From NCBI GenBank assembly GCA_001767435.1, contig MEKT01000237.1, positions 1-55,660 on the forward strand: a stretch of DNA of 55,660 nucleotides, written 5' to 3'. The notes under the pieces are model-generated. The model was not told the origin of the DNA, did not search any database, and saw only the letters and a list, made by a program, of their open reading frames with translations. Source of the stretch: Acidobacteria bacterium RIFCSPLOWO2_02_FULL_65_29. GTDB taxonomy: Bacteria; Acidobacteriota; Vicinamibacteria; Vicinamibacterales; CAVVIG01. The translations under genes and the position numbers were made by a program. Below, one piece after another: positions 1 to 55,660 of the stretch; within the stretch, counting starts at the first letter, position 1; every line of letters starts with the position of its first letter.

Positions 1-287
1 GTCTCGCCCTCGACCAGCTCCATCACGAGGAAGTGCCGGCCATCGGCCTCGTCCATCCCGAAGAGCGCTGCGATGTGGGGGTGATTGAGCGAGGCCAGGA
101 CCTTCGCCTCGCGCTCGAACCGCGCGATGCGTTCCGGATCGGTCGCCACGGCCTCGGGTAGGACTTTGATCGCCACCGCGCGACCGAGCTTCGTATCGCG
201 GGCGCGGTAGACTTCGCCCATCCCGCCTGCGCCGAGCGCGCTGACGATCTCGTACGTTCCAAGACGCGCGCCTGTGGTTAGCGGCAT
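1..287 (-). CDS. Pkn-type serine/threonine protein kinase, N-terminal part (cut by window edge)
   Basis: About 95 residues of a Hanks-type kinase are visible, starting at an ATG at 287 and running off the left edge. The start MPLTTGARLGTYEIV is followed by the glycine loop GAGGMGEVYRARD, the beta-3 lysine in VAIKVLP, the alpha-C glutamate in FEREAKVLASL and the hinge VMELVEGE, so the ATP-binding lobe is intact. It should phosphorylate Ser/Thr of unknown targets. In this lineage such kinases are usually fused to a C-terminal beta-propeller or TPR region, which cannot be seen here. It lies 10 bases downstream of a dead copy of a similar kinase start (298-456) on the same strand. Confidence 0.95.
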   Translation of the reverse strand, partial: MPLTTGARLGTYEIVSALGAGGMGEVYRARDTKLGRAVAIKVLPEAVATDPERIARFEREAKVLASLNHPHIAALFGMDEADGRHFLVMELVEGE

Positions 288-297
288 GGGCTCAGGG

Positions 298-456
298 TCA
301 ACATTCTCGCACTGCCGGCGGGGCCCCACCCCCGCCGGGTTCTGACGATGATGCCTCGCCTCCCGGCTCGGCATGGCCGCGGGCGCTCATGCCGCCGGCG
401 CCGATCAGGCCGACAATCTCATACGGGCCGAGGCGCGTGCCGGGCGAGAGGCTCAT
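298..456 (-). pseudogene. Remnant of a Pkn-type kinase start (52-codon ORF)
   Basis: The first 22 codons read as a kinase start: SPGTRLGPYEIVGLIGAGGM. The frame then continues as SARGHAEPGG and a Gly/Ser/Pro-rich tail to a stop at 298, with no beta-3 lysine or any other kinase motif. The ATG overlaps the stop codon of the PIN toxin gene upstream (ATGA), and the intact kinase begins 10 bases after the remnant ends. The 32 bases after the glycine loop (365-396) recur almost unchanged at 7669-7700 in another kinase remnant. I read this as a truncated gene; a translated 52-residue peptide cannot be excluded. Confidence 0.7.
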
Positions 457-941
457 GGAGTCTCGTCCGCCTCGGCCAGAACGCGACGGATCAGCGCCCG
501 ACCGAGCCAAATGCCGTTCTTCGTCATGGCCTCCAGTCGAGGCGCGACGGCTTCGATGAGACCTTTCCGCTTGGCCCGGAGCAGGATGCCAACGCTACCG
601 GTGACCGACAGCCCCGCGTCTCTGGCGACCAGTCGTCCTCGTCGCTCGTTCATGGCCACCAGGCGAAGGCCCGCCTCGAGCGCGAGAGCAATGGCCGATG
701 CTTCACCGATGTCGAGATGGGAGATGAGGAGAGCGGGAACGGACGCGGCGAGGCTTCGCACCTCGAGCCACTCGGGCAGCTGCATCGGCTGTCCAGATTC
801 GCCGCGACAAAACTCTTCGACAACGGCCGTCGGGACGAGGACACGCGAGTGCAAGTGCCGAAGCAGGTCGAGCGAATCGCACGCGGCCAGCGCAATGAGT
901 GGCCCGGTATTGACCGCGATGGGCTCAGTCGCCGCGGGCAT
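453..941 (-). CDS. PIN-domain (DUF3368-type) toxin
   Basis: This 162-residue protein is a predicted PIN-fold ribonuclease of the DUF3368 group, normally the toxin of a toxin-antitoxin pair. The start motif IAVNTGPLIALA matches the usual SNTSPLIALA of the group; an acidic residue follows in PTAVVEEF, another in the GEASAIALA segment, and the last conserved motif reads VAMNERRGRLVARDAG. In many relatives that last motif has Asp where Asn occurs here, so activity may be reduced. The chosen ATG at 941 overlaps the end of the UPF0175 gene by 17 bases, a typical coupled arrangement; an upstream start would bury it further in that gene. Confidence 0.85.
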   Translation of the reverse strand: MPAATEPIAVNTGPLIALAACDSLDLLRHLHSRVLVPTAVVEEFCRGESGQPMQLPEWLEVRSLAASVPALLISHLDIGEASAIALALEAGLRLVAMNERRGRLVARDAGLSVTGSVGILLRAKRKGLIEAVAPRLEAMTKNGIWLGRALIRRVLAEADETP

Positions 942-1200
942 AGTCGAGCTCGTCGTCAATCTCCCGGTCGTCCAAGTCAATCGAGGCCACACCCACGCGG
1001 TGGAGGCTCAACAGGAACGTCCGGCGATCCATTCCGCACACCGCTGCCGCCCTGCCTGATGACAAGCGTCCGAGCTCGTAGAGCTTCGAGGCCAGGAGAA
1101 ACGTCGCTTCCTGGACGAAGCCTTCGCGCGTCTGGCCGGTCGGGATCAGAATGCTCTCGGGAAGCGTAATGGTGATGTCGCTCCTCTGGTTGGCTCCCAT
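925..1200 (-). CDS. UPF0175-family antitoxin
   Basis: The 91-residue product begins MGANQRSDITITLPES and has the UPF0175 core: an alpha-helical segment (EATFLLASKLYELGRLSSG) followed by a helix-turn-helix-like part (AAAVCGMDRRTFLLSLHRVGV) and an acidic C terminus ending DDELDYARGD. UPF0175 proteins are known partners of DUF3368 PIN toxins and are thought to neutralise them and repress the operon. The toxin gene follows with a 17-base overlap. The same frame is open upstream to about 1644, but that part lies opposite the collagen-Hcp gene and I regard it as a shadow. Confidence 0.85.
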   Translation of the reverse strand: MGANQRSDITITLPESILIPTGQTREGFVQEATFLLASKLYELGRLSSGRAAAVCGMDRRTFLLSLHRVGVASIDLDDREIDDELDYARGD

Positions 1201-1413
1201 CCGGTCATCATCCTCCTCGATACGCAAGCTTGTCCAACCGGCTCGGCACCGTGGTGGCGCTTTTGCCACGCACTTGGCGGCATGGGCGCAAGCCCAGTAT
1301 TCTTTCATGAATGTCATCGTTCCAGAAGACTTCTTCGGCGTGCGCATGTGCGTCGTCTGTCCGAGAAAAAGCATTCGACGTCGGTCAGACTTTTCTTGCA
1401 CGTGGGGCGGCAT

Positions 1414-1430
1414 GAGATAGAAACTATCTC
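1414..1430. promoter_or_regulatory. Perfect inverted repeat upstream of the collagen-Hcp gene
   Basis: Two 7-base arms (gagatag and ctatctc) flank a 3-base centre, 34 bases before the ribosome binding site of the gene at 1475. The rest of the 1201-1474 spacer shows no gene. Size and place suit an operator, but the binding protein is unknown. Confidence 0.35.
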
Positions 1431-1474
1431 TCCACGACATCGTCGGTCTCGGTGCTCGTTTCTCGGAGGTGACC

Positions 1475-2227
1475 GTGAGCAGTTCCTTGCGCATCAGGCG
1501 TGTATTCGGCGCCGCGACGTTCAGCGCTCTCTTGTCTTTCGTCTTGATCGCAGGCACCACGGTGTCGGCCCAAAGCGGGACGATCCGCGCCTGCGTCGGC
1601 AGCGGCGGCAAGCTGTCCGTCATCGGCCCGAGCGAGTCGTGCAAGGCCGGAGAGTCCCTGTTGATCTGGAATGCGGTGGGTCCGACGGGACCGGCCGGCC
1701 CGATCGGTCCGACGGGACCCGCCGGCCCGACCGGCCCCGACGGCCCGGCCGGACGCGACGGACGTGATGCTCAATCGCCGCTCCCTCCAGCGGCCATCGT
1801 TGAACTGCAGATGAAAGTCGATGGGATGAACGGGAACAACCCGACGCCGATTCAGCAGTTCTCGCTCGGCGCCACGAATACAGGCGGCTCCGCGAGCGGC
1901 GGAGGCGGCGGCGCGGGCAAAGCCAGCTTTCAGGATCTGGTCGTGACGAAGATGCTGGACGGACTGTCGCTGCCGCTTCTGTCCGCCGCGGCGACGGGCA
2001 TGCACCTCAAGAACGTGGAGATCGATGTATTCGACGTCGGCAGCAGCATCCCGTTCGCGACCTACGTGTTCGAAGACGTCATCGTGACCGCCGACCTGAT
2101 CGGATCGTCACAGACGGCCCTGAACGAGCAGGTGTCGTTCAACTACGCGAAAATCACCTCGGACATCACCGTGAACGGCACGACGTTTCACAGTTGCTAT
2201 GACCTGTCGCTGGCAAAGAGCTGCTGA
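1475..2227 (+). CDS. Secreted Hcp-fold protein with collagen-like repeats
   Basis: The 250-residue product has a Sec-type signal peptide (residues 1-32, ending TTVSA), a short globular part with two Cys, ten collagen-type G-x-y triplets (about residues 69-98: GPTGPAGPIGPTGPAGPTGP and on), then an Hcp-like domain (about 112-240). The Hcp domain carries the family signatures MKVDGMNG, the glycine-rich GGGGGAGKASFQDL and VSFNYAKITSD. Hcp is the tube protein of type VI secretion and normally has no signal peptide, so this copy probably serves outside the cytoplasm, perhaps as a trimeric surface or matrix protein. The GTG at 1475 is preferred over the one at 1469 because a GGAGG box lies 5 bases before it. 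No other type VI gene is nearby. Confidence 0.85.
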   Translation: MSSSLRIRRVFGAATFSALLSFVLIAGTTVSAQSGTIRACVGSGGKLSVIGPSESCKAGESLLIWNAVGPTGPAGPIGPTGPAGPTGPDGPAGRDGRDAQSPLPPAAIVELQMKVDGMNGNNPTPIQQFSLGATNTGGSASGGGGGAGKASFQDLVVTKMLDGLSLPLLSAAATGMHLKNVEIDVFDVGSSIPFATYVFEDVIVTADLIGSSQTALNEQVSFNYAKITSDITVNGTTFHSCYDLSLAKSC

Positions 2228-2236
2228 CGGCAGCCT

Positions 2237-4111
2237 TCAGCGCGCGGGAGCTGGTGCGGTGGCTGGCATGGCCACGATGAATCGCTGGCCATCCTGGCTG
2301 ACGCTCTTTCCCTGCGCCACTCCCGGCACCTGAACCGGCAGCTTGAACAACAGCCTCGGCGTGCCTGCTTGGAACGTCGGCGTCGAGACAACGTCCACCG
2401 CCATGACCTCGAAGTCGCGGGTCACGAAATACATTTCCTTCCCGTCCTGCCGCCAGGAGATCATGCCGAGAGCGCCGTTCTTGGACACCTGCACGGCCTG
2501 GCCAGGCCCCGGCGCCTCCGGCTTGCTCGGATCAAACGGGCGCACGTAGACCTCCATGACGTCGACGTTCTCTTCGTTCGCCAGGTACGCGAGGTAACGC
2601 GAGTCGGGAGAAAACCGGCCCAGGATCGCGTCGTACTCTTCTCGCAGCCACTCAATCTCTTTCCGATCCAAGGGGTTTGCGACGGCACCGAGCGGCACCA
2701 GCGCGAGAACGCCCGTGAAGAAGGTCAGGAACTTTCCATCGGGCGACCAGTCCGTGAGGCCGATAAAGGCGCCCGGTGTGTAGCGGAACAACAGTTCTTC
2801 GCTGCCCGTTCCATCCGCGGCCTTTCGATAGATGCCGGAATAGCTCCCGCGCGTCGACACGTAGGCCACGTGCTTGCCATCGGGAGACCAGAGCGGCGCG
2901 CCATCCGGTGGCGTGTCGCTGGTGATCGGCGTGCCTTGGCCGGTGGCCAGATCGAACGTCCAGATATCCCCGTTTCCGGTCTGGGGATCGTTTCTCGACA
3001 CCACCACGCGCGTTCCATCTGGCGAAAAACCAGGCTGGCCGTACAACCCCGGTTGCCCGACGGTGCGCACGATCTTTCCCTGGCGATCGAACAGCGTCAG
3101 CTGCCTGAGTCGAGGCGGGGGCACGGCGATCACGACTCGCTCGCCGTCTTTGCTCATGCCAGCCGCTGAAGAACCAACCGGGGTCGCTTCTGACAGGCTG
3201 AACAGCACCTTCGGCCGGCCGAACTCGACTTGCGGCGAGGTGGTCACGGCAACCGCCATGACCGATCGATTCGGGGCCAGATAATAGAGTTCCTTGCCGT
3301 CCCGCCGCCAATAGGCCATTCCCAGGCCTCCTTGGTCGGACACCTGCCACGGCCCCGCGGAGGGCGGAGCCTGCGCACTGGCCGCTGGATCGAACGGACG
3401 CACAAAGACTTCGTTCGTTCCGGACGGGTTTGATACGTAGATCACGAAGCGACCGTCAGGAGAAAGGCGCGGGCCCTGCAGCCGAGACGGACTGCGCAGG
3501 AATTCGATCGGTTTCCGCTCTCCGGCCGCATTGAGCGGCAAAGAGTACAAGGCGCCCCCTCCAAGGTCTGTAGAGAAGAAGCTCAGGAAGCGTCCGTCCA
3601 TTGACCAGTCCGTGAGATCTATCGGGGCGCTGTGTCGGTACAGGAGCTCCTCGGCGCCCTCGCCATTCGGCGCCTTTCGATACAGCCCGAAACTTCCGCT
3701 GCGCAACGCCACGTACGCAACCTGGCTCCCGTCCGGAGACCACACTGGCGACGACGCCGCCTCGCGCGCTTGGTTGGATGTGATTTGTATGCCAGCACCC
3801 GTCGTCACGTCGATGACCCACACGTCTCGGGTCTCTTTGTCGATATCCCCCTTGATGACGACCACTCGCTTTCCGTCCGGGGAGAGGACCGGCCGGTCGT
3901 AGATGGCCCGCGGTCCTATCAGGCTCACGACTTTTCCCGCGCGGTCGAACAGCGTGAGCTGGCTGGCATTGTTCTGAAAGATTTGGGCGACGACCCTGGC
4001 TCGTTCGACCGGGTCCCGTGGAAGCTGGGCCTCTCCGAGAACCGGAACCAGCAGCAAGGCGAGCAGAACAACCGCCGTGGTCGTGATCGACGCGTGATGA
4101 GGATTCTTCAC
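2237..4111 (-). CDS. Secreted PD40/TolB-like beta-propeller protein with two repeated halves
   Basis: The 624-residue protein has a signal peptide (MKNPHHASITTTAVVLLALL..., cleavage near residue 29) and many PD40/WD40-like blades with SPDG cores. Residues from about 55-325 and 345-610 are an internal duplication: each half begins QLTLFDR-G, continues through LSPDG or FSPDG, DVWVID or DIWTFD, WSPDG, LTDWS and VRPFDP, and ends with a YWRRDGKE or SWRQDGKE blade. Such propellers are usually the C-terminal half of Pkn kinases in this group; here they are freed from the kinase and exported. It probably binds a protein or glycan, with no enzymatic residues seen. The GTG start at 4111 has AAGGAG 8 bases upstream. 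Confidence 0.85.
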   Translation of the reverse strand: MKNPHHASITTTAVVLLALLLVPVLGEAQLPRDPVERARVVAQIFQNNASQLTLFDRAGKVVSLIGPRAIYDRPVLSPDGKRVVVIKGDIDKETRDVWVIDVTTGAGIQITSNQAREAASSPVWSPDGSQVAYVALRSGSFGLYRKAPNGEGAEELLYRHSAPIDLTDWSMDGRFLSFFSTDLGGGALYSLPLNAAGERKPIEFLRSPSRLQGPRLSPDGRFVIYVSNPSGTNEVFVRPFDPAASAQAPPSAGPWQVSDQGGLGMAYWRRDGKELYYLAPNRSVMAVAVTTSPQVEFGRPKVLFSLSEATPVGSSAAGMSKDGERVVIAVPPPRLRQLTLFDRQGKIVRTVGQPGLYGQPGFSPDGTRVVVSRNDPQTGNGDIWTFDLATGQGTPITSDTPPDGAPLWSPDGKHVAYVSTRGSYSGIYRKAADGTGSEELLFRYTPGAFIGLTDWSPDGKFLTFFTGVLALVPLGAVANPLDRKEIEWLREEYDAILGRFSPDSRYLAYLANEENVDVMEVYVRPFDPSKPEAPGPGQAVQVSKNGALGMISWRQDGKEMYFVTRDFEVMAVDVVSTPTFQAGTPRLLFKLPVQVPGVAQGKSVSQDGQRFIVAMPATAPAPAR

Positions 4112-4245
4112 GGCGAGATCTCCTTTCCTCTTCTATAGCTTCTATAGCGGGGCTCCCCAACTGCCGGCCTTTCGACGGTCATGGACCGCCGCGACAGGTG
4201 CAACCCAGGCGTCTCGTTCTCGACGCGGCAGTAGGCTGGAGAATC

Positions 4246-4644
4246 TCAACAGTTCTGTGGACAGGCCGAGACCACCTTCCCGTCCGGCAATGTGATGATC
4301 CTGATCAAGCCGGATCGAGAGCCGTCTCGGGCGCGACTCGCTTCCGCCGTCACCGTCTTGCCGATGGCGTTCTCGAAATCGCTCCTGTTGATATCGCGGG
4401 CTCGGAAGAAGTTGGGCGCCGGCCCTTCGATGGACCAGTCTTGCACCGCATCCCCGCCCGCGGCGCTTTTCGCGTCCATGAACACATAGATATGGGGATT
4501 TCTCCAGTCGATCTTCGTGACCGTGCCGGTCAAGGTCACCCGATCGTTGAAGTCGAAAGCGGCCGACATGTTGTGATGCGCCCGCGCGGAACTAGCCGCC
4601 AACAGGGCTGCGAGGGCGATGGCAACGCCGATTCTATGGCGCAT
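4246..4644 (-). CDS. DUF6152-family exported protein
   Basis: This 132-residue protein starts with a clear signal peptide (MRHRIGVAIALAALLAASSARA) followed at once by HHNMSAAFDF. It keeps the family pattern in which a His pair is followed by a Thr-rich strand (VTLTGTVTKIDWRNPHIYVFMD), typical of DUF6152, a small OB-like exported family common in Acidobacteriota and Proteobacteria with no established function. Three Cys near the C terminus (ACPQNC and none before) are unusual but could form a disulphide. It is transcribed in the same direction as the propeller gene at 2237, 134 bases away. That spacer holds a direct repeat (ctatagaag twice, minus strand) and no gene. Confidence 0.8.
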   Translation of the reverse strand: MRHRIGVAIALAALLAASSARAHHNMSAAFDFNDRVTLTGTVTKIDWRNPHIYVFMDAKSAAGGDAVQDWSIEGPAPNFFRARDINRSDFENAIGKTVTAEASRARDGSRSGLIRIITLPDGKVVSACPQNC

Positions 4645-4749
4645 GACCTCCTCCTTTTCCGAGACAGCGATTTACCCGCCTGGATCAACACTCTTATACA
4701 CCCACCGTTCTCCGACAGGCCAGGTTTCTTAGACGACGCGCGGCATCGA

Positions 4750-5334
4750 TCAGTTCGAAGCCGCGTCGGCCAGCGCGCGCTCCAAGAGATCCGCCACGCC
4801 CAATGAAGCCGCCCAACGCTCGAGATACGTGCGGTCGGCGCCTTCGGTGACCTTCAAGATGCCGACCACGTCCCACCATTGGCGTTCGGAGGTTTCCCCG
4901 CCGAGGCGGAACCATTCGAGCTTTGCCAGCACGGTATCCTCTGGAGTGGCGATTGGGAAGAGTGCAGCATCGGGGCCTTCATCAATCGCCTGAAGACGCG
5001 CCCGTTCGGAGGCCTCCCAATCGAACGGCCGGCCCTTCGACACGAAGACATCGATCTTGAACATCGTCGCCAGGTGGATGAAGTTGCACGAGGACCGGGC
5101 GGCGACGGCCAACCGTAACCGATCGACAGGGATGTAGTACGCAGAAGCGAGACGGTTCACCAACGGGTCCACGTGGTCCGGTTCCAGTAGGGCCACCAGA
5201 TCGGCGTCGAGGCTCGCACGGGCGATCCCATGCGCCGAGCTGGCAACCGACCCTCCGAGGTAATAGCGAACGCCCAGGGCGTCGAACGCGGCGGCCACGG
5301 GTCGAAGCGCCGCGACGAGATCCGATTCGGTCAC
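4750..5334 (-). CDS. Nucleotidyltransferase-fold protein (AbiEii/MNT-like), module A
   Basis: The 194-residue protein opens with a pol-beta-type nucleotidyltransferase core: helix AAFDALGVRYYLGGSVASSAHG and the metal-binding acidic pair in SLDADLVALL. A strand with KIDVFVS supplies a likely third acidic residue. The remaining helices (TPEDTVLAKLEWFRLGGE and VVGILK) match those of AbiEii-like and related nucleotidyltransferases, several of which are toxins that add nucleotides to tRNA. It follows, 13 bases after, a small ORF (5348-5632) in the same direction, repeating a layout also seen at 7.9-8.5 kb and 12.6-13.4 kb. Target and activity are unknown. Confidence 0.75.
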   Translation of the reverse strand: MTESDLVAALRPVAAAFDALGVRYYLGGSVASSAHGIARASLDADLVALLEPDHVDPLVNRLASAYYIPVDRLRLAVAARSSCNFIHLATMFKIDVFVSKGRPFDWEASERARLQAIDEGPDAALFPIATPEDTVLAKLEWFRLGGETSERQWWDVVGILKVTEGADRTYLERWAASLGVADLLERALADAASN

Positions 5335-5347
5335 GCGTGGCAGCCCG

Positions 5348-5632
5348 TCAGACGTTCACCACGGTCGTGTCCCGACGGTCCAGGTCCGATCGAAGGCCCG
5401 CCGCAGTGTCGGCGCCGTAGTGCAGCTCCACGAATCGTAGGTCCAGTTCTCGTACCGAGGCGTGCGGGTGTGCCCGCGCGAGCGCCCGCCGCGCCGCCCC
5501 GATGACGGTCGCCGACAGGGCCAGGGCCACGTGGAGGCGCCGGGCCACGGGCGCCGCGCGCAAGAGGGCGACCTGCACGCGTTCGGCGTCGAGCGTGGTG
5601 TCGGCGGACCTCGCGGGAATCGCTCCGGGCAT
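5348..5632 (-). CDS. Small helical partner of nucleotidyltransferase module A
   Basis: I do not recognise a named family. From the ATG at 5632 the product is 94 residues, with an Arg/Ala-rich helical stretch (MTPARR-like VALLRAAPVARRLHVALAL) and a conserved-looking C terminus (RRALARAHPHASVRELDLRFVELHYG). Proteins with this ALARxHP...ELxLRFVELHYG pattern are, as I recall, often found next to nucleotidyltransferase genes. The spacing of 13 bases to the nucleotidyltransferase gene suggests an operon and an antitoxin-like or adaptor role, by inference only. A longer frame opens at 5725 but shows no better start signal. Confidence 0.6.
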   Translation of the reverse strand: MPGAIPARSADTTLDAERVQVALLRAAPVARRLHVALALSATVIGAARRALARAHPHASVRELDLRFVELHYGADTAAGLRSDLDRRDTTVVNV

Positions 5633-5783
5633 GGGGTGCTGCAGGCGCAAGAAGAACGTTATCGTAGCCGGCGCGCCGGAGTGTAGCATGCGGCCCGGAC
5701 GTGACGTCCGCGTTTTCGCGCCCATCTCCTTGAGCGCCGCTCGCGGTTCGTCAGGAGCGATCGGGTAAGGAAAGACGCGGGGA

Positions 5784-6203
5784 TCAGGCGTCGGCGGGAA
5801 GGAGTCGAAATCTCTTCCGGTCCACCGTCCGAAGGGTGCGGAAGTGGCGCTCGTCCAGGGTCAGGATCTCACGAGTGCCATACTTCTGGGCTAAGACCAC
5901 CATCGAGGCATCCGCGATCCCTATCTCGAGGTCGGCGTATCGCTTGATGATCGCCAGAGCCGCGCCGACCTCTGACGAGCTGAACGTCTCGAGTCGGTAG
6001 GCCGCCCGCGCGACCTCGCCCAATAGGGCGGTCTGGGCGCCCGCGCCGACTTCGGTCGACAGCAGGTAGTCGAGCTCCGCCAGAACGAACGGCGAGAGGA
6101 TCAGCGGTGGACGTGCGCGCGCCAGAACGTCCGCGCATGCGGCGTGTTGCCGTTGGCTGTCGTCGATGGCCGCGAGCAATCCGCTGGTGTCGAGGACGAT
6201 CAC
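5784..6203 (-). CDS. PIN-domain toxin (VapC-type)
   Basis: The 139-residue PIN protein starts at a GTG at 6203 that overlaps the stop codon of the RHH antitoxin gene (GTGA). The acidic residues expected for Mg-dependent RNA cleavage are present: Asp in VIVLDTSGLLAA, Glu in FVLAELDYLL, Asp in GIADASMVVLA and Asp in LTLDERHF. It should act on tRNA or rRNA when freed from its antitoxin; the substrate cannot be predicted. A much longer open frame reaches 6494 but its extra part lies opposite or within the antitoxin gene and is rejected. Confidence 0.85.
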   Translation of the reverse strand: MIVLDTSGLLAAIDDSQRQHAACADVLARARPPLILSPFVLAELDYLLSTEVGAGAQTALLGEVARAAYRLETFSSSEVGAALAIIKRYADLEIGIADASMVVLAQKYGTREILTLDERHFRTLRTVDRKRFRLLPADA

Positions 6204-6430
6204 CGGCGCCCGAAGCCCTTCAGGTGCGCGTCCACGCGCTCGGCGAGCGACGGCTTGCCGCTGCGAAAGAGCGGCAGCCGCGGCGGCGGCGGGCCCTCGG
6301 CCGCCGTGAGCGTCGACAGCGCTTCTCGAACGATGTCGGCCTCGCTCTGGCCTCTCCGGACGGCGAGCTCGGCCAGGGCCCGTTTCAACTCCTCCGGAAG
6401 ATACACCGTCGTCTTTTGCATGCCATACAT
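6200..6430 (-). CDS. Ribbon-helix-helix antitoxin (VapB-type)
   Basis: The 76-residue product begins MYGMQKTTVYLPEELKRALA, a typical ribbon-helix-helix strand and first helix, followed by a second helix (SEADIVREALSTL) and a Pro-rich linker that would bind the toxin. It directly precedes and overlaps the PIN gene, as in vapBC operons, and should repress the operon with the toxin. The start is uncertain: an in-frame ATG at 6421 is closer to the family consensus, and a TATTAT box at 6434-6429 would put transcription start near it. Two GTATGG words flank that box (minus strand) and may be operator half-sites. Confidence 0.8.
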   Translation of the reverse strand: MYGMQKTTVYLPEELKRALAELAVRRGQSEADIVREALSTLTAAEGPPPPRLPLFRSGKPSLAERVDAHLKGFGRR

Positions 6431-6537
6431 AATACCATACGTTTCCGCCCTCCGCTGGTCCGCCGCGCTGTTGTCGCCCCGACGACATCGACATCTCGCC
6501 GTCGCAGATTCGTTGTTGGCGGCCTGTCCGGGTCCCC

Positions 6538-6596
6538 GTTAGAGTTTCCGTTAGAGTCCTTCTAACTTCTCACTTCTAAGTTCTAACTTCTTGATC
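6538..6596. repeat. Short-word repeat between the RHH/PIN module and dinB-like gene
   Basis: The words gttagag, ctaactt and cacttctaag recur in both orientations (gttagag at the left, ttctaacttct... at the right). No gene fits here. It is one of several spacers in the window filled by its own short repeated word. Confidence 0.45.
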
Positions 6597-7091
6597 CTAC
6601 CAGCGTTCGAGCTGCCGCCGGTGTCTCAGCAGGTGGCAGACCGCATGCTCCAGCAGCATCTCCGGATCGTATCGCGGGCCCCAGCGCACCGTGAACGAGA
6701 TCGCCTGGACTTCTTCCTCTGTCGCGCGGACCAGAGGCTCGACCGTCGCCTCTGTAAACATGATCGCTTCCGCGAGCAGCCCGCGCACGTCTTGCGGCGA
6801 GCCAAGTCGCGACGGTTCCAGCTCGTACCGCTCGACGAAGTCGACGCCCCGCGCCTTGCAGATGTAGTGCGCATACCGGTGAGCGGCGCCACACACGTGC
6901 ACACAGATCGCGTGCGGGGACACCGTGCTGGGATTGCTCGACGCGCGTTCCGCCACAAATCGCGCGGGGTCGAAGCGCTCCACCACGCCGCAGAGCTCCT
7001 CGGCGGCCCGCGCGTACTCGTCCATCAGCGCCCCGAAGGGACCGGAGAGGCCCGGATGTCGGATGAATGAAGTCGGCAAGTGGGCCTCCAC
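6597..7091 (-). CDS. DinB-family protein
   Basis: The 164-residue protein has the DinB four-helix arrangement: an N-terminal helix (LMDEYARAAEELCGVVERFD), a second with ICVHVCGAAHRYAHYI carrying candidate metal-binding His65, His71 and His75, and a C-terminal helix LEHAVCHLLRHRRQLERW with further His. DinB proteins bind a divalent metal and often act as thiol-dependent transferases, though many have no known substrate. The gene stands between a repeat-filled spacer and, upstream on the same strand, a retropepsin-like gene 12 bases away, so the two may be cotranscribed. Confidence 0.75.
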   Translation of the reverse strand: MEAHLPTSFIRHPGLSGPFGALMDEYARAAEELCGVVERFDPARFVAERASSNPSTVSPHAICVHVCGAAHRYAHYICKARGVDFVERYELEPSRLGSPQDVRGLLAEAIMFTEATVEPLVRATEEEVQAISFTVRWGPRYDPEMLLEHAVCHLLRHRRQLERW

Positions 7092-7103
7092 TTCGCCAGG
7101 CCG

Positions 7104-7481
7104 CTAGAACTCGACGAACTCGTCGGGGTAATGAGAAAGGTCGAGTCTCTCTTCGTCCGGGACAGGCCGAATGCCCCACTGCTGCATCGCCAGCGCCCCA
7201 AAAAGGATCTCGATCGGGGCGCCGTCTTCGTCGCGACCGATTTCATCGATCACGAGCGCGTGGGTTGAAATGCCTCGTCCCTGGACTTCGGCTTCGAGAA
7301 GCGCTGCTGTATTCGTTTCCCTTACAGCGCCTCCGAGAGCCGTGCGGATCCTGCGTGGCGTCGGCGAGGTCTCGAGAAGCCGCGCGACCGAGGGGATCAC
7401 GTAGGCATTCCGAGCTCCGGTCTCGAACAGCGTCCAACACTTCTGGCCGTCGACCTGGATCGCCTGTCGGATTCTGTCCAT
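7104..7481 (-). CDS. Retropepsin-like small protein, catalytic Asp replaced
   Basis: From the ATG at 7481 the product is 125 residues. CWTLFETGARNAYVIP resembles the active-site strand of single-domain retropepsin-like proteases (usually F-D-T/S-G-A), with Glu where the catalytic Asp is expected. A second conserved stretch (HALVIDEIGRDEDG, then ILFGALAMQQWGIRPVP) matches the C-terminal flap and helix region. Similar small proteins are frequent beside toxin-antitoxin genes, as I recall, but have no assigned role. It may be an inactive protease homologue. A longer frame opens at 7676 but runs opposite the kinase remnant and has an atypical composition. Confidence 0.55.
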   Translation of the reverse strand: MDRIRQAIQVDGQKCWTLFETGARNAYVIPSVARLLETSPTPRRIRTALGGAVRETNTAALLEAEVQGRGISTHALVIDEIGRDEDGAPIEILFGALAMQQWGIRPVPDEERLDLSHYPDEFVEF

Positions 7482-7587
7482 GCCCGCTTGATATTGGTCC
7501 CGGCCTCCCCGCACGTCAAGCCGTTTCAACGCACCTCGGCGATACCGGTGTCTGGAGTAATCCCGTCCGCGTGGCCGTTCCCGTCCG

Positions 7588-7593
7588 TATAAT
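7588..7593 (+). promoter_or_regulatory. Consensus -10 box before the kinase remnant
   Basis: A perfect TATAAT lies 15 bases before the TTG that begins the kinase remnant. No good -35 is seen at the expected distance. It is probably the old promoter of the lost kinase gene. Confidence 0.35.
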
Positions 7594-7607
7594 CCAGGAC
7601 AACGCGA

Positions 7608-7891
7608 TTGGCTCTCATTCCCGGCACTCGCCTCGGCCCGTATGAAATCGTCGCCGCGCTCGGCGCCGGGCGGCATGAGCGCCAGCGGCCATGCCGAGCC
7701 GGAAGCCGACCCTTCGACGCCGCTCAGGGTCGACCTGAGCCGGTCGAAGGTCGAGGCATTAGCGTCTGTCCGACGGCCGATTCATTGGCGTGGTCGCCGG
7801 ATCCGAGTCCGACGCCTCGACGTCGGCCTCCGCCCCCGAGATTCGGGTGGTGCTCAACTGGTTCGAGGACTTGAAGCGGCTGGTGCCATAA
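7608..7891 (+). pseudogene. Kinase-propeller gene reduced to its two ends
   Basis: The left end encodes a kinase start (LIPGTRLGPYEIVAALGAG from a TTG at 7608) and is followed by one extra base, so GGMSASGHAEP continues in another frame. After a 40-base palindrome at 7711-7750 the right end (7766-7891) reads in frame as the last blade and terminal tail of a propeller: SDGRFIGVVAG, then EIRVVLNWFEDLKRLVP and a stop. The middle, some 2.5 kb in a normal kinase-propeller gene, is missing. No functional product is expected. The C-terminal VLNW motif is shared with the remnant at 13998-14344. Confidence 0.75.
7711..7750. repeat. 40-bp REP-like imperfect palindrome
   Basis: The arms ccttcgac and gtcgaagg enclose the inner arms gctcagg and cctgagc, which gives a stem-loop of nearly 40 bases. 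Translated it reads the FDAAQGRPEPVEG-type string that is widespread in unrelated bacterial genomes as a short repetitive element. It sits exactly between the two surviving ends of the kinase-propeller remnant. No transposase gene is nearby. Confidence 0.65.
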
Positions 7892-7937
7892 TGGGGCGGT
7901 GAGAGTGGTAGGCACCCGCCACACCGACACGTCGGCG

Positions 7938-8120
7938 ATGGAGGATCAGGCCGCGCTGGCGAGAACGGCGGCTCTCCTTCGCGGCACTGCGCGTCTTGTG
8001 CCCTGTGGTGTCTATCGCTTCTCGAGCTTCGAAGAGGCCGACGCGTGGATGACCAGGATGATGCTGCGTACGCACGAGCACCGGAGCCGGAAGACCTCAT
8101 CCGCATCTGCCGCGCCCTGA
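7938..8120 (+). CDS. Small partner of nucleotidyltransferase module B
   Basis: The 60-residue product from the ATG at 7938 starts MEDQAALARTAALLRGTARL and has the string VYRFSSFEEADAWMTRMMLRTH followed by a basic Ser-rich end. I know no named family, but as I recall the FxxxEEADAWM...R pattern occurs in small proteins that precede nucleotidyltransferases in related genomes. Its last 76 bases overlap the nucleotidyltransferase frame, so translation of the two is likely coupled. A GTG at 7899 would give 13 extra residues. Antitoxin function is an inference from layout. Confidence 0.6.
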   Translation: MEDQAALARTAALLRGTARLVPCGVYRFSSFEEADAWMTRMMLRTHEHRSRKTSSASAAP

Positions 8121-8538
8121 ACGACGCTGGCGCCCATTACGTGCTGATCGGCGGCTTTGCGGTCATCGCTCACGGCGCGGGCCGTTTCACGAAAGACATC
8201 GATCTCCTGGTCGATGAGGCGCCCGAGAATATCGCCCGCGTGAAGCAAGGCCTCAGGATCCTCGCCGACAATGCCGCCGCAAATGTGGCCGACAATGACG
8301 TCCGCGACCACACCGTCGTTCGCGTGGTGGACGAAGTGATCGTCGACCTCATGGGACGGGCGTGTGGATTGAAGTACTCGGATGTGGCCGCGGACATGGA
8401 GTGGCACGACCTGGCCGGCGTCCGCGTGCCTGTCGCCAGCCCGTCGGCCCTCGTTCGAACGAAGACACCTATCGTCCGCAGGATGCGATCGACCGTGCAT
8501 TCCTGCAGCAGCTCCTGGAGCGGCGTCAGCGCAAATGA
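8045..8538 (+). pseudogene. Nucleotidyltransferase-fold gene, module B, with a 1-base frameshift
   Basis: The first 140 residues form a good nucleotidyltransferase: AHYVLIGGFAVIAHG, the acidic pair in TKDIDLLVDE and a third Asp in EVIVDLMG. Near 8464, after SALVRTK, the frame breaks. If one base is restored there, it continues DTYRPQDAIDRAFLQQLL ... ERRQRK and stops at 8536-8538, the usual end of this family. Without it, translation runs on to 8665 with an atypical Arg/Gly-rich tail. This is either a recent inactivating deletion or a base-calling error. The metal-binding core is before the break. The GTG start at 8045 lies inside the small partner gene. Confidence 0.75.
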
Positions 8539-8642
8539 TCCCGGGCATACTGACTCGCTGCGGCTTCCTCGCCGGCGCAGGTCTGGCGGCGGTCGCGCGC
8601 CCCGGGTGGGCGGCACAAGACGACCGATGTCGGCAGCAGTGA
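8535..8642 (+). pseudogene. Truncated ORF resembling a Tat signal peptide
   Basis: The ATG overlaps the stop of the nucleotidyltransferase frame. The 35-residue translation contains TRCGFLAGAGLAAVARPGWA, which looks like the start of a Tat-exported protein (T-R-R-G-F-L-A-G) with one of the twin Arg changed to Cys, and stops seven residues after the cleavage-like site. It is probably the stub of a deleted gene. Confidence 0.3.
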
Positions 8643-8667
8643 TCGGTGGAAGAAGGATCGGCTGACC

Positions 8668-9195
8668 ATGATTGCCCTCAAACGCGTCCTCGTTCCGACC
8701 GATTTCAGCGAGGCCTCGGCGGCCGCCGTGAAGTACGGCGTGGCTCTCGCACGCGCGTTCAACGCGAAGCTCGATCTGCTGCACGTCGTCGTGCGCCACG
8801 ATCTCGATGTGAGCGTCGAGCGCCAGCGCGTCGTCGACTCACTCCTGGCAGAGATGACAGCGGGGACAGCTCCGATTGGCCTCGACGAGAGCATGCGACG
8901 CGTGGCCCGTGAGCTGCTCGGAAACATCCTCTCCAGGAAAGACGAGGAAGAGCTTCGGGTTGAGTGTGTGCTGCGAGCGAGCGGGGTGGGCGGGCCTTAC
9001 GTCGAGATCGTCCGCTACGCCAAGGATTTCGACGTCGATCTGATTGTCATGGGGACGCACGGCCGCGGCTTCGTGGCCCACATGCTGATGGGCAGTGTCG
9101 CGGAAAAAGTCGTGCGACGAGCGCCGTGCCCGGTGCTCACGGTCCGGCACCCTGAGCACGAGTTCGTCATGCCGGGGGAGCCGGCGGCGGGTTAG
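8668..9195 (+). CDS. Universal stress protein (UspA family)
   Basis: The 175-residue protein begins with the Usp strand KRVLVPTDFSEASAAAVKYG and ends with the nucleotide-binding signature GTHGRGFVAHMLMGSVAEKV (G-2x-G-9x-G-S type), followed by APCPVLTVR. This places it among ATP-binding cytoplasmic Usp proteins, which support survival under stress through unclear means. A 20-residue acidic insertion (SRKDEEELRVEC region) makes it slightly longer than the 140-150 usual. It follows the decayed nucleotidyltransferase gene with its own start and faces the gene at 9210. Confidence 0.9.
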   Translation: MIALKRVLVPTDFSEASAAAVKYGVALARAFNAKLDLLHVVVRHDLDVSVERQRVVDSLLAEMTAGTAPIGLDESMRRVARELLGNILSRKDEEELRVECVLRASGVGGPYVEIVRYAKDFDVDLIVMGTHGRGFVAHMLMGSVAEKVVRRAPCPVLTVRHPEHEFVMPGEPAAG

Positions 9196-9209
9196 GGGAC
9201 ACCGACGCG

Positions 9210-10280
9210 TCACCTTCGCTGGGCTGGGGCGGAGGCGCCTTTGCGCACCGCTTTTCGATCTCCGTCGGCGCCGCGCACCATCAGATGCGTGACCTTGCCC
9301 TGGGCATCCTTGATGAACTCAAAGCCAGTCGGGGTCGCGGTCGACACGAATGCCGTTTCCGATTGCGCCAGCAGCGGAAGCTTGGGTTCACCGAGACCCT
9401 GCACGAAGAGCAGGTCGCCGGTGACCGTGACCACGGCCTCGCGTCCCGGCGCGAGCTCATACACCCCGGCGTAGGTCGCGAGAAGCGCCGGGCTCAACAC
9501 GATCCCGGCGCCGCCGGACAGATGGCTGGCGTCGCGCTCGTTTTCGCAGACATCCTCCAGTAGCTCGGTATCCGCCGCCAGCAGCCGTTCCCTTTTCACG
9601 GTGAACGGCCTGGTGAACACCTTCGGATCGTCCACGGTCATTTCGAAATCCATGTGCCCGAAGTCGCGACGCCGGAGGCGTTCCGTCAGGCGAAAGGATT
9701 CGGATTGCGGATGTCCGGCGCTGTCGAGCCAGCCCCTATCGTTGAACCCCGCGGAGGTCACGACCAGCGTGTCCCCCTCCCATCGCCCGACCGAGTACCC
9801 CAGCCAAGTGGGATTGGGGTCCTTGGGCAGGTCGCGACCATCGGTGAACACCGTTCGATGCGGGCTGTTGGGAGACTCATAGAGCATCACGATGAGCGCC
9901 GGTGTTTGGACGATCCTGGTCAAGTTGAAGAAATTGTGGAAGGGGACACTGACGGGGAGGCATCGCGCGAGGGGACTGTCCTTCCGCGAATCCCGCACGC
10001 GCTGGAGAAATAACGCCTCGGCCCAGGGTTGAATGTCCGCGGGATTGAGATCCTGAGCGATATTGAAGCGGTAGAGAGGGCCGGCGCCTCTCCAGACGCC
10101 AGTCAGGTCCGGCTTGCCGTCTGCTGTCCGAGGCGCGGGCGCCAAGAGGTTGGGCGTGCCGTCGGGCAGGCGCGGGGTTCCCGGGGTGGGGTAGTCGATC
10201 CACTGCGCGGCGCCGGTCGTCGACAGAAGCGACGCCAAAACCGCGACGGCGGCCGCACCCGACAAACGATTCGATCCCAT
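9210..10280 (-). CDS. Secreted GRWEG-family protein with DUF3471-like C terminus
   Basis: From the ATG at 10280 the 356-residue product has a signal peptide (MGSNRLSGAAAVAVLASLLS, cut near TGAAQ). The core shows PRTADGKPDLTGVWRG, WLGYSVGRWEGDTLVV, FNDRGWLD and DDPKVFTRPF, marking an exported family very common in Acidobacteriota and of unknown function. The last 80 residues (YAGVYELAPGREAVVTVTG ... KVTHLMV) match the DUF3471 domain that ends some serine-hydrolase-like proteins. It shares the core with the divergent genes at 10385 and 11360. A frame extension to 10385 exists, but the ATG at 10280 has a GAGAGG box 6 bases upstream. Confidence 0.75.
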   Translation of the reverse strand: MGSNRLSGAAAVAVLASLLSTTGAAQWIDYPTPGTPRLPDGTPNLLAPAPRTADGKPDLTGVWRGAGPLYRFNIAQDLNPADIQPWAEALFLQRVRDSRKDSPLARCLPVSVPFHNFFNLTRIVQTPALIVMLYESPNSPHRTVFTDGRDLPKDPNPTWLGYSVGRWEGDTLVVTSAGFNDRGWLDSAGHPQSESFRLTERLRRRDFGHMDFEMTVDDPKVFTRPFTVKRERLLAADTELLEDVCENERDASHLSGGAGIVLSPALLATYAGVYELAPGREAVVTVTGDLLFVQGLGEPKLPLLAQSETAFVSTATPTGFEFIKDAQGKVTHLMVRGADGDRKAVRKGASAPAQRR

Positions 10281-10384
10281 GGGGACCTCTCGAGGACGGA
10301 TTATATCCAGTTTTTCCTTGATCTCGACCCGACCGACGCTTAACCTCCCGCTTAACCTCCGGCATATTCGAGGAGTGTTTCCCA

Positions 10385-11275
10385 ATGGGTGACCGATGGA
10401 AAGGCGTGACCATAGCCGCTGGAACGGCCGCCCTGGTCTCCGTCTTCTGGTGGGCCTCGATGCCCACGGTCGGTCAGGCTCCTGGCGCTCCGCAGTTCAC
10501 TTCCTACAAGGCGCCGCGTGCGTCCGACGGCCATCCGGACTTGAATGGAATTTGGCAGGCCTTGACCACCGCCAACTGGGACATTCAGGACCACGAAGCG
10601 CAGGCTGGACCTCGTCCCGAGCTCATGGGCGCGTATGGGGCGGGACCTGCCGGGCAAGGCGTGGTGGAGGGCAACGAGATTCCCTACCAGGCGGGAGCGC
10701 TGGCGAAAAGAAAAGAGAACTTCGAAAAACGAATGAACGTGGACCTGAGCCATGATGCGACATGGCATGAGACCGGTGACCCCGAGCTCAAGTGTTATCT
10801 GCCGGGTGTGCCGCGCGCGACATACATGCCTTTTCCATTTCAAATCGTGCAAGGGCCCGGCAACGACATCTTGATGGCCTATGAGTATGCGAGCGCCACT
10901 CGCACCATCCGCATGAATTGGAAGGGGGAGGCTCCCATCGACTCGTGGATGGGCTGGTCGCGGGGGCGCTGGGAAGGTGAGACGCTGGTCGTCGACGTGA
11001 CAGGGTTCAGGCAAGAGACGTGGTTCGACCGGGCTGGAAATTTCCACAGCGACGCCCTCCATGTGGTCGAGCGCTACACGCCCATGAGTCCTTACCATCT
11101 CCTGTACGAAGCCACCATCGAGGATCCGAAAGTGTTTACGCGACCCTGGAAGATGAGCATGCCGCTCTATCGTCGCATGGAGGGGAACGTGCAACTCTTG
11201 GAATTCAAGTGTGTGCCGTTCACGGAAGAGTTGTTGTTTGGGCCGTTCGCCAGGCGGCCAGGCCCTCAACGGTGA
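10385..11275 (+). CDS. Secreted GRWEG-family protein
   Basis: The 296-residue protein starts with a membrane-spanning or signal segment (GVTIAAGTAALVSVFWWASM) and then DGHPDLNGIWQAL, the family opening. SWMGWSRGRWEGETLVV, FDRAGNFHSDALHVVERY and IEDPKVFTRPWKM follow. It lacks the DUF3471-like end of its neighbour at 9210. The family has no known activity; the regular spacing of Trp-Gly strands suggests a beta-rich fold. The ATG start is divergent to the 9210 gene with about 104 bases between, so both may be driven from a shared promoter region. Confidence 0.75.
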   Translation: MGDRWKGVTIAAGTAALVSVFWWASMPTVGQAPGAPQFTSYKAPRASDGHPDLNGIWQALTTANWDIQDHEAQAGPRPELMGAYGAGPAGQGVVEGNEIPYQAGALAKRKENFEKRMNVDLSHDATWHETGDPELKCYLPGVPRATYMPFPFQIVQGPGNDILMAYEYASATRTIRMNWKGEAPIDSWMGWSRGRWEGETLVVDVTGFRQETWFDRAGNFHSDALHVVERYTPMSPYHLLYEATIEDPKVFTRPWKMSMPLYRRMEGNVQLLEFKCVPFTEELLFGPFARRPGPQR

Positions 11276-11313
11276 CTCGGTCGGGACTCGGGACTGGGGC
11301 TCGGGACTTGGGA
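11274..11313. repeat. Tandem gggactc-type words between two GRWEG-family genes
   Basis: The words tcgggactcggg, gactgggg and ctcgggacttggg repeat with 7-10 base spacing directly after the stop codon at 11275. Similar GGGACTC arrays are, as I recall, seen in other genomes of this type. Nothing codes here. Confidence 0.45.
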
Positions 11314-11359
11314 AGGCCGGACACTGCGTCCGGTGAGTAACGCACGACGGAGGTGCCGG

Positions 11360-12391
11360 ATGGATCGCCGATTCTTCACTGCGTTCGGTCTTCTGGGAGC
11401 GGGGGTTGCGATCGTGTCGCTGCCGGCCGTCATCGCGCAAGGCCCCGGCAGTCCGACCAAGACCTGGATTCCAGCACGTACGGCGTGGGGCGATCCCGAC
11501 CTGCAGGGCATCTGGAACAACGCGACCAGCACGCCCTTGCAGCGACCCGATCAGGCCGGCGGCAAGCAGGTGCTGACCGAGGAAGAGGCGGCTGAGTTCG
11601 CCGAGGACCTGGCGCACGGCTTGACTCGCGATCGTCGCGACGGAGGTGCCGCGGTCGACGTCAATCGCGCCTACAACGAACACTGGATGGATCCGAAACG
11701 ATTGGAGATCACCGCGGACAAGCGAACGTCTCTCATTGTCGATCCGCCGGATGGGAGAATTCCTCCGTTGGTGCCCTTGACGCCGGAGAGGGAGCGGAGA
11801 CGACTCGCCCTCGCGGAGGCGACGCGTCGCTTCAATGACGGCCTGCCACACAGCCACCTGGATGGGGGCATGCCCATGCGCTGCATCATTCGGACCGACA
11901 GACCGCCGTATCTGCCGATCATCTACAACAATACGTTTCAGGTCTTCCAAAGTCCGGGATACGTCGTCATTCAAGTCGAGATGATCCACAGCGCTCGCGT
12001 CATCCCTGTGGACGGGCGTCCGCATATCGGCAAGACCCTCCGGCAGTGGCTGGGAGATGCTCGGGGCCGCTGGGAAGGCCGCACGCTGGTCGTCGAGACG
12101 ACGAATTTCCGAGGAGATGATGGTGCGGTGTACGGAAATGCCGATCCCGAGACCTTCCGGATCGTGGAACGCTTCACGCGCGTCGACGCGAATACGATCG
12201 ACTACACATTCACGGTCGAGGATCCGCGGACGTGGACGAGACCGTGGACCGCGACGATTCCGTGGAACAAGACCGAGGACCAGCTCTACGAGTACGCGTG
12301 TCACGAAGACAACTACGACATGGTCCATCTCCTCGCGGGCGGTCGCGCCCGAGAGAAGGCCGCCGAAGAAGCCGCGAAGAAGGCTCGCTGA
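11360..12391 (+). CDS. Secreted GRWEG-family protein
   Basis: The 343-residue product from the ATG at 11360 (GGAGG 6 bases before it) has a signal peptide (MDRRFFTAFGLLGAGVAIVS ... VIAQG). WGDPDLQGIWNNAT opens the core, followed by ARGRWEGRTLVVETTNFRGD, then VEDPRTWTRPWTATIPW and a His-containing end EYACHEDNYDMVHLLAGG. It is the third member of this family in a row and the nearest in layout to the 10385 gene, 84 bases upstream. A GTG at 11333 is an alternative start but would add nine charged residues before the signal peptide. Confidence 0.75.
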   Translation: MDRRFFTAFGLLGAGVAIVSLPAVIAQGPGSPTKTWIPARTAWGDPDLQGIWNNATSTPLQRPDQAGGKQVLTEEEAAEFAEDLAHGLTRDRRDGGAAVDVNRAYNEHWMDPKRLEITADKRTSLIVDPPDGRIPPLVPLTPERERRRLALAEATRRFNDGLPHSHLDGGMPMRCIIRTDRPPYLPIIYNNTFQVFQSPGYVVIQVEMIHSARVIPVDGRPHIGKTLRQWLGDARGRWEGRTLVVETTNFRGDDGAVYGNADPETFRIVERFTRVDANTIDYTFTVEDPRTWTRPWTATIPWNKTEDQLYEYACHEDNYDMVHLLAGGRAREKAAEEAAKKAR

Positions 12392-12421
12392 TCGGGTAGT
12401 GCGAAATCGCCTTCCCGATCA
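12389..12421 (+). terminator. Hairpin overlapping the stop codon of the 11360 gene
   Basis: The arms tgatcggg (12389-12396, including the TGA stop) and cccgatca (12414-12421) are perfect complements with a 17-base loop. There is no T-run, so it may be a weak terminator or an mRNA end stabiliser. The remaining spacer to 12570 holds only a TTCGAA pair and a promoter-like box. Confidence 0.4.
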
Positions 12422-12558
12422 CGGATGTGGCCTTGTGGGCAGGATGTTAGGGCTCGGGCCACGGTTAGTCAAACGTGAGACGCGAATTTAGCATTCGAAA
12501 AAACTTCGAAGGCGCCTGCCGTTGAGCTGCCCACGGACACGCCGCCGGTCGCGCACGC

Positions 12559-12564
12559 TACAAT
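12559..12564 (+). promoter_or_regulatory. TACAAT -10-like box before nucleotidyltransferase module C
   Basis: GCTACAATG lies 6 bases before the GTG at 12571. The same GCTACAATG string occurs at 20856-20864 before the TPR gene. No -35 is evident. If used, the transcript would start at or inside the GTG codon region, suggesting a leaderless message. Confidence 0.35.
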
Positions 12565-12570
12565 GGTGAC

Positions 12571-12825
12571 GTGTTGACACGCGGCATCCGCGAGTTCGTT
12601 TCGCGCGACTGGGACGCGACGCGCGAGGCGAAGGACATGTACTGGGCCGCGCGCATCGCCCGTCTCGGGCCGCTCGAGGGTCTGCGCATCGCCGAGGAAC
12701 TGCGTCGCCAGGCGCTGGCGCAGGACTCAAAGTGGCCTCATCCCGCCGACCGGGATCAGGATCTGTTGTCCCATGCGCGCGTCGCCGGGCTTCTCCGCCG
12801 TGCCAGTGCAGCCCGCCGCGCTTGA
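12571..12825 (+). CDS. Small partner of nucleotidyltransferase module C
   Basis: The 84-residue product starts at a GTG (MLTRGIREFVSRDWDATREA) and continues KDMYWAARIARLGPLEGLRI, then AEELRRQAL and a short basic end. The pattern R-D-W---R-E-A-K--YW---I---GP-E-LRIA-ELR is conserved-looking and, as I recall, found before nucleotidyltransferase genes in many genomes, though unnamed. Its end overlaps the nucleotidyltransferase gene by 53 bases in another frame, which points to coupled expression. By comparison with modules A and B I infer an antitoxin-like role. Confidence 0.65.
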   Translation: MLTRGIREFVSRDWDATREAKDMYWAARIARLGPLEGLRIAEELRRQALAQDSKWPHPADRDQDLLSHARVAGLLRRASAARRA

Positions 12826-13378
12826 GCTGCTGGCGGCACTGTCGAGCGTCCTGGCGCGCTGGGGGCGCTGGTACCTGTTCGGAGCACAGGCGGTCATCGC
12901 TTATGGCGTGCCGCGACTGAGTGCCGACGTCGACGTCACGATTGCGCTCGTCCCCGACGAACCGGAGCGTTTCGTGCGCGACATGGAAGCGGTCGGATTC
13001 GCCCTCCGGGCCGACGATCCCGACTTCGTCCGGCGGACCAGGGTCATGCCTTTTGTCCACCTCCCGACGGCCATGCCGCTCGACGTGGTGCTGGCAGGGT
13101 CGGGGCTCGAAGACGAGTTTCTCGATCGGGCGCGACACGTGGACGTGGGCGGGACGACCGTGCCGCTCATCGATCGCGAAGACCTGATTATCGCCAAGAT
13201 TCTTGCGGGCCGCCCCAAGGACGTCGACGACGTTCAGAGCCTCTGGCGTGTTCACGGGCGAGCGCTGGACGCCGAGCGCATTCGCCGGACGCTTGGCCTT
13301 CTGGAGGAGGCCCTGAGTCAGAGCGACCTTCTTCCCAGCTTCGAATCGATCTTGGCGCGTCAATCGCGTTCAACCTGA
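12773..13378 (+). CDS. Nucleotidyltransferase-fold protein, module C
   Basis: The 201-residue protein contains the pol-beta-type core WYLFGAQAVIAYGVPRLSAD followed by VDVTI, so the acidic pair Asp-x-Asp is present, and a further Asp in MPLDVVLAG. A conserved helix DREDLIIAKILAGRPKDVDD follows, a signature of AbiEii-related and DUF-type nucleotidyltransferases. It is complete, unlike module B. The likely reaction is transfer of a nucleotide to RNA or protein; the target is unknown. The ATG at 12773 lies inside the partner gene. Confidence 0.8.
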   Translation: MRASPGFSAVPVQPAALELLAALSSVLARWGRWYLFGAQAVIAYGVPRLSADVDVTIALVPDEPERFVRDMEAVGFALRADDPDFVRRTRVMPFVHLPTAMPLDVVLAGSGLEDEFLDRARHVDVGGTTVPLIDREDLIIAKILAGRPKDVDDVQSLWRVHGRALDAERIRRTLGLLEEALSQSDLLPSFESILARQSRST

Positions 13379-13515
13379 TGCGCTGATGCGCCCGCTGCCG
13401 CGCAAGCGATAGGAACTTAGAGCGGGTTTCAGAACGACCATGACGACCACCGCAGAGCTCGCAGAGCTCTCCAAACAGCCAATGCGCGAGCGACGGCCGC
13501 GGTGGAGCGCGGCGG

Positions 13516-13532
13516 GCTCTGATAAACTAACG
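13516..13532 (+). promoter_or_regulatory. Extended -10-like motif before the 13538 gene
   Basis: GCTCTGATAAACTAACG ends 5 bases before the ATG at 13538 and contains TAAACT with an upstream TGA. Nearly the same 17 bases (one substitution) occur at 14402-14418 before tRNA-Arg. The pair suggests a shared promoter element. Confidence 0.35.
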
Positions 13533-13537
13533 GTTTC

Positions 13538-13990
13538 ATGCGGCTCTTCCTCTGTCGATGGCCGAACGGCGACTGCTCGCTGGTCCTCGCGCGTGGCATG
13601 GCCGACGCCATCGAGCAGCTCGATGAAGTGGGAAACGCCGAAGGCTGCCCGATGGTCGAGCTGTCTGCCGCGCAAGTGCACTTCGCGCTGACCGATGAGG
13701 GTCGGCTGGTGCTCGATGGGTTGGGCGAGGACACCGAACGCGACATCTTCGAGTTCTGCTACCCCGAGCTGGGCGCCGCTCTCGCCGTCGGCAAGGACGT
13801 TGTCCGCGCCGTGCAGCGGGAGCGCGACCGCGTCAAGGATGACGAGTCGGCGACGGAGGCCCCAGCCACGGAGCTGGGCCGCCGGACGAAGCTTCAACTC
13901 GACATGCCGACCACGCTCATCAACCGCATGGTGTCCCACGCGGCGAAGCGGCGACTCCGATCGTTCAAGCCGCGCGGCAACCCGAGTTGA
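13538..13990 (+). CDS. Conserved hypothetical protein
   Basis: The 150-residue product begins MRLFLCRWPNGDCSLVLARG and shows an alpha/beta pattern with AIEQLDEVGNAEGCPMVELS and VHFALTDEGRLVLDGLGEDT. I recognise this start from small conserved proteins of unknown function in soil bacteria, but I can name no family. The C-terminal 50 residues are basic and probably flexible (RRTKLQLDMPTTLINRMVSH). The ATG is 5 bases after a promoter-like box and there is no clear ribosome binding site, so the message may be nearly leaderless. The decayed kinase begins 7 bases downstream. Confidence 0.65.
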   Translation: MRLFLCRWPNGDCSLVLARGMADAIEQLDEVGNAEGCPMVELSAAQVHFALTDEGRLVLDGLGEDTERDIFEFCYPELGAALAVGKDVVRAVQRERDRVKDDESATEAPATELGRRTKLQLDMPTTLINRMVSHAAKRRLRSFKPRGNPS

Positions 13991-13997
13991 GGCGTCG

Positions 13998-14344
13998 ATG
14001 ACAGATTGGCCATCACTCCAGGCACACGCCTCGGTCCCTTACGAGATGCTGACCGGCCGGCGCCCGTTTGCAGGTGACGAGGTGTCCGACGTCTTGGCCT
14101 CGGTGTTGGCGCGAGAGCCCGACCTGGCGGCATTGCCGGCCACCGCGCCGCCTTCGATTCGCCGGCTGCTCCGACGGTGCCTCGAAAAGGACCGGAACGA
14201 GCGCTCGGCGGCGCAGTGCAGCAAGCCGATTTCCGTCACCAATACATGGTTTCTTCCGACGGCCAGCGGTTCCTGGTTGCCACGGTCACGGAAGGAGCCA
14301 CCTCGCCCATCACGGTGATCCTGAACTGGAAGCCCCGGCCGTAG
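13998..14344 (+). pseudogene. Kinase-propeller remnant: N tip, C lobe and propeller tail joined
   Basis: The bases just after the ATG at 13998 read in one frame as ITPGTRLGP, the usual kinase start. With one extra base they join directly to the kinase C lobe, VPYEMLTGRRPFAGDEVSD through IRRLLRRCLEKDRNERSAA. From about 14213 a third frame reads as the last propeller blade, YMVSSDGQRFLVATVTEG and then PITVILNWKPRP with a stop. So three pieces of one ancestral kinase-propeller gene survive in order, with two large internal deletions. The first join lies at the shared Tyr-Glu codons. No active kinase is possible, as the ATP-binding lobe is gone. Confidence 0.75.
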
Positions 14345-14401
14345 AACCTGCGACGATCCGCCTTCTCGCAACGACGCTCCAGAAACCGGCACCCCCGCCA
14401 G

Positions 14402-14436
14402 CTCTGGTAAACTAACGTTTCGCGATTTTTCGCGAC
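14402..14436 (+). promoter_or_regulatory. Putative tRNA promoter motif and palindrome
   Basis: GCTCTGGTAAACTAACG (14402-14418) closely matches the motif before the 13538 gene and contains TAAACT with an extended TGG. It is followed by the palindrome TCGCGA-TTTT-TCGCGA at 14421-14436, which ends 8 bases before the tRNA. The TAAACT box is about 30 bases upstream of the mature 5 prime end, suitable for a tRNA promoter. Confidence 0.4.
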
Positions 14437-14444
14437 AAATATTG

Positions 14445-14519
14445 CGCCCGTAGCTCAGGGGATAGAGCACCCGCCTCCTAAGCGGGGGGCCGCCAGTTCA
14501 AATCTGGCCGGGCGCACCA
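14445..14519 (+). tRNA. tRNA-Arg (anticodon CCT)
   Basis: A full cloverleaf can be drawn. The acceptor stem pairs GCGCCCG with CGGGCGC, followed by discriminator A and an encoded CCA. The D arm is GCTC/GAGC, the anticodon stem CCCGC/GCGGG has the loop CTCCTAA with anticodon CCT, and the T arm is GCCAG/CTGGC with loop TTCAAAT. The variable loop has 5 bases. It reads the codon AGG, rare in high-GC genes. No integrase gene or repeated 3 prime end is seen next to it. Confidence 0.97.
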
Positions 14520-14607
14520 GCCTTCGCTCGCAGGAATTAGTCGCGAGCTTTGGCTTGGGCAGGCCATCCCAGCGCGGCGGCGGCCGCCGGATCACATCTG
14601 ACAATCG

Positions 14608-16980
14608 ATGAACACTCCCCCCATCGCGACTGTCTACGACTACGCCGGTGTCTTCCTGGTGGCACTGGCGACGTTGATGTTGGAGATCCTCGTGACGCGC
14701 ATCTTCAGCGTCACCCTGTGGTATCACCTCGCCTTTGTCGCCGTGTCGATTGCCATGTTCGGCATGACGCTCGGTGCGGTGCTGGTGTACCTGTGTTCAC
14801 GATGGTTCACGCCGGCGCGTGTCCGCCTGAACCTGACCGTCAGCTCGGCGCTGTTCGGCGTCGCCGCGGTCTGGGCCGTGGATGCCCACCTTCGCCTTGC
14901 CGTCGACCCGGCGCTCATCACGTCCCCACTGACGCAGCTCTCGGTCGCGTATGGAGTGATTGCCGTGCCATTCGTGTTCAGCGGCATCGCGATCTCGGTT
15001 GCCCTGGTACAGTTTCCCGGCCAGACCAGCAGGCTCTACGCCGCCGATCTGGCGGGCGCCGCGCTCGGCTGCATCCTGCTCATTCTCGTGCTCGATCTGG
15101 TGGGAGGGCCCAGGGCTGTCGAGGTGGTGGCAGTGGTTGCCGGGCTGGCATCGCTGGCCTTTCTTTACGGGCTCTACGGAGCCGCAGACAGGAGGCAGGT
15201 CGGTCGGTCGGTGGGGCTCACTTGCCTGATCCTGATCGCATTCGTGGCGACGTTTCGGCTGACGCTCGATCGTTCGGTCCGTGAGCTCGGGTACGAGAAG
15301 GGCGGCCGGCGGCTGAAGCCGTACTACGAAAAATGGAACTCGTATTCCCGCATTGCCGTGGCGTTTCCCAAGCAGGAACCGCCGTTCGGCTGGGGCCTCA
15401 GCGATACCTACCGGCCGACGGACGCATTGAACCAGCTCCGTCTGAACATCGACGGGTCGGCCGAAACGGTCCTCACCCGGTTCGACGGCAACCTCGACGC
15501 GGTGCAATATCTCAAGTACGACATCACCAACATCGCCCACTACCTGACCAAGGCCGGTCGCGTATTCGTCATCGGCGCCGGCGGCGGCAGGGACGTCCTG
15601 TCGGCGCTGGTGTTCGATCAGCGCGCGGTGGTCGCGGTCGAGATGAACCGCGCCATCATCGAGGCCGTCAACGACGTCTTCGGCGACCTGACCGGGCACC
15701 TCGACCGCCATGCAAAGGTCCGCTTCGTCAACGACGAGGCGCGCAGCTATCTGGCGCGGTCTCGAGACCGCTTCGACCTGATCCAGATTTCACTGATCGA
15801 TACCTGGGCCGCCACCGCGGCCGGCGCGTTCGTCCTGAGCGAGAACACGCTCTATACGACCGATGCGTGGAAGCTGTTTCTGGATCGCCTGACACCAGAG
15901 GGGATCCTCTCGGTGTCGCGATGGCACGGCCGGCCCGTTCCGGCGGAGATGTACAAGGTGACGGCGCTCGCCACCAACTCGCTGCGCGGCAGCGGAATCC
16001 CCAATCCGCGGCAACACCTGATCGTCGTCGCCACCGGACTGCGGGCTGGGGAAGCGGCGGATGCGCCCGGTGTGGCCACGCTGCTGATGAAGCGAACGCC
16101 GTTCACGGAAGCCGAGGTGACAACGATCGAGAACCTCGCGGAGAAGATGCATTTCGATGTGATGCTCACGCCCCGCGCGGCCGCCGACCGAGCCTTCGTC
16201 TCGCTGGCCGATGAGCGCGCCATCGACGAGTTCGTCGCCACGTTCACGAACGGCGATCTCTCATCCCCAACCGACGATCGTCCGTTTTTCTTCAAAATGG
16301 ACGCACGCCTTCTGAACGGCCTCTTCCGTGTTGTCGGGAGCCTGACGCTCGCCTTCATTGTCGTGCCGGTGTTCTTGAAGGCCGAACCTCGCGTCCTCGG
16401 TGACAATGTGGGGCTGTCGGTGGCGTTCGCGGCCATGGGGCTCGGCTTCATGCTGGTCGAGATCGCTCAGATGCAGCGCCTGATTCTGCTGCTCGGTCAT
16501 CCGGCGTTTTCGCTGTCGGTCGTACTCTTCGGGTTGCTCATTGCGAGCGGCCTTGGAAGCTTCGCGACCGAGCGTCTCACGCTGGCAGGGCTGTCATCGG
16601 CTGCCCAGACCCGCATGCTCGCGCTCATCGGGATCCTCACGATCATCGGACTGGTCACGCCTGCGGCCACACGAGCTTTCCAGGGGTTTGTCACGCCGCT
16701 CCGGATCGGTGTGGCGCTGTTGCTGCTGATGCCGGCCGGGTTCTTCATGGGGATGGCGTTTCCGATTGCCATGAAGATTGGGCTGGCGCGACAGCCGTCG
16801 CTGACGCCCTGGCTGTGGGGCATCAACGGGGCGACGTCGGTGACGGCCAGCGTACTGGCCGTGATGATCTCGTCAGCCTGGGGCATCTCGGCCGCGTGGT
16901 GGAGCGGCGTCGGATGCTACGTCCTCGCCGCGGTCGCCATCGTCGCGTCGGCGCGGCAACTGGAACGACACACCGTGTGA
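14608..16980 (+). CDS. Membrane protein with spermidine-synthase-like domain
   Basis: The 790-residue protein has about seven hydrophobic segments at the N terminus (residues 10-230), a soluble Rossmann-type domain (about 250-540) and about six more segments (560-785). The soluble part carries VFVIGAGGGRDVLSAL (residues near 316), the acidic VVAVEMNRAII, and FDLIQISLIDTWAATAAGAF, the signature of spermidine synthase-like and SAM-dependent enzymes. The Asp normally acting as base in true spermidine synthases appears replaced by the ISLIDT stretch. The family is widespread but its reaction is not established; a polyamine role is uncertain. It follows tRNA-Arg by 88 bases and ends 7 bases before the convergent lactamase gene. 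Confidence 0.8.
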   Translation: MNTPPIATVYDYAGVFLVALATLMLEILVTRIFSVTLWYHLAFVAVSIAMFGMTLGAVLVYLCSRWFTPARVRLNLTVSSALFGVAAVWAVDAHLRLAVDPALITSPLTQLSVAYGVIAVPFVFSGIAISVALVQFPGQTSRLYAADLAGAALGCILLILVLDLVGGPRAVEVVAVVAGLASLAFLYGLYGAADRRQVGRSVGLTCLILIAFVATFRLTLDRSVRELGYEKGGRRLKPYYEKWNSYSRIAVAFPKQEPPFGWGLSDTYRPTDALNQLRLNIDGSAETVLTRFDGNLDAVQYLKYDITNIAHYLTKAGRVFVIGAGGGRDVLSALVFDQRAVVAVEMNRAIIEAVNDVFGDLTGHLDRHAKVRFVNDEARSYLARSRDRFDLIQISLIDTWAATAAGAFVLSENTLYTTDAWKLFLDRLTPEGILSVSRWHGRPVPAEMYKVTALATNSLRGSGIPNPRQHLIVVATGLRAGEAADAPGVATLLMKRTPFTEAEVTTIENLAEKMHFDVMLTPRAAADRAFVSLADERAIDEFVATFTNGDLSSPTDDRPFFFKMDARLLNGLFRVVGSLTLAFIVVPVFLKAEPRVLGDNVGLSVAFAAMGLGFMLVEIAQMQRLILLLGHPAFSLSVVLFGLLIASGLGSFATERLTLAGLSSAAQTRMLALIGILTIIGLVTPAATRAFQGFVTPLRIGVALLLLMPAGFFMGMAFPIAMKIGLARQPSLTPWLWGINGATSVTASVLAVMISSAWGISAAWWSGVGCYVLAAVAIVASARQLERHTV

Positions 16981-16987
16981 GTATCCG

Positions 16988-17857
16988 TCACTTGGCATTC
17001 CGCTCACGGGCAAGCTGATCCAAGTACACTTTCTCGAGTCGCAGCACGGCCGCAAGGAACCCTGCCGGATCGACGAAGCGCTCGGGATCGTACGCGTCGC
17101 CAGGCTTGTATTTCTCGTGCATCCGGAACTGCCCCGCGTGAGAGGCCAGCCACACGTCGATCCTCATGTCCTTTTGCGCGAGAAACGTGCGCGCGTAGTC
17201 CTGGGTGATGCCCGGGTACGCCTGCATTCCGCTCACGGTGACGCCCGGGTTGATCGATCCCATGTTGGCGATGATCACCCGATAGGTCTTGCCGCGTTCC
17301 TGCACATTCAACGTGAAGCTGGTGGCACCCTTGGTATGTCCCGGATGGTGATGTACGGTGATCTCTGTACCGCCAAGCGAGATCTTCTCGCCGTCTTTGA
17401 ACGTCCCGTCGACGGCGGCCGGATCGAAGCGAGCGCCGGCCGTGCCGCCGAAACGGAAGTCGGCCTTCCCGCCCGATTCGAGCAACGGCTTCTCCTGTTC
17501 AGACACGAGGAGCCTCCCGCCCGTCAGGCGTTTCAGCTCGGCCATGCCGGCGACGTGGTCGAAGTGGCCGTGCGTGGCCGTGAGGATCTTCGTGTCGGTG
17601 ATCTTGAATCCGAGTTGCTCGACGCCCGCCCTGATCTGCTGCGCGGTGTCTCCGACACCCGTATTGATCAGGATGTGTCCCTGCGGCGTCGTAATCAGGT
17701 ATGTAGCCAGGTCGTAGCTGCCAACCCAATAGATGTTCCCGATGATTCGAAACGGTGGAAAGGGCTTCGTCCAGTTTTCGTTCTGGGGCGCCGCGCCCTG
17801 CGCAGACGCCATCGTCGTCATCCCGAGACCGAGGAGGAGAGTCAACTTGCCAAGCAT
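16988..17857 (-). CDS. Subclass B3 metallo-beta-lactamase-like hydrolase
   Basis: The 289-residue product has a signal peptide (MLGKLTLLLGLGMTTMASAQ) and the MBL fold. Zinc ligands are visible as THGHFDH (His96, His98, Asp100, His101), His174 in HHHPGHTKGAT and His240 in ASHAGQF. The H-x-H-x-D-H motif without a zinc-binding Cys and the His in the last motif fit subclass B3. It would act in the periplasm, where B3 enzymes open the beta-lactam ring of penicillins and carbapenems; activity here is not shown. The ATG at 17857 has a GAGG box 6 bases upstream; the ATG at 17869 lacks one. It follows the cytochrome-like gene on the same strand. Confidence 0.85.
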   Translation of the reverse strand: MLGKLTLLLGLGMTTMASAQGAAPQNENWTKPFPPFRIIGNIYWVGSYDLATYLITTPQGHILINTGVGDTAQQIRAGVEQLGFKITDTKILTATHGHFDHVAGMAELKRLTGGRLLVSEQEKPLLESGGKADFRFGGTAGARFDPAAVDGTFKDGEKISLGGTEITVHHHPGHTKGATSFTLNVQERGKTYRVIIANMGSINPGVTVSGMQAYPGITQDYARTFLAQKDMRIDVWLASHAGQFRMHEKYKPGDAYDPERFVDPAGFLAAVLRLEKVYLDQLARERNAK

Positions 17858-17984
17858 GGTGGACCTCATTGGTGCCGAACGATAACCCACAATCGCGTCC
17901 GGAGCCAGCTGTATGGCCTCTGTCCGCTCATGCCGGCTATCGTCCCGCTGCAAGGGAAACAGAGCAGGTAGACGCGGGAAGCGG

Positions 17985-19272
17985 TCAGGGGCGGAAGTCG
18001 TCGGGCAATCCCTTCTTCGTGTCGCGAAGGATCTGCACAATGGCGAGGCGATCGCTGTCGGAGAGCCGTGCGTACTTGTCCGATCGATCGTTGCCACCGA
18101 GGATCTGCCACATGCGTCTGTAGATCGCCTCGCGAGGTTGGACGGGCAATTCGTCGAAGACCGGAGAGTAAATCATGTAGCTGCACGGATAGCGCATCAA
18201 TCTGCGCCCGAGGTCGAGCTGTCGCAGCGAGCGGCCCCGGCCGTCGAACGGCCCCCGTCCGGCGAACTGCTCGGCAAAGCCGGACGTGCCTTGGATCCGT
18301 CCCGGCAGCGGCGCCGTCCACAAACAGCAGATAGTCCACGATCTCGTTGACCGCCGCTTCGATGGAGAACGGCGCTCGACCGGGAAGAGGCTGTTGGGGC
18401 TTCGAGCCTCCGGCCTGCAGCTCGAAGGCCGCGGCCCGTGCCTCCCAGCCCAGACGCGTCAGCAGGTTCGTCACGTGGGTTTGATGTTCGAGCACCAGTA
18501 ACGCCACCACGTCGCTGTACGGCGTGAGGTACGCGGCGGTGTCGAACCTGTCCTCGAGCGTCTCCAGGTCTGGAGACCGCTCGACCGCCGATGTCGGACT
18601 TGTCGCGAAGACGTTGCCCGTGTGCGAGAGGCCGGATGTCCTGCCCGTGACATACCAACCGCCCCAGCGCTGGTCGAACGGCGTGCGATGACTCATCGCG
18701 AGGTTTTTCGTCCACGGCTGTGCGGTTCCATCGGCGGCAGTCGGCGTGCTGCGCACCAGCACGCCGGGCACACCGTTCGTGTAGAGAGAGTGATGGCAGC
18801 GGAGGCAGGCCCGCGTCTGGCGAAGCGTGGGCTTCTCTGTCGGCCGTTGATCCATCTCATAGAACATCGTGCCCTGTGCGGGATCCTGGGCTGCGACCTC
18901 GAGAACGAACGAGCCACGTATCCAGGCGACGGCGATCGAGTCGGTGAAGTAGATCGTCCGGGGATTCCGCGGATGAATCTGGTTCAATTGCATGCTGGTC
19001 TTGGAAAACACGGCGACCTGCGACTCAATCGGAATCTCCAAGGCCTGGAGCAGGGATCGCAGATAGCCGTGGCCGGTGTCGAACGACAGCTGAAGATCGC
19101 CGGCCTGAATCCTGCGATTGAGCGCCGCGACAGGATCGCGTGCGGGGCGAGTCGAGTACTGGATCGCCGGATGATCGAGTTGATCGAAACTCGAGTCGCC
19201 AAGCTGCGCGGAGGCCACGCCGGCGAGAGCACACCACGCGGCGGCGGCGACAAGCCGGAGACCAACACGCAT
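17985..19272 (-). pseudogene. Secreted cytochrome-c-like protein gene with a 1-base frameshift
   Basis: The protein begins with a signal peptide (MRVGLRLVAAAAWCALAGVA) and carries a single haem-binding CxxCH in RACLRCHHSLYTNGV (about residue 155). Translation is regular up to EIVDYLLFVDG near 18320. The next sense segment is in another frame: PLPGRIQGTSGFAEQFAGRG through RQLDLGRRLMRYPCSYMIYS and YRRMWQILGG to a stop at 17985. One missing base in a C-rich run explains this. Without the correction the frame runs on into the lactamase promoter. It is either decay or an assembly error. Restored, the protein would be about 428 residues, a periplasmic mono-haem protein of unknown partner. Confidence 0.7.
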
Positions 19273-19377
19273 CAGAATCTCTGCATACTATCCCGTTTCC
19301 CTCCCTCCTCGACCGGGCTCCATCGCCCGCCGAATCCCGCAGGCCTCTTCACGGGTGTCGATCGCCGCGGCGTGCCT

Positions 19378-19749
19378 CTAGAAGTCGTAGGGCTGCCGAC
19401 GCTTCAGGCGCTCGACCGTTCTTCTCAAGCGCGTCAAGCCTTCGTCTGTCACTTCGGTGAAGCACACGGCGAAGCCGAATCCCGGCTTTCGATAGAGCGT
19501 CCGGGCAGTCAACGTCACCCGGCCTTCGTACGGGAGCTCGATCTGCAGGACGAAGTGGACATCGGGCTGCTGATCGTGGAGCGAATTGACAAAGCAGCCG
19601 CCTTCGCTGAGGTCGAAGATTCGGACGGGCGTTTCGAGCGCGTTGACACGGCGTCCATCGAATGGGCCCGTCACGCGGTCGTGCAGCCGCCGGTCGTCGA
19701 GCGCTAACGCCAAAGCTGCCAGGGCCTCGGATCGCTCGTTCAAGTTCAT
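19378..19749 (-). CDS. PilZ-domain protein
   Basis: The 123-residue product has a PilZ-type core: an Arg-rich strand (DDRRLHDRVTGPFDGRRVN) followed by RIFDLSEGGCFVNS, which matches the second motif D-x-S-x-x-G that binds cyclic di-GMP. The first motif R-x-x-x-R may be supplied by RRLHDR. Later strands (LQIELPYEGRVTLTARTLY and GFAVCFTEV) fit the PilZ barrel. It should sense c-di-GMP, but its output partner is not visible. A 105-base spacer separates it from the cytochrome-like gene on the same strand. Confidence 0.8.
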   Translation of the reverse strand: MNLNERSEALAALALALDDRRLHDRVTGPFDGRRVNALETPVRIFDLSEGGCFVNSLHDQQPDVHFVLQIELPYEGRVTLTARTLYRKPGFGFAVCFTEVTDEGLTRLRRTVERLKRRQPYDF

Positions 19750-19764
19750 ACAGCTCCCGCCAGT

Positions 19765-19807
19765 TTAGAGACGTTAGAAGGACTATATAGGACTATAAAG
19801 TCTATTG
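19765..19807. repeat. AT-rich short-word repeat upstream of the PilZ gene
   Basis: Words of the type ttagaga, ttagaagg, actatatagg and actataaagt follow one another in an unusually AT-rich stretch. It may contain the PilZ promoter. No gene fits. Confidence 0.35.
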
Positions 19808-19893
19808 CAAGCTTTTATGTCGGCCCTTGCAACACCCTGCGATCTCCCCGGGGTGGTCGCTTACGGAGGGTGGAAAATGGTCGCTCGCGTGGA

Positions 19894-20349
19894 TCACGTT
19901 CCGGGCGTGATCAGTTTCAACCCGGTCGCGCGTGCCAGTTGTTGTTGACGCCCGTCGAAGGTGACGAAGCAGCGGAGCCCAAGCTCCAGCGCCGTGGCGA
20001 CATGGAGCACGTCGAGAGACCGGCATCCGAGCGCCGACGTGTGTGTGCGGCTGAGCTCGGTTGCCCGCTTCAGTGTCGCGCGCCAGAGCACACCGGCCTC
20101 GACATAGCGGTCCCCGGCAAGGTCCTCCTCGAAGGAGGCCAGGGCGTCGGTCGAGGCCTCGGCGCTGATGGCTTTCCGGAACGCGGCCAGACCAATGCCG
20201 TTGACGATTTCGAGGCGGCCATGCGGAGTCATCGGCAGGGCCCCCTTCGTGCGCGCTCGCCACACGCTCATGGCGGCGGATTCCGTCTCGTGGACGTACA
20301 GCTTCAGCAGAGCGCTGGGATCGGCGTACGTTCGCTCAGCGGTCGCCAC
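19894..20349 (-). CDS. PIN-domain toxin paired with a Phd-like antitoxin
   Basis: The 151-residue PIN protein keeps the acidic set: Asp in RTYADPSALLKLY, Glu in GRLEIVNGI, and two Asp in RSLDVLHVATALELG and FVTFDGRQQQLA. It is a likely VapC-type ribonuclease. Its start overlaps the end of the antitoxin gene by 14 bases. Expression should be controlled by the promoter and operator at 20589-20627. Confidence 0.85.
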   Translation of the reverse strand: MATAERTYADPSALLKLYVHETESAAMSVWRARTKGALPMTPHGRLEIVNGIGLAAFRKAISAEASTDALASFEEDLAGDRYVEAGVLWRATLKRATELSRTHTSALGCRSLDVLHVATALELGLRCFVTFDGRQQQLARATGLKLITPGT

Positions 20350-20587
20350 GGTTGGCGTCGTGGAGCGCCCTCGCCGCGGCGGCGCTGATCGGACGAGGCT
20401 GCAGGCACCGCAGCCGTTTCAGGTAGTCCTTGGGGACTGGCCTCTTCCGACCGGGGGGCGAATACCGCGTCAGCCGATACGCGGGCGTGCCCTGGTCGGT
20501 CACGACCACTTCGCCCTCCGCCTCGACCAGCTTCCTGATGGCGGGAAAGCGATTACGCAGGTCGCGAATCGTCGCGGTGGGGGCCAT
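20336..20587 (-). CDS. Phd/YefM-like antitoxin
   Basis: The 83-residue product begins MAPTATIRDLRNRFPAIRKL and continues EGEVVVTDQGTPAYRLTRYS, the N-terminal fold of Phd/YefM antitoxins that dimerise and bind DNA. A basic C-terminal stretch (RKRPVPKDYLKRLRCLQPRP) would wrap the PIN toxin. There is no ribosome binding site before the ATG at 20587; the promoter lies so close that the message is probably leaderless. The PIN gene follows with a 14-base overlap. Confidence 0.85.
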   Translation of the reverse strand: MAPTATIRDLRNRFPAIRKLVEAEGEVVVTDQGTPAYRLTRYSPPGRKRPVPKDYLKRLRCLQPRPISAAAARALHDANRGDR

Positions 20588-20588
20588 G

Positions 20589-20627
20589 GCGTGAGACGAG
20601 TATGTCTCACGCGTAACGTTGTGTCAA
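20589..20627 (-). promoter_or_regulatory. Consensus promoter with overlapping operator palindrome, driving Phd/PIN
   Basis: On the minus strand TTGACA (20627-20622) and CATACT (20604-20599) are separated by exactly 17 bases, an almost perfect sigma-70 promoter. The -10 box lies within a perfect palindrome with 9-base arms (gcgtgagac and gtctcacgc, 20589-20612). The antitoxin ATG begins one base after the palindrome. Binding of the antitoxin complex here would block transcription, as in known Phd systems. The start site would fall within a few bases of the ATG. Confidence 0.75.
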
Positions 20628-20670
20628 ATAGAAGCTGGAGCAGCGTTGCACTTCGGAGTCGCGTCGCTCA

Positions 20671-20748
20671 CAGTGAACAGTTCACAGTCGACAGGTCATC
20701 GACGCCGTCGATCCGTCCTGTCAACTGTGAACTGTCAACTGTCAGCTG
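20671..20748. repeat. Hairpin array of AACTGTCAACTGT-type words (copy A1)
   Basis: The left arm (cagtgaacagttcacag...) is built of 7-10 base words such as gaacag, ttcacagtc and gacag; the right arm (20718-20748) is made of their reverse complements (ctgtcaactgtgaactgtc...). A 23-base loop lies between. The 331-base spacer 20588-20918 otherwise contains the Phd/PIN promoter and a GCTACAATG box at 20856, but no gene. Copies occur at 27964, 31628 and 49316. Confidence 0.7.
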
Positions 20749-20918
20749 CCGACCACGTCTGGTCACACACGCGGGAAACACTGCCGTAGTCTCGTGTCTC
20801 CGGCCTGGCCTTCGGTCCGAGGGCCGGCGCGCCGCTGTCGAGAGTCGGCTTTCAGGCTACAATGACCGTGGCCGGCGGGGCTCGAACGCGCAAGGGCCCG
20901 CCGCCATCAGGATATTTC

Positions 20919-21644
20919 ATGAAGAGAACCGAGCGCCGTCATCTAAAAGAAAACGAGCTCGCCCATCTGGCGCAGAGCGCCCGCGACGCGCTCGAAACCC
21001 GCGGGAGCCAAGCCTGGATAGTCGTTGCGGCCGTGGCTGCGGTCCTGGTGGTGGGCCTGGGCTACCTGGCCTGGCGCGGTAGCGTCCAAAGCCGGGCAAA
21101 CGCGCTCTTGGCCGAGGCACTGGCGATCGAAGGCGCGCGCGTGGGCCCACCGCCGGCGCCCGGCTCGCCGTCAACCGGCTTGAGCTTCATCACCGAACGC
21201 GAGAAGTATCAGGCCGCGCTGACCAAGTTCAAGGTCGCCGCCGACCAGTATCCGTCCACCGACGCTGGAGTCTTTGCCAGGTACCGCCAGGCGACGACAT
21301 ATGTCGCCCTCGGGAGTCTGAAGGAGGCCGTCGACACCTATCAGCAGGTGATCGATGGAGCGGGGAGCGGCCTTCACGGCACGATGGCGCGGCTCGGTCA
21401 GGCGCAAGCACAGGCGCGCGCGGGGCAGTTCGATCCGGCGATCACCACGTTCACCGCGCTGTCGCAGGACAAAGAAGGCCCGCTGCCCGTCGACGGCATC
21501 CTGATGCAGCTTGGCCAGACGTATCTCGTGGCAGGAAAGACCGCGGACGCCCAGCAGACCTTCAACCGCCTGATCGCCGAGTTTCCGGAGTCGCCGTTCA
21601 GTGGCGACGCGCGCCGGGAGCTGGATGGTTTGAAGAAGACGTAG
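20919..21644 (+). CDS. TPR-repeat membrane protein (YfgM/YbgF-like)
   Basis: From the ATG at 20919 the 241-residue product has a charged N terminus (MKRTERRHLKENELAHLAQS), one membrane helix (WIVVAAVAAVLVVGLGYLAW, about residues 33-52) and then tetratricopeptide repeats: KYQAALTKFKVAADQYPS, ALGSLKEAVDTYQQVID, and AQQTFNRLIAEFPESPFSGD at the end. The topology matches YfgM-like proteins, which expose TPRs to the periplasm and assist protein folding and envelope assembly near the Sec translocon. An upstream ATG at 20862 would precede GCTACAATG-type promoter bases and is less likely. Confidence 0.75.
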   Translation: MKRTERRHLKENELAHLAQSARDALETRGSQAWIVVAAVAAVLVVGLGYLAWRGSVQSRANALLAEALAIEGARVGPPPAPGSPSTGLSFITEREKYQAALTKFKVAADQYPSTDAGVFARYRQATTYVALGSLKEAVDTYQQVIDGAGSGLHGTMARLGQAQAQARAGQFDPAITTFTALSQDKEGPLPVDGILMQLGQTYLVAGKTADAQQTFNRLIAEFPESPFSGDARRELDGLKKT

Positions 21645-21648
21645 AGCG

Positions 21649-21697
21649 GACGGGAAATCAAGAACTAGGAATTCGGAATCAAGAATTCTTAATTTCC
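21649..21697. terminator. Bidirectional terminator-like hairpin between convergent genes
   Basis: The arms cgggaaat (21649-21656) and atttcccg (21690-21697) are perfect complements, and the interior holds an aagaattctt palindrome and gaat/attc words. It sits 5 bases after the TPR gene stop and overlaps the end of the agmatinase gene, as a shared terminator would. Confidence 0.5.
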
Positions 21698-22609
21698 CGA
21701 AAGCTCTTTTCGGAAGCGATACGTCAAGATCTTGTACATCAGCTTCGCGCAGAGGAAATTCGGCGCGACGTTGCCGGGCGACGGGCAGAGCTCGACCAGA
21801 TCGCACCCGACGAGGCGGCGCGATTCGATGACCTTCCGCAGGAGCGACAGCGTCTCGTACCACGACAGCCCGCCGGGCTCCGGCGTCCCGACCGCCGGCA
21901 TGATCGCCGGGTCGAGACCGTCGACATCGATGGTGATGTAGACCGTCTCGCCGAGCGACTCGACGACCCGATCGATCCAGTTCGCATCCTTCCGCATGTT
22001 GAAGTCGTAGAAGATCGTCGTGTTCAGCGACGGCACCGCCGCGGCCTCTTCCGTCGACAAGCTTCGGATGCCCACCTGAGTGGTGCGCGCATGCTCCAGC
22101 GTCCGCCGCATGGCGCAGGCATGGTTGTGGGGCGTGCCCATGAACGACTCGCGCAGATCGGCGTGCGCATCGATCTGGAGCACACTGAGCCCCGGGTGCT
22201 GACGGGCCACGACCCTGACGATCGGCGGCGTAATCGAATGCTCGCCGCCAAGGACGAACAGAAACTTATCGCGCGAGACGATCTCCTGGGCCACACGCCC
22301 GATGTCCCTCACGACCTCGTCCATGCTCGCGAAGGGAAAATCCATCTCGGGTAGTGTGCAGATGCCGATCGCGTGCACGTCGGCCCCGGTCTCTTCGTCC
22401 CACAACTCCATGTGCGAGGACGCGACGAGGATCTCGTGCGGTCCGGTGCGGGTGCCCGGGACGTACGACGTCGTGCGATCGAGGGGAACCGGCAGGATGA
22501 CGATGCGGGCGTTCTGAAACTCGGTCAGGCGTGGCCGCGAGAGCCCCGTGGGTGTTGTCCCGCCGAACTCACCGACAGCCATCTGTTCGTACTCAAACGG
22601 CAGATTCAT
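21689..22609 (-). CDS. speB: Agmatinase/arginase-family ureohydrolase
   Basis: The 306-residue enzyme has all motifs of the ureohydrolase fold. Manganese ligands are His124 in GGEHSI, Asp147/His149/Asp151 in QIDAHADLRES, and Asp228/Asp230 in TIDVDGLDPA. HNHACAMR near residue 161 is the loop that distinguishes agmatinases from arginases. The likely reaction is agmatine to putrescine plus urea in the cytoplasm. It overlaps the end of the deoxyhypusine-synthase-like gene by 17 bases in the same operon, so the putrescine made could feed that enzyme. Confidence in the ureohydrolase fold is high; the exact substrate is inferred. Confidence 0.9.
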   Translation of the reverse strand: MNLPFEYEQMAVGEFGGTTPTGLSRPRLTEFQNARIVILPVPLDRTTSYVPGTRTGPHEILVASSHMELWDEETGADVHAIGICTLPEMDFPFASMDEVVRDIGRVAQEIVSRDKFLFVLGGEHSITPPIVRVVARQHPGLSVLQIDAHADLRESFMGTPHNHACAMRRTLEHARTTQVGIRSLSTEEAAAVPSLNTTIFYDFNMRKDANWIDRVVESLGETVYITIDVDGLDPAIMPAVGTPEPGGLSWYETLSLLRKVIESRRLVGCDLVELCPSPGNVAPNFLCAKLMYKILTYRFRKELSGN

Positions 22610-23678
22610 TCATCTCCTCGAAGCGGTCAGAGGGCACCGTCTGGCCGTCGATCGTCATGATGCGCGACGCCAGCGTAAAGACGGGCTTCTTGCGCCGGGC
22701 GAGAAGCGGCGGCGCGGTGGTCGCGAGCGCGCTGGCCAGGAAGGGCAGCGCGATGGTGGCATCGGCCTGCACCGAGACGCGCGCCGAGTCGGTCGCGAGC
22801 TTGCCCCAGCTCTGGGCCTCCTCGAGACTCGATCCCGAGGCGCCCCCGAAATGCGGCACGTCGGTCACGATCTGCAGCGCATACCGGTGGCCGCCGACGG
22901 CCGCACTATAGAACTCGGCCTGCACGCTCGCCTGGTTGATGAAATTCTTGGGCGTGCCGCCGCCGAGGACGACCGACGCGGTGCGCGGCCGCCGAATGAT
23001 CATGTTCGCCGACTCGACGATGTCGCCGATGATGTCGATGTGGCCGGCGCCAGGCGTCTTCTGCCGCGCCTGCGACAGGCCCATGCCAATCGAGGAGTCG
23101 GCAATCGCTGGACAGAAAATGGGGACGTTGGCGCGGTACGCGGACGTCAGAATCCCGTCGCGTCCCGTCGACTCCCAGAGGTGGTGCCCGAGCTGATAGA
23201 GGCACTCGCGCGTCGTGTACGGGCGCTTCTCGAGCGTGGCGGCGAAATCCGCGATCCAGATGTCGTTGGTGATGAATTCCTCTTCGTCGGCGTAGGTGTC
23301 GTACACGCGGTCGATACGATCCTCAGCCAGCGCGGCATCGTCGGCGAGTGGCGAACCCACGAAATGCCGGTGGCCCCGCGTTTCGTGCAGGTCGTGATAC
23401 AGGTTCGCGCCCGTCGACACCAGGCAGTCGACGTAGCGCTGTCCGATGAGGTGCGCCACCACGAGCCGAAGCCCGCCGGCACTCAGCGCTCCGGCCATTC
23501 CCAGGAAGATCGTGACGTCGTCCTCGAGCATCTTGAGCCAGATGCGGTAGGCGGTGGCGAGGTTGCGGCCCTGAAACGAGATCCGCTCCATCCGCGCCAA
23601 GACCTGATCGGCGCCGAGGCCGCTTTCGACGCCGAACGGCTCGATCGGCGTGTGCAGAAAGCGCGATTTCTTCGTCAT
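22593..23678 (-). CDS. Deoxyhypusine-synthase-like protein
   Basis: The 361-residue protein aligns by eye with deoxyhypusine synthase: DDVTIFLGMAGALSAGGLR near the start, CPAIADSSIGMGLSQAR in the middle, and VVLGGGTPKNFINQA near residue 243, where the Lys corresponds to the lysine that carries the aminobutyl group. Bacteria lack eIF5A, so members of this group are thought to make homospermidine or related polyamines from putrescine and spermidine with NAD. The agmatinase gene follows with an overlap, which supports a polyamine role. The final product is not predictable from sequence. Confidence 0.8.
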   Translation of the reverse strand: MTKKSRFLHTPIEPFGVESGLGADQVLARMERISFQGRNLATAYRIWLKMLEDDVTIFLGMAGALSAGGLRLVVAHLIGQRYVDCLVSTGANLYHDLHETRGHRHFVGSPLADDAALAEDRIDRVYDTYADEEEFITNDIWIADFAATLEKRPYTTRECLYQLGHHLWESTGRDGILTSAYRANVPIFCPAIADSSIGMGLSQARQKTPGAGHIDIIGDIVESANMIIRRPRTASVVLGGGTPKNFINQASVQAEFYSAAVGGHRYALQIVTDVPHFGGASGSSLEEAQSWGKLATDSARVSVQADATIALPFLASALATTAPPLLARRKKPVFTLASRIMTIDGQTVPSDRFEEMNESAV

Positions 23679-23713
23679 GCGCGGGACATTACATCACAAA
23701 AGGCGCGCGGGGC

Positions 23714-25291
23714 TCAGTTGGCGGCCGATTGCGGAAGGCGCCCGACGTCTTTCAAGAAGAAGAAGTCGGCAAACGGGGAGAGGTGGACGCCTGTGATGGA
23801 GCGCTGCGCGACCGTGAAGTTCGTTTTGGTCCAGAGGCTGATGTAGGGCACCTGGTCGGCCAGGACCCGCTGGACCTCGCGATACAGGCCGATCCGGCGC
23901 GCCGGGTCCGTCTCGACCGACGCGGCGTCGAGCAGGGCGTCGACGCGAGCGTCCGCGAAGAAGCCGCGATTGAACCCGCGAGGCGGAGTCTGCGCGGAGT
24001 GAAACACCTGGCGCAGGATGTCGGGGTCGGCCATGGCGCCGCCGACCCACTGGAGCGTATACATCTGGAAGTTGCCGGCCAGAACGTCGGCGTACAGCGT
24101 GGCGAACTCGTACGTGCGCACGTCGAGCGCGACGCCCACGGCCTGAAGATCGTGCTGGATGACCGTCGACTGCAGACGGTTGAACTCGAGGTTCGACACT
24201 TTCAACGTGAGACGCAATCGGGGCTTCGGACCGTCGCCGTCCGGATCCGGATAGCCGGCCTCATCCAGCAAGGCGCGGGCCCTGCCCGGATCGTGGTCGA
24301 ACGTCCGCTGGTTCGGCTCGAACGCCCACGAGATCGCCGGCAGCAGGCCGACGGCGGGCGTCGCGAGGCCGCGGCGAAGATGGTCGACGATGGCCTGGCG
24401 GTCGATGGCGTAGGCGAGCGCCTGACGCACGCGAGCGTCGCGCAGGGCCGGATCCCGCAGGTTGAGGCCGACATACTGGTAATCCGTACCTGGCGACGTC
24501 GTCACCGTTAGGTGGTCGCTCGTGGCGAGCTGATGGACGATGTCGGGTCCGATGTCGTTGATCACGAGATCGACGGTCCCTTTTTCGAGCTCGAGGCCCC
24601 GCATGATCTCGTCGGGAACAACCCGGAGCACCAGTCCGCCGTTGGGCGGCGCTCCAGCGAAGTGATCGGCGAACGGGGCGAGCTCCACGCGGTCGTCGAC
24701 CGCATAGCGCACGAAGCGATAGGGACCCGTGCCGACAGGGTGGTTGCGGAAGTCGGCCCCGGCGCCCGCCGGCACGATGGGGATCACCAGCGCCGTGGGA
24801 AACGACGGAAACGGCTCCTTCAGGGTGAACACCACCGTGTAGCTGTCGCGCGCCTCGACCGCCGCGAGCCCGCGAAACGCGACCTTTCGCGTCGAGATGA
24901 ACTCCGGGTCGAGGAACGACCGAAACGTATGAACCACGTCGGTCGACGTCAGCTCGTGGCCGTCGTGGAATGTCACACCCCGGCGGAGCGTCGCAACAAA
25001 GGTTGTTGGGTTGGGGTTGTCCAGCCGCGCGGCGAGTCCGGGCCCCGCTCGTAAATCGTTCCCGAGCTCCATCAGGTCGTTGAAAATCAACTGATGGATC
25101 TTCTGCGACACGTCGTCTGTTCCCACGCGCGGATCCAGATTGTTCGGGCCGCTGGTGATGGCGACGACGATGACGTTGGGGTGATCGAGCGGCCGCTGCA
25201 GGCAACTGGTGCAGCCGGCGAGGAGGAGCACAATATTTCCTACTGCGCGGGCGCTCGGCCATGCGAGCGTAACCGCGCGCCGGCGCCTCAT
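23714..25291 (-). CDS. Lipoprotein solute-binding protein of a peptide/nickel-type ABC transporter (family 5)
   Basis: The 525-residue product begins at the ATG at 25291, which overlaps the mutS stop (ATGA), and carries a lipobox LLAGC with Cys27. It then shows the SBP family 5 course: ITSGPNNLDPRVGTDDVSQK, GVTFHDGHELTSTDVVHTF, PVGTGPYRFVRY, ALAYAIDRQAIVDHLRRG and VPYISLWTKTNFTVAQR. It should be anchored to the outer face of the inner membrane or the outer membrane and bind oligopeptides or a similar solute. No permease or ATPase gene is next to it, so it may share a transporter encoded elsewhere. The frame continues upstream into mutS, but that is a shadow. Confidence 0.85.
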   Translation of the reverse strand: MRRRRAVTLAWPSARAVGNIVLLLAGCTSCLQRPLDHPNVIVVAITSGPNNLDPRVGTDDVSQKIHQLIFNDLMELGNDLRAGPGLAARLDNPNPTTFVATLRRGVTFHDGHELTSTDVVHTFRSFLDPEFISTRKVAFRGLAAVEARDSYTVVFTLKEPFPSFPTALVIPIVPAGAGADFRNHPVGTGPYRFVRYAVDDRVELAPFADHFAGAPPNGGLVLRVVPDEIMRGLELEKGTVDLVINDIGPDIVHQLATSDHLTVTTSPGTDYQYVGLNLRDPALRDARVRQALAYAIDRQAIVDHLRRGLATPAVGLLPAISWAFEPNQRTFDHDPGRARALLDEAGYPDPDGDGPKPRLRLTLKVSNLEFNRLQSTVIQHDLQAVGVALDVRTYEFATLYADVLAGNFQMYTLQWVGGAMADPDILRQVFHSAQTPPRGFNRGFFADARVDALLDAASVETDPARRIGLYREVQRVLADQVPYISLWTKTNFTVAQRSITGVHLSPFADFFFLKDVGRLPQSAAN

Positions 25292-27948
25292 TCCGCGGCC
25301 TCTTTCTTCAGCTCGGCCAGCAGCCCAAGCGCCTCGAGCGGCGTCATGCGATCGAGGTCGAGCGCCGCCAGCTTCTCGCGCAGCGCGTCGGCGGCACTCG
25401 AGGGCCCGGCCTGAAACAGTCCGAGCTGCCGCTGCGGGTCGGTCGAGGTGCCGCTGACCGATGGGCGGCCGCCGCGCGTCAGCTCGTCGCGTTCGAGGGC
25501 GGCGAGAATCTCGCGAGCGCGATCGATCACCGGCTTGGGCAGGCCGGCGAGCCTGGCCACCTGGATGCCGTAGCTGCGATCCGACCGGCCCGGGACGATC
25601 TTGCGGAGAAAAATGATTTCGTCCTTCCACTCGCGCGCCACCACGTGGTAGTTGACGACGCCTGGCGTGGCGTCGGCCAAATCCGTGAGCTCGTGGTAAT
25701 GCGTGGCGAAGAGGGTCTTGGGCCGGAGCCTCGGATGGGTCGCCAGGAACTCGGCGACGGCCCAGGCGATGCTGAGGCCGTCGAAGGTGGCGGTGCCCCG
25801 GCCGATCTCGTCGAGCACGACCAGACTCTTCGAGGTGGCGGTGTGCAGGATGTTGGCGGTCTCCTGCATCTCGACCATGAAGGTCGATTGGCCACGCGCG
25901 ATGTTGTCGGACGCGCCGACACGCGCGAAGATGCGGTCGACGAGGGCCAGCTTCGCCTCGCGCGCCGGGACGAACGATCCAGCCTGGGCCATCACCGACA
26001 GGAGCGCCGTCTGGCGCAGGTAGGTGGACTTGCCACCCATGTTCGGCCCGGTCAGCACGACGAGCTGGGCGGTCGTGCCGTTCAACGCGATGTCGTTTGG
26101 CACGAACGGCTGGCCGGCCGCCGACGTACGGCGCTCGACCACCGGATGCCGCGAGTCGGCAACGGCGATGTCGTCGCCGTCATGCACGTGGGGCTTCGTG
26201 TAGTTGTTCAGCGCCGCGTCCTCGGCGAGCGTGGCGAGCACGTCGAGCCCGGCCAGGGCGCGCGAGGTGGCCTGGACGCGGGGCGCCTCGGCGGCGACCT
26301 CGGTCCTCAGCGCTTCGAACAGCTCGATCTCGCACTCGAGGATGCGCTCGTCGGCGCCAAGAACTTTCTCCTCGTACTCCTTGAGCGCGGGCGTGATGAA
26401 CCGCTCGCCGCCGGCAATGGTCTGCTTGCGGTGATAGTCGGGCGGCACGGCGCGCAGGTTCGACTTCGAGACTTCTATGTAATAGCCGAACACGCGGTTG
26501 TAGCGAATCTTGAGCGAGGCGATGCCCGTGCGGGCGCGCTCGCGGTCCTCCATCTCGGCGATCACCTGCTTGCCGGACCGGCTGATCCTCCGGAGCTCGT
26601 CGAGCTGCGCGTTCACGTCGTCGCGGGTGAAGCCGCCGTCGCGGGCAAGCGCCGGCGGGTCGTCGACGAGCGTCAGGTCAATCCGGCCGCGAAGCTCGGC
26701 CAGATCGTCGAGCGCGGACACGAGCGAGCAGACGAGCGGCGCCTGCAGGCTGGCGAGCACGGTCCGCACGCGCGGGACCGCAGCCAGCGACTGTTTCAGG
26801 CCGACCAGATCGCGGGGGCCGGCGATTCCGAGCGCGGCGCGCGCGACGAGGCGCTCGAGGTCCTGCACGCCCTTGATCGCCTCCCGGAACTTGCCGCGGT
26901 CGGTCGTGCGAAACGCGAGCTCCTCGACCGCGTCCAGCCGATCGCGAATCGCGTCGAGCGCCACCAGCGGCCGGAGCAGCCACGCTCGCAGCATGCGACT
27001 GCCCGCCGATGTGACGGTCCGATCGAGCTCGTCGAGCAGGGAGCCCTCGCGGCCACCTTCCGACCCCTCGAGAATCTCCAGGTGCTGGAGTGTGGTCGTG
27101 TCAATGAGCAGCGCGTCGGCGCGCTCGCGGAAGCTGACGGCGCGGACGTGCGCCAGGTCGGCCTTCTGGGTGGTCCGCAGGTAATGGACGAGCGCGCCGG
27201 CGGCCGAGACGGCGCCCGGATGGCCTTCGAGCCCGAACCCTTCGAGGCCGCCCGCCCGAAGCTGGTCGAGCAGCGTCCGGCGAGCCGCCTCGAGATCGAA
27301 CGACCAGCCCTCGACCGTGGTCACCCGCACGCCCGCGACAGCAAGCATGGGCCAGCGCTCGGCCGGAGGCGACCGATCGCCGTCGGCGTTTTCCGGAACA
27401 ATGACCTCGCGGGGCCTGAGCACGACCAGTTCGTCGGCCAGCGCCTGCAGACCATCCGCGCCGCGATATTCGGCGGTCGTGAACTCGCCGGTCGAGACGT
27501 CCAGCAAGGCCACGCCCGTCGTGCCGTTCGCCCCGCGGGCGCCACCCGGCGCGAGCGCCATCAGAAATGCCGGTTCGCGGGCGTCGAGATAGTTGGCATC
27601 GGTCAGGGTGCCGGGCGAGACGACGCGCACCACCTCGCGCCGGACAATCCCCTTGGCTGTCCGCGGATCCTCGACCTGGTCGCAGATCGCGACGCGAAAG
27701 CCCTTCTTGACGAGGCGGGCCACGTAGGCGTCGGCGGCGTGAAAGGGCACGCCACACATGGGAATGCCGCCGCCGTTGGCTGCTTTCGACCGCGAGGTGA
27801 GCGTGAGATCGAGCGCACGCGAGGCGACGAGGGCGTCCTCGTAGAACATCTCGTAGAAGTCGCCCATCCGGAAGAAGAGAATGGCGTCCTTGTGCTGTTC
27901 CTTGGCGTCGAGATACTGACGCATCGCCGGCGTCGCCGCCGTTGGCAT
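25288..27948 (-). CDS. mutS: DNA mismatch repair ATPase MutS
   Basis: The 886-residue protein starts MPTAATPAMRQYLDAKEQHK and has the mismatch-reading FYEMF motif within GDFYEMFYEDAL. The core clamp domains follow, then the ATPase: Walker A GPNMGGKST near residue 633, the signature SDNIARGQSTFMVEM, Walker B VVLDEIGRGTATFDG and the His-containing ATHYHELTDLA. It recognises mispairs in replicated DNA. The C terminus ends with a helical stretch (ALGLLAELKKEA). The start has an AGGT box 9 bases upstream. A hairpin array (27964-28050) separates it from divergent tsaB, and the SBP gene follows with a 4-base overlap. Confidence 0.97.
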   Translation of the reverse strand: MPTAATPAMRQYLDAKEQHKDAILFFRMGDFYEMFYEDALVASRALDLTLTSRSKAANGGGIPMCGVPFHAADAYVARLVKKGFRVAICDQVEDPRTAKGIVRREVVRVVSPGTLTDANYLDAREPAFLMALAPGGARGANGTTGVALLDVSTGEFTTAEYRGADGLQALADELVVLRPREVIVPENADGDRSPPAERWPMLAVAGVRVTTVEGWSFDLEAARRTLLDQLRAGGLEGFGLEGHPGAVSAAGALVHYLRTTQKADLAHVRAVSFRERADALLIDTTTLQHLEILEGSEGGREGSLLDELDRTVTSAGSRMLRAWLLRPLVALDAIRDRLDAVEELAFRTTDRGKFREAIKGVQDLERLVARAALGIAGPRDLVGLKQSLAAVPRVRTVLASLQAPLVCSLVSALDDLAELRGRIDLTLVDDPPALARDGGFTRDDVNAQLDELRRISRSGKQVIAEMEDRERARTGIASLKIRYNRVFGYYIEVSKSNLRAVPPDYHRKQTIAGGERFITPALKEYEEKVLGADERILECEIELFEALRTEVAAEAPRVQATSRALAGLDVLATLAEDAALNNYTKPHVHDGDDIAVADSRHPVVERRTSAAGQPFVPNDIALNGTTAQLVVLTGPNMGGKSTYLRQTALLSVMAQAGSFVPAREAKLALVDRIFARVGASDNIARGQSTFMVEMQETANILHTATSKSLVVLDEIGRGTATFDGLSIAWAVAEFLATHPRLRPKTLFATHYHELTDLADATPGVVNYHVVAREWKDEIIFLRKIVPGRSDRSYGIQVARLAGLPKPVIDRAREILAALERDELTRGGRPSVSGTSTDPQRQLGLFQAGPSSAADALREKLAALDLDRMTPLEALGLLAELKKEAAE

Positions 27949-27963
27949 ATCGGGGGACCTTCG

Positions 27964-28050
27964 TTGACAGTCAACAGTTCACAGTCAACAGTTCACAGTC
28001 AACAGTTGACCTTGAGAGAGAATGGCGACTGTCAACTGTCGACTGTCGAC
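27964..28050. repeat. Hairpin array of AACTGTCAACTGT-type words (copy A2)
   Basis: The left arm (27964-28010) has three repeats of a 16-base unit of the kind cagtcaacagttcaca, and the right arm (28026-28050) reads actgtcaactgtcgactgtc, its complement. It fills most of the 130-base spacer between divergent mutS and tsaB, so both promoters must lie in or around it. GTCGAC and TTGACAGTCAA words resemble -35 boxes. Confidence 0.75.
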
Positions 28051-28078
28051 TTCGGAGCCGCTGCCTGTAGTGTAACCG

Positions 28079-28816
28079 ATGCTCGTACTCGCCCTGGACA
28101 CGACGACTCGCACAGGAAGCGTCGCGATCGTGCGCGACACGCGCGTGCTCGTCGAGCGTGCCGGCGATCCCGCGCGGACACACGCCGAGCGGCTGCCGCA
28201 GGAGATTCTGAGCCTGGTCGGCGAGGCGGGCGTTCCGCTGTCGGCGGTGGACGTGTTCGCAGTGGCTTCGGGTCCCGGTTCGTTCACCGGCCTGCGGATC
28301 GGGATCTCCACGATTCAGGGACTGGCGTTCGCGAGTGGACGGTCAGTCGTTCCCGTCTCGGCGCTCGAGGCGCTGGCCGAGTGGGCCAGCGGGGACCTGT
28401 CGTCCGGCCGCATCGTCGGCGTCTGGACCGACGCGTATCGCCGCGAAGTCTTCAGCGCTCTGTACCGGGTCGGGGACGCGGCACAGTACTCGCCGGCGCG
28501 CGTCGCCGAGATCGAGGGACCCACAGCGGGCGACCCGGCGGCCACCCTGGCGCGATGGGCGGGGCAGGGCCGTGTCCCGGATCTCTGGGTCGGCGACGGC
28601 GCCGTGTTGTATGCCGCGGCGGTGGGCGCGCGCGGACCGGTCGTGCCGTCGCCGGCGCTTTCCGGCGCGATCGGCTTGATGGCGGCCCATCCTGCGCGGG
28701 CAGGCGCCGCGTCTGATCCCTCGCGCGTCCAACCACTGTACGTTCGCCGTCCCGACGCGGAGCTGGCGCGCGAACGGCGCGCAGGAGATGATCAATCGCC
28801 GAGGACACGGAAGTAA
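28079..28816 (+). CDS. tsaB: tRNA threonylcarbamoyladenosine biosynthesis protein TsaB
   Basis: The 245-residue product starts MLVLALDTTTRTGSVAIVRD and has the motif VASGPGSFTGLRIGISTIQG, typical of TsaB, an ASKHA-fold protein. It works with TsaD and TsaE to make the t6A modification at position 37 of tRNAs that read ANN codons. It lacks the metal-binding His pair of TsaD, as expected for TsaB. The rimI gene follows 118 bases later, a common pairing. Its promoter lies in the repeat-rich spacer shared with mutS. Confidence 0.9.
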   Translation: MLVLALDTTTRTGSVAIVRDTRVLVERAGDPARTHAERLPQEILSLVGEAGVPLSAVDVFAVASGPGSFTGLRIGISTIQGLAFASGRSVVPVSALEALAEWASGDLSSGRIVGVWTDAYRREVFSALYRVGDAAQYSPARVAEIEGPTAGDPAATLARWAGQGRVPDLWVGDGAVLYAAAVGARGPVVPSPALSGAIGLMAAHPARAGAASDPSRVQPLYVRRPDAELARERRAGDDQSPRTRK

Positions 28817-28934
28817 ACACCGGTTTGCTCCTGATCCCGGAGGGCTCGTGAGTCGACGTACCGCCGCTACACACGTCAACACAAGTGCCTTCCGGGATGA
28901 GGCGTCCTCATCCTCGGCCCGTGAGACGCCCGTT

Positions 28935-29411
28935 ATGCCCGACTGGATCATCGAGCCCCTGACGTCGCCCGACGAGATCGACGCCATCCTGGCGATCGAA
29001 GAGGCGTCGTTCACCAATCCCTGGACGCGCCAGATGTATCTGGCCGAGATCCAGAAGACCGACGTGTCGTTTTTCCTGCTCGCCCGAGATGCGTCGCGCC
29101 GCGCGGTCGGGTTCTGCTCTTTCTGGCGCGTCCTCGACGAGCTGCACATCAACAACCTGGCCGTACGGTCGGAGCATCGGCGGCAGGGCGTGGCCTCGGC
29201 GCTCCTGGCGCGCGTGCTTGCCGACGGCGTCGGTCTGGGCGCGAAGAGCGCGACGCTCGAGGTCAGGCGATCCAACGAAGGCGCGTTGCGGCTCTACGAG
29301 CGCTTCGGGTTCTCTGTCGCCGGCGTGCGGCGCGGGTACTACACCAAGCCGGTCGAGGATGCACTCGTGCTCCGGCTGGCGGACCTTGAAACGCCTGTGG
29401 CCTTGTGTTAG
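28935..29411 (+). CDS. rimI: Ribosomal protein S18 alanine N-acetyltransferase RimI
   Basis: From the ATG at 28935 the product has 158 residues and a GNAT fold. Key parts are ILAIEEASFTNPWTRQMYLA near the N terminus, FWRVLDELHINNLAVRSEHR before the acetyl-CoA loop, RRQGVASALLARVL (the R/Q-x-x-G-x-A pattern), and the C-terminal YERFGFSVAGVRRGYYTKP with the Tyr that acts as acid. RimI acetylates the N-terminal Ala of ribosomal protein S18. A longer frame opens at 28788 inside tsaB, but its extra 49 residues look non-native. Confidence 0.85.
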   Translation: MPDWIIEPLTSPDEIDAILAIEEASFTNPWTRQMYLAEIQKTDVSFFLLARDASRRAVGFCSFWRVLDELHINNLAVRSEHRRQGVASALLARVLADGVGLGAKSATLEVRRSNEGALRLYERFGFSVAGVRRGYYTKPVEDALVLRLADLETPVALC

Positions 29412-29490
29412 GTTTCGGCCGTGTACGACGGACGCCTGAGCCCCCACGCGCCAACCGGACGTTCAGGACCAACTCGACAGGAGGCGGCAC

Positions 29491-29757
29491 ATGAATGAGC
29501 AGTCGCAGGATCCCAAGGAGCTGTTGCTGCAGACGGACGAGGAGTTTCACCGGCTCGCCGTCCAGCATCACGAGCTCGACGATCGCCTGCACCAACTGAC
29601 CGCCAAGCCCTACCTCTCGGAGCCCGAACAAGTCGAAGAAGTCACCCTCAAGAAGCGCAAGCTGCAAATCAAGGATCGCATGGAGGACATCCTGCGGCGG
29701 CATCGACAGACTCGCGAGCCGCTCGCCCCGATGTCCAGTGCGGCGCCGCATCGGTAA
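29491..29757 (+). CDS. DUF465/YdcH-family small protein
   Basis: The 88-residue product is almost wholly helical: EEFHRLAVQHHELDDRLHQL followed by a short turn with Pro (TAKPYLSEPEQVEE), then VTLKKRKLQIKDRMEDILRR. This is the two-helix hairpin of DUF465 (YdcH), whose role is unknown. The start ATG has an AGGAGG box 7 bases upstream. The stop codon forms part of an inverted repeat (29755-29817). Confidence 0.85.
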   Translation: MNEQSQDPKELLLQTDEEFHRLAVQHHELDDRLHQLTAKPYLSEPEQVEEVTLKKRKLQIKDRMEDILRRHRQTREPLAPMSSAAPHR

Positions 29758-29817
29758 CGAAGCTCCGCCGCAAACCGACGAGCAAGACGAAGCCTCTGGG
29801 TCGGTGAAGCTTCGTTA
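29755..29817. repeat. Inverted repeat at the end of the DUF465 gene
   Basis: The arms taacgaagct (29755-29764, with the TAA stop) and agcttcgtta (29808-29817) are perfect 10-base complements around a 43-base loop. It may help end transcription together with the GC-rich hairpin that follows. Confidence 0.45.
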
Positions 29818-29823
29818 CTAGTT

Positions 29824-29847
29824 GCGCGGCCGCCGGAGCGGCCGCGC
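29824..29847 (+). terminator. GC-rich hairpin without T-run
   Basis: Ten-base arms gcgcggccgc and gcggccgcgc enclose a 4-base loop. It is the strongest hairpin in this spacer and lies between the DUF465 gene and psd. The absence of a T-run leaves its efficiency uncertain. Confidence 0.5.
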
Positions 29848-29887
29848 CTAAGACAGCTTCTAAGGCTCGCCGACAAGAACTTGCTTC

Positions 29888-30565
29888 ATGCGTCACGATC
29901 ATGGCCTTAGAAGATGTCTCGTGCGGGTTGATTCTGCGGGGCTGCCGTTCATCGGCGGCGCCGCGGTGCTTGCCCTTGCCGGCGCCGTCTTCGGATGGCC
30001 CCTGGCGCTCCCTGGTCTCGCGCTCGCCGCGTTTTTCGCATTCTTCTTCCGAGACCCCGACCGGAGGATCCCAGGCGAGGCGCACGCCGTCCTCTCGCCG
30101 GCCGACGGGCGTGTGCTCGTTGCGGGTCCCGCGGTGGCGGGCGCTGCGCCGCCCGGCGTCTGGCAGCAGGTGAGCATCTTCCTCTCGCCCATCGACGTGC
30201 ACGTCAATCGCGTGCCGGTGTCGGGGCGGGTCACCCGCGTGAGCTTCACGCCTGGGCGCTTTCTGCCGGCGTATCGGCACGACGCCGGGACGACCAACGA
30301 GCGCAGCGAGATCTGGATCGACCATGCCGGCCAGCCCATCGTGGCGCGGCAGATCGTCGGCATCCTGGCGCGCCGGGTGGTCTGCCGGCTCGCGGCCGGC
30401 GCGGACGTGAAGGCGGGCGATCGCTACGGGATCATGAAATTCGGGTCGCGCATGGACGTGTTTCTGCCCGAAACGGCGATCCTTCGCGTCGCCGAGCACG
30501 ATGTGGTGCGCGGGGGCGAAACAGTCATCGCAATGCTAGACTCTGGGAATGGACGCCGCGCCTAG
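29888..30565 (+). CDS. psd: Phosphatidylserine decarboxylase proenzyme
   Basis: The 225-residue protein is the short form of phosphatidylserine decarboxylase. An N-terminal membrane helix pair (GAAVLALAGAVFGWPLALPG) precedes FFRDPDRRIPGEAHAVLSPA. SIFLSPIDVHVNRVPVSG is the conserved middle motif, and KFGSRMDVFLPE near residue 186 is the self-cleavage site, where Gly-Ser splits to give the pyruvoyl group. The enzyme makes phosphatidylethanolamine at the inner membrane. pssA follows with a 17-base overlap, so the two steps are coexpressed. The ATG start at 29888 has no strong ribosome binding site. Confidence 0.95.
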   Translation: MRHDHGLRRCLVRVDSAGLPFIGGAAVLALAGAVFGWPLALPGLALAAFFAFFFRDPDRRIPGEAHAVLSPADGRVLVAGPAVAGAAPPGVWQQVSIFLSPIDVHVNRVPVSGRVTRVSFTPGRFLPAYRHDAGTTNERSEIWIDHAGQPIVARQIVGILARRVVCRLAAGADVKAGDRYGIMKFGSRMDVFLPETAILRVAEHDVVRGGETVIAMLDSGNGRRA

Positions 30566-31421
30566 CCGGCTTCGGTTCCTCCGCCGCACCGCCGACCGCC
30601 CGCGACGACGGTTCAGGCGCGGGGTCTACCTGCTGCCAGGCCTGTTCACGGTCGCCAACATGTTCTGCGGCTACGCCTGTGTGGTGTACGCCATGCGCGG
30701 GGAGTTCGAAACCGCCGCGCCCTTCATCGGCATCGCGTTCGCGCTCGACATGCTGGATGGCCGCATCGCCCGCCTGACGGGGACCGAGAGCGAGTTCGGC
30801 GTCCAGTTCGATTCGTTGGCCGACGTCATCTCATTCGGGATGGCTCCGGCGATCCTGCTGTTCCAATGGGGACTGGCACCGCTTGGGCGCCTCGGCTGGG
30901 CTGCCGGATTCGTGTTCGTCACCGCGGCTGCGTTGCGGCTTGCACGGTTCAATATTCAGACGGCGGCGGGCGGTGACAAGCGCTACTTCGTCGGCATGCC
31001 GAGCCCTGCCGCCGCGTCGGTTCCCGCGGCCACCGTCTTCGCGTACCCGGGGGGATTCACCGACTATCGCGCCGCGCTCCCGGTGCTGGCGCTGGTGCTC
31101 GTGCCGGCCGTCCTGATGGTCAGCACCATCCGGTTCCGCAGCTTCAAGACGATTGACCTCCGTACCCGCCGACCCTACACGGTGCTGCTGCTGGTGGCGG
31201 CCGGCATCATGCTGGTCGTCACCCACCCGCAGCTCATGCTGCTCGTGATGGCCTACACCTACCTCGCCTCCGCGTTCATCGGGATGGCCATCACGCGCCT
31301 CCGACAGCGCGGCGACAAATCGTCGCGCGCCGACACACGGCGAGACGAGTCGGCGCCGACCCGCGATTCCACGGCCAATGAGGACAGAAATTTCAGCTTG
31401 CCACCGGCAAAGCGATCGTGA
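30549..31421 (+). CDS. pssA: CDP-diacylglycerol-serine O-phosphatidyltransferase
   Basis: The 290-residue membrane enzyme has the CDP-alcohol phosphotransferase motif in FALDMLDGRIARLTGTESEF followed by GVQFDSLADVIS, giving D-G-x-x-A-R-x8-G-x3-D-x3-D. About seven membrane helices follow, and the tail after residue 260 is hydrophilic and Arg-rich. It makes phosphatidylserine, the substrate of psd just upstream, which it overlaps by 17 bases. Its last 29 bases overlap the end of the convergent histidine-kinase gene. Confidence 0.95.
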   Translation: MDAAPSRLRFLRRTADRPRRRFRRGVYLLPGLFTVANMFCGYACVVYAMRGEFETAAPFIGIAFALDMLDGRIARLTGTESEFGVQFDSLADVISFGMAPAILLFQWGLAPLGRLGWAAGFVFVTAAALRLARFNIQTAAGGDKRYFVGMPSPAAASVPAATVFAYPGGFTDYRAALPVLALVLVPAVLMVSTIRFRSFKTIDLRTRRPYTVLLLVAAGIMLVVTHPQLMLLVMAYTYLASAFIGMAITRLRQRGDKSSRADTRRDESAPTRDSTANEDRNFSLPPAKRS

Positions 31422-34400
31422 CCGTCGTCCCCACGCCGCGCTCGCTCGTGACCGCGATCGAGCCGCCGTTCAACTCCACGTTTCGCTTCGCGATCGTCAA
31501 TCCGAGTCCGGTGCCCGTCGCCTTGGTCGAGAAATACGGCTCGAAGATTTTCGCGAGCGCTTCCTGATCCATGCCCGCACCCGTGTCGCTGACGCGCACG
31601 GTGACGATCCGGCCGGCTTCCGGTGTTCGGCCCCCGACCGGTGACTGCCGGCTGCCGACCGGCGCCGACTGACCGTCGAGTCGACTGTCGACTGTCACCC
31701 TCAGGCTGTCGACGACCGCCTGTCGACTGTCGACTGTCAGCTTCCCCCCGCCCGGCATCGCGTGCAGCGAGTTCTCGATCACGTTCGTCAGCGCACGGGC
31801 AAACAGCGTGCGATCGATGAAGGCGAAGGGCAGATCCGGCGCCGACTGCACGTCAATCGACACGCGGCCGGTGAGCCCGGCGCGATACGGCTCCACCACG
31901 CTCTCGATGAGCGCGGGAAGCCCCGTCGGCTCGGGATGCGCCGTGGGAGACGAGGCGAAGCTCGAGAACTCGGCGGCGATCTGTCGAAGCAGCTTCACCT
32001 GCGTCAGGATGGACGCCATGCATTCGTCGAGCGCGGGCGAGAGCGGCCGGCCGCGATCCTGGTTCACCCGCTGGACATGCTCGGCCGACAATTGGATCGG
32101 CGTGAGCGGGTTCTTGATCTCATGCGCGACCTGCCGCGCCATGTCCGCCCACGCCTCCAGTCGCTGCGTGTGCTCGAGCTCGGCGCGCTGGCGCTTGAGG
32201 TCGTCGGCCATGCGGTTGAAGTCTTCGACGAGCCGCCGGAGCTCGTCCGACGAGGTCGCGGCAACCCGCGCGTCGAGATCGCCCCGCGCGATGCGCCGCG
32301 TGGCACGCGTGAGCCGATTGACGGGGTCTGCAATCCGTTCAGCCATCGAATAGCCGATGCCGGCCCCCAGCAGGACGAACAGGACCAGGCCGAGCACGAC
32401 CTGACGGTTGAGCTCGTCAATCTGCCGTTCGATTTCAACCTGCCGCAGCGTCTGCGGCACCGTGACGATGCCCTCGCGGCCGCCGGCGCGGACCGGAGCG
32501 GCCGCCAGCTGGTAGAACGAGGGACCCACGGCCTCGATGCCCGCGAACGTGGGGCGGCGGTCGATGGCGATCTGGCGATAGACCTCGCTCGGCGTGCGCG
32601 TCGACAGGATCCCCGACGCGTACAGATCGCGTTCGCTGGTGGCCTGCAGGCGGGCCCCGTCGAACAGGTCGACGTCCTGATCGATCGCACGCCCGACGAG
32701 CATCATGATCTGATCGTCGAGCAGATCGAGCGCGCGCAGGTTTCCTTGCTGCTGCAACGCGGCGTAGTCTTCGACCAGGCGCTGGGCGACGGTGGCGGTG
32801 GTAATCGCGGTCTCCTCGACCCCGGCCTGTAGCTGCGCGAGAAAGTACGCCCGTGTTGCCAGCGCCAGAATGGCTACCGGCGCCACCGACGCCATCACGA
32901 AGAACAGGAACAGCTTGCGGTAGAAGCTCGACCGGAGCTCTCTGAGGAGCGCCCGTCCGCTTGCCGGCGCCGGCGACACGAGCGCGTTGAACACGGTCGA
33001 CGCCAACAGCAGCAGGCCGTACAACACGAAGGTCAGCGTGACGAGCTCTGCCAGGTTCACGAGGTGGCCGAACGGCGTGACCGAGGGGTAGCCGAGCGCG
33101 TAAATGCCACCTCGATCGTTCGAATAGTGGACGCGGAACGAGTCGTTTCCTCTCGTCACCGTGTCCCAGACGGTCGCGCGCGACTGCCACATGCGGTCGA
33201 ACACGGCGTCGGACAGCGGCCACACGCCCGTGCCCGACGTGTAGAGCGGCGCGCGGCTCCAGCCGTACACGATGAACTCGACGTCGCGGCCTGTCGTGTG
33301 TTCCTCGAAGCGCCGGGGATCGGGCCCAAACGCGTCGACATACCTCGCAGGCGTGGACGAGATGAACGGCAGATCCCGGTACGCGAAGATCGCCCGGACG
33401 ACGATGCCCCCAACCAGCCCCCCGCGATCGCAGATACCGCGACTGGCGCGCAGCACGTGTCGCTCGCGCGATCCAAACGGGGACACCTCTTCGTAGAGGT
33501 CCCAGTCGGCGCAGGTCCTCGGCAGGTACGGCGTCGTCGTGTACTCGGGCAGATTGAGCGCGAACCGGCTCACGAGGCGGCCCGTCGCGCCATACAGCTC
33601 GACCGCCGAGCTCAGGCGGTACTGGGCCAGCTCGGTCAGCGACCAGACCAGAAACGCGCGGTCCGTCGTCGGCGCGGCGTCTTCGGCCGAGCCCGTCACG
33701 AAGTCGACGAGCGTCGGCATGGCGTCGATCTGTTCGAGCGCCCGCGGCAGCTGGCGCGTGCGCAGATTGACCCGCTGGCTCTCCGCGAGGGGTGCGAAGC
33801 TCTCGGCCACGAGCCGTTCCTTCGCCTCGGTGGAGAAGGCGTGAAGCGAGGGGTACATGGCCATCGCGGGCACGAGCAAGGCCAGGTACAGGGCGAGGAG
33901 CCGCGTCGTTTCGGACACGCGCCGGACCCGGCCGCGCGGTTGCGCGAGCACCCATGCCAGCGCACCCGCCGCGGCCAGAGCGGTGGCGAGCGGCGCGATC
34001 GGGACTGGTTCGGGCATGCGCGGAACCGTCCCGATGGCCAACGCCGCGCCGGCCATCCACGACAGGACGGCCGCCCCGAGCAATCGGCGGGATCGCACCC
34101 GCCGCCACGCGACCGCGGCGACGCGCAGGAGCAGGACAACGCTCCACATGACGGCCGCGTGCAGCAGGGCGAGCCCGAACGCGAGGCCGAGACGGCTGGG
34201 CACGAGCGGATGAAGGGAGAAATGCGCCAAGTCCAGCGTCGTCTGGAAGACGACATTCCGCAGGAACCGCTCGTACGACCACAGGATCGCCGCTCCGGCG
34301 GCGCCGGCGACGAGGTAGATCGCGCAGGTGGCGGCCACGGTCTGGGCGCCCTCGCCGACTAGTCGCTGGCGCGGCGGCGCCAACCGGAATCGCTCGACCA

Positions 34401-35409
34401 GATCGAGGAGGACCCACACGATCGCCGCGAGCAGCAGCGCCATCAGCATCAGCTCGACTGGGTCCACCGGAGACGAGGCGTCGGTCAATGGCGAGGCCGC
34501 GAGCGCCCACGCCGCTCGAGCCGCACCAAGCAGAGCGAGCGCCGCGAGGGTCAAGAGCAGCACCTCGCGAGGCTCGCGCGCGACGCGGCGTGCCGTGAGC
34601 ACCGCTAGACCGCCGACGAGCAGCGTCAAGCCGACGATCGACCAAACGATGGCCACGACGCCGCGCCGCCAGCGTTGGCGCGCGCCGGCAAGATCGGACG
34701 GTCGGACGACGGCCTCCATCAAGACCTGTCCGGTACCCGAGGGAATGAGAAAGGTGTAGGGCGATCGTGTCGTCGTCTGGCCGAGTCCCGCTCTGAGCGA
34801 AACTGGACCGAGGGCAGTGGGGAGCGTCAGCGTATCGTCGGCCCCCGGGACCGTGCGGTCCTCGCCCAGCCACTGTTCGACGACGATGGTGCCGAGGCGG
34901 CCGGAACCCGGTCGCGCGGGGTCGGCGATGGGCTCGAGACGAATCAGCCGTCCTCTCGGCGCCACGAAGAGCGCGGCGGGCCCCTCGATGCGTTCCCTGG
35001 GGAGGTCCGAGACGCGACCCGACCACGCCACGGGGGCCCCGTCTGGAGAGGAATAGACCGTCACGCCGGTCGTGCGGACGGCTTCAGCCGGCAGCGCGTC
35101 CGACAGGACATCGAACAAGCGCCGGGCCGCCGTGGTGTCGCGCGAAGCGCTCTGCACGAAGCCACTCGATTCGGCGACGCGTGCCGCGATCGTGCCGAGC
35201 GTGGCGGCCGCTCGATCGAAGCGTTGGCGCAGCTCGGCCTCGATGTGCGCCATCGACGCCTGGTCGTCGGCGCCAAAACGCGCGCGCTCGAGCACCACGC
35301 CGGCGCCGGCCGCGACGGCCGCGAGCGACAGGCCGGCAGCGGCCAGCCTGAGACTGACCCGGGTCATGGAGGGTGTCGCGCTCACTGAGTCCTGCGCCAC
35401 AGGATACAC
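31393..35409 (-). CDS. Giant NtrY-like sensor histidine kinase
   Basis: The 1338-residue protein has an N-terminal membrane helix, a first extracytoplasmic domain (about 35-240), a cluster of hydrophobic segments (about 240-540), a second sensor region (about 550-860) and another membrane pair. A HAMP domain (RIADPVNRLTRATRRIARGD, about 1023-1048) precedes the HisKA helix with HEIKNPLTPIQLSAEHV near 1097 and the ATPase domain with ENSLHAMPGGGK and VSDTGAGMDQEALAKIFEPY. The H-E-I-K-N-P-L-T-P motif is NtrY-like. Between the N box and G1 box a 42-residue insertion comes from a DNA repeat (31628-31742). No response regulator is adjacent. The start (GTG 35409 or ATG 35367) is uncertain. Confidence 0.85.
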   Translation of the reverse strand: MYPVAQDSVSATPSMTRVSLRLAAAGLSLAAVAAGAGVVLERARFGADDQASMAHIEAELRQRFDRAAATLGTIAARVAESSGFVQSASRDTTAARRLFDVLSDALPAEAVRTTGVTVYSSPDGAPVAWSGRVSDLPRERIEGPAALFVAPRGRLIRLEPIADPARPGSGRLGTIVVEQWLGEDRTVPGADDTLTLPTALGPVSLRAGLGQTTTRSPYTFLIPSGTGQVLMEAVVRPSDLAGARQRWRRGVVAIVWSIVGLTLLVGGLAVLTARRVAREPREVLLLTLAALALLGAARAAWALAASPLTDASSPVDPVELMLMALLLAAIVWVLLDLVERFRLAPPRQRLVGEGAQTVAATCAIYLVAGAAGAAILWSYERFLRNVVFQTTLDLAHFSLHPLVPSRLGLAFGLALLHAAVMWSVVLLLRVAAVAWRRVRSRRLLGAAVLSWMAGAALAIGTVPRMPEPVPIAPLATALAAAGALAWVLAQPRGRVRRVSETTRLLALYLALLVPAMAMYPSLHAFSTEAKERLVAESFAPLAESQRVNLRTRQLPRALEQIDAMPTLVDFVTGSAEDAAPTTDRAFLVWSLTELAQYRLSSAVELYGATGRLVSRFALNLPEYTTTPYLPRTCADWDLYEEVSPFGSRERHVLRASRGICDRGGLVGGIVVRAIFAYRDLPFISSTPARYVDAFGPDPRRFEEHTTGRDVEFIVYGWSRAPLYTSGTGVWPLSDAVFDRMWQSRATVWDTVTRGNDSFRVHYSNDRGGIYALGYPSVTPFGHLVNLAELVTLTFVLYGLLLLASTVFNALVSPAPASGRALLRELRSSFYRKLFLFFVMASVAPVAILALATRAYFLAQLQAGVEETAITTATVAQRLVEDYAALQQQGNLRALDLLDDQIMMLVGRAIDQDVDLFDGARLQATSERDLYASGILSTRTPSEVYRQIAIDRRPTFAGIEAVGPSFYQLAAAPVRAGGREGIVTVPQTLRQVEIERQIDELNRQVVLGLVLFVLLGAGIGYSMAERIADPVNRLTRATRRIARGDLDARVAATSSDELRRLVEDFNRMADDLKRQRAELEHTQRLEAWADMARQVAHEIKNPLTPIQLSAEHVQRVNQDRGRPLSPALDECMASILTQVKLLRQIAAEFSSFASSPTAHPEPTGLPALIESVVEPYRAGLTGRVSIDVQSAPDLPFAFIDRTLFARALTNVIENSLHAMPGGGKLTVDSRQAVVDSLRVTVDSRLDGQSAPVGSRQSPVGGRTPEAGRIVTVRVSDTGAGMDQEALAKIFEPYFSTKATGTGLGLTIAKRNVELNGGSIAVTSERGVGTTVTIALPVAS
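31628..31742. repeat. GTCGACTGTC-type repeat inserted in frame in a histidine-kinase gene (copy A3)
   Basis: The stretch holds repeats of gtcgactgtcgactgtc at both ends and ccgaccggtgactgccggct in its left part. It lies inside the ATPase domain code and is translated as repeats of TVDSR and GSRQSPVGG-like strings (about residues 1222-1265). The words are the same family as in copies A1, A2 and A4. Its length is a multiple of three, so the frame stays open. Confidence 0.7.
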
Positions 35410-35412
35410 GGG

Positions 35413-36552
35413 TCACCGTGCAGCGGCGGCCGGCGGAGCACTCGCCGTCGGCGTGGCGGGCGTAGGCGGGGGGTCGCTCGCGCGCGTGACGAGGGTCAGG
35501 GCCGCGCCGCCCGTCAGCGTGCGGGTGACGACCGCGAGGACAGGCTCGGTCGCGCCCTCGAATGCATGGGGCGCCGCCGCAAGCTCGCCCTCCGTCGCGA
35601 CATCGCCGGCGGGAGTCCCGTCCTTGGCCAGGAACGCGCGTAGGGTCGGCGCCACGCCGCTGACGACAATCGTCTCGCGTACCTTCACGGGCCCACCGCT
35701 CGGTCGGAGGGGCAGTGCCCGCTTCCAGATCTGGTTGCCGCTTCTGCGATCAAGTCCGCGAAGCACGTTATCCTTCGAGACGAAATAGACCGCTCGGTCG
35801 TCGACGATCGGCAGACCGACGACGTCCGCTCCGGTGCGCCATCGCCAATCCACCTCGCCGTCTTTCGTGCCCAGGCAATAGAAAAAGTTGTCATCCGACC
35901 CGACGTACAGGCGGTCGTCGAGGGCGAGCATCTCGCTGAGGACGCCGCGAAGGCGCCGTTCCCAGACGAGCGCGCCTGTCTCGACCTGCAGCGCGACGAT
36001 GCGAGAGTCGCCGGCCGCGACATAGACGCGATCGGCCGCAAGCGCGGGCTTGGCGCTCGGCGCCGACGCGATGTCGCGCCTCCAGATCAGATGGCCGTCC
36101 GACGCACGAAAGGCGAGCACACGGCCGGCACTGACGGCGACCAGCCACCCGTTGTCCCACACGAGAGGCGCGGCGAGCGGTTCGGCGAATGGCAGCCGCC
36201 ACACGAGCGCGCCGTCGTGCTGACGCCGGGCGCCGATCGCGTCGCGCTCGACGAAGAACAGCAAACCGTCGCCCACCGCCGGCTGCGACACGACCTGCGC
36301 GTCGACGGACCAGAGGACGGCACCCGTCGCCAGGTCGCGAGCCTCGATCCGGCCATCGCCGAACGGAAAATATCCGCGGTCCTCGCTGAAGGCTGGTGGG
36401 ACGCGCAGTGGCGCCTCGATCGGAATGGTCCAGACCGCGCGAAGCGACGGCGGCGGCAAGGGACTGGGCGGCGTTTGCGCGCGGATCGTCGCCGTGCACG
36501 TCAGCGTGAGGGCAAGTGCACTACAACATATTGTGGTTCGGGCGTTCCTCAC
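35413..36552 (-). CDS. PQQ-type beta-propeller protein (BamB-like)
   Basis: The 379-residue product from the GTG at 36552 has a signal peptide (ICCSALALTLTCTATIRAQT). It has repeated Trp-containing blades of the PQQ propeller type: DLATGAVLWSVDAQVVSQPA, RASDGHLIWRRDIASAPS, QVETGALVWERRLRG, GTKDGEVDWRWRTGADVVG and DRRSGNQIWKRALPL. Such proteins are either BamB-like envelope assembly factors or exported binding proteins. No haem or quinone ligand is seen. It ends 3 bases before the kinase start and may be cotranscribed with it. An upstream GTG at 36582 would extend it over promoter bases. Confidence 0.8.
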   Translation of the reverse strand: MRNARTTICCSALALTLTCTATIRAQTPPSPLPPPSLRAVWTIPIEAPLRVPPAFSEDRGYFPFGDGRIEARDLATGAVLWSVDAQVVSQPAVGDGLLFFVERDAIGARRQHDGALVWRLPFAEPLAAPLVWDNGWLVAVSAGRVLAFRASDGHLIWRRDIASAPSAKPALAADRVYVAAGDSRIVALQVETGALVWERRLRGVLSEMLALDDRLYVGSDDNFFYCLGTKDGEVDWRWRTGADVVGLPIVDDRAVYFVSKDNVLRGLDRRSGNQIWKRALPLRPSGGPVKVRETIVVSGVAPTLRAFLAKDGTPAGDVATEGELAAAPHAFEGATEPVLAVVTRTLTGGAALTLVTRASDPPPTPATPTASAPPAAAAR

Positions 36553-36557
36553 ACCGG

Positions 36558-36563
36558 TATAAT
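36558..36563 (+). promoter_or_regulatory. Consensus -10 box upstream of guaA
   Basis: A perfect TATAAT lies 69 bases before the guaA start. No clear -35 is seen. The complementary strand offers ATTATA just before the divergent PQQ gene start, so the site may serve both directions. Confidence 0.4.
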
Positions 36564-36574
36564 AGCGGTTGCTC

Positions 36575-36614
36575 TTCCTCACTGGTCACTAGTCACACTC
36601 GTCATACTACTCAC
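36575..36614. repeat. Short-word repeat (cactagtcac-type) in the guaA leader
   Basis: Words of the kind tcactggtc, actagtcac, actcgtcat and actactcac follow one another in the untranslated leader of guaA. No riboswitch-like fold was found by eye. Confidence 0.45.
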
Positions 36615-36631
36615 AGGGCTGGCCGTTCTCA

Positions 36632-38218
<1,587 letters not shown>

Positions 38219-38223
38219 CAGCC

Positions 38224-38313
38224 GGATTTGAGGATTTGAGAAGTTGAGGATTTGAGAAGTTGAGGATTTGGGAAGTTGAGGATTTGGGAAGTTGAGAATC
38301 TGAGGATGTTGAG
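38224..38313. repeat. 16-bp tandem array (copy B1)
   Basis: Four units of 16 bases of the kind aggatttgagaagttg (38231-38294; the last two with g for a at position 9) follow the guaA stop, with degenerate words at the ends. It fills nearly all of the spacer before dnaE. Related arrays are at 44762-44962 and 54975-55217. Confidence 0.8.
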
Positions 38314-38322
38314 TCCAGATTG

Positions 38323-41300
38323 ATGAGCGATTTCGTTCACCTGCACCTCCACACCGAGTTCTCGCTGCTCGACGGCGCGTGCCGCATCGACGAGCTGCTC
38401 GACCAGGCGGTCAACCTGAAGATGCCCGCGATCGCGGTGACCGAGCACGGCAACCTGTTTTCGTCCGTCATCTTTCACGATCACGCGCGGGCACGGGGCG
38501 TGAACCCGATTCTGGGCTGTGAGGTGTATGTCGCGCCCGGCAGCCGCCTCACGAAAAGCGGCACCCCTGGCGAGACGCAGAATCACCTGGTCCTGCTCGC
38601 CGAGACGCTCGAGGGCTACCACAACCTGATCAAGCTCGTGTCCGCGGGCTACACCGAGGGGTTCTACTACAAGCCCCGCATCGACAAAGAGCTGCTGGCG
38701 TCGCACGCCAAGGGCCTGATCGGCCTGAGCAGCTGCCTCAAGGGCGAAGTAGCCGAAGGGCTGACGCACCATCAGTACAAGAGGGCGGTCGAGGCGGCGG
38801 GCGCGTACCGCGACATCCTGGGCCCCGAGAACTTCTTCCTCGAAATGCAGTGGCACGGCATCGAGGAGCAGCGGGCGGTCAACAGCGGTATTCCCGGCAT
38901 CGCGCGCGACCTCAATCTGTCGATTGTCTGCACCAACGACGTCCATTACCTGCGCGAGGCCGACGCGCACCCGCACGACGTGCTCCTCTGCATCGGGACG
39001 GGGAAGGCGTTCAGCGATCCGAAGCGGCTACGGTACGACGGCCGGCAGTTCTTCCTGAAGACGGCCGAGGAAATGGCTGTCGCGTTCTCGGATTTCCCGG
39101 ACGCGCTGAGCAACACGCGTCGCATCGCCGAGCGGTGCCGCGTGGAGCTGCCGGAAGGGGGCAGCTTCCTGCCGAACTTCGACGTTCCGGCGCCGTTCAC
39201 GCTCGACGGGTACTTCGAGCATGTCGCGCGGGAAGGGTTCCGCCAGCGGCTGCCGCGCCTGCAGCAGCTGGCGGCGGCCGGCACGCTTCGCCACACGATC
39301 GACGAGTACGAGCGGCGCCTCTCGTACGAAATCGACATGATCGAGCGGATGCGGTACGCCGGGTACTTCCTGATCGTCTGGGATTTCATTCGGTACGCCA
39401 GGGAAAAGGGGATTCCGGTCGGGCCCGGGCGCGGATCGGCGGCCGGCAGCCTGGTCGCCTATTCGATGCGGATCACCGACGTCGATCCGATCGACTTCGA
39501 CCTCATCTTCGAGCGGTTCCTCAATCCGGAGCGCGTCTCGCTGCCCGACATCGACATCGATTTCTGCGAGCGCCGCCGGGGCGAGGTCATCGAGTACGTC
39601 ACGCAGAAGTACGGCCGCAAGAACGTCGCGCAAATCATCACCTTCGGCACGATGAAGGCCAAAGCCGTCGTGCGCGACGTCGGCCGCGTGCTCGAGATGC
39701 CGTTTGGCGACGTCGACAAGGTCGCCAAGCTGATCCCGCCCTCCCTCGACATGACCCTGGACAAGGCGCTCGAAGAGAGCCCGGCGCTCAAGGATCTCGA
39801 GGAGCACGACCCGAAGGTGAAGGAGCTGCTGAGCGTGGCGAGGCGCCTCGAAGGGATGACGCGCCACGCCTCGGTGCATGCCGCAGGCGTCGTCATTGCG
39901 CCCGAGGCGATCACCGAGTACGCGCCGCTCTACAGAGGCGCCCGAGACGAAATCACGACCCAGTGGTCGATGAAGGAGATTGAGCGGATCGGCCTCCTGA
40001 AGATGGACTTCCTGGGCCTCAGCACGCTGACGCTCATCTTCGACGCCATCGAGGAGATCCGCCGCACCGAGGGCGTGGATCTCGATATCGCCCACGTGCC
40101 GCTCGACGACGCCAAGACGTATCAACTGTTCCAGGAGGGGCAGACCTACGGCATCTTCCAGTTCGAGAGCAGTGGCATGCGCGACATCCTGCGCAAGGCC
40201 AAGCCGCAGCGGATCGACGACCTCATCGCGCTCAACGCCCTCTATCGTCCTGGCCCGCTGCGCAGCGGCATGGTCGACGACTTCATCGCCAGAAAGCAGG
40301 GCAGGACGGAGGTGAAGTACGAGCTCGCGGCACTCGAGCCCATTCTCGCCGACACCTACGGCGTGATCGCGTACCAGGAACAGGTGATGCGGATCTCCAA
40401 CGTCCTGGCCGGCTTCACCCTGGGCGAGGCCGACATCCTGCGCAAGGCGATGGGCAAGAAGAACCCCGAGGTGATGGCGAAGCAGCGCGGCAAGTTCATC
40501 GACGGGGCCAAGCAGCGCGGTGTCAGCGAGCGAAAAGCCGCGCATGTCTTCGAGCTGATGGAGCACTTCGCCGGATACGGCTTCAACAAGTCGCACTCGA
40601 CGGCCTACGCGCTTCTGGCCTACCAGACTGCGTACCTCAAGGCGAACTACCCGTGGTATTTCGCCGCGGCGCTGCTCACGATCGAGGCGCAGAATGCCGA
40701 CAAGCTGGCGCTCTATCTCGGCGAGTGCCGCGAGCGCGGGATCCCGGTGTTGCCGCCAGACATCAACGAGAGCCAGCTGCGTTTCACGGTCGAACCGGGT
40801 CGCGGCGTCCGATTCGGACTGACCGCGATCAAAAATGTGGGAGAGGGCGCGATCGAATCCCTGCTGGCCGTGCGCGCGAAACAGGGAGCCATCCGATCCC
40901 TGCACGCGCTGTGCGAAGAGCTGGACCTCCGGCTCGCCAATAAGCGCGTCTTCGAGAGCCTGATCAAGGCCGGCGCCTTCGATTCGCTGGCGCAGGGCGA
41001 CCCGGCGCTGACGGGGCTGCCGTCAGCCGCGCTGCGGCCGAGGCTGTGTGCGGCCATCGATGCCGCCTGCGAGCATGGGGCGCGCCTGCAGCGCGACAAG
41101 AGCGAGGGTCAGGCCCAGCTGTTCGGCGCGCTGGGCGGCGACCAACAGCGAGAGGAGAGCCCGGAGGGAGGACCCGTGTTGCCCGCCGCGGCGCCGTGGA
41201 GCGACATCGAGCAGCTGGCGTTCGAAAAGGAAACGCTCGGCCTGTACTGGAGCGGCCATCCCGTCGATCGCTTCGCGGCCGATCTCCAGCAGTTCGGTGC

Positions 41301-41889
41301 GAAGACGATTGCGGAGCTCGCGCAGGCGCCCGCCAACGGCGCGCGAGCCGACGGCTGGACCGCGAGTGGACCGAAGCCGATCGAGCCCGACACCAGCGTC
41401 GGCGGAATCGTCGCCGCGTGCCGGCTGCTCAAGACCCGCAAGGGCGATCGGATGGCCGTCTTCACCTTGGAGGACTCGCGGGGCGGTGTCGAAGTCATCG
41501 TGTTCCCCGAGGCCTACCAGCGCGCCGCCTCGCTCATTGAAACGGGCAGCCTGGCGCTGGTGCGAGGCAAACTCGAGCGAGAAGACGACTCGGTGCGGAT
41601 TCTGGCCACCGAAGTCGTGCCGCTCGAGACCGTACGCGAGCGGCTGACGCGCGAGGTGGCCATCCGCCTGACCATGCCCGCTGACCGCGGCGTGTTCGAG
41701 AGGATTGGCGAGATTTTCTCGCGGCATCGCGGCGACCGCCGTGTGTCGTTCGACCTCGAGCTGGGGGCGCCAGCGCACCGGCTCCGGGTGAAAGCCGACG
41801 TGTCGTCGCAGATCCGCGTGCGGCCGTCCTCGACCCTTGTCGCCGAGCTCGAGCAGGTCGTCGGCCAGGGCGCGGTCTCTCTCCGATAG
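38323..41889 (+). CDS. dnaE: DNA polymerase III alpha subunit
   Basis: The 1188-residue protein opens with a PHP domain (FVHLHLHTEFSLLDGACRID). The polymerase core has PGRGSAAGSLVAYSMRITD and the catalytic Asp pair in LPDIDIDFCERRRGE near residue 409, with the third in the later palm segment (GLLKMDFLGLSTLTLI). The helix-hairpin-helix and OB parts follow (GGIVAACRLLKTRKGDRMA). It is the replicative polymerase of the cell. The ATG at 38323 is preceded by a TTG that is an unlikely start. accA begins 22 bases downstream. Confidence 0.97.
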   Translation: MSDFVHLHLHTEFSLLDGACRIDELLDQAVNLKMPAIAVTEHGNLFSSVIFHDHARARGVNPILGCEVYVAPGSRLTKSGTPGETQNHLVLLAETLEGYHNLIKLVSAGYTEGFYYKPRIDKELLASHAKGLIGLSSCLKGEVAEGLTHHQYKRAVEAAGAYRDILGPENFFLEMQWHGIEEQRAVNSGIPGIARDLNLSIVCTNDVHYLREADAHPHDVLLCIGTGKAFSDPKRLRYDGRQFFLKTAEEMAVAFSDFPDALSNTRRIAERCRVELPEGGSFLPNFDVPAPFTLDGYFEHVAREGFRQRLPRLQQLAAAGTLRHTIDEYERRLSYEIDMIERMRYAGYFLIVWDFIRYAREKGIPVGPGRGSAAGSLVAYSMRITDVDPIDFDLIFERFLNPERVSLPDIDIDFCERRRGEVIEYVTQKYGRKNVAQIITFGTMKAKAVVRDVGRVLEMPFGDVDKVAKLIPPSLDMTLDKALEESPALKDLEEHDPKVKELLSVARRLEGMTRHASVHAAGVVIAPEAITEYAPLYRGARDEITTQWSMKEIERIGLLKMDFLGLSTLTLIFDAIEEIRRTEGVDLDIAHVPLDDAKTYQLFQEGQTYGIFQFESSGMRDILRKAKPQRIDDLIALNALYRPGPLRSGMVDDFIARKQGRTEVKYELAALEPILADTYGVIAYQEQVMRISNVLAGFTLGEADILRKAMGKKNPEVMAKQRGKFIDGAKQRGVSERKAAHVFELMEHFAGYGFNKSHSTAYALLAYQTAYLKANYPWYFAAALLTIEAQNADKLALYLGECRERGIPVLPPDINESQLRFTVEPGRGVRFGLTAIKNVGEGAIESLLAVRAKQGAIRSLHALCEELDLRLANKRVFESLIKAGAFDSLAQGDPALTGLPSAALRPRLCAAIDAACEHGARLQRDKSEGQAQLFGALGGDQQREESPEGGPVLPAAAPWSDIEQLAFEKETLGLYWSGHPVDRFAADLQQFGAKTIAELAQAPANGARADGWTASGPKPIEPDTSVGGIVAACRLLKTRKGDRMAVFTLEDSRGGVEVIVFPEAYQRAASLIETGSLALVRGKLEREDDSVRILATEVVPLETVRERLTREVAIRLTMPADRGVFERIGEIFSRHRGDRRVSFDLELGAPAHRLRVKADVSSQIRVRPSSTLVAELEQVVGQGAVSLR

Positions 41890-41910
41890 GGCCGTAGCGC
41901 GCAGAACGGT

Positions 41911-42993
41911 GTGAATGTGATTGAGACGCTGGAATTCGAGGGGCCGATCGCGTCCCTGCTGAAGGAGATCGACGCGCTCGATCTTCTGCCGGCGACCGAC
42001 GCCCGCGACCGCGAAGTGGCGTCCCTCAGGCGGCGACTCGATTCGACCCGCGCGGACCTCTACGCGACGCTCACGCCGTGGCAACGCGTGCAGGTCGCCC
42101 GCCACCCGAGCCGACCGGGTCTCGAGGAGTTCATCCGCGTCCTGTTTTCAGGGTTCGTCGAGCTTCACGGCGACCGCCGGTTCGCCGACGATCACGCGCT
42201 GATGACGGGGTTCGCCGACTATAACGGGCAGCCCGTTCTGCTCGTCGGGCACGTCAAGGGCGGCGATACGAAAGAGAAGATCTACCGGAATTTCGGCTAC
42301 GCGAGGCCCGAAGGGTATCGCAAGGCGCTGCGTGCGATGCGACTGGCCGAGAAGTTCGGGCGCCCGATTATCGTGTTCGTCGACACACCGGCGGCGTATC
42401 CGGGCATCGAGTCGGAGGAGCGCGGCGTGGCCGAAGCCATCGCCGTCAACATCCGCGACATGATGCTGCTCGACACTCCCGTCATCGTCGTGGTCAGCGG
42501 AGAGGGCGGGAGCGGCGGCGCCCTTGGGATTGCCGTCGGCGACCGAGTGCTGATGCAGGAGTTCGCGATCTACAGCGTCATTCCGCCCGAAGGATGCGCA
42601 GCGATCCTGTGGCGCCATTCGAACAAGAAGGTCGAAGCCGCCTCCGCGCTCAAGCTGACGGCGCCCGATCTGCTGAAGGTCGGCATCATCGACGAGATCA
42701 TCCCGGAGCCCGTGGGCGGCGCGCACGCCGACCCGGACACGGCCACGCGGCTCGTCGACGAGGCGTTGCAGCGAGCGCTGGCCGACGTGAGCGCGGTCGA
42801 CGCCGCCGCGCGGCTGAAGGCCAGGTACGACAAGTTCCGGAACATTGGGCGACTCGGGAGGGAGTTCGTCGATGAGGGGAACGAGGTTCCCAGCGGGAGC
42901 TCATTACCCCTCCGAGATCGTTCGAACGCTGAATTACCACGAAGGACACCAAGGACAGAGAGATCTCTTAAAGGTCAGCCTCCGCGCCAGTGA
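41911..42993 (+). CDS. accA: Acetyl-CoA carboxylase carboxyltransferase subunit alpha
   Basis: The 360-residue product matches AccA through VGHVKGGDTKEKIYRNFGYA, VDTPAAYPGIESEERGVAEA and VVVSGEGGSGGALGIAVGD. It joins AccD to transfer CO2 from biotin to acetyl-CoA, the first step of fatty-acid synthesis. The family usually ends near residue 320. Here a 35-residue tail (VPSGSSLPLRDRSNAELPRR and on) is partly encoded by an intergenic-type repeat, accacgaaggacaccaagga, at 42936. GTG starts at 41911 and 41917 are both possible. recJ starts 69 bases downstream. Confidence 0.95.
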   Translation: MNVIETLEFEGPIASLLKEIDALDLLPATDARDREVASLRRRLDSTRADLYATLTPWQRVQVARHPSRPGLEEFIRVLFSGFVELHGDRRFADDHALMTGFADYNGQPVLLVGHVKGGDTKEKIYRNFGYARPEGYRKALRAMRLAEKFGRPIIVFVDTPAAYPGIESEERGVAEAIAVNIRDMMLLDTPVIVVVSGEGGSGGALGIAVGDRVLMQEFAIYSVIPPEGCAAILWRHSNKKVEAASALKLTAPDLLKVGIIDEIIPEPVGGAHADPDTATRLVDEALQRALADVSAVDAAARLKARYDKFRNIGRLGREFVDEGNEVPSGSSLPLRDRSNAELPRRTPRTERSLKGQPPRQ

Positions 42994-43062
42994 TGAAGGT
43001 GTCGTCCCTTGTGGTGAACCGGCCGTGAAGCAAGTCCCGCGCCCGGTTCGAAGGAGGGCCTG

Positions 43063-44808
43063 GTGATCCCGCCCCGATGGGAGACCCTCGCCTTTGATGA
43101 GGCCGCGGCGAGCCAACTCGCTTCGGCGCTGGGCCTCTCGCCGATCGTGGCGCGCTTGCTGTGCCAGCGCGGGCTCGGCGATCCTGAGGCGGCCGCGCGC
43201 TTCCTGAATCCATCGCTCGATCAGCTGCACGATCCGATGGGCCTGGCCGACATGCGCCCGGCCGTCGATCGGCTCATGGCCGCGGTAGCCCGGCGCGAGC
43301 GGATTGCCGTACACGGCGATTACGACGTCGACGGCATCACGTCCACGGTGATCCTGCGGCGGGCGCTGGACCTGCTGGGCGCCGACGTCGTGCACTTCAT
43401 TCCCGAGCGCATGACGGACGGCTACGGGCTGCAGCGGTCAGCGATCGAGCGGCTTCACGCCGACGGCGTCTCGCTCGTCGTGTCGGTGGACTGCGGCATC
43501 CGTGGCGCCGACGCCGCGCGCCGGGCGCGCGAACTGGGCGTCGATCTGATCATCACCGACCACCACGAGCCCGATGCCGAGCTTCCACCGGCGCTCGCCG
43601 TGATCAACCCGAAGCGGCGCGACTGCTCGTACCCCGACAAGCATCTGGCCGGCGTTGGCGTGGCGCTGAAGCTCGTGCAGGCGCTGTGCCGCGAGGCCGG
43701 CCGGGAGAGCTGGCTGCCGGGTTTCGTGAAAGTCGCTGCCATCGGCACATTGGCGGACGTGGTGCCGCTCATCGGCGAGAATCGCGTCATCGCCAAGCTC
43801 GGCCTCGACCTGTTGTCGCGCGGGCCCCACAAGGTCGGGCTTCGCGCGCTCCTCGACGTGGCGGGGCTCGCGGGAAAGACGATCGACAGCTACCACATCT
43901 CGTTCATGGTCGCGCCGCGCGTGAACGCCGCCGGACGCATGAGCACGCCCGACATCGCCACGCGGCTGCTGCTCGCCAGCGACGAGACTCAGGCGGACGA
44001 GGCGCGTGCGCTGGCTCTTCAACTGGACAGCGAGAACGTGCGGCGCCGGGAGGAGGAAGCCAGTATCCTCGCGGCGGCTCGAACCATCATCCAGACCGAT
44101 CCGGCGGTCGGCGCGCGGTCGGTGCTCGTCGTGGCGGGCGAAGGATGGCATCGCGGCGTCATCGGCATCGTCGCCTCGAAACTGGTGGACGCGTTTCATC
44201 GTCCGGCGATCGTGCTGTCGGTCGACGGAGACGTCGCGCACGGGTCGTGCCGGAGCATCCCGCAGTTCGACATACTCGCGGCGCTCGAGCGCTCGGCGGG
44301 TCTGATGATTCGATTCGGCGGCCACAAGCAGGCGGCCGGGCTCACGATCGAGTCGTCCCGCATCCGCGAGCTGCGGACGGCCGTCAACGATGTCGCCGAC
44401 GAGTCGCTCGGCCCCGAGGACCTCATGCCGTGTTTGCGCATCGACAGCGACCTGGGGTTTCGAGGCATCACGAGCGGCGTGGCCGCGGGCGTGGCGTCGC
44501 TGGCGCCGTTTGGCGCCGGCAACCCTCGGCCAGTGTTCGCGGCCCGGCGCGTCGAGTTGGTCGACGGCCCCCGCACGCTGAAGGAACGCCATCTCAAGAT
44601 GGCCCTCAAGCAGGACGGCCGCATCTTCAGAGCCATCGCGTGGCGCGCCGCCGAACGCCACGACTTCATCGCCGAGCACCGGGCGGCTCTCGACGTCGCC
44701 TTCTCGCTCGAGCAGAACCAGTACAATGGGGAGACATACGTGGAGCTCACGCTAGCTGACGTGAGGAGATCCGAGGATTTGAGGAGATCCGAGGATTTGA
44801 GGAGTTGA
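43063..44808 (+). CDS. recJ: Single-strand DNA exonuclease RecJ
   Basis: The 581-residue protein has the RecJ DHH phosphoesterase motifs: VHGDYDVDGITSTVILRRAL, VVSVDCGIRG, LIITDHHEPDAELPPALAV and the DHHA1 part with RFGGHKQAAGLTIE. It degrades single-stranded DNA 5 prime to 3 prime in recombination and base-excision repair with manganese. The OB-fold end is followed by VRRSEDLRRSEDLRS, which is encoded by the 16-bp-type repeat array, so the native C terminus has been replaced or extended by repeat sequence. The GTG start is at 43063. Confidence 0.95.
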   Translation: MIPPRWETLAFDEAAASQLASALGLSPIVARLLCQRGLGDPEAAARFLNPSLDQLHDPMGLADMRPAVDRLMAAVARRERIAVHGDYDVDGITSTVILRRALDLLGADVVHFIPERMTDGYGLQRSAIERLHADGVSLVVSVDCGIRGADAARRARELGVDLIITDHHEPDAELPPALAVINPKRRDCSYPDKHLAGVGVALKLVQALCREAGRESWLPGFVKVAAIGTLADVVPLIGENRVIAKLGLDLLSRGPHKVGLRALLDVAGLAGKTIDSYHISFMVAPRVNAAGRMSTPDIATRLLLASDETQADEARALALQLDSENVRRREEEASILAAARTIIQTDPAVGARSVLVVAGEGWHRGVIGIVASKLVDAFHRPAIVLSVDGDVAHGSCRSIPQFDILAALERSAGLMIRFGGHKQAAGLTIESSRIRELRTAVNDVADESLGPEDLMPCLRIDSDLGFRGITSGVAAGVASLAPFGAGNPRPVFAARRVELVDGPRTLKERHLKMALKQDGRIFRAIAWRAAERHDFIAEHRAALDVAFSLEQNQYNGETYVELTLADVRRSEDLRRSEDLRS

Positions 44809-44962
44809 GGATTTGAGGAGTTGAGGATTTGGCGTCAGGAATTGAGGATGTGAGAATCTAGCGAGGCGGTGCGCACGGCCGCCAAGTGCGCTAAATCCTC
44901 AGATTCTCCAAATCCTCAGATTCTCTAAATCCTCAGATTCTCAAGTCCTCAAATCCTCAAGT
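44762..44962. repeat. Opposed 16/17-bp arrays forming a large inverted repeat (copy B2)
   Basis: The left arm (44762-44858) is built of aggagttgaggatttg-like units, including a pair of 18-base variants inside the recJ end. The right arm (44892-44962) has units of the kind aaatcctcagattctc with 17-base spacing, the reverse complement. A 33-base GC-rich loop lies between. The transcript could form a long stem between recJ and the lptC gene. Confidence 0.8.
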
Positions 44963-44980
44963 TCCGCGATCCACCCGTCT

Positions 44981-47095
44981 ATGTCTGTGTGGCAGCGGAG
45001 AACCCGCCTCGTCCTGCTCGTCGCCGCCGTCGCGCTGGCGATTGCGGTTGTCGCGGCGTTCAAGCGCCGTCCGCCTTCGAGCGTGCCTGCGCTGGTGGCG
45101 CCCGCGGATCCGAAGGCCGTGGTGGAGAGCGCCAGCGGCTTTCGGGGCCGCCACAATCGCGAACAGGAAGAGGTTCGCATCGCGTACGACACGCTCACGT
45201 CCTACCCCGACGGCTCCACAAGAATGCGCGGCGTGAAAGTCACGACGGTCCGGGCCGGCGGGCGCACCTTCGTCATCACGGGCCAGGACGCAGACCTCGG
45301 CAAGGACGAGGGAAGCCTCGCCATCTCTGGAGACGTTCGGGTGACCGCGTCCGACGGCATGGAGATTCGGACCGACCGCGCCACCTATTCGGAGGCCGAT
45401 GCCCTCGTCCGCGCGCCAGGACCAGTCGCCTTCTCGCGCGGGCGGCTCACCGGATCGGGACTCGGCGCGACGTACGACAAGAACCTCGACGTGCTGACCA
45501 TCAGCGAGCGCGCCGTCGTGCATCTGGCGGCCGACCAAGCCGGCTCGGGTGCGGCCGAGATCGCCTCCGGCGCCGTGGCGTTCGACCATCGAAGCCACCT
45601 CATCGAGTTCACGGGCGGCATGACCGTCTCTCGCGGCGGTCGAATCCTTCAAGCCGACGCCGGAACCGCCCACCTCACCGTCGACGAGCAACAACTTCAG
45701 GGGATGGACCTGCGCGGCAACGGGCGGATCGCCGCCGACCCGACCGGCGTTGGCGGCGTCAGCGCCATGGAGGCCCGCGAGATCGAGCTGACATACGGTC
45801 CCGACGGCCAGACGCTGGAGCGCGCAACGCTCACCGGTGACGCCGCGATCCGGATGAGCGGCGGGCGGGGACAGGCCGATCGAGAGATCACGGCGTCCAC
45901 AATCGACATCGCGCTCGCCCCAGACGGATCGACACCCACCTCGCTCATCGCCCGCGAACCGGTGCAGCTGACGATGCCGGCCGATCCCGAGACGCCCGCG
46001 CGCACGATTCGGGCGAGGGCGCTCGACGGGTCCGGCGATGCACCGAACGGGCTGACGAACGCTCGCTTCACCGGCGCCGTGCAGTTCCGCGAGTACGGTC
46101 CGAGCCTGGAGCGGACGGCGCGCTCCGCCGTACTCGACGTCACGCTCGAGCGCGGCTTCGGCGCGATCGAGGACGCGCGTTTTGCCCAGCAAGTGCGCTT
46201 CGAGGATCGTGGCCTCGTCGCCACCGCGGCGCGCGCCCGCTACCTCGTTGGCAAGGGCGCCCTGGAGCTCAGCGGATCGGAGCCGGCCGCCTCCGCTCCG
46301 CATGTCGAGAACGATCGAATTGCCGTCGGGGCCTCTCGGATCGACGTGACGCTGGTCGGTCCGGTGGTGAAGGCCGAGGGGGCGGTCAAGAGCGAGCTCA
46401 AGCCCCCGCGCACCCCCACGCGGTCCAACGACGCCACTGGTGGAGGCGCGCGGGTCCCCTCGATGTTCAAGCAGGACCAGCTGGTGGCGGCGGCCGCCGG
46501 CAGTCTCGTGTACGACGGTGAGCGATCGACGGCAACCTATTCCGGCGGCGCGCAGCTCTGGCAGGGCGAGACATCCATCAAGGCACCGACGATTGTCCTG
46601 AACGAGGCGAGCGGCGATCTGACCGCGACCGGATCGGTCGTCACCTCGATCGCGCTCGAGCAGGAGGGCAAGGACGGGAAGCGCGACCGTATCCGCTCGA
46701 CCGGCTCGTCGAAGACGTTCGCCTACGAAGAATCATCGCGACGGGCCACGTATCTGGCCGACGCCCACATGAACGGACCGCAGGGCGACATGGCTGCGGC
46801 CCGGATCGAGTTGTACTTGAAACCATCGGGCGACCAGCTCGATCGCGCGGAGGCCTACGACGCCGTGACGCTCCGCGATCAGAATCGCGAGACCAGGGGC
46901 GCGCGCATGACCTACTTCAGCGCCGACGAGCGCTACGTCGTGACGGGCGCGCCGGTCACCATCACCGACGAGTGCGGGAGGGTCACGACCGGCCAGACCG
47001 TCACCTTCAACAAGACGGCCGACACGATCGTCGTCGACGGCAACGAACAGACCCGGACCCGGTCGAGCGGCGTCGCCAACTGTCCTCCGCAATGA
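44981..47095 (+). CDS. LPS export protein with LptC- and LptA-type domains
   Basis: The 704-residue product has one N-terminal membrane helix ([20 protein letters not shown]) and then a long beta-rich periplasmic part. The first 150 residues resemble LptC ([20 protein letters not shown] and [20 protein letters not shown]). Several OstA-type stretches follow, such as [40 protein letters not shown] and [20 protein letters not shown]. Separate LptC and LptA proteins are about 190 and 185 residues, so this looks like an LptC fused to repeated LptA modules forming the periplasmic LPS bridge. lptB follows with a 4-base overlap (ATGA). Function is inferred from neighbours and fold. Confidence 0.8.
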
Positions 47096-47823
47096 CGCCG
47101 GCGACGCTCCGCACCATCAATCTGACAAAGTCGTATGGCGGCCGCACGGTCGTCCGCGGCGTCAACCTGGACGTCGCGTCCGGGGAAATCGTCGGACTTC
47201 TCGGGCCAAACGGCGCCGGCAAGACCACCACCTTTTACATGACCGTGGGCCTGACGGCGCCCGACTCCGGGCGCGTCGAGCTCGACGGCCAGGACGTCAC
47301 CGACGATCCGATGTATGTCCGGGCCCGCAAGGGCATCGGGTATCTGCCGCAGGAGGCGTCGATCTTTCGGGGCCTCACGGTGGAGCAGAACATCCTCGCC
47401 ATTCTCGAGACGATGGGGCTCGGCGGCTCCGATCGGCGCGCTCGGCTTCGCGAGCTGCTCGCGGAATTGAATCTGACGCCGCTCGCCCGGTCGCCCGCCT
47501 ACACGCTGTCGGGCGGCGAACGGCGGCGGGCCGAGATCACCAGGGCCCTGGTCACCTCGCCGAAGTTCATCCTGCTCGACGAGCCTTTCGCCGGCATCGA
47601 TCCGATTGCGGTATCGGACATCCAGAAGATCATCTTTCACTTGCGCGATCGCGGCATTGGCGTGCTGATTACCGACCACAACGTTCGGGAAACGCTGCGC
47701 ATCACCGACCGTGCCTACATCGTGCATGACGGCGTGATTTTCAAGAGCGGGACGCCCGTCGGCCTGGCCGCCGACGAGGAAGTCCGCCGGATTTATCTGG
47801 GGACCGAGTTCCGATTGGACTAA
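47092..47823 (+). CDS. lptB: LPS export ABC transporter ATP-binding protein
   Basis: The 243-residue ATPase has Walker [14 protein letters not shown], signature [15 protein letters not shown], Walker [14 protein letters not shown] and the His switch [12 protein letters not shown]. These fit LptB, which powers LPS extraction with LptF and LptG (not in this window). Its ATG overlaps the stop of the LptC/LptA-like gene, so the two are translationally coupled. rpoN follows 59 bases later, a conserved neighbour. A frame extension to 46972 lies inside the upstream gene and is not used. Confidence 0.95.
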
Positions 47824-47882
47824 GATAAGGCCTAGGAATTGCATGCGCGGCGCCGGCCCGGTGACGGGCGGCCTAACGGCCC

Positions 47883-49310
47883 ATGGGCATCCACCAGAAG
47901 CTTCATACCAAGCTCGTCCAGAAACTGATTCTCACGCCGTCGCTGCAGCAGGCCATCAAGCTGCTGCCGATGTCGACGCTCGAGCTGTCGGACCTCTTGA
48001 ACCAGGAAATGGTCGAGAATCCGATGCTCGAGGAGGTGCCGACCGAGGACCTGCAGCCCGTCGACGCCGCCGCCACCCCTGAAAAGCCGGAACCACAGCA
48101 AGGCGTCAAGAACGACGTGTGGGACGACCAGGATTACGAGTATTTCTTCGGGGATTATCTCGACGACGGCTATCGGCCCAAGGCGCCGCAGGAAGTCAAG
48201 GAACTGCCGCCCATCGAAAACACGCTGTCGACGCTGACCTCGCTGGCCGATCACCTGATGTGGCAGCTGTCGATGCAGACCGACGACGCGCTGATGCGCG
48301 AGATCGGGTCGGCCATCATCGGCAACCTCGACGACGACGGATATCTGGTGGCGTCGTTCGACGAGCTTGCGGGCATGGGCCCGTGGCCGGTCGCCGAGGT
48401 CGAGCGGGCGCTCCGTCTGGTCCAGAGTTTCGATCCGACGGGCGTCGCGGCGCGGGACCTGCAGGAATGCCTGCTCCTTCAGCTTCGTCACCTGGGTCTC
48501 GAGGGCACACCCACCGAACGAATCGTCAGCGACCATCTCCGGCTGCTCCAAAACCATCAGGTGCCCGAAATCGCGCGCAAGGTCGGCTTGACCATCGATG
48601 ACCTCAAGGAACACATCGAGATCATCCGCCACCTCGACCCGAAGCCGGGCAGCCGCTACAACCCGACGCAGTCGCAATACGTCATCCCCGACGTGTACGT
48701 GGTGAAGGTGGAGGACCAGTACGTCGCCGTGCTGAATGAAGACGGCCTGCCGCAGATGCGGATCAGCCCCGTCTACCGGCGGCTGCTCGACAAGGGCGCG
48801 GCGGGCAACACCGACGAGACGCGGGCCTATGTGAAGGACAAGTTCCGATCGGCCCTGTGGCTCATCAAGTCGGTCGAGCAGCGGCAGAAGACCATTCACA
48901 AGGTCGCCAACAGCATCATCAATTTCCAGCGAGACTTCCTCGACCACGGCATCGAGCACCTGCGGCCGCTCGTCCTGCGCGACGTGGCCAACGACATCGG
49001 GATGCACGAGTCGACGGTCAGCCGCGTCGTGACCAACAAGTACATGCACACGCCGCAGGGCGTGTTCGAGATGAAATACTTCTTCCACAGCGGGATCAGC
49101 AGCTCGTATGGGGAGAGCGTCTCGTCGGTGACGATCAAACAGCGCATCCGCAAGATCATCGAGAACGAGGATCCGCGCAAACCGCTGAGCGATTCGAAGA
49201 TCGTGAGCATCCTGCAGCGAGAGGGTCTGGAGTTGGCCCGCCGCACGATTGCGAAGTATCGTGAGGAGTTGAAGATCCCGACGTCCAATCAGCGGAAAGT
49301 GATGTACTGA
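47883..49310 (+). CDS. rpoN: RNA polymerase sigma-54 factor
   Basis: The 475-residue protein has the Gln-rich region I (QKLILTPSLQQAIKLLPMST), an acidic linker (NPMLEEVPTEDLQP and DVWDDQDYEYFFGDYLDDG), the core-binding domain, the helix-turn-helix MHESTVSRVVTNKYMHTPQG and the RpoN box ARRTIAKYRE. It directs polymerase to -24/-12 promoters that need an activator ATPase; no such activator is in this window. The ATG start is 59 bases after lptB. A hairpin repeat (49316-49415) lies between rpoN and hpf. Confidence 0.97.
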   Translation: MGIHQKLHTKLVQKLILTPSLQQAIKLLPMSTLELSDLLNQEMVENPMLEEVPTEDLQPVDAAATPEKPEPQQGVKNDVWDDQDYEYFFGDYLDDGYRPKAPQEVKELPPIENTLSTLTSLADHLMWQLSMQTDDALMREIGSAIIGNLDDDGYLVASFDELAGMGPWPVAEVERALRLVQSFDPTGVAARDLQECLLLQLRHLGLEGTPTERIVSDHLRLLQNHQVPEIARKVGLTIDDLKEHIEIIRHLDPKPGSRYNPTQSQYVIPDVYVVKVEDQYVAVLNEDGLPQMRISPVYRRLLDKGAAGNTDETRAYVKDKFRSALWLIKSVEQRQKTIHKVANSIINFQRDFLDHGIEHLRPLVLRDVANDIGMHESTVSRVVTNKYMHTPQGVFEMKYFFHSGISSSYGESVSSVTIKQRIRKIIENEDPRKPLSDSKIVSILQREGLELARRTIAKYREELKIPTSNQRKVMY

Positions 49311-49315
49311 CGCGC

Positions 49316-49415
49316 TCGACAGCGAGTCGACAGTCGACAGTTCACCGTCAACAGAGGAAAGCCGGTCGAACTGTCAACTGGGGACTGTCAACTGTGAACT
49401 GACCGACTGTCGATG
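49316..49415. repeat. Hairpin array of AACTGTCAACTGT-type words (copy A4)
   Basis: The left arm (49316-49354) has tcgacagtcgacagttcacc and gtcaacag; after a 16-base loop the right arm reads ctgtcaactggggactgtca and on to 49415. It begins 6 bases after the rpoN stop and ends 24 bases before hpf, so it may mark the end of the lpt-rpoN transcript or control hpf. Confidence 0.7.
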
Positions 49416-49438
49416 TCCAAGATAGCTGAGAGCTGATC

Positions 49439-50017
49439 ATGCGCCTCGAATTGACCGGCCGTCACGTCGACATCACCCCCACGCTTCGCCGTCTCGTCGA
49501 CAAGAAGCTCGCCCGTGTCGAACGGATGTTGAACGATAGCGCGGTGTCGGCCGCGGTGGTCCTCAGCCACGAGCGCGGCGGCCGCCGCGCCGACGTGAGC
49601 TTGCATGCCCGCGGCGAGCAGTTCCTGCACAGCGTGGGTGCCGCCGCCACCTGGGACGCGTCCATGCGCCAGGCGGTGGACAAGCTGGCGCAGCAGGCGC
49701 AGCGGGTGAAGGGGAAGTGGCGCGCGCGCACGCGGCACGGGCCGAAGCCGCCGGCGCCCGCGGCCGGGGCGCCTGCCTCGCAGCGCGAGTCCACGGGGCA
49801 GGAACGGGGCGGAGGCGTGTCGCCAAAGATACGGATGCCGCGGATTCTGCGCACCACGCGCCAGGCGCTGAAGGCGATGTCAGTCGCCGACGCGCTGCGC
49901 CAGGTGGCGGCGGATGGCGACGGCGTGCTCGTCTTTCGCGACTCCGAGACTGCGGCCGTGAGCGTGCTGTTCCGTCGCCCGGACGGGGAGTTGATGCTGG
50001 TCGAGACCGAACCGTGA
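49439..50017 (+). CDS. hpf: Ribosome hibernation promoting factor, long form
   Basis: The 192-residue product has the N-terminal HPF/RaiA domain (LTGRHVDITPTLRRLVDKKL, VVLSHERGGRRADVSLHARG, DASMRQAVDKLAQQAQRVK), a Pro/Ala-rich linker (about 98-130) and the C-terminal dimer domain (KAMSVADALRQVAADGDGVL, ending SVLFRRPDGELMLVE). Long HPF stores 70S ribosomes as 100S dimers in slow-growing cells. It lies directly after rpoN, a classical site. The hprK start overlaps its stop (GTGA). Confidence 0.93.
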   Translation: MRLELTGRHVDITPTLRRLVDKKLARVERMLNDSAVSAAVVLSHERGGRRADVSLHARGEQFLHSVGAAATWDASMRQAVDKLAQQAQRVKGKWRARTRHGPKPPAPAAGAPASQRESTGQERGGGVSPKIRMPRILRTTRQALKAMSVADALRQVAADGDGVLVFRDSETAAVSVLFRRPDGELMLVETEP

Positions 50018-51033
50018 CCCCCCCTCCCGGTGTGAGCGTCCGTGGGCTCTTGGCGAGCCGCCCGGAAGCCTTCGGCCTCACGCTCGACCTGCTGGCAGGC
50101 GCCGACGGCCTTGATCGGATCATCACCAGCCCCCATATCCAGAAGACCGGCCTCGCGCTGGCCGGCTTCCACGAGTACCTGAAGCCCGGCCGCGTGCTCG
50201 TCTTCGGCGAGAGCGAGATCCGGTATCTCGAGAGGCTCGAACCGCCTGCCGCGATGACCGCGATTCGCCTGGCGCTGGCCCGCGACTTTCCGTGCGTGCT
50301 CATCACGGGCGGCTTCCCGCCGCCGCCCGGGCTCGTGGTCGAGGCGGAGCGAGCGCACCTGCCCCTCCTGCACACGGCCGTCGCCACGCCAGCGGCCATC
50401 GCCAAGCTGAGCTCGCTGCTCGACGACAGTCTCGCCGAACGCACGATCGTTCACGCCGTCCTCATGGACATCCTCGGGCTCGGCGTGCTCCTCGTCGGCG
50501 AAAGCGGGATTGGCAAGAGCGAATGCGCGCTCGACCTGATCGTCCGGGGCCACCGGCTCGTGGCCGACGACACGGTCGACGTGCGGCGGCGCGCCGAATC
50601 GATTGCCATCGGCACGTGCCCCGAGATGACGCGGCACCACATGGAGCTGCGCGGGCTGGGCGTGATCAACGTCAAGGACTTGTTCGGCATCGCCTCGACC
50701 CGGTCATCGAAGCGCGTGGAGCTCGTCGTACAGCTCGAGCGCTGGGACTCGGCTCGTGAGTACGAGCGGCTCGGCCTCGACGAGGAGTTCTTCGAGCTGG
50801 TGGGACTGCGTTTTCCGCTCGTCAGGATGCCGGTGGCGCCCGGGCGAAACATCGCGATCCTGGTCGAAGTCGCCGCCAGGAACCAGCTGCTCCGTGCCCG
50901 CGGCCACCACGCGGCGCGCCTTCTGGCCGAGCGTCTGGAGCGCACGCTGCGCCAGGCGGCTCCCGCCGAACCGGTCAACGATGCCGAGGACGTCGAGGAC
51001 GCCGAGGACCTCGAGGCCGGAGGAGGGCGGTGA
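50014..51033 (+). CDS. hprK: HPr kinase/phosphorylase
   Basis: The 339-residue enzyme starts at a GTG overlapping the hpf stop. Its N-terminal half (GVSVRGLLASRPEAFGLTLD) leads to the catalytic half with the P loop LLVGESGIGKSECALDLI near residue 162, the acidic HRLVADDTVDVRRR and the K3-type motif HMELRGLGVINVKDLFG. It phosphorylates HPr on Ser46 or removes it, linking carbon state to regulation. The C terminus is an acidic repeat (AEDVEDAEDLEAGGGR). rapZ starts inside its stop codon (GTGA). Confidence 0.95.
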   Translation: MTPPPGVSVRGLLASRPEAFGLTLDLLAGADGLDRIITSPHIQKTGLALAGFHEYLKPGRVLVFGESEIRYLERLEPPAAMTAIRLALARDFPCVLITGGFPPPPGLVVEAERAHLPLLHTAVATPAAIAKLSSLLDDSLAERTIVHAVLMDILGLGVLLVGESGIGKSECALDLIVRGHRLVADDTVDVRRRAESIAIGTCPEMTRHHMELRGLGVINVKDLFGIASTRSSKRVELVVQLERWDSAREYERLGLDEEFFELVGLRFPLVRMPVAPGRNIAILVEVAARNQLLRARGHHAARLLAERLERTLRQAAPAEPVNDAEDVEDAEDLEAGGGR

Positions 51034-51938
51034 CGCCGGAGCGGCGAAGCGGTCGACCCGGCCCATCGGGCCGGCCGGGCGGGCAGCCGTTCATCATCTT
51101 GACGGGCCTCTCGGGGGCGGGCAAGTCCCAGGCGATCCGTGCGCTCGAGGATCTCGGCTACTTCTGCGTCGACAACCTGCCGACCACGCTCATCCCCACG
51201 CTGGCCAAGCTCGCGATCCGCGGCGACCTTGAAAAGGTCGCGATTGTGGTCGACGTGCGTGAGCGCAACTTCCTGTCCTCGTTCCCCAGAATCTTCGGGC
51301 GGCTGCGCCGGATGCGTCGCTTGAACCCGGTGCTGATCTTCCTCGAAGCCAGCACTGCGGCGCTCGTGCGCCGGTTCAGTGAAACGCGGCGGCCGCACCC
51401 CTTGGCACCGGATCGATCCGCAAGCGAGGGCATCCGCGCCGAGCGCGCGCGCATGGCGCCCATTCGCGCTCACGCCGACGAAATCGTGGACACCTCGGAC
51501 CTGACGGTCCACGAGCTCAGGCAGTTCTTCATGGGCCTGTCGCGCACCCGCTCGCACGCGGGCCTGGTGGTCACACTGCTCAGCTTCGGCTACAAGCACG
51601 GCGTGCCGGTTGACGCCGATCTGATGTTCGATGTCCGGTGCTTGGCGAACCCGCATTTCGTGCCGGCGCTTCGCCGCCGGACGGGCCGCGACCGCGCGGT
51701 CGTCGCGTTCATGGAGCGAGAACGCTCGACACGCGAGTTCATGGACCGGCTGGAACAGTACTTGCGCTACGTGCTGCCGCGCTACGTGGCCGAACGAAAG
51801 AGCTACCTCACCGTCGCCATCGGGTGCACGGGCGGACGGCATCGATCGGTGATGATCGCCGAGCGGCTGCGCCGCCCGCTTGCGAGCGTCCCTGGTGCGC
51901 GCGTGCGCGTCCGCCACCGAGACATCGGCCGTGCGTGA
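51030..51938 (+). CDS. rapZ: RapZ/YvcJ-type nucleotide-binding RNase adapter
   Basis: The 302-residue protein has Walker A GLSGAGKSQAIRALED (about residues 26-41), YFCVDNLPTTLIPTLAKL, VDVRERNFL and the C-terminal motif AIGCTGGRHRSVMIAERL. In enterobacteria RapZ guides RNase E to the small RNA GlmZ to set glucosamine-6-phosphate synthesis; elsewhere its role is less clear, but its place next to hprK and the PTS genes is conserved. The GTG start overlaps the hprK stop. Confidence 0.93.
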   Translation: MTPERRSGRPGPSGRPGGQPFIILTGLSGAGKSQAIRALEDLGYFCVDNLPTTLIPTLAKLAIRGDLEKVAIVVDVRERNFLSSFPRIFGRLRRMRRLNPVLIFLEASTAALVRRFSETRRPHPLAPDRSASEGIRAERARMAPIRAHADEIVDTSDLTVHELRQFFMGLSRTRSHAGLVVTLLSFGYKHGVPVDADLMFDVRCLANPHFVPALRRRTGRDRAVVAFMERERSTREFMDRLEQYLRYVLPRYVAERKSYLTVAIGCTGGRHRSVMIAERLRRPLASVPGARVRVRHRDIGRA

Positions 51939-51947
51939 GGTCGAGAG

Positions 51948-51998
51948 CCGGGCGGGTCAGGTAGGCCGGGTGGGTCGGGCGGGGCAGGTGGGCTTGCG
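51948..51998. repeat. G-rich short-word repeat between rapZ and the EIIA gene
   Basis: The words cgggcgggtcaggtagg, ccgggtgggtcggg and cggggcaggtggg repeat imperfectly. The run of GGG blocks could form a G-quadruplex in the transcript. No gene fits in the 75-base spacer. Confidence 0.5.
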
Positions 51999-52013
51999 CC
52001 TAGGAGAAGGGCC

Positions 52014-52427
52014 GTGATTGGAGTCGTCGTCGTCACTCATGGCCAGCTCGCCAACGAGCTGGTCAACGCCGCCGAGATGATCGTCGGCGACCTGCCGCAG
52101 TTCGCCGCCGTGTCGATCGGCTGGCACGACGAGGTGAACGAGGCACGCGAGGATATCGCCCGGGCCATCGAGCGCGTGCAGAGCGACGCTGGCGTGCTGA
52201 TCCTCACCGACATGTTCGGCGGCACGCCGTCGAACCTCGGCCTGACGTTCCTCGAAGCCAACCGCGTCGAGGTGATCACCGGCGTCAACCTGCCGATGCT
52301 CATCAAGCTGGCCTCGCTTCGGAGTTCCCAGAGCCTCCAGGCCGCGGCGCGAGAGATGCGCGAGGACGGACGCAACGCCATCTGGGTCGCGTCGGACCTG
52401 CTCCGCAGCGAAAAGACCAATGCGTAG
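52014..52427 (+). CDS. Mannose-type PTS EIIA component
   Basis: The 137-residue protein begins MIGVVVVTHGQLANELVNAA, with His9 as the phosphorylation site, and shows LILTDMFGGTPSNLGLTFLE and VITGVNLPMLIKLASL, typical of the EIIA-Man fold. It would take phosphate from HPr. As no EIIB, EIIC or EIID gene lies nearby it probably acts as a regulator rather than in sugar uptake. The start is a GTG. The ptsH gene follows 15 bases later. Confidence 0.9.
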   Translation: MIGVVVVTHGQLANELVNAAEMIVGDLPQFAAVSIGWHDEVNEAREDIARAIERVQSDAGVLILTDMFGGTPSNLGLTFLEANRVEVITGVNLPMLIKLASLRSSQSLQAAAREMREDGRNAIWVASDLLRSEKTNA

Positions 52428-52442
52428 GACCGTCGAACGGCG

Positions 52443-52745
52443 ATGACCTGCCACTCTGTGACGCTCGTGAACGAGCTCGGCATGCACGCGCGTGCGGCGG
52501 CGAAGTTCGTGCACCTCGGCGCGCGGTTCGGCTCGCGGATCCGTGTGGCGGCCAGGGGACGCGAAGTGGACGGCAAGAGCATCCTGGGACTCCTGCTCCT
52601 CGCGGCGGCGCGCGGCACCTTGGTGACGATCAGCGCCGAGGGATCCGACGAGGCAGACGCCGTGAGCGCGCTCGCTTCGCTCGTCGCCTCCGGGTTCGGC
52701 GAAGACCATGGTGCCATGCCAGGCGCCTCTGGCGGCGCTCGATGA
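52443..52745 (+). CDS. ptsH: Phosphocarrier protein HPr
   Basis: The 100-residue product contains the active-site His in ELGMHARAAAKFVHLGARFG and the regulatory Ser in GKSILGLLLLAAARG, the site targeted by HprK encoded upstream. The C terminus is about 12 residues longer than usual. It relays phosphate from EI to EIIA. The EI start overlaps the stop codon (ATGA), so HPr and EI are made together. Confidence 0.95.
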   Translation: MTCHSVTLVNELGMHARAAAKFVHLGARFGSRIRVAARGREVDGKSILGLLLLAAARGTLVTISAEGSDEADAVSALASLVASGFGEDHGAMPGASGGAR

Positions 52746-54523
52746 TACGTCTGGCCGGCGTCGGCGTATCACCCGGCGTGGTGTCGGGGCGAGCCGTCAT
52801 TCTGACGCAGCACTCACAAGCGCTGAGATATCGCGTGACGCCCGCTCGGCTCGAACAGGAGACCGCCCGGCTCGATCGCGCACGGCTCCGAACACGAGAG
52901 CAGCTGGTCGAGATCAGAGCGCGCGTGGCCCGGAGACGCGGCCCCGAGCTTGCCGCGCTCTTCGACGCCCAGCTGCTCATGCTCGACGACCCGATGCTCG
53001 TGCCGCGGGCGGCCGCCTTGGTGCGCGGCGAGCTCGTGAACGCCGAGTGGGCGGTGCAGCAACTGTTTCACGATCTCAGCAGCGAGTTCGACGAGGTCGC
53101 CGACCCGTACTTCCGCGAGCGCAAAGGTGACGTGGCCGACCTCGTCGGGCGATTGACGATGAACCTGCGGCACGGCGTGGCGACGCGCGACCTGCTGCGC
53201 GAGGTCGACGAGGCGTCCATTCTGATTGCCGACGAGCTTGCGCCGTCGCTCGCCGCGCAGGTCGACTGGACCAGGGTTCGCGGGTTCGCCACCGACGCCG
53301 GCAGCCGCACGTACCACACGGCCATCCTGGCTCGTTCTCTCGATGTGCCCGCCGTCGTCGGCCTCCACAACGCGAGCCATCTCGTGCTGGCAGGGCAGCT
53401 CGTCGTGCTCGACGGCGATGCCGACGAGCTCATCGTCGAGCCGGACGCGGAGGCGCTGGCGCGCGCCGGCCGGTGGGCCGACGACCGGCGGCCCGCCAAA
53501 GGCATCGAGGGCGAGCCACGCGGCCCCGGCGTGACCGCCGACGGCGTCAGGGTCCACCTCGAAGCGAACATCGAGTTCCCAGACGATCTCGCCGCCGCGC
53601 GCTATGCCGGCGCCGAGGGCATCGGGCTGTACCGATCGGAGTTCCTGCTGGCGGGCGGCGCCGACGCCGTCGCGGAAGATCGGCAGTACGAGGTCTATCG
53701 AGGCCTGCTCGAGGGCATGGCCCCGGGAACCGTGACCGTGCGCACGTTCGATGTCGACGAGGATCAGCTGCAGCGCCGGTCGTCTCGTGAGCCGGCGGCG
53801 CGTGGTTGGGGGGCGGAGGGCGGCCGCAGCTCGGGTCAGGGATTGCGCGGGCTGCGCCTCAGTCTCAAACGGCCCGAGTTCTTCAGGGTGCAGTTGCGCG
53901 CGCTGTTGCGCGCCGCGCGACACGGCTCGCTGCGCATCATGTTCCCGTTCGTGTCCGGAGTCGGCGAGCTCAGGGAGGGACGCCGGATGGTGGTCGAGGC
54001 GTCCGCCGAGATCGCCCGGCGAGGCGAGCATGCGCCTCCCCACGTGCCCGTCGGCGCCATGATCGAGATTCCGGCCGCGGCCTACAGCGCGGACTTGCTG
54101 GCGCGCGAGGCGGATTTCTTCACCATCGGCACCAACGATCTCATTCAGTACTGCCTCGCCGTCGACCGCGCCGACGAGCGCGTCTCCGGACTGTACGCGC
54201 CCCTCCATCCGGCCATTCTGCGCATGATTCTCATGGTCCGGCGGGCGGCCACCCGCCGCCGCATCCCGGTGTCGCTCTGCGGCGAGATGGCCTCGGATCC
54301 TGCGCTGGTGCCCCTTCTGGTGGGCTTGGGGCTGACCGAGTTCAGCATGACGCCCGGCGCCATCGGCCTCGCGCGGCAGGCGCTTGCCGAGGTCCGCCAC
54401 GACGAATTGCGGGCCCTCGCGCGGCGCGTCCTGCGGCTGCCGACCGTCGAAGAGATCGAGCACGAGCTCGCGGCCACCTTGCAGTCGAACCTTGAACGTC
54501 GAGCCTCGAACGTCGAATCGTGA
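52742..54523 (+). CDS. ptsI: PTS enzyme I (phosphoenolpyruvate-protein phosphotransferase)
   Basis: The 593-residue enzyme has the HPr-binding helices, the phospho-histidine His192 in SRTYHTAILARSLDVPAVVG, GIGLYRSEFLLAGG, and the C-terminal PEP domain with IMFPFVSGV, TIGTNDLIQYCLAVDRADER and the acid Cys in SLCGEMASDP. One stretch is unusual: where EI normally has D-I-G-G-D-K, this protein reads DVDEDQLQRRSSREPAARGW and more, so the Lys contacting PEP seems lost. The last 14 residues (QSNLERRASNVES) are encoded by a repeat. It should start the phosphate relay to HPr and EIIA; whether it is fully active is uncertain. Confidence 0.9.
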   Translation: MIRLAGVGVSPGVVSGRAVILTQHSQALRYRVTPARLEQETARLDRARLRTREQLVEIRARVARRRGPELAALFDAQLLMLDDPMLVPRAAALVRGELVNAEWAVQQLFHDLSSEFDEVADPYFRERKGDVADLVGRLTMNLRHGVATRDLLREVDEASILIADELAPSLAAQVDWTRVRGFATDAGSRTYHTAILARSLDVPAVVGLHNASHLVLAGQLVVLDGDADELIVEPDAEALARAGRWADDRRPAKGIEGEPRGPGVTADGVRVHLEANIEFPDDLAAARYAGAEGIGLYRSEFLLAGGADAVAEDRQYEVYRGLLEGMAPGTVTVRTFDVDEDQLQRRSSREPAARGWGAEGGRSSGQGLRGLRLSLKRPEFFRVQLRALLRAARHGSLRIMFPFVSGVGELREGRRMVVEASAEIARRGEHAPPHVPVGAMIEIPAAAYSADLLAREADFFTIGTNDLIQYCLAVDRADERVSGLYAPLHPAILRMILMVRRAATRRRIPVSLCGEMASDPALVPLLVGLGLTEFSMTPGAIGLARQALAEVRHDELRALARRVLRLPTVEEIEHELAATLQSNLERRASNVES

Positions 54524-54600
54524 GCACGTCGAACCTCGAACGTCGAACGGAGCACGTCACCCTCGAGCACGTCGAACCTCGAACGCAGAACGGAGAACGT
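54485..54600. repeat. Tandem cctcgaacgtcgaac-type words at the end of ptsI
   Basis: Words such as gtcgaacct, cgaacgtcgaa, gagcacgtc and gaacctcgaacg repeat for about 115 bases. The first 40 bases lie inside ptsI and encode its C terminus; the rest is the spacer before the cupin gene. The alternation of cgaac and gttcg-compatible words gives weak hairpins. Confidence 0.65.
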
Positions 54601-54602
54601 AC

Positions 54603-54953
54603 GTGAGCGATATTCCGCGAGTCGACAAGCCGTGGGGGTACGAGCTGCACTGGGCGAAAACCGACCGCTACGTGGGCAAGCTGATCCACGTGAACGCCGG
54701 CCACGCACTGAGCCTGCAGTACCACAACATCAAGGACGAAACCATCTATCTGCATTCCGGGCTGCTGCTCTTCGAGATTCAGGAGGGCGACACGCTCGTC
54801 AGGCGCGACATGCGCCCCGGCGAGCGGGTTCACATCACGGCGAAGACCATCCATCGGATGACGGCCCTCGAAGACAGCGACATCTTCGAGGTCTCGACAC
54901 CCGAACTGCACGATGTCGTGCGGCTGGAGGACAGATACGGGAGGAAGACCTAA
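54603..54953 (+). CDS. Cupin-domain protein, mannose-6-phosphate-isomerase type II-like
   Basis: The 116-residue product from the GTG at 54603 is a single cupin: KPWGYELHWAKTDRYVGKLI, then HALSLQYHNIKDETIYLHSG with His and Glu ligands, and GERVHITAKTIHRMTALEDS with the second-motif His. This is the domain found at the end of mannose-1-phosphate guanylyltransferase/isomerase proteins, here alone. It may isomerise or bind a sugar phosphate. It is separated from ptsI by repeats and may be part of the same transcript. Confidence 0.8.
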   Translation: MSDIPRVDKPWGYELHWAKTDRYVGKLIHVNAGHALSLQYHNIKDETIYLHSGLLLFEIQEGDTLVRRDMRPGERVHITAKTIHRMTALEDSDIFEVSTPELHDVVRLEDRYGRKT

Positions 54954-54974
54954 CCGGCTGGGAAGTGGAATTTG

Positions 54975-55217
54975 AGGATTTGAGGAATGGAGGATTTGAG
55001 GAATGGAGGATTTGAGGAATGGAGGATTTGAGGAATTCAGGATTTGAGGAATGGAGGATTTGAGGAATGGAGGATTTGAGGAATTCAGGATTTGAGGAAT
55101 TCAGGATTTAACGTCAAGAGCCCACACCGCGTCGGCGTCAAGGATCTGTCGCGTTTAACGCAGCGTGACTCGCTCCTGATTCCAAATCCTCACATTCTCA
55201 AATTCTCAAATCCTCAA
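54975..55217. repeat. Eight-unit 16-bp array with an opposed right arm (copy B3)
   Basis: Eight exact-length units (54975-55102) alternate between aggatttgaggaatgg and aggatttgaggaattc, then break off in aggattta. After about 70 unique bases, 55180-55217 reads ccaaatcctcacattctcaa and more, the reverse complement of the unit. It fills the gap between the cupin gene and the convergent ssb gene. Confidence 0.85.
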
Positions 55218-55227
55218 TCTTGCGGGT

Positions 55228-55660
55228 TCAGAACGGGATGTCGTCGTCGGTCAGGGCCTCGGTCGATTCCACCGGCGCCGCGTGGGCCACGCCCTCGCCG
55301 CGGTCCGCACCGCGGCCGCCACCGCCGCCGAGCAACGTGATCCGATCGACTCGCACGTCGACTCGCGTGTCGACGTACGGGGGCGCCTCATGGCTGCACT
55401 TCGGGCACCGCATCGGCTCCCGGCTGTTCGGGCGAAAATCGCGGTCGGGGAAGAACCCATCGCATTGACGACACCGAGGGACCTTGCGGCTCTGGAGTCG
55501 GCCCTCGACGTAGATCTGTTTCCCCTTGGTGAGGTACTCCTTCAACGACTCGGCCTGTTTGCCCCACAGATCGATATTGTGCCACTCGGTGCGCTCTTGC
55601 GGCCCGCCCGACTTGTCCGTCCACTTTTCCGTGGTGGCCATGCTGAACTTTGCGATGGCC
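55228..55660 (-). CDS. ssb: Single-stranded DNA-binding protein with a zinc-ribbon insertion (N terminus cut by window edge)
   Basis: The frame is open to the right edge; the visible part begins AIAKFSMATTEKWTD and so lacks about 35 N-terminal residues. The OB-fold strands ERTEWHNIDLWGKQAESLKE, KGKQIYVEGRLQSRK and VDVRVDRITLLGG are normal, and the tail ends in the SSB signature DDDIPF. Between the second and third of these strands, in place of the L45 loop, is a 35-residue insertion with CRQC and, 19 residues on, CPKC, a four-cysteine zinc ribbon (55378-55482). The protein coats single-stranded DNA in replication and repair. The insertion may alter DNA or partner binding. Confidence 0.92.
   Translation of the reverse strand, partial: AIAKFSMATTEKWTDKSGGPQERTEWHNIDLWGKQAESLKEYLTKGKQIYVEGRLQSRKVPRCRQCDGFFPDRDFRPNSREPMRCPKCSHEAPPYVDTRVDVRVDRITLLGGGGGRGADRGEGVAHAAPVESTEALTDDDIPF

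Follow-up and report, generated by a model that had tools for sequence, protein, structure and literature searches.

Gene pairs at the locus

The window analysed here, a stretch of 55,660 nucleotides, belongs to contig 237 of an acidobacterial draft genome of 5.5 Mb (G000), the close relatives of which are Vicinamibacteria MAGs. Within 9 kb of it lie three small genes of 94 (pair A), 60 (pair B) and 84 codons (pair C), each with a nucleotidyltransferase (NTase) gene directly 3' of it (Table 1). The preliminary description had reported three such pairs, two overlapping and one with a short gap, and all were confirmed at their positions; the gap, 13 nt from small gene to NTase, is that of pair A. 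That each small gene precedes a complete or nearly complete NTase holds for pairs A and C and needs correction for pair B, where the NTase frame is broken. At an E-value of 0.01 or lower, some 15 NTase loci were counted in G000, and with this number the probability of finding three inside 8.6 kb by chance is p ~0.003.

Table 1. Positions of the three gene pairs in the window, with predicted roles and conserved residues
Feature	Position	Strand	Remarks
Pair A small protein smA, 94 aa	5348..5632	-	putative antitoxin, MenA1/PF18993 group
Pair A NTase, 194 aa	4750..5334	-	MenT-like putative toxin; S41/D43/D45/K138/D155
Pair B small protein smB, 60 aa	7938..8120	+	putative antitoxin, new family; conserved core GVYRFxSFEEADxWM
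Pair B NTase	8045..8538	+	frame-broken near 8464; T49/D51/D53/K140 kept
Pair C small protein smC, 84 aa	12571..12825	+	putative antitoxin, new family; three-helix prediction
Pair C NTase, 192 aa from conserved GTG	12800..13378	+	MenT1-like putative toxin; longest ORF from 12773
Pair C NTase catalytic set			S50/D52/D54/K142/D153, numbered on 201-aa ORF

The overlap in pair C is real but shorter than first described. The start common to its relatives is the conserved GTG, so that the true overlap is 26 nt and not 53 nt, a figure that came from the longest ORF; for the nine N-terminal residues encoded by this longer frame, the structure model shows no confidence. In pair B, the GTG start of the NTase is likewise conserved in relatives and gives an overlap with the small gene of 76 nt, which is the same in 13 of the 14 relatives checked.

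Further genes of toxin-antitoxin (TA) type were observed nearby. A VapBC-type pair of ribbon-helix-helix antitoxin and PIN toxin (5784-6494 and 6200-6430, minus strand) is located between the NTase pairs, and a DUF3368 (PIN-like) gene adjoins a UPF0175 gene (453-992 and 925-1644, minus strand), a TA-type combination that is already known. Five TA-like modules are thereby found within 13 kb, namely the three NTase pairs and these two. Just past this TA-rich stretch, a tRNA-Arg (CCT) gene at 14444-14519 represents a possible integration site.

Nucleotidyltransferases

According to profile comparison and structure modelling, the enzymes of all three pairs are MenT-like. Profiles of the C-type and A-type NTases matched MenT1 (8an4/8an5/8rr5) with E-values of 1.7e-10 and 1.9e-4, respectively, and the pair B NTase as a single sequence matched MenT1 8an4 with an E-value of 1.6e-7. 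The model of the pair C NTase (pLDDT 87, pTM 0.84) found its best structural match in Mycobacterium tuberculosis MenT1 (Z 18.4, rmsd 2.8 Å, 178 residues), followed by ANT(2'') and LnuA (Z ~12-13) and by MenT3 (Z ~11-11.5).

The toxicity of MenT1 depends on D41, K137 and D152 (PMC10435456). By alignment, their equivalents are D52/K142/D153 in pair C and D43/K138/D155 in pair A, while the pair B enzyme keeps only D51 and K140. All three NTases carry a Ser or Thr at the phospho-acceptor position (T39 in MenT1), and the Ser/Thr-x-Asp-x-Asp motif, the Lys and the Asp of pairs A and C are conserved across genera. The frame of the pair B NTase breaks between the catalytic Lys and the last catalytic Asp, the latter being encoded in another frame. 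Intact relatives of this enzyme were found, including a second copy in G000. Pair B in G000 is probably a decayed module; its toxin would lack activity, provided that the broken frame does not stem from misassembly.

Against AbiEii (PF08843), pair B scored 27.0 bits (cutoff 22.5) and pair C a sub-threshold 16.6, and pair A gave no match. In NCBIfam and PADLOC, a weak AbiEii match of pair B was the sole match of the pairs, and no paper linking DUF6036 to toxin-antitoxin systems was found in the literature.

Small proteins

Substitution rates by codon position were coding-like for smA (0.20/0.12/0.60), for smB outside the overlap (0.24/0.20/0.55) and for smC (0.28/0.26/0.50), and we therefore regard all three as real genes. 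Inside the pair B overlap (8045-8120) the NTase frame is conserved better than the smB frame, for which reason the last ~25 residues of smB may be passengers.

The three small proteins had been described as resembling neither one another nor AbiEi, and both statements were borne out. Profile comparison detected no similarity among smA, smB and smC, with profile-profile probabilities of ~1 or less for smA against smB and smA against smC, and none of these proteins of 60-94 aa matched AbiEi in Pfam, NCBIfam or PADLOC.

In Pfam, smA gave a weak match to PF18993 (Rv0078B; E 0.005), scoring 17.3 against a cutoff of 27.1. When compared profile to profile with members of PF18993 from the phylum that do exceed the cutoff, the match rose to a probability of 95.7 (E 1e-8), and at several PF18993 loci the next gene is an A-type NTase (E 1e-65 to 1e-72). 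On the strength of both results, pair A belongs with MenA1/MenT1, and by profile comparison smA is a distant member of the MenA1 (Rv0078B)/PF18993 antitoxin family.

For smB and smC, no family was matched in Pfam, NCBIfam or PADLOC; this includes PF18993 in Pfam and any DNA-binding family, and the profile-profile probability of smC against PF18993 members was only 9.6. The two proteins thus appear, from these searches, to constitute two antitoxin families so far undescribed. A HEPN domain was matched in none of the small proteins or their relatives, and searches of the PDB with their sequences and profiles yielded no match. The structure model of smC (pLDDT 84) consists of helices at residues 2-32, 34-51 and 58-83, for which Foldseek returned no fold match in the PDB.

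Co-occurrence and partner fidelity

A family search for constant co-occurrence had been proposed as a check, and it was carried out on 100 related genomes of the same order (small-protein alignments A3 for smC and A2 for smB). Relatives of smC were present in 29, of smB in 25 and of smA in 12 of the 100 genomes, and an NTase of the matching subfamily adjoined the small gene at 28/30 (C), 26/28 (B) and 11/13 (A) loci. Neither an absence of co-occurrence nor a sharing of the small proteins with unrelated gene contexts was found in these genomes.

When the search started from the NTases, each of the 23 intact C-type enzymes was accompanied by its own small family, as was each true B-type enzyme (two of the B-type matches being partial), and 17 of the 21 intact A-type NTases away from contig edges have smA upstream. 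At two further A-type loci, L163 and L166, a weak smA-like match lies downstream of the NTase (E 0.005-0.006), and at L166 it shares one ORF with the enzyme; L168 and L170 show no smA-like match. More distant NTases (L139, L142, L200) are preceded by other small ORFs. On an NTase tree labelled by partner, 7 partner changes were counted against a least possible 3; the count of 7 is a rough upper figure, some labels being wrong where one locus holds two NTases. Based on the pairing counts from both sides and on the tree, we conclude that the small partner is fixed within each NTase subfamily. The earlier suggestion of a modular system with exchangeable partners thus applies on a deep evolutionary scale only, and not within a subfamily.

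By eye, additional pairs of small gene and NTase with other small families were recognized in G000 on C117, C182, C21, C184 and C229 (L209-L212, L217); the small gene on C184 is of the PF18993 family and its NTase is frame-broken. When the genome collection was scanned for smC with a closer alignment subset, 20 loci were recovered, all from acidobacterial MAGs, and a search for the pair C NTase on plasmids gave no match. An smA domain lies N-terminal to an A-type NTase within one ORF on a Herpetosiphon plasmid (L088; smA E 1.5e-12) and on a Calothrix plasmid (L091; smA E 1.7e-7), and a Nostoc plasmid (L089) carries what looks by eye like the same smA-NTase fusion in one ORF. On an Azospira plasmid, the smB core is followed by a B-type (NTB) NTase with an overlap of 1 nt, which argues that the long overlap of pair B is not essential.

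Decay of the pairs is one-sided. The small gene is intact beside a broken or absent NTase at 7/30 (C), 7/13 (A) and at least 4 (B) loci, and the reverse, an intact NTase lacking its small gene, was seen at none (C), at most 2 (A) and none (B). In a toxin-antitoxin system, loss of the toxin is tolerated and loss of the antitoxin is not, so this pattern fits the NTase being the toxin. Part of this bias may be due to the NTase gene being longer (~2.3x) and to MAG assembly errors.

Toxin-antitoxin interpretation

According to our analysis, the three pairs are likely MenAT-type toxin-antitoxin operons with the NTase as toxin and the small protein as antitoxin. Constant pairing, the fold, the catalytic residues, the family link of pair A, the fusions and the one-sided decay of the NTase form the basis of this reading. 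Most likely, two of the pairs carry new antitoxin families and the third a distant MenA1-type antitoxin. The preliminary description had gone further and proposed a candidate new TA type. The constant pairs and their resemblance to TA modules were upheld, but the novelty of the type was not, because the enzymes are MenT1-like and smA falls into the MenA1/PF18993 family.

MenAT1 (Rv0078B-Rv0078A) of M. tuberculosis is an experimentally demonstrated TA system of the same architecture (PMC10435456, PMC11375011). It shares with the pairs described here an antitoxin gene in first position and an NTase of ~195 aa that agrees in fold and in catalytic residues, and its antitoxin MenA1, which is ~70 aa long and lacks a DNA-binding domain (PMC10435456), is joined by smA through profile comparison. 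In E. coli, MenT1 does no harm (PMC10435456). MenAT1 differs in that smB and smC are unrelated to MenA1 in sequence, and in that pair B has a long conserved gene overlap and the A-type shows fusions. The AbiE system (AbiEi-AbiEii, type IV) likewise has a toxin NTase of the AbiEii/DUF1814 superfamily, for which pair B exceeds the AbiEii cutoff, but its winged-helix antitoxin AbiEi (~190 aa) is absent here, where the partners measure 60-94 aa. MenAT3 (Rv1044-Rv1045, TakA-TglT) has the NTase core in common, though its toxin is larger (~290 aa) and its antitoxin both larger and unrelated. MNT-HEPN (MntA-HepT) is also an NTase module of two genes; in the present pairs, however, the NTases of ~195 aa are MenT-like and no HEPN protein was matched.

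By analogy with MenAT1, we infer toxicity, a tRNA target and the mechanism of neutralisation for the three pairs. The toxin would extend tRNAs with nucleotides at their 3' acceptor end, as MenT1 does, and translation would halt. The small protein would be translated before the enzyme, and in pairs B and C the gene overlap may couple translation of the NTase to it. It would then bind the NTase directly and hold the enzyme off, possibly by masking its active site, by prompting it to phosphorylate its own Ser/Thr located two positions ahead of the first catalytic Asp, or by both.

Several observations speak against a TA system. For smB and smC, no relationship to any antitoxin could be detected, the fusion of an antitoxin to its toxin is unusual for classical TA systems with a labile antitoxin, and the fold also occurs in the antibiotic adenylyltransferases ANT(2'') and LnuA. 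The last two points would suit a two-subunit metabolic or resistance enzyme, with the small protein as an obligate accessory subunit and a small molecule, for example an antibiotic, as substrate. We consider such an enzyme unlikely, as MenT1 is the clearly better structural match and aligns over nearly the full length, and as the small gene often persists beside a broken NTase, which would not be expected of a pure accessory subunit; the patchy distribution (12-29 of 100 genomes) and the adjoining TA pairs also argue against it.

Alternatively, the pairs might be MenT-like TA systems in which the roles of the partners differ, smA being a direct inhibitor and smB or smC serving mainly in translational coupling or transcriptional autoregulation. 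The mutually unrelated small families, the nearly invariant overlap of pair B and the conservation of the C-terminal part of smB chiefly in the NTase frame are compatible with such a division. Nevertheless, the failure of smB and smC to match DNA-binding families and the dispensability of the long overlap, as seen in Azospira, make it rather improbable. It is very improbable that the pairs are decaying remnants with no present function: the broken frame of pair B and of the NTase at another MenA1-type locus in G000 would agree with this, but pair A and pair C are both intact, their catalytic residues being kept across genera and their codon evolution protein-like.

Returning to the MenAT-type interpretation, we lean slightly towards a scenario in which a single superfamily of MenT-like toxins has taken on many small helical antitoxins unrelated to one another, about seven different families apparently standing next to these NTases in G000 alone, in which every such family is confined to one NTase subfamily, and in which one lineage may have fused toxin and antitoxin into one self-regulated protein. 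If the three pairs are indeed MenAT-type systems, MenAT, established by experiment in mycobacteria, would also occur in soil acidobacteria and on plasmids of cyanobacteria and Chloroflexota, and present libraries would be missing at least two antitoxin families. As the same toxin fold is paired with unrelated antitoxins, a comparison of these would moreover test whether all of them use the proposed common mechanism, the induced phosphorylation of the active-site Ser/Thr.

Follow-up and report, generated by a model that had tools for sequence, protein, structure and literature searches.

A pair of opposed tandem arrays fills the cupin-ssb junction

The window analysed here is a stretch of 55,660 nucleotides, positions 1 to 55,660 of contig MEKT01000237.1 from Acidobacteria bacterium RIFCSPLOWO2_02_FULL_65_29 (GCA_001767435.1). 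In it, the space between a cupin gene and a convergent ssb gene is filled by an inverted pair of tandem arrays, laid out as follows.

54603-54953, + strand: gene on the left, with a cupin / mannose-6-phosphate isomerase C-terminal domain; its stop codon precedes the array by 16 nt
54970-55109, + strand: left arm, TTGAGGAT family, 8-bp unit in 16-bp dimers; outer terminus GGA at 54967-54969
55110-55182, no strand: core separating the arms
55183-55217, - strand: right arm, TTGAGGAT family, opposed to the left arm
55228-55641, - strand: gene on the right, encoding single-strand DNA-binding protein (ssb) and convergent with cupin

A reading of the sequence alone had described this array as having an exact 16-bp period, and TRF indeed reports period 16 for 54974-55109, with 8.5 copies, 95% matches and no indels; the basic unit, however, is the 8-bp TTGAGGAT, neighbouring units differ pairwise (TGAGGATT / TGAGGAAT), and period 16 reflects a local dimer; most of the other genomic copies have period 8. 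The two 16-mer variants, said to alternate, follow one another as g g g c g g c c, which is not strict alternation. The opposed block noted about 70 bases on lies 73 bases away, and the pairing of arms is borne out as anatomy. The period had also suggested a binding array for a protein reading 1.5 turns (16 bp), to which we give next to no credence: the 16-bp period is found in the 54970-55109 array alone, unit number varies freely, and sister families with 7-bp units show the same placement and polarity. Because 7- and 8-bp families behave alike, 1.5-turn binding is not supported.

The window holds further arrays and pairs.

6559-6591, no strand: CTTCTAA (AGAAGTT family) heptamer array, intergenic
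20668-20748, no strand: GTCAACAGG/CTGTCAA heptamer arrays, intergenic
27963-28051, no strand: inverted pair, GTTGACA/CGACTGT heptamer family, divergent genes on either side
38224-38313, + strand: single-arm TTGAGGAT array filling the guaA-dnaE junction; begins 5 nt past the guaA stop
44762-44858, + strand: left arm of a second TTGAGGAT pair; recJ reading frame ends within it
44859-44892, no strand: core of that pair (recJ / lptC-like)
44893-44960, - strand: right arm of that pair, 20 nt before the lptC-like gene
49311-49438, no strand: inverted pair, GTTGACA/CGACTGT heptamer family, codirectional genes on either side

Both TTGAGGAT occurrences that the sequence-only reading had listed elsewhere, at 38224-38313 and 44762-44962, are real, the second being an inverted pair and the first a single arm. 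Searching for further copies of the 13-mer GAGGATTTGAGGA gave 41 in the window with at most two mismatches against 0.87 expected from shuffles (47x), and 862 in the whole genome with at most one mismatch against 33 for the reversed control, so that an absence of further copies is excluded.

Many array families share placement and polarity

We surveyed 1.59 Mb of the genome, sampling 904 intergenic regions, with genes called by a custom simple codon model whose calls are approximate and whose starts are uncertain. At least a dozen array families with units of 7 or 8 bp were found, including, besides TTGAGGAT, AATTAAG, GTTGACA, TTAGTCG, CACGAAGA, AGAAGTT, TCAGCTA, TTCAGAG, GGGCAAA, GGGTAATT, ATTGCAGG and others. 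A tandem arm with an inverted partner was present in 92 of the 904 regions (~10%) in a family-blind count, and single arms were frequent. Arrays stood at both borders in 91 regions where 36.5 were expected, and 73 of these 91 carried the same family at both borders against 10.3 expected, although regions with a common family are not independent and p-values of these counts overstate the support; since both counts exceed expectation, we regard paired arms as real units.

The arms face each other. In both-border regions of 12 families the left arm was + in 99 cases and - in 2, and the right arm - in 98 and + in 7; the outward sense of each family had been fixed in a previous inspection of these data and families were picked by frequency, so these figures measure consistency within families and are not an independent prediction. 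The block order '+-' was seen in 14/14 TTGAGGAT pairs, 11/11 AAGAATT and 14/14 GACAGTT pairs. The median distance of TTGAGGAT arms from the gene border is 9 nt (57 nt for random placement), and the arms have in common the outer terminus [GC]GA|ATTTGAGG.

Many arrays begin in the last codons of a gene and provide its stop. At 3' borders, the gene's TAG lies within the array for 16 of 21 TTAGTCG arrays, and in 12 of 39 TTGAGGAT arrays the first TGAGGA comes exactly 10 nt after a TGA stop. In the window (44745-44808) the recJ frame ends within an array, the last RecJ residues thus being encoded by the repeat, and in several relatives the stop at this junction likewise falls within an array. As a general cause of polarity, stop codons in the unit were rejected on inspection, several units having none outward or one inward.

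Orthologous junctions are empty, filled or differently filled

The guaA-dnaE junction was compared in 19 genomes of the same taxonomic family in which the two genes adjoin, with classes assigned by eye and 'empty or short' taken as at most 22 nt between gene landmarks: 8 were empty or short, 10 had arrays, made of several unrelated units, and 1 had a plain hairpin. In genus g6 one junction is empty and the other filled; in genus g17 two are empty and one is filled. By eye, the recJ-lptC and cupin-ssb junctions of relatives give the same picture, being empty or holding other families, and at the cupin-ssb junction of three g17 genomes the GGGTAATT unit is common while arm lengths and loops differ. 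These comparisons show that arrays are gained and lost at the level of the genus, that units persist within a genus and that cores turn over fast, which may explain why most cores of different loci are unrelated.

The expansion proposed from the sequence alone is supported by these data, unit number varying among loci and among orthologous copies inside one genus. It is supported as well by a longer element with GTTGACA arms, found in three copies with shared outer flanks (L056:9755, L114:12321, L125:16077), two of which differ by 14 bp, that is, two repeat units. An assembly artefact is unlikely because independently assembled genomes show arrays of the same kind at the same junctions. In one genome (G002, L288) the contig end on the downstream side of the cupin gene falls within an array; such arrays may therefore break assemblies.

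Comparison of arms showed that those within one locus are no more alike than arms of separate loci, and recent arm-to-arm copying or gene conversion is thus not supported. Core homology is mostly absent between loci. The window core (55110-55182) has a 21-bp exact match (E 7.5e-4, whole genome) and a collinear 20-bp match to the core of another TTGAGGAT pair, C23:1884-1936. Terminal inverted repeats are present, as in the definition of MITEs; no consistent target-site duplication was seen by eye in the inverted-pair sequences.

Arrays of this kind could also arise by ordinary local slippage, in which 7-8 bp repeats grow in place, with no movement, wherever coding constraint is absent, as has been proposed for long heptamer repeats. 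Merged loci with period 7 or 8 are indeed frequent in intergenic and rare in coding DNA (99 vs 8), dimer patterns are locus-specific, and the lack of closer likeness between arms of one locus agrees with growth in place. We nevertheless find this account improbable: the same dozen units, with their shared termini, occur at loci that are not linked, inverted pairs of a single family are far above expectation and polarity is fixed, and orthologous junctions with an ATGA overlap are empty in some genera.

Hairpin folding and a possible role at transcript 3' ends

Compared with shuffles, RNA from the window pair shows better folding whichever strand is read (z -2.4 and -5.1), and at the cupin-ssb junction hairpins with z <= -2.4 on both strands are found in 11 of 13 foldable genomes despite differing sequences. 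Such folding fits a 3'-end hairpin that is kept and is also expected if every insertion is a hairpin. The former would make the arrays selected 3'-end structures, long intergenic hairpins that stop or insulate transcription both ways and whose sequence is free, so that the unit is lineage-specific; with a purine-rich 5' arm and a pyrimidine-rich 3' arm, the RNA-DNA hybrid would be weak at the point of hairpin formation. Besides the folding, placement and composition speak for this explanation: arrays lie on 26% of gene 3' borders vs 14% of 5' borders, pairs occur in 17% of convergent regions vs 7-11% of other regions, and the left arm is purine-rich in 76 vs 15 of the family-blind pairs. However, single arms unable to fold are common at codirectional junctions, the left arm is purine-poor in some families, and structure alone does not need one family to recur at many loci. 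None of 20 convergent pair regions scored as an intrinsic terminator (GC hairpin plus U tract), and because canonical terminators are rare with or without arrays, replacement of terminators by arrays cannot be shown. On balance we think it unlikely that 3'-end selection accounts for the arrays. A search for known RNA families gave none at the arrays.

Searches for an enzyme or carrier

No mobilising enzyme was found when the genome was searched for Y1 and RVT_1. Y1 transposase (RAYT; PF01797) is not detectable in this 97% complete genome, controls being positive, and a REP/RAYT origin was rejected on that ground; REPIN structure was likewise rejected, the termini [GC]GA|ATTTGAGG and tandem units not being a GTAG/CGTC-tagged palindrome. 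The only RVT_1 match (L244, C152:719-1342, a 546-aa frame) resembles, on inspection by eye, the reverse transcriptase/maturase of a group II intron, and a telomerase-like reverse transcriptase was rejected on this ground. Plasmid carriage was discarded as well, no match having been found.

The RVT_1 result also speaks against telomere-like repeat addition to broken DNA ends followed by joining, whereby 3' ends extended outward with one and the same repeat would leave opposed arrays at the gene borders. Such addition would account for the outward, mostly G-rich polarity on both sides, the like polarity of single-border arrays and the same family on both sides, and bacterial enzymes that make tandem-repeat DNA exist (DRT10, PMC12632851). 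DRT10, however, is protein-primed and not chromosome-primed, a dozen different units would require a dozen templates, and core sequence is common to separate loci, so that we judge repeat addition very improbable.

Proposed foldback-like insertions with slippage-prone arms

We favour, with the scales about evenly balanced, a reading of the arrays as foldback-like insertions with slippage-prone arms, non-coding and situated at gene borders. Families are dispersed, polarity is kept, arrays stand where relatives are empty, and copy number changes. In a complete copy, a short variable core lies between two opposed arms built from one 7-9 bp tandem unit. The recurrence of families and the termini they share show that copies of a family have spread through the genome, presumably by whole-element movement with a moving enzyme. 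Copies would survive where harmless, at gene borders and above all just past or within stop codons; after insertion, arms would grow and shrink by slippage, and cores and single arms would be lost or replaced. The polarity rule, with a left arm that is mostly purine- and G-rich, would belong to the ends of the element. Where genes converge, the hairpin may in addition be retained as a 3'-end structure that works in both directions. Against foldback insertion stand the mostly non-homologous cores, the lack of a duplication by eye, the lack of a detectable Y1/RAYT, an RVT_1 match that looks like a group II intron enzyme, and the frequent single arms; moreover, polarity is kept also in regions whose two borders bear different families, a pattern not expected of a simple element whose arms are equal. 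Possible, though rather unlikely, is a broad and unnamed class of bacterial foldback elements with an interchangeable 7-9 bp arm unit and fixed polarity. At a given gene junction the hairpin would either last or arise afresh from another unit in each lineage, and a so far undescribed process, adding short tandem repeats from gene borders outward, would make and move the elements.

Relation to known repeats

The closest precedent for these foldback-like arrays is the GGGAATC heptamer pairs of Xanthomonas (Rehm et al. 2015, PMC4692102), intergenic tandem arrays for which G-quadruplexes were discussed and which form 70-75 convergent pairs per genome, one array per strand, with long arrays at different genes in two species. 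The present arrays are likewise tandem, mainly intergenic and paired convergently on opposite strands. Rehm et al. studied one G4-forming family per genome, with only a few pairs in Nostoc (PMC4692102), whereas here at least a dozen families coexist, octamers included; TTGAGGAT has only GG and most other families also lack G3. A similar arrangement is described only for that one heptamer in Xanthomonas, and what is new here is the many families, the one polarity rule and the repeated independent insertion at orthologous junctions; that such junctions are found empty or with other fillings goes beyond the Xanthomonas study. Since families mostly without G-runs have the same geometry, G4 formation is not its general cause; one rule of polarity and placement over a dozen unrelated units, together with repeated independent gain, likewise means that particular regulators cannot be the general explanation. 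An excess of heptamers between bacterial genes, known since 2007, has no accepted cause (as cited in PMC4692102), and its cause becomes testable through empty versus filled sites.

TAACTGA repeats (MacGregor 2015, PMC4679880), direct repeats just upstream of starts in Beggiatoaceae, Cyanobacteria and Bacteroidetes, are also genome-dispersed intergenic heptamer arrays common to distant phyla but, unlike the present pairs, are nearly without inverted copies. Drosophila Foldback and Galileo (PMC3573991, PMC4168063) have long inverted arms, internal tandem repeats of variable number and a variable middle, a likeness of architecture only: they are eukaryotic and much larger, and Galileo has a P-type transposase. 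REP/REPIN-RAYT sequences (PMC3733652) are dispersed intergenic hairpins close to gene ends, too, but they are palindromes of 20-40 bp, tagged by GTAG or CGTC and lacking tandem units. Separately, 165 intergenic regions of the 1.59-Mb sample are linked by BLAST similarity (e.g. L040:6922, L040:7682), and the examples inspected carry a palindromic REP-like repeat, GGCAGGACTGAAGTCCTGCACTACA, of which the window holds none.

Related arrays extend beyond this genome. Among the matches listed for the 25-mer (GAGGATTT)3G are many Bacteroidota and some Verrucomicrobia, Gemmatales and Thiomargarita records, and in 16 of the 17 listed cases with an opposed partner within 200 bp the partner lies downstream. 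Of 119 genomes from the phylum, 11 contain CACGAAGACACGAAG, and in two of these (G079 and G113) the listed close pairs have the same polarity.
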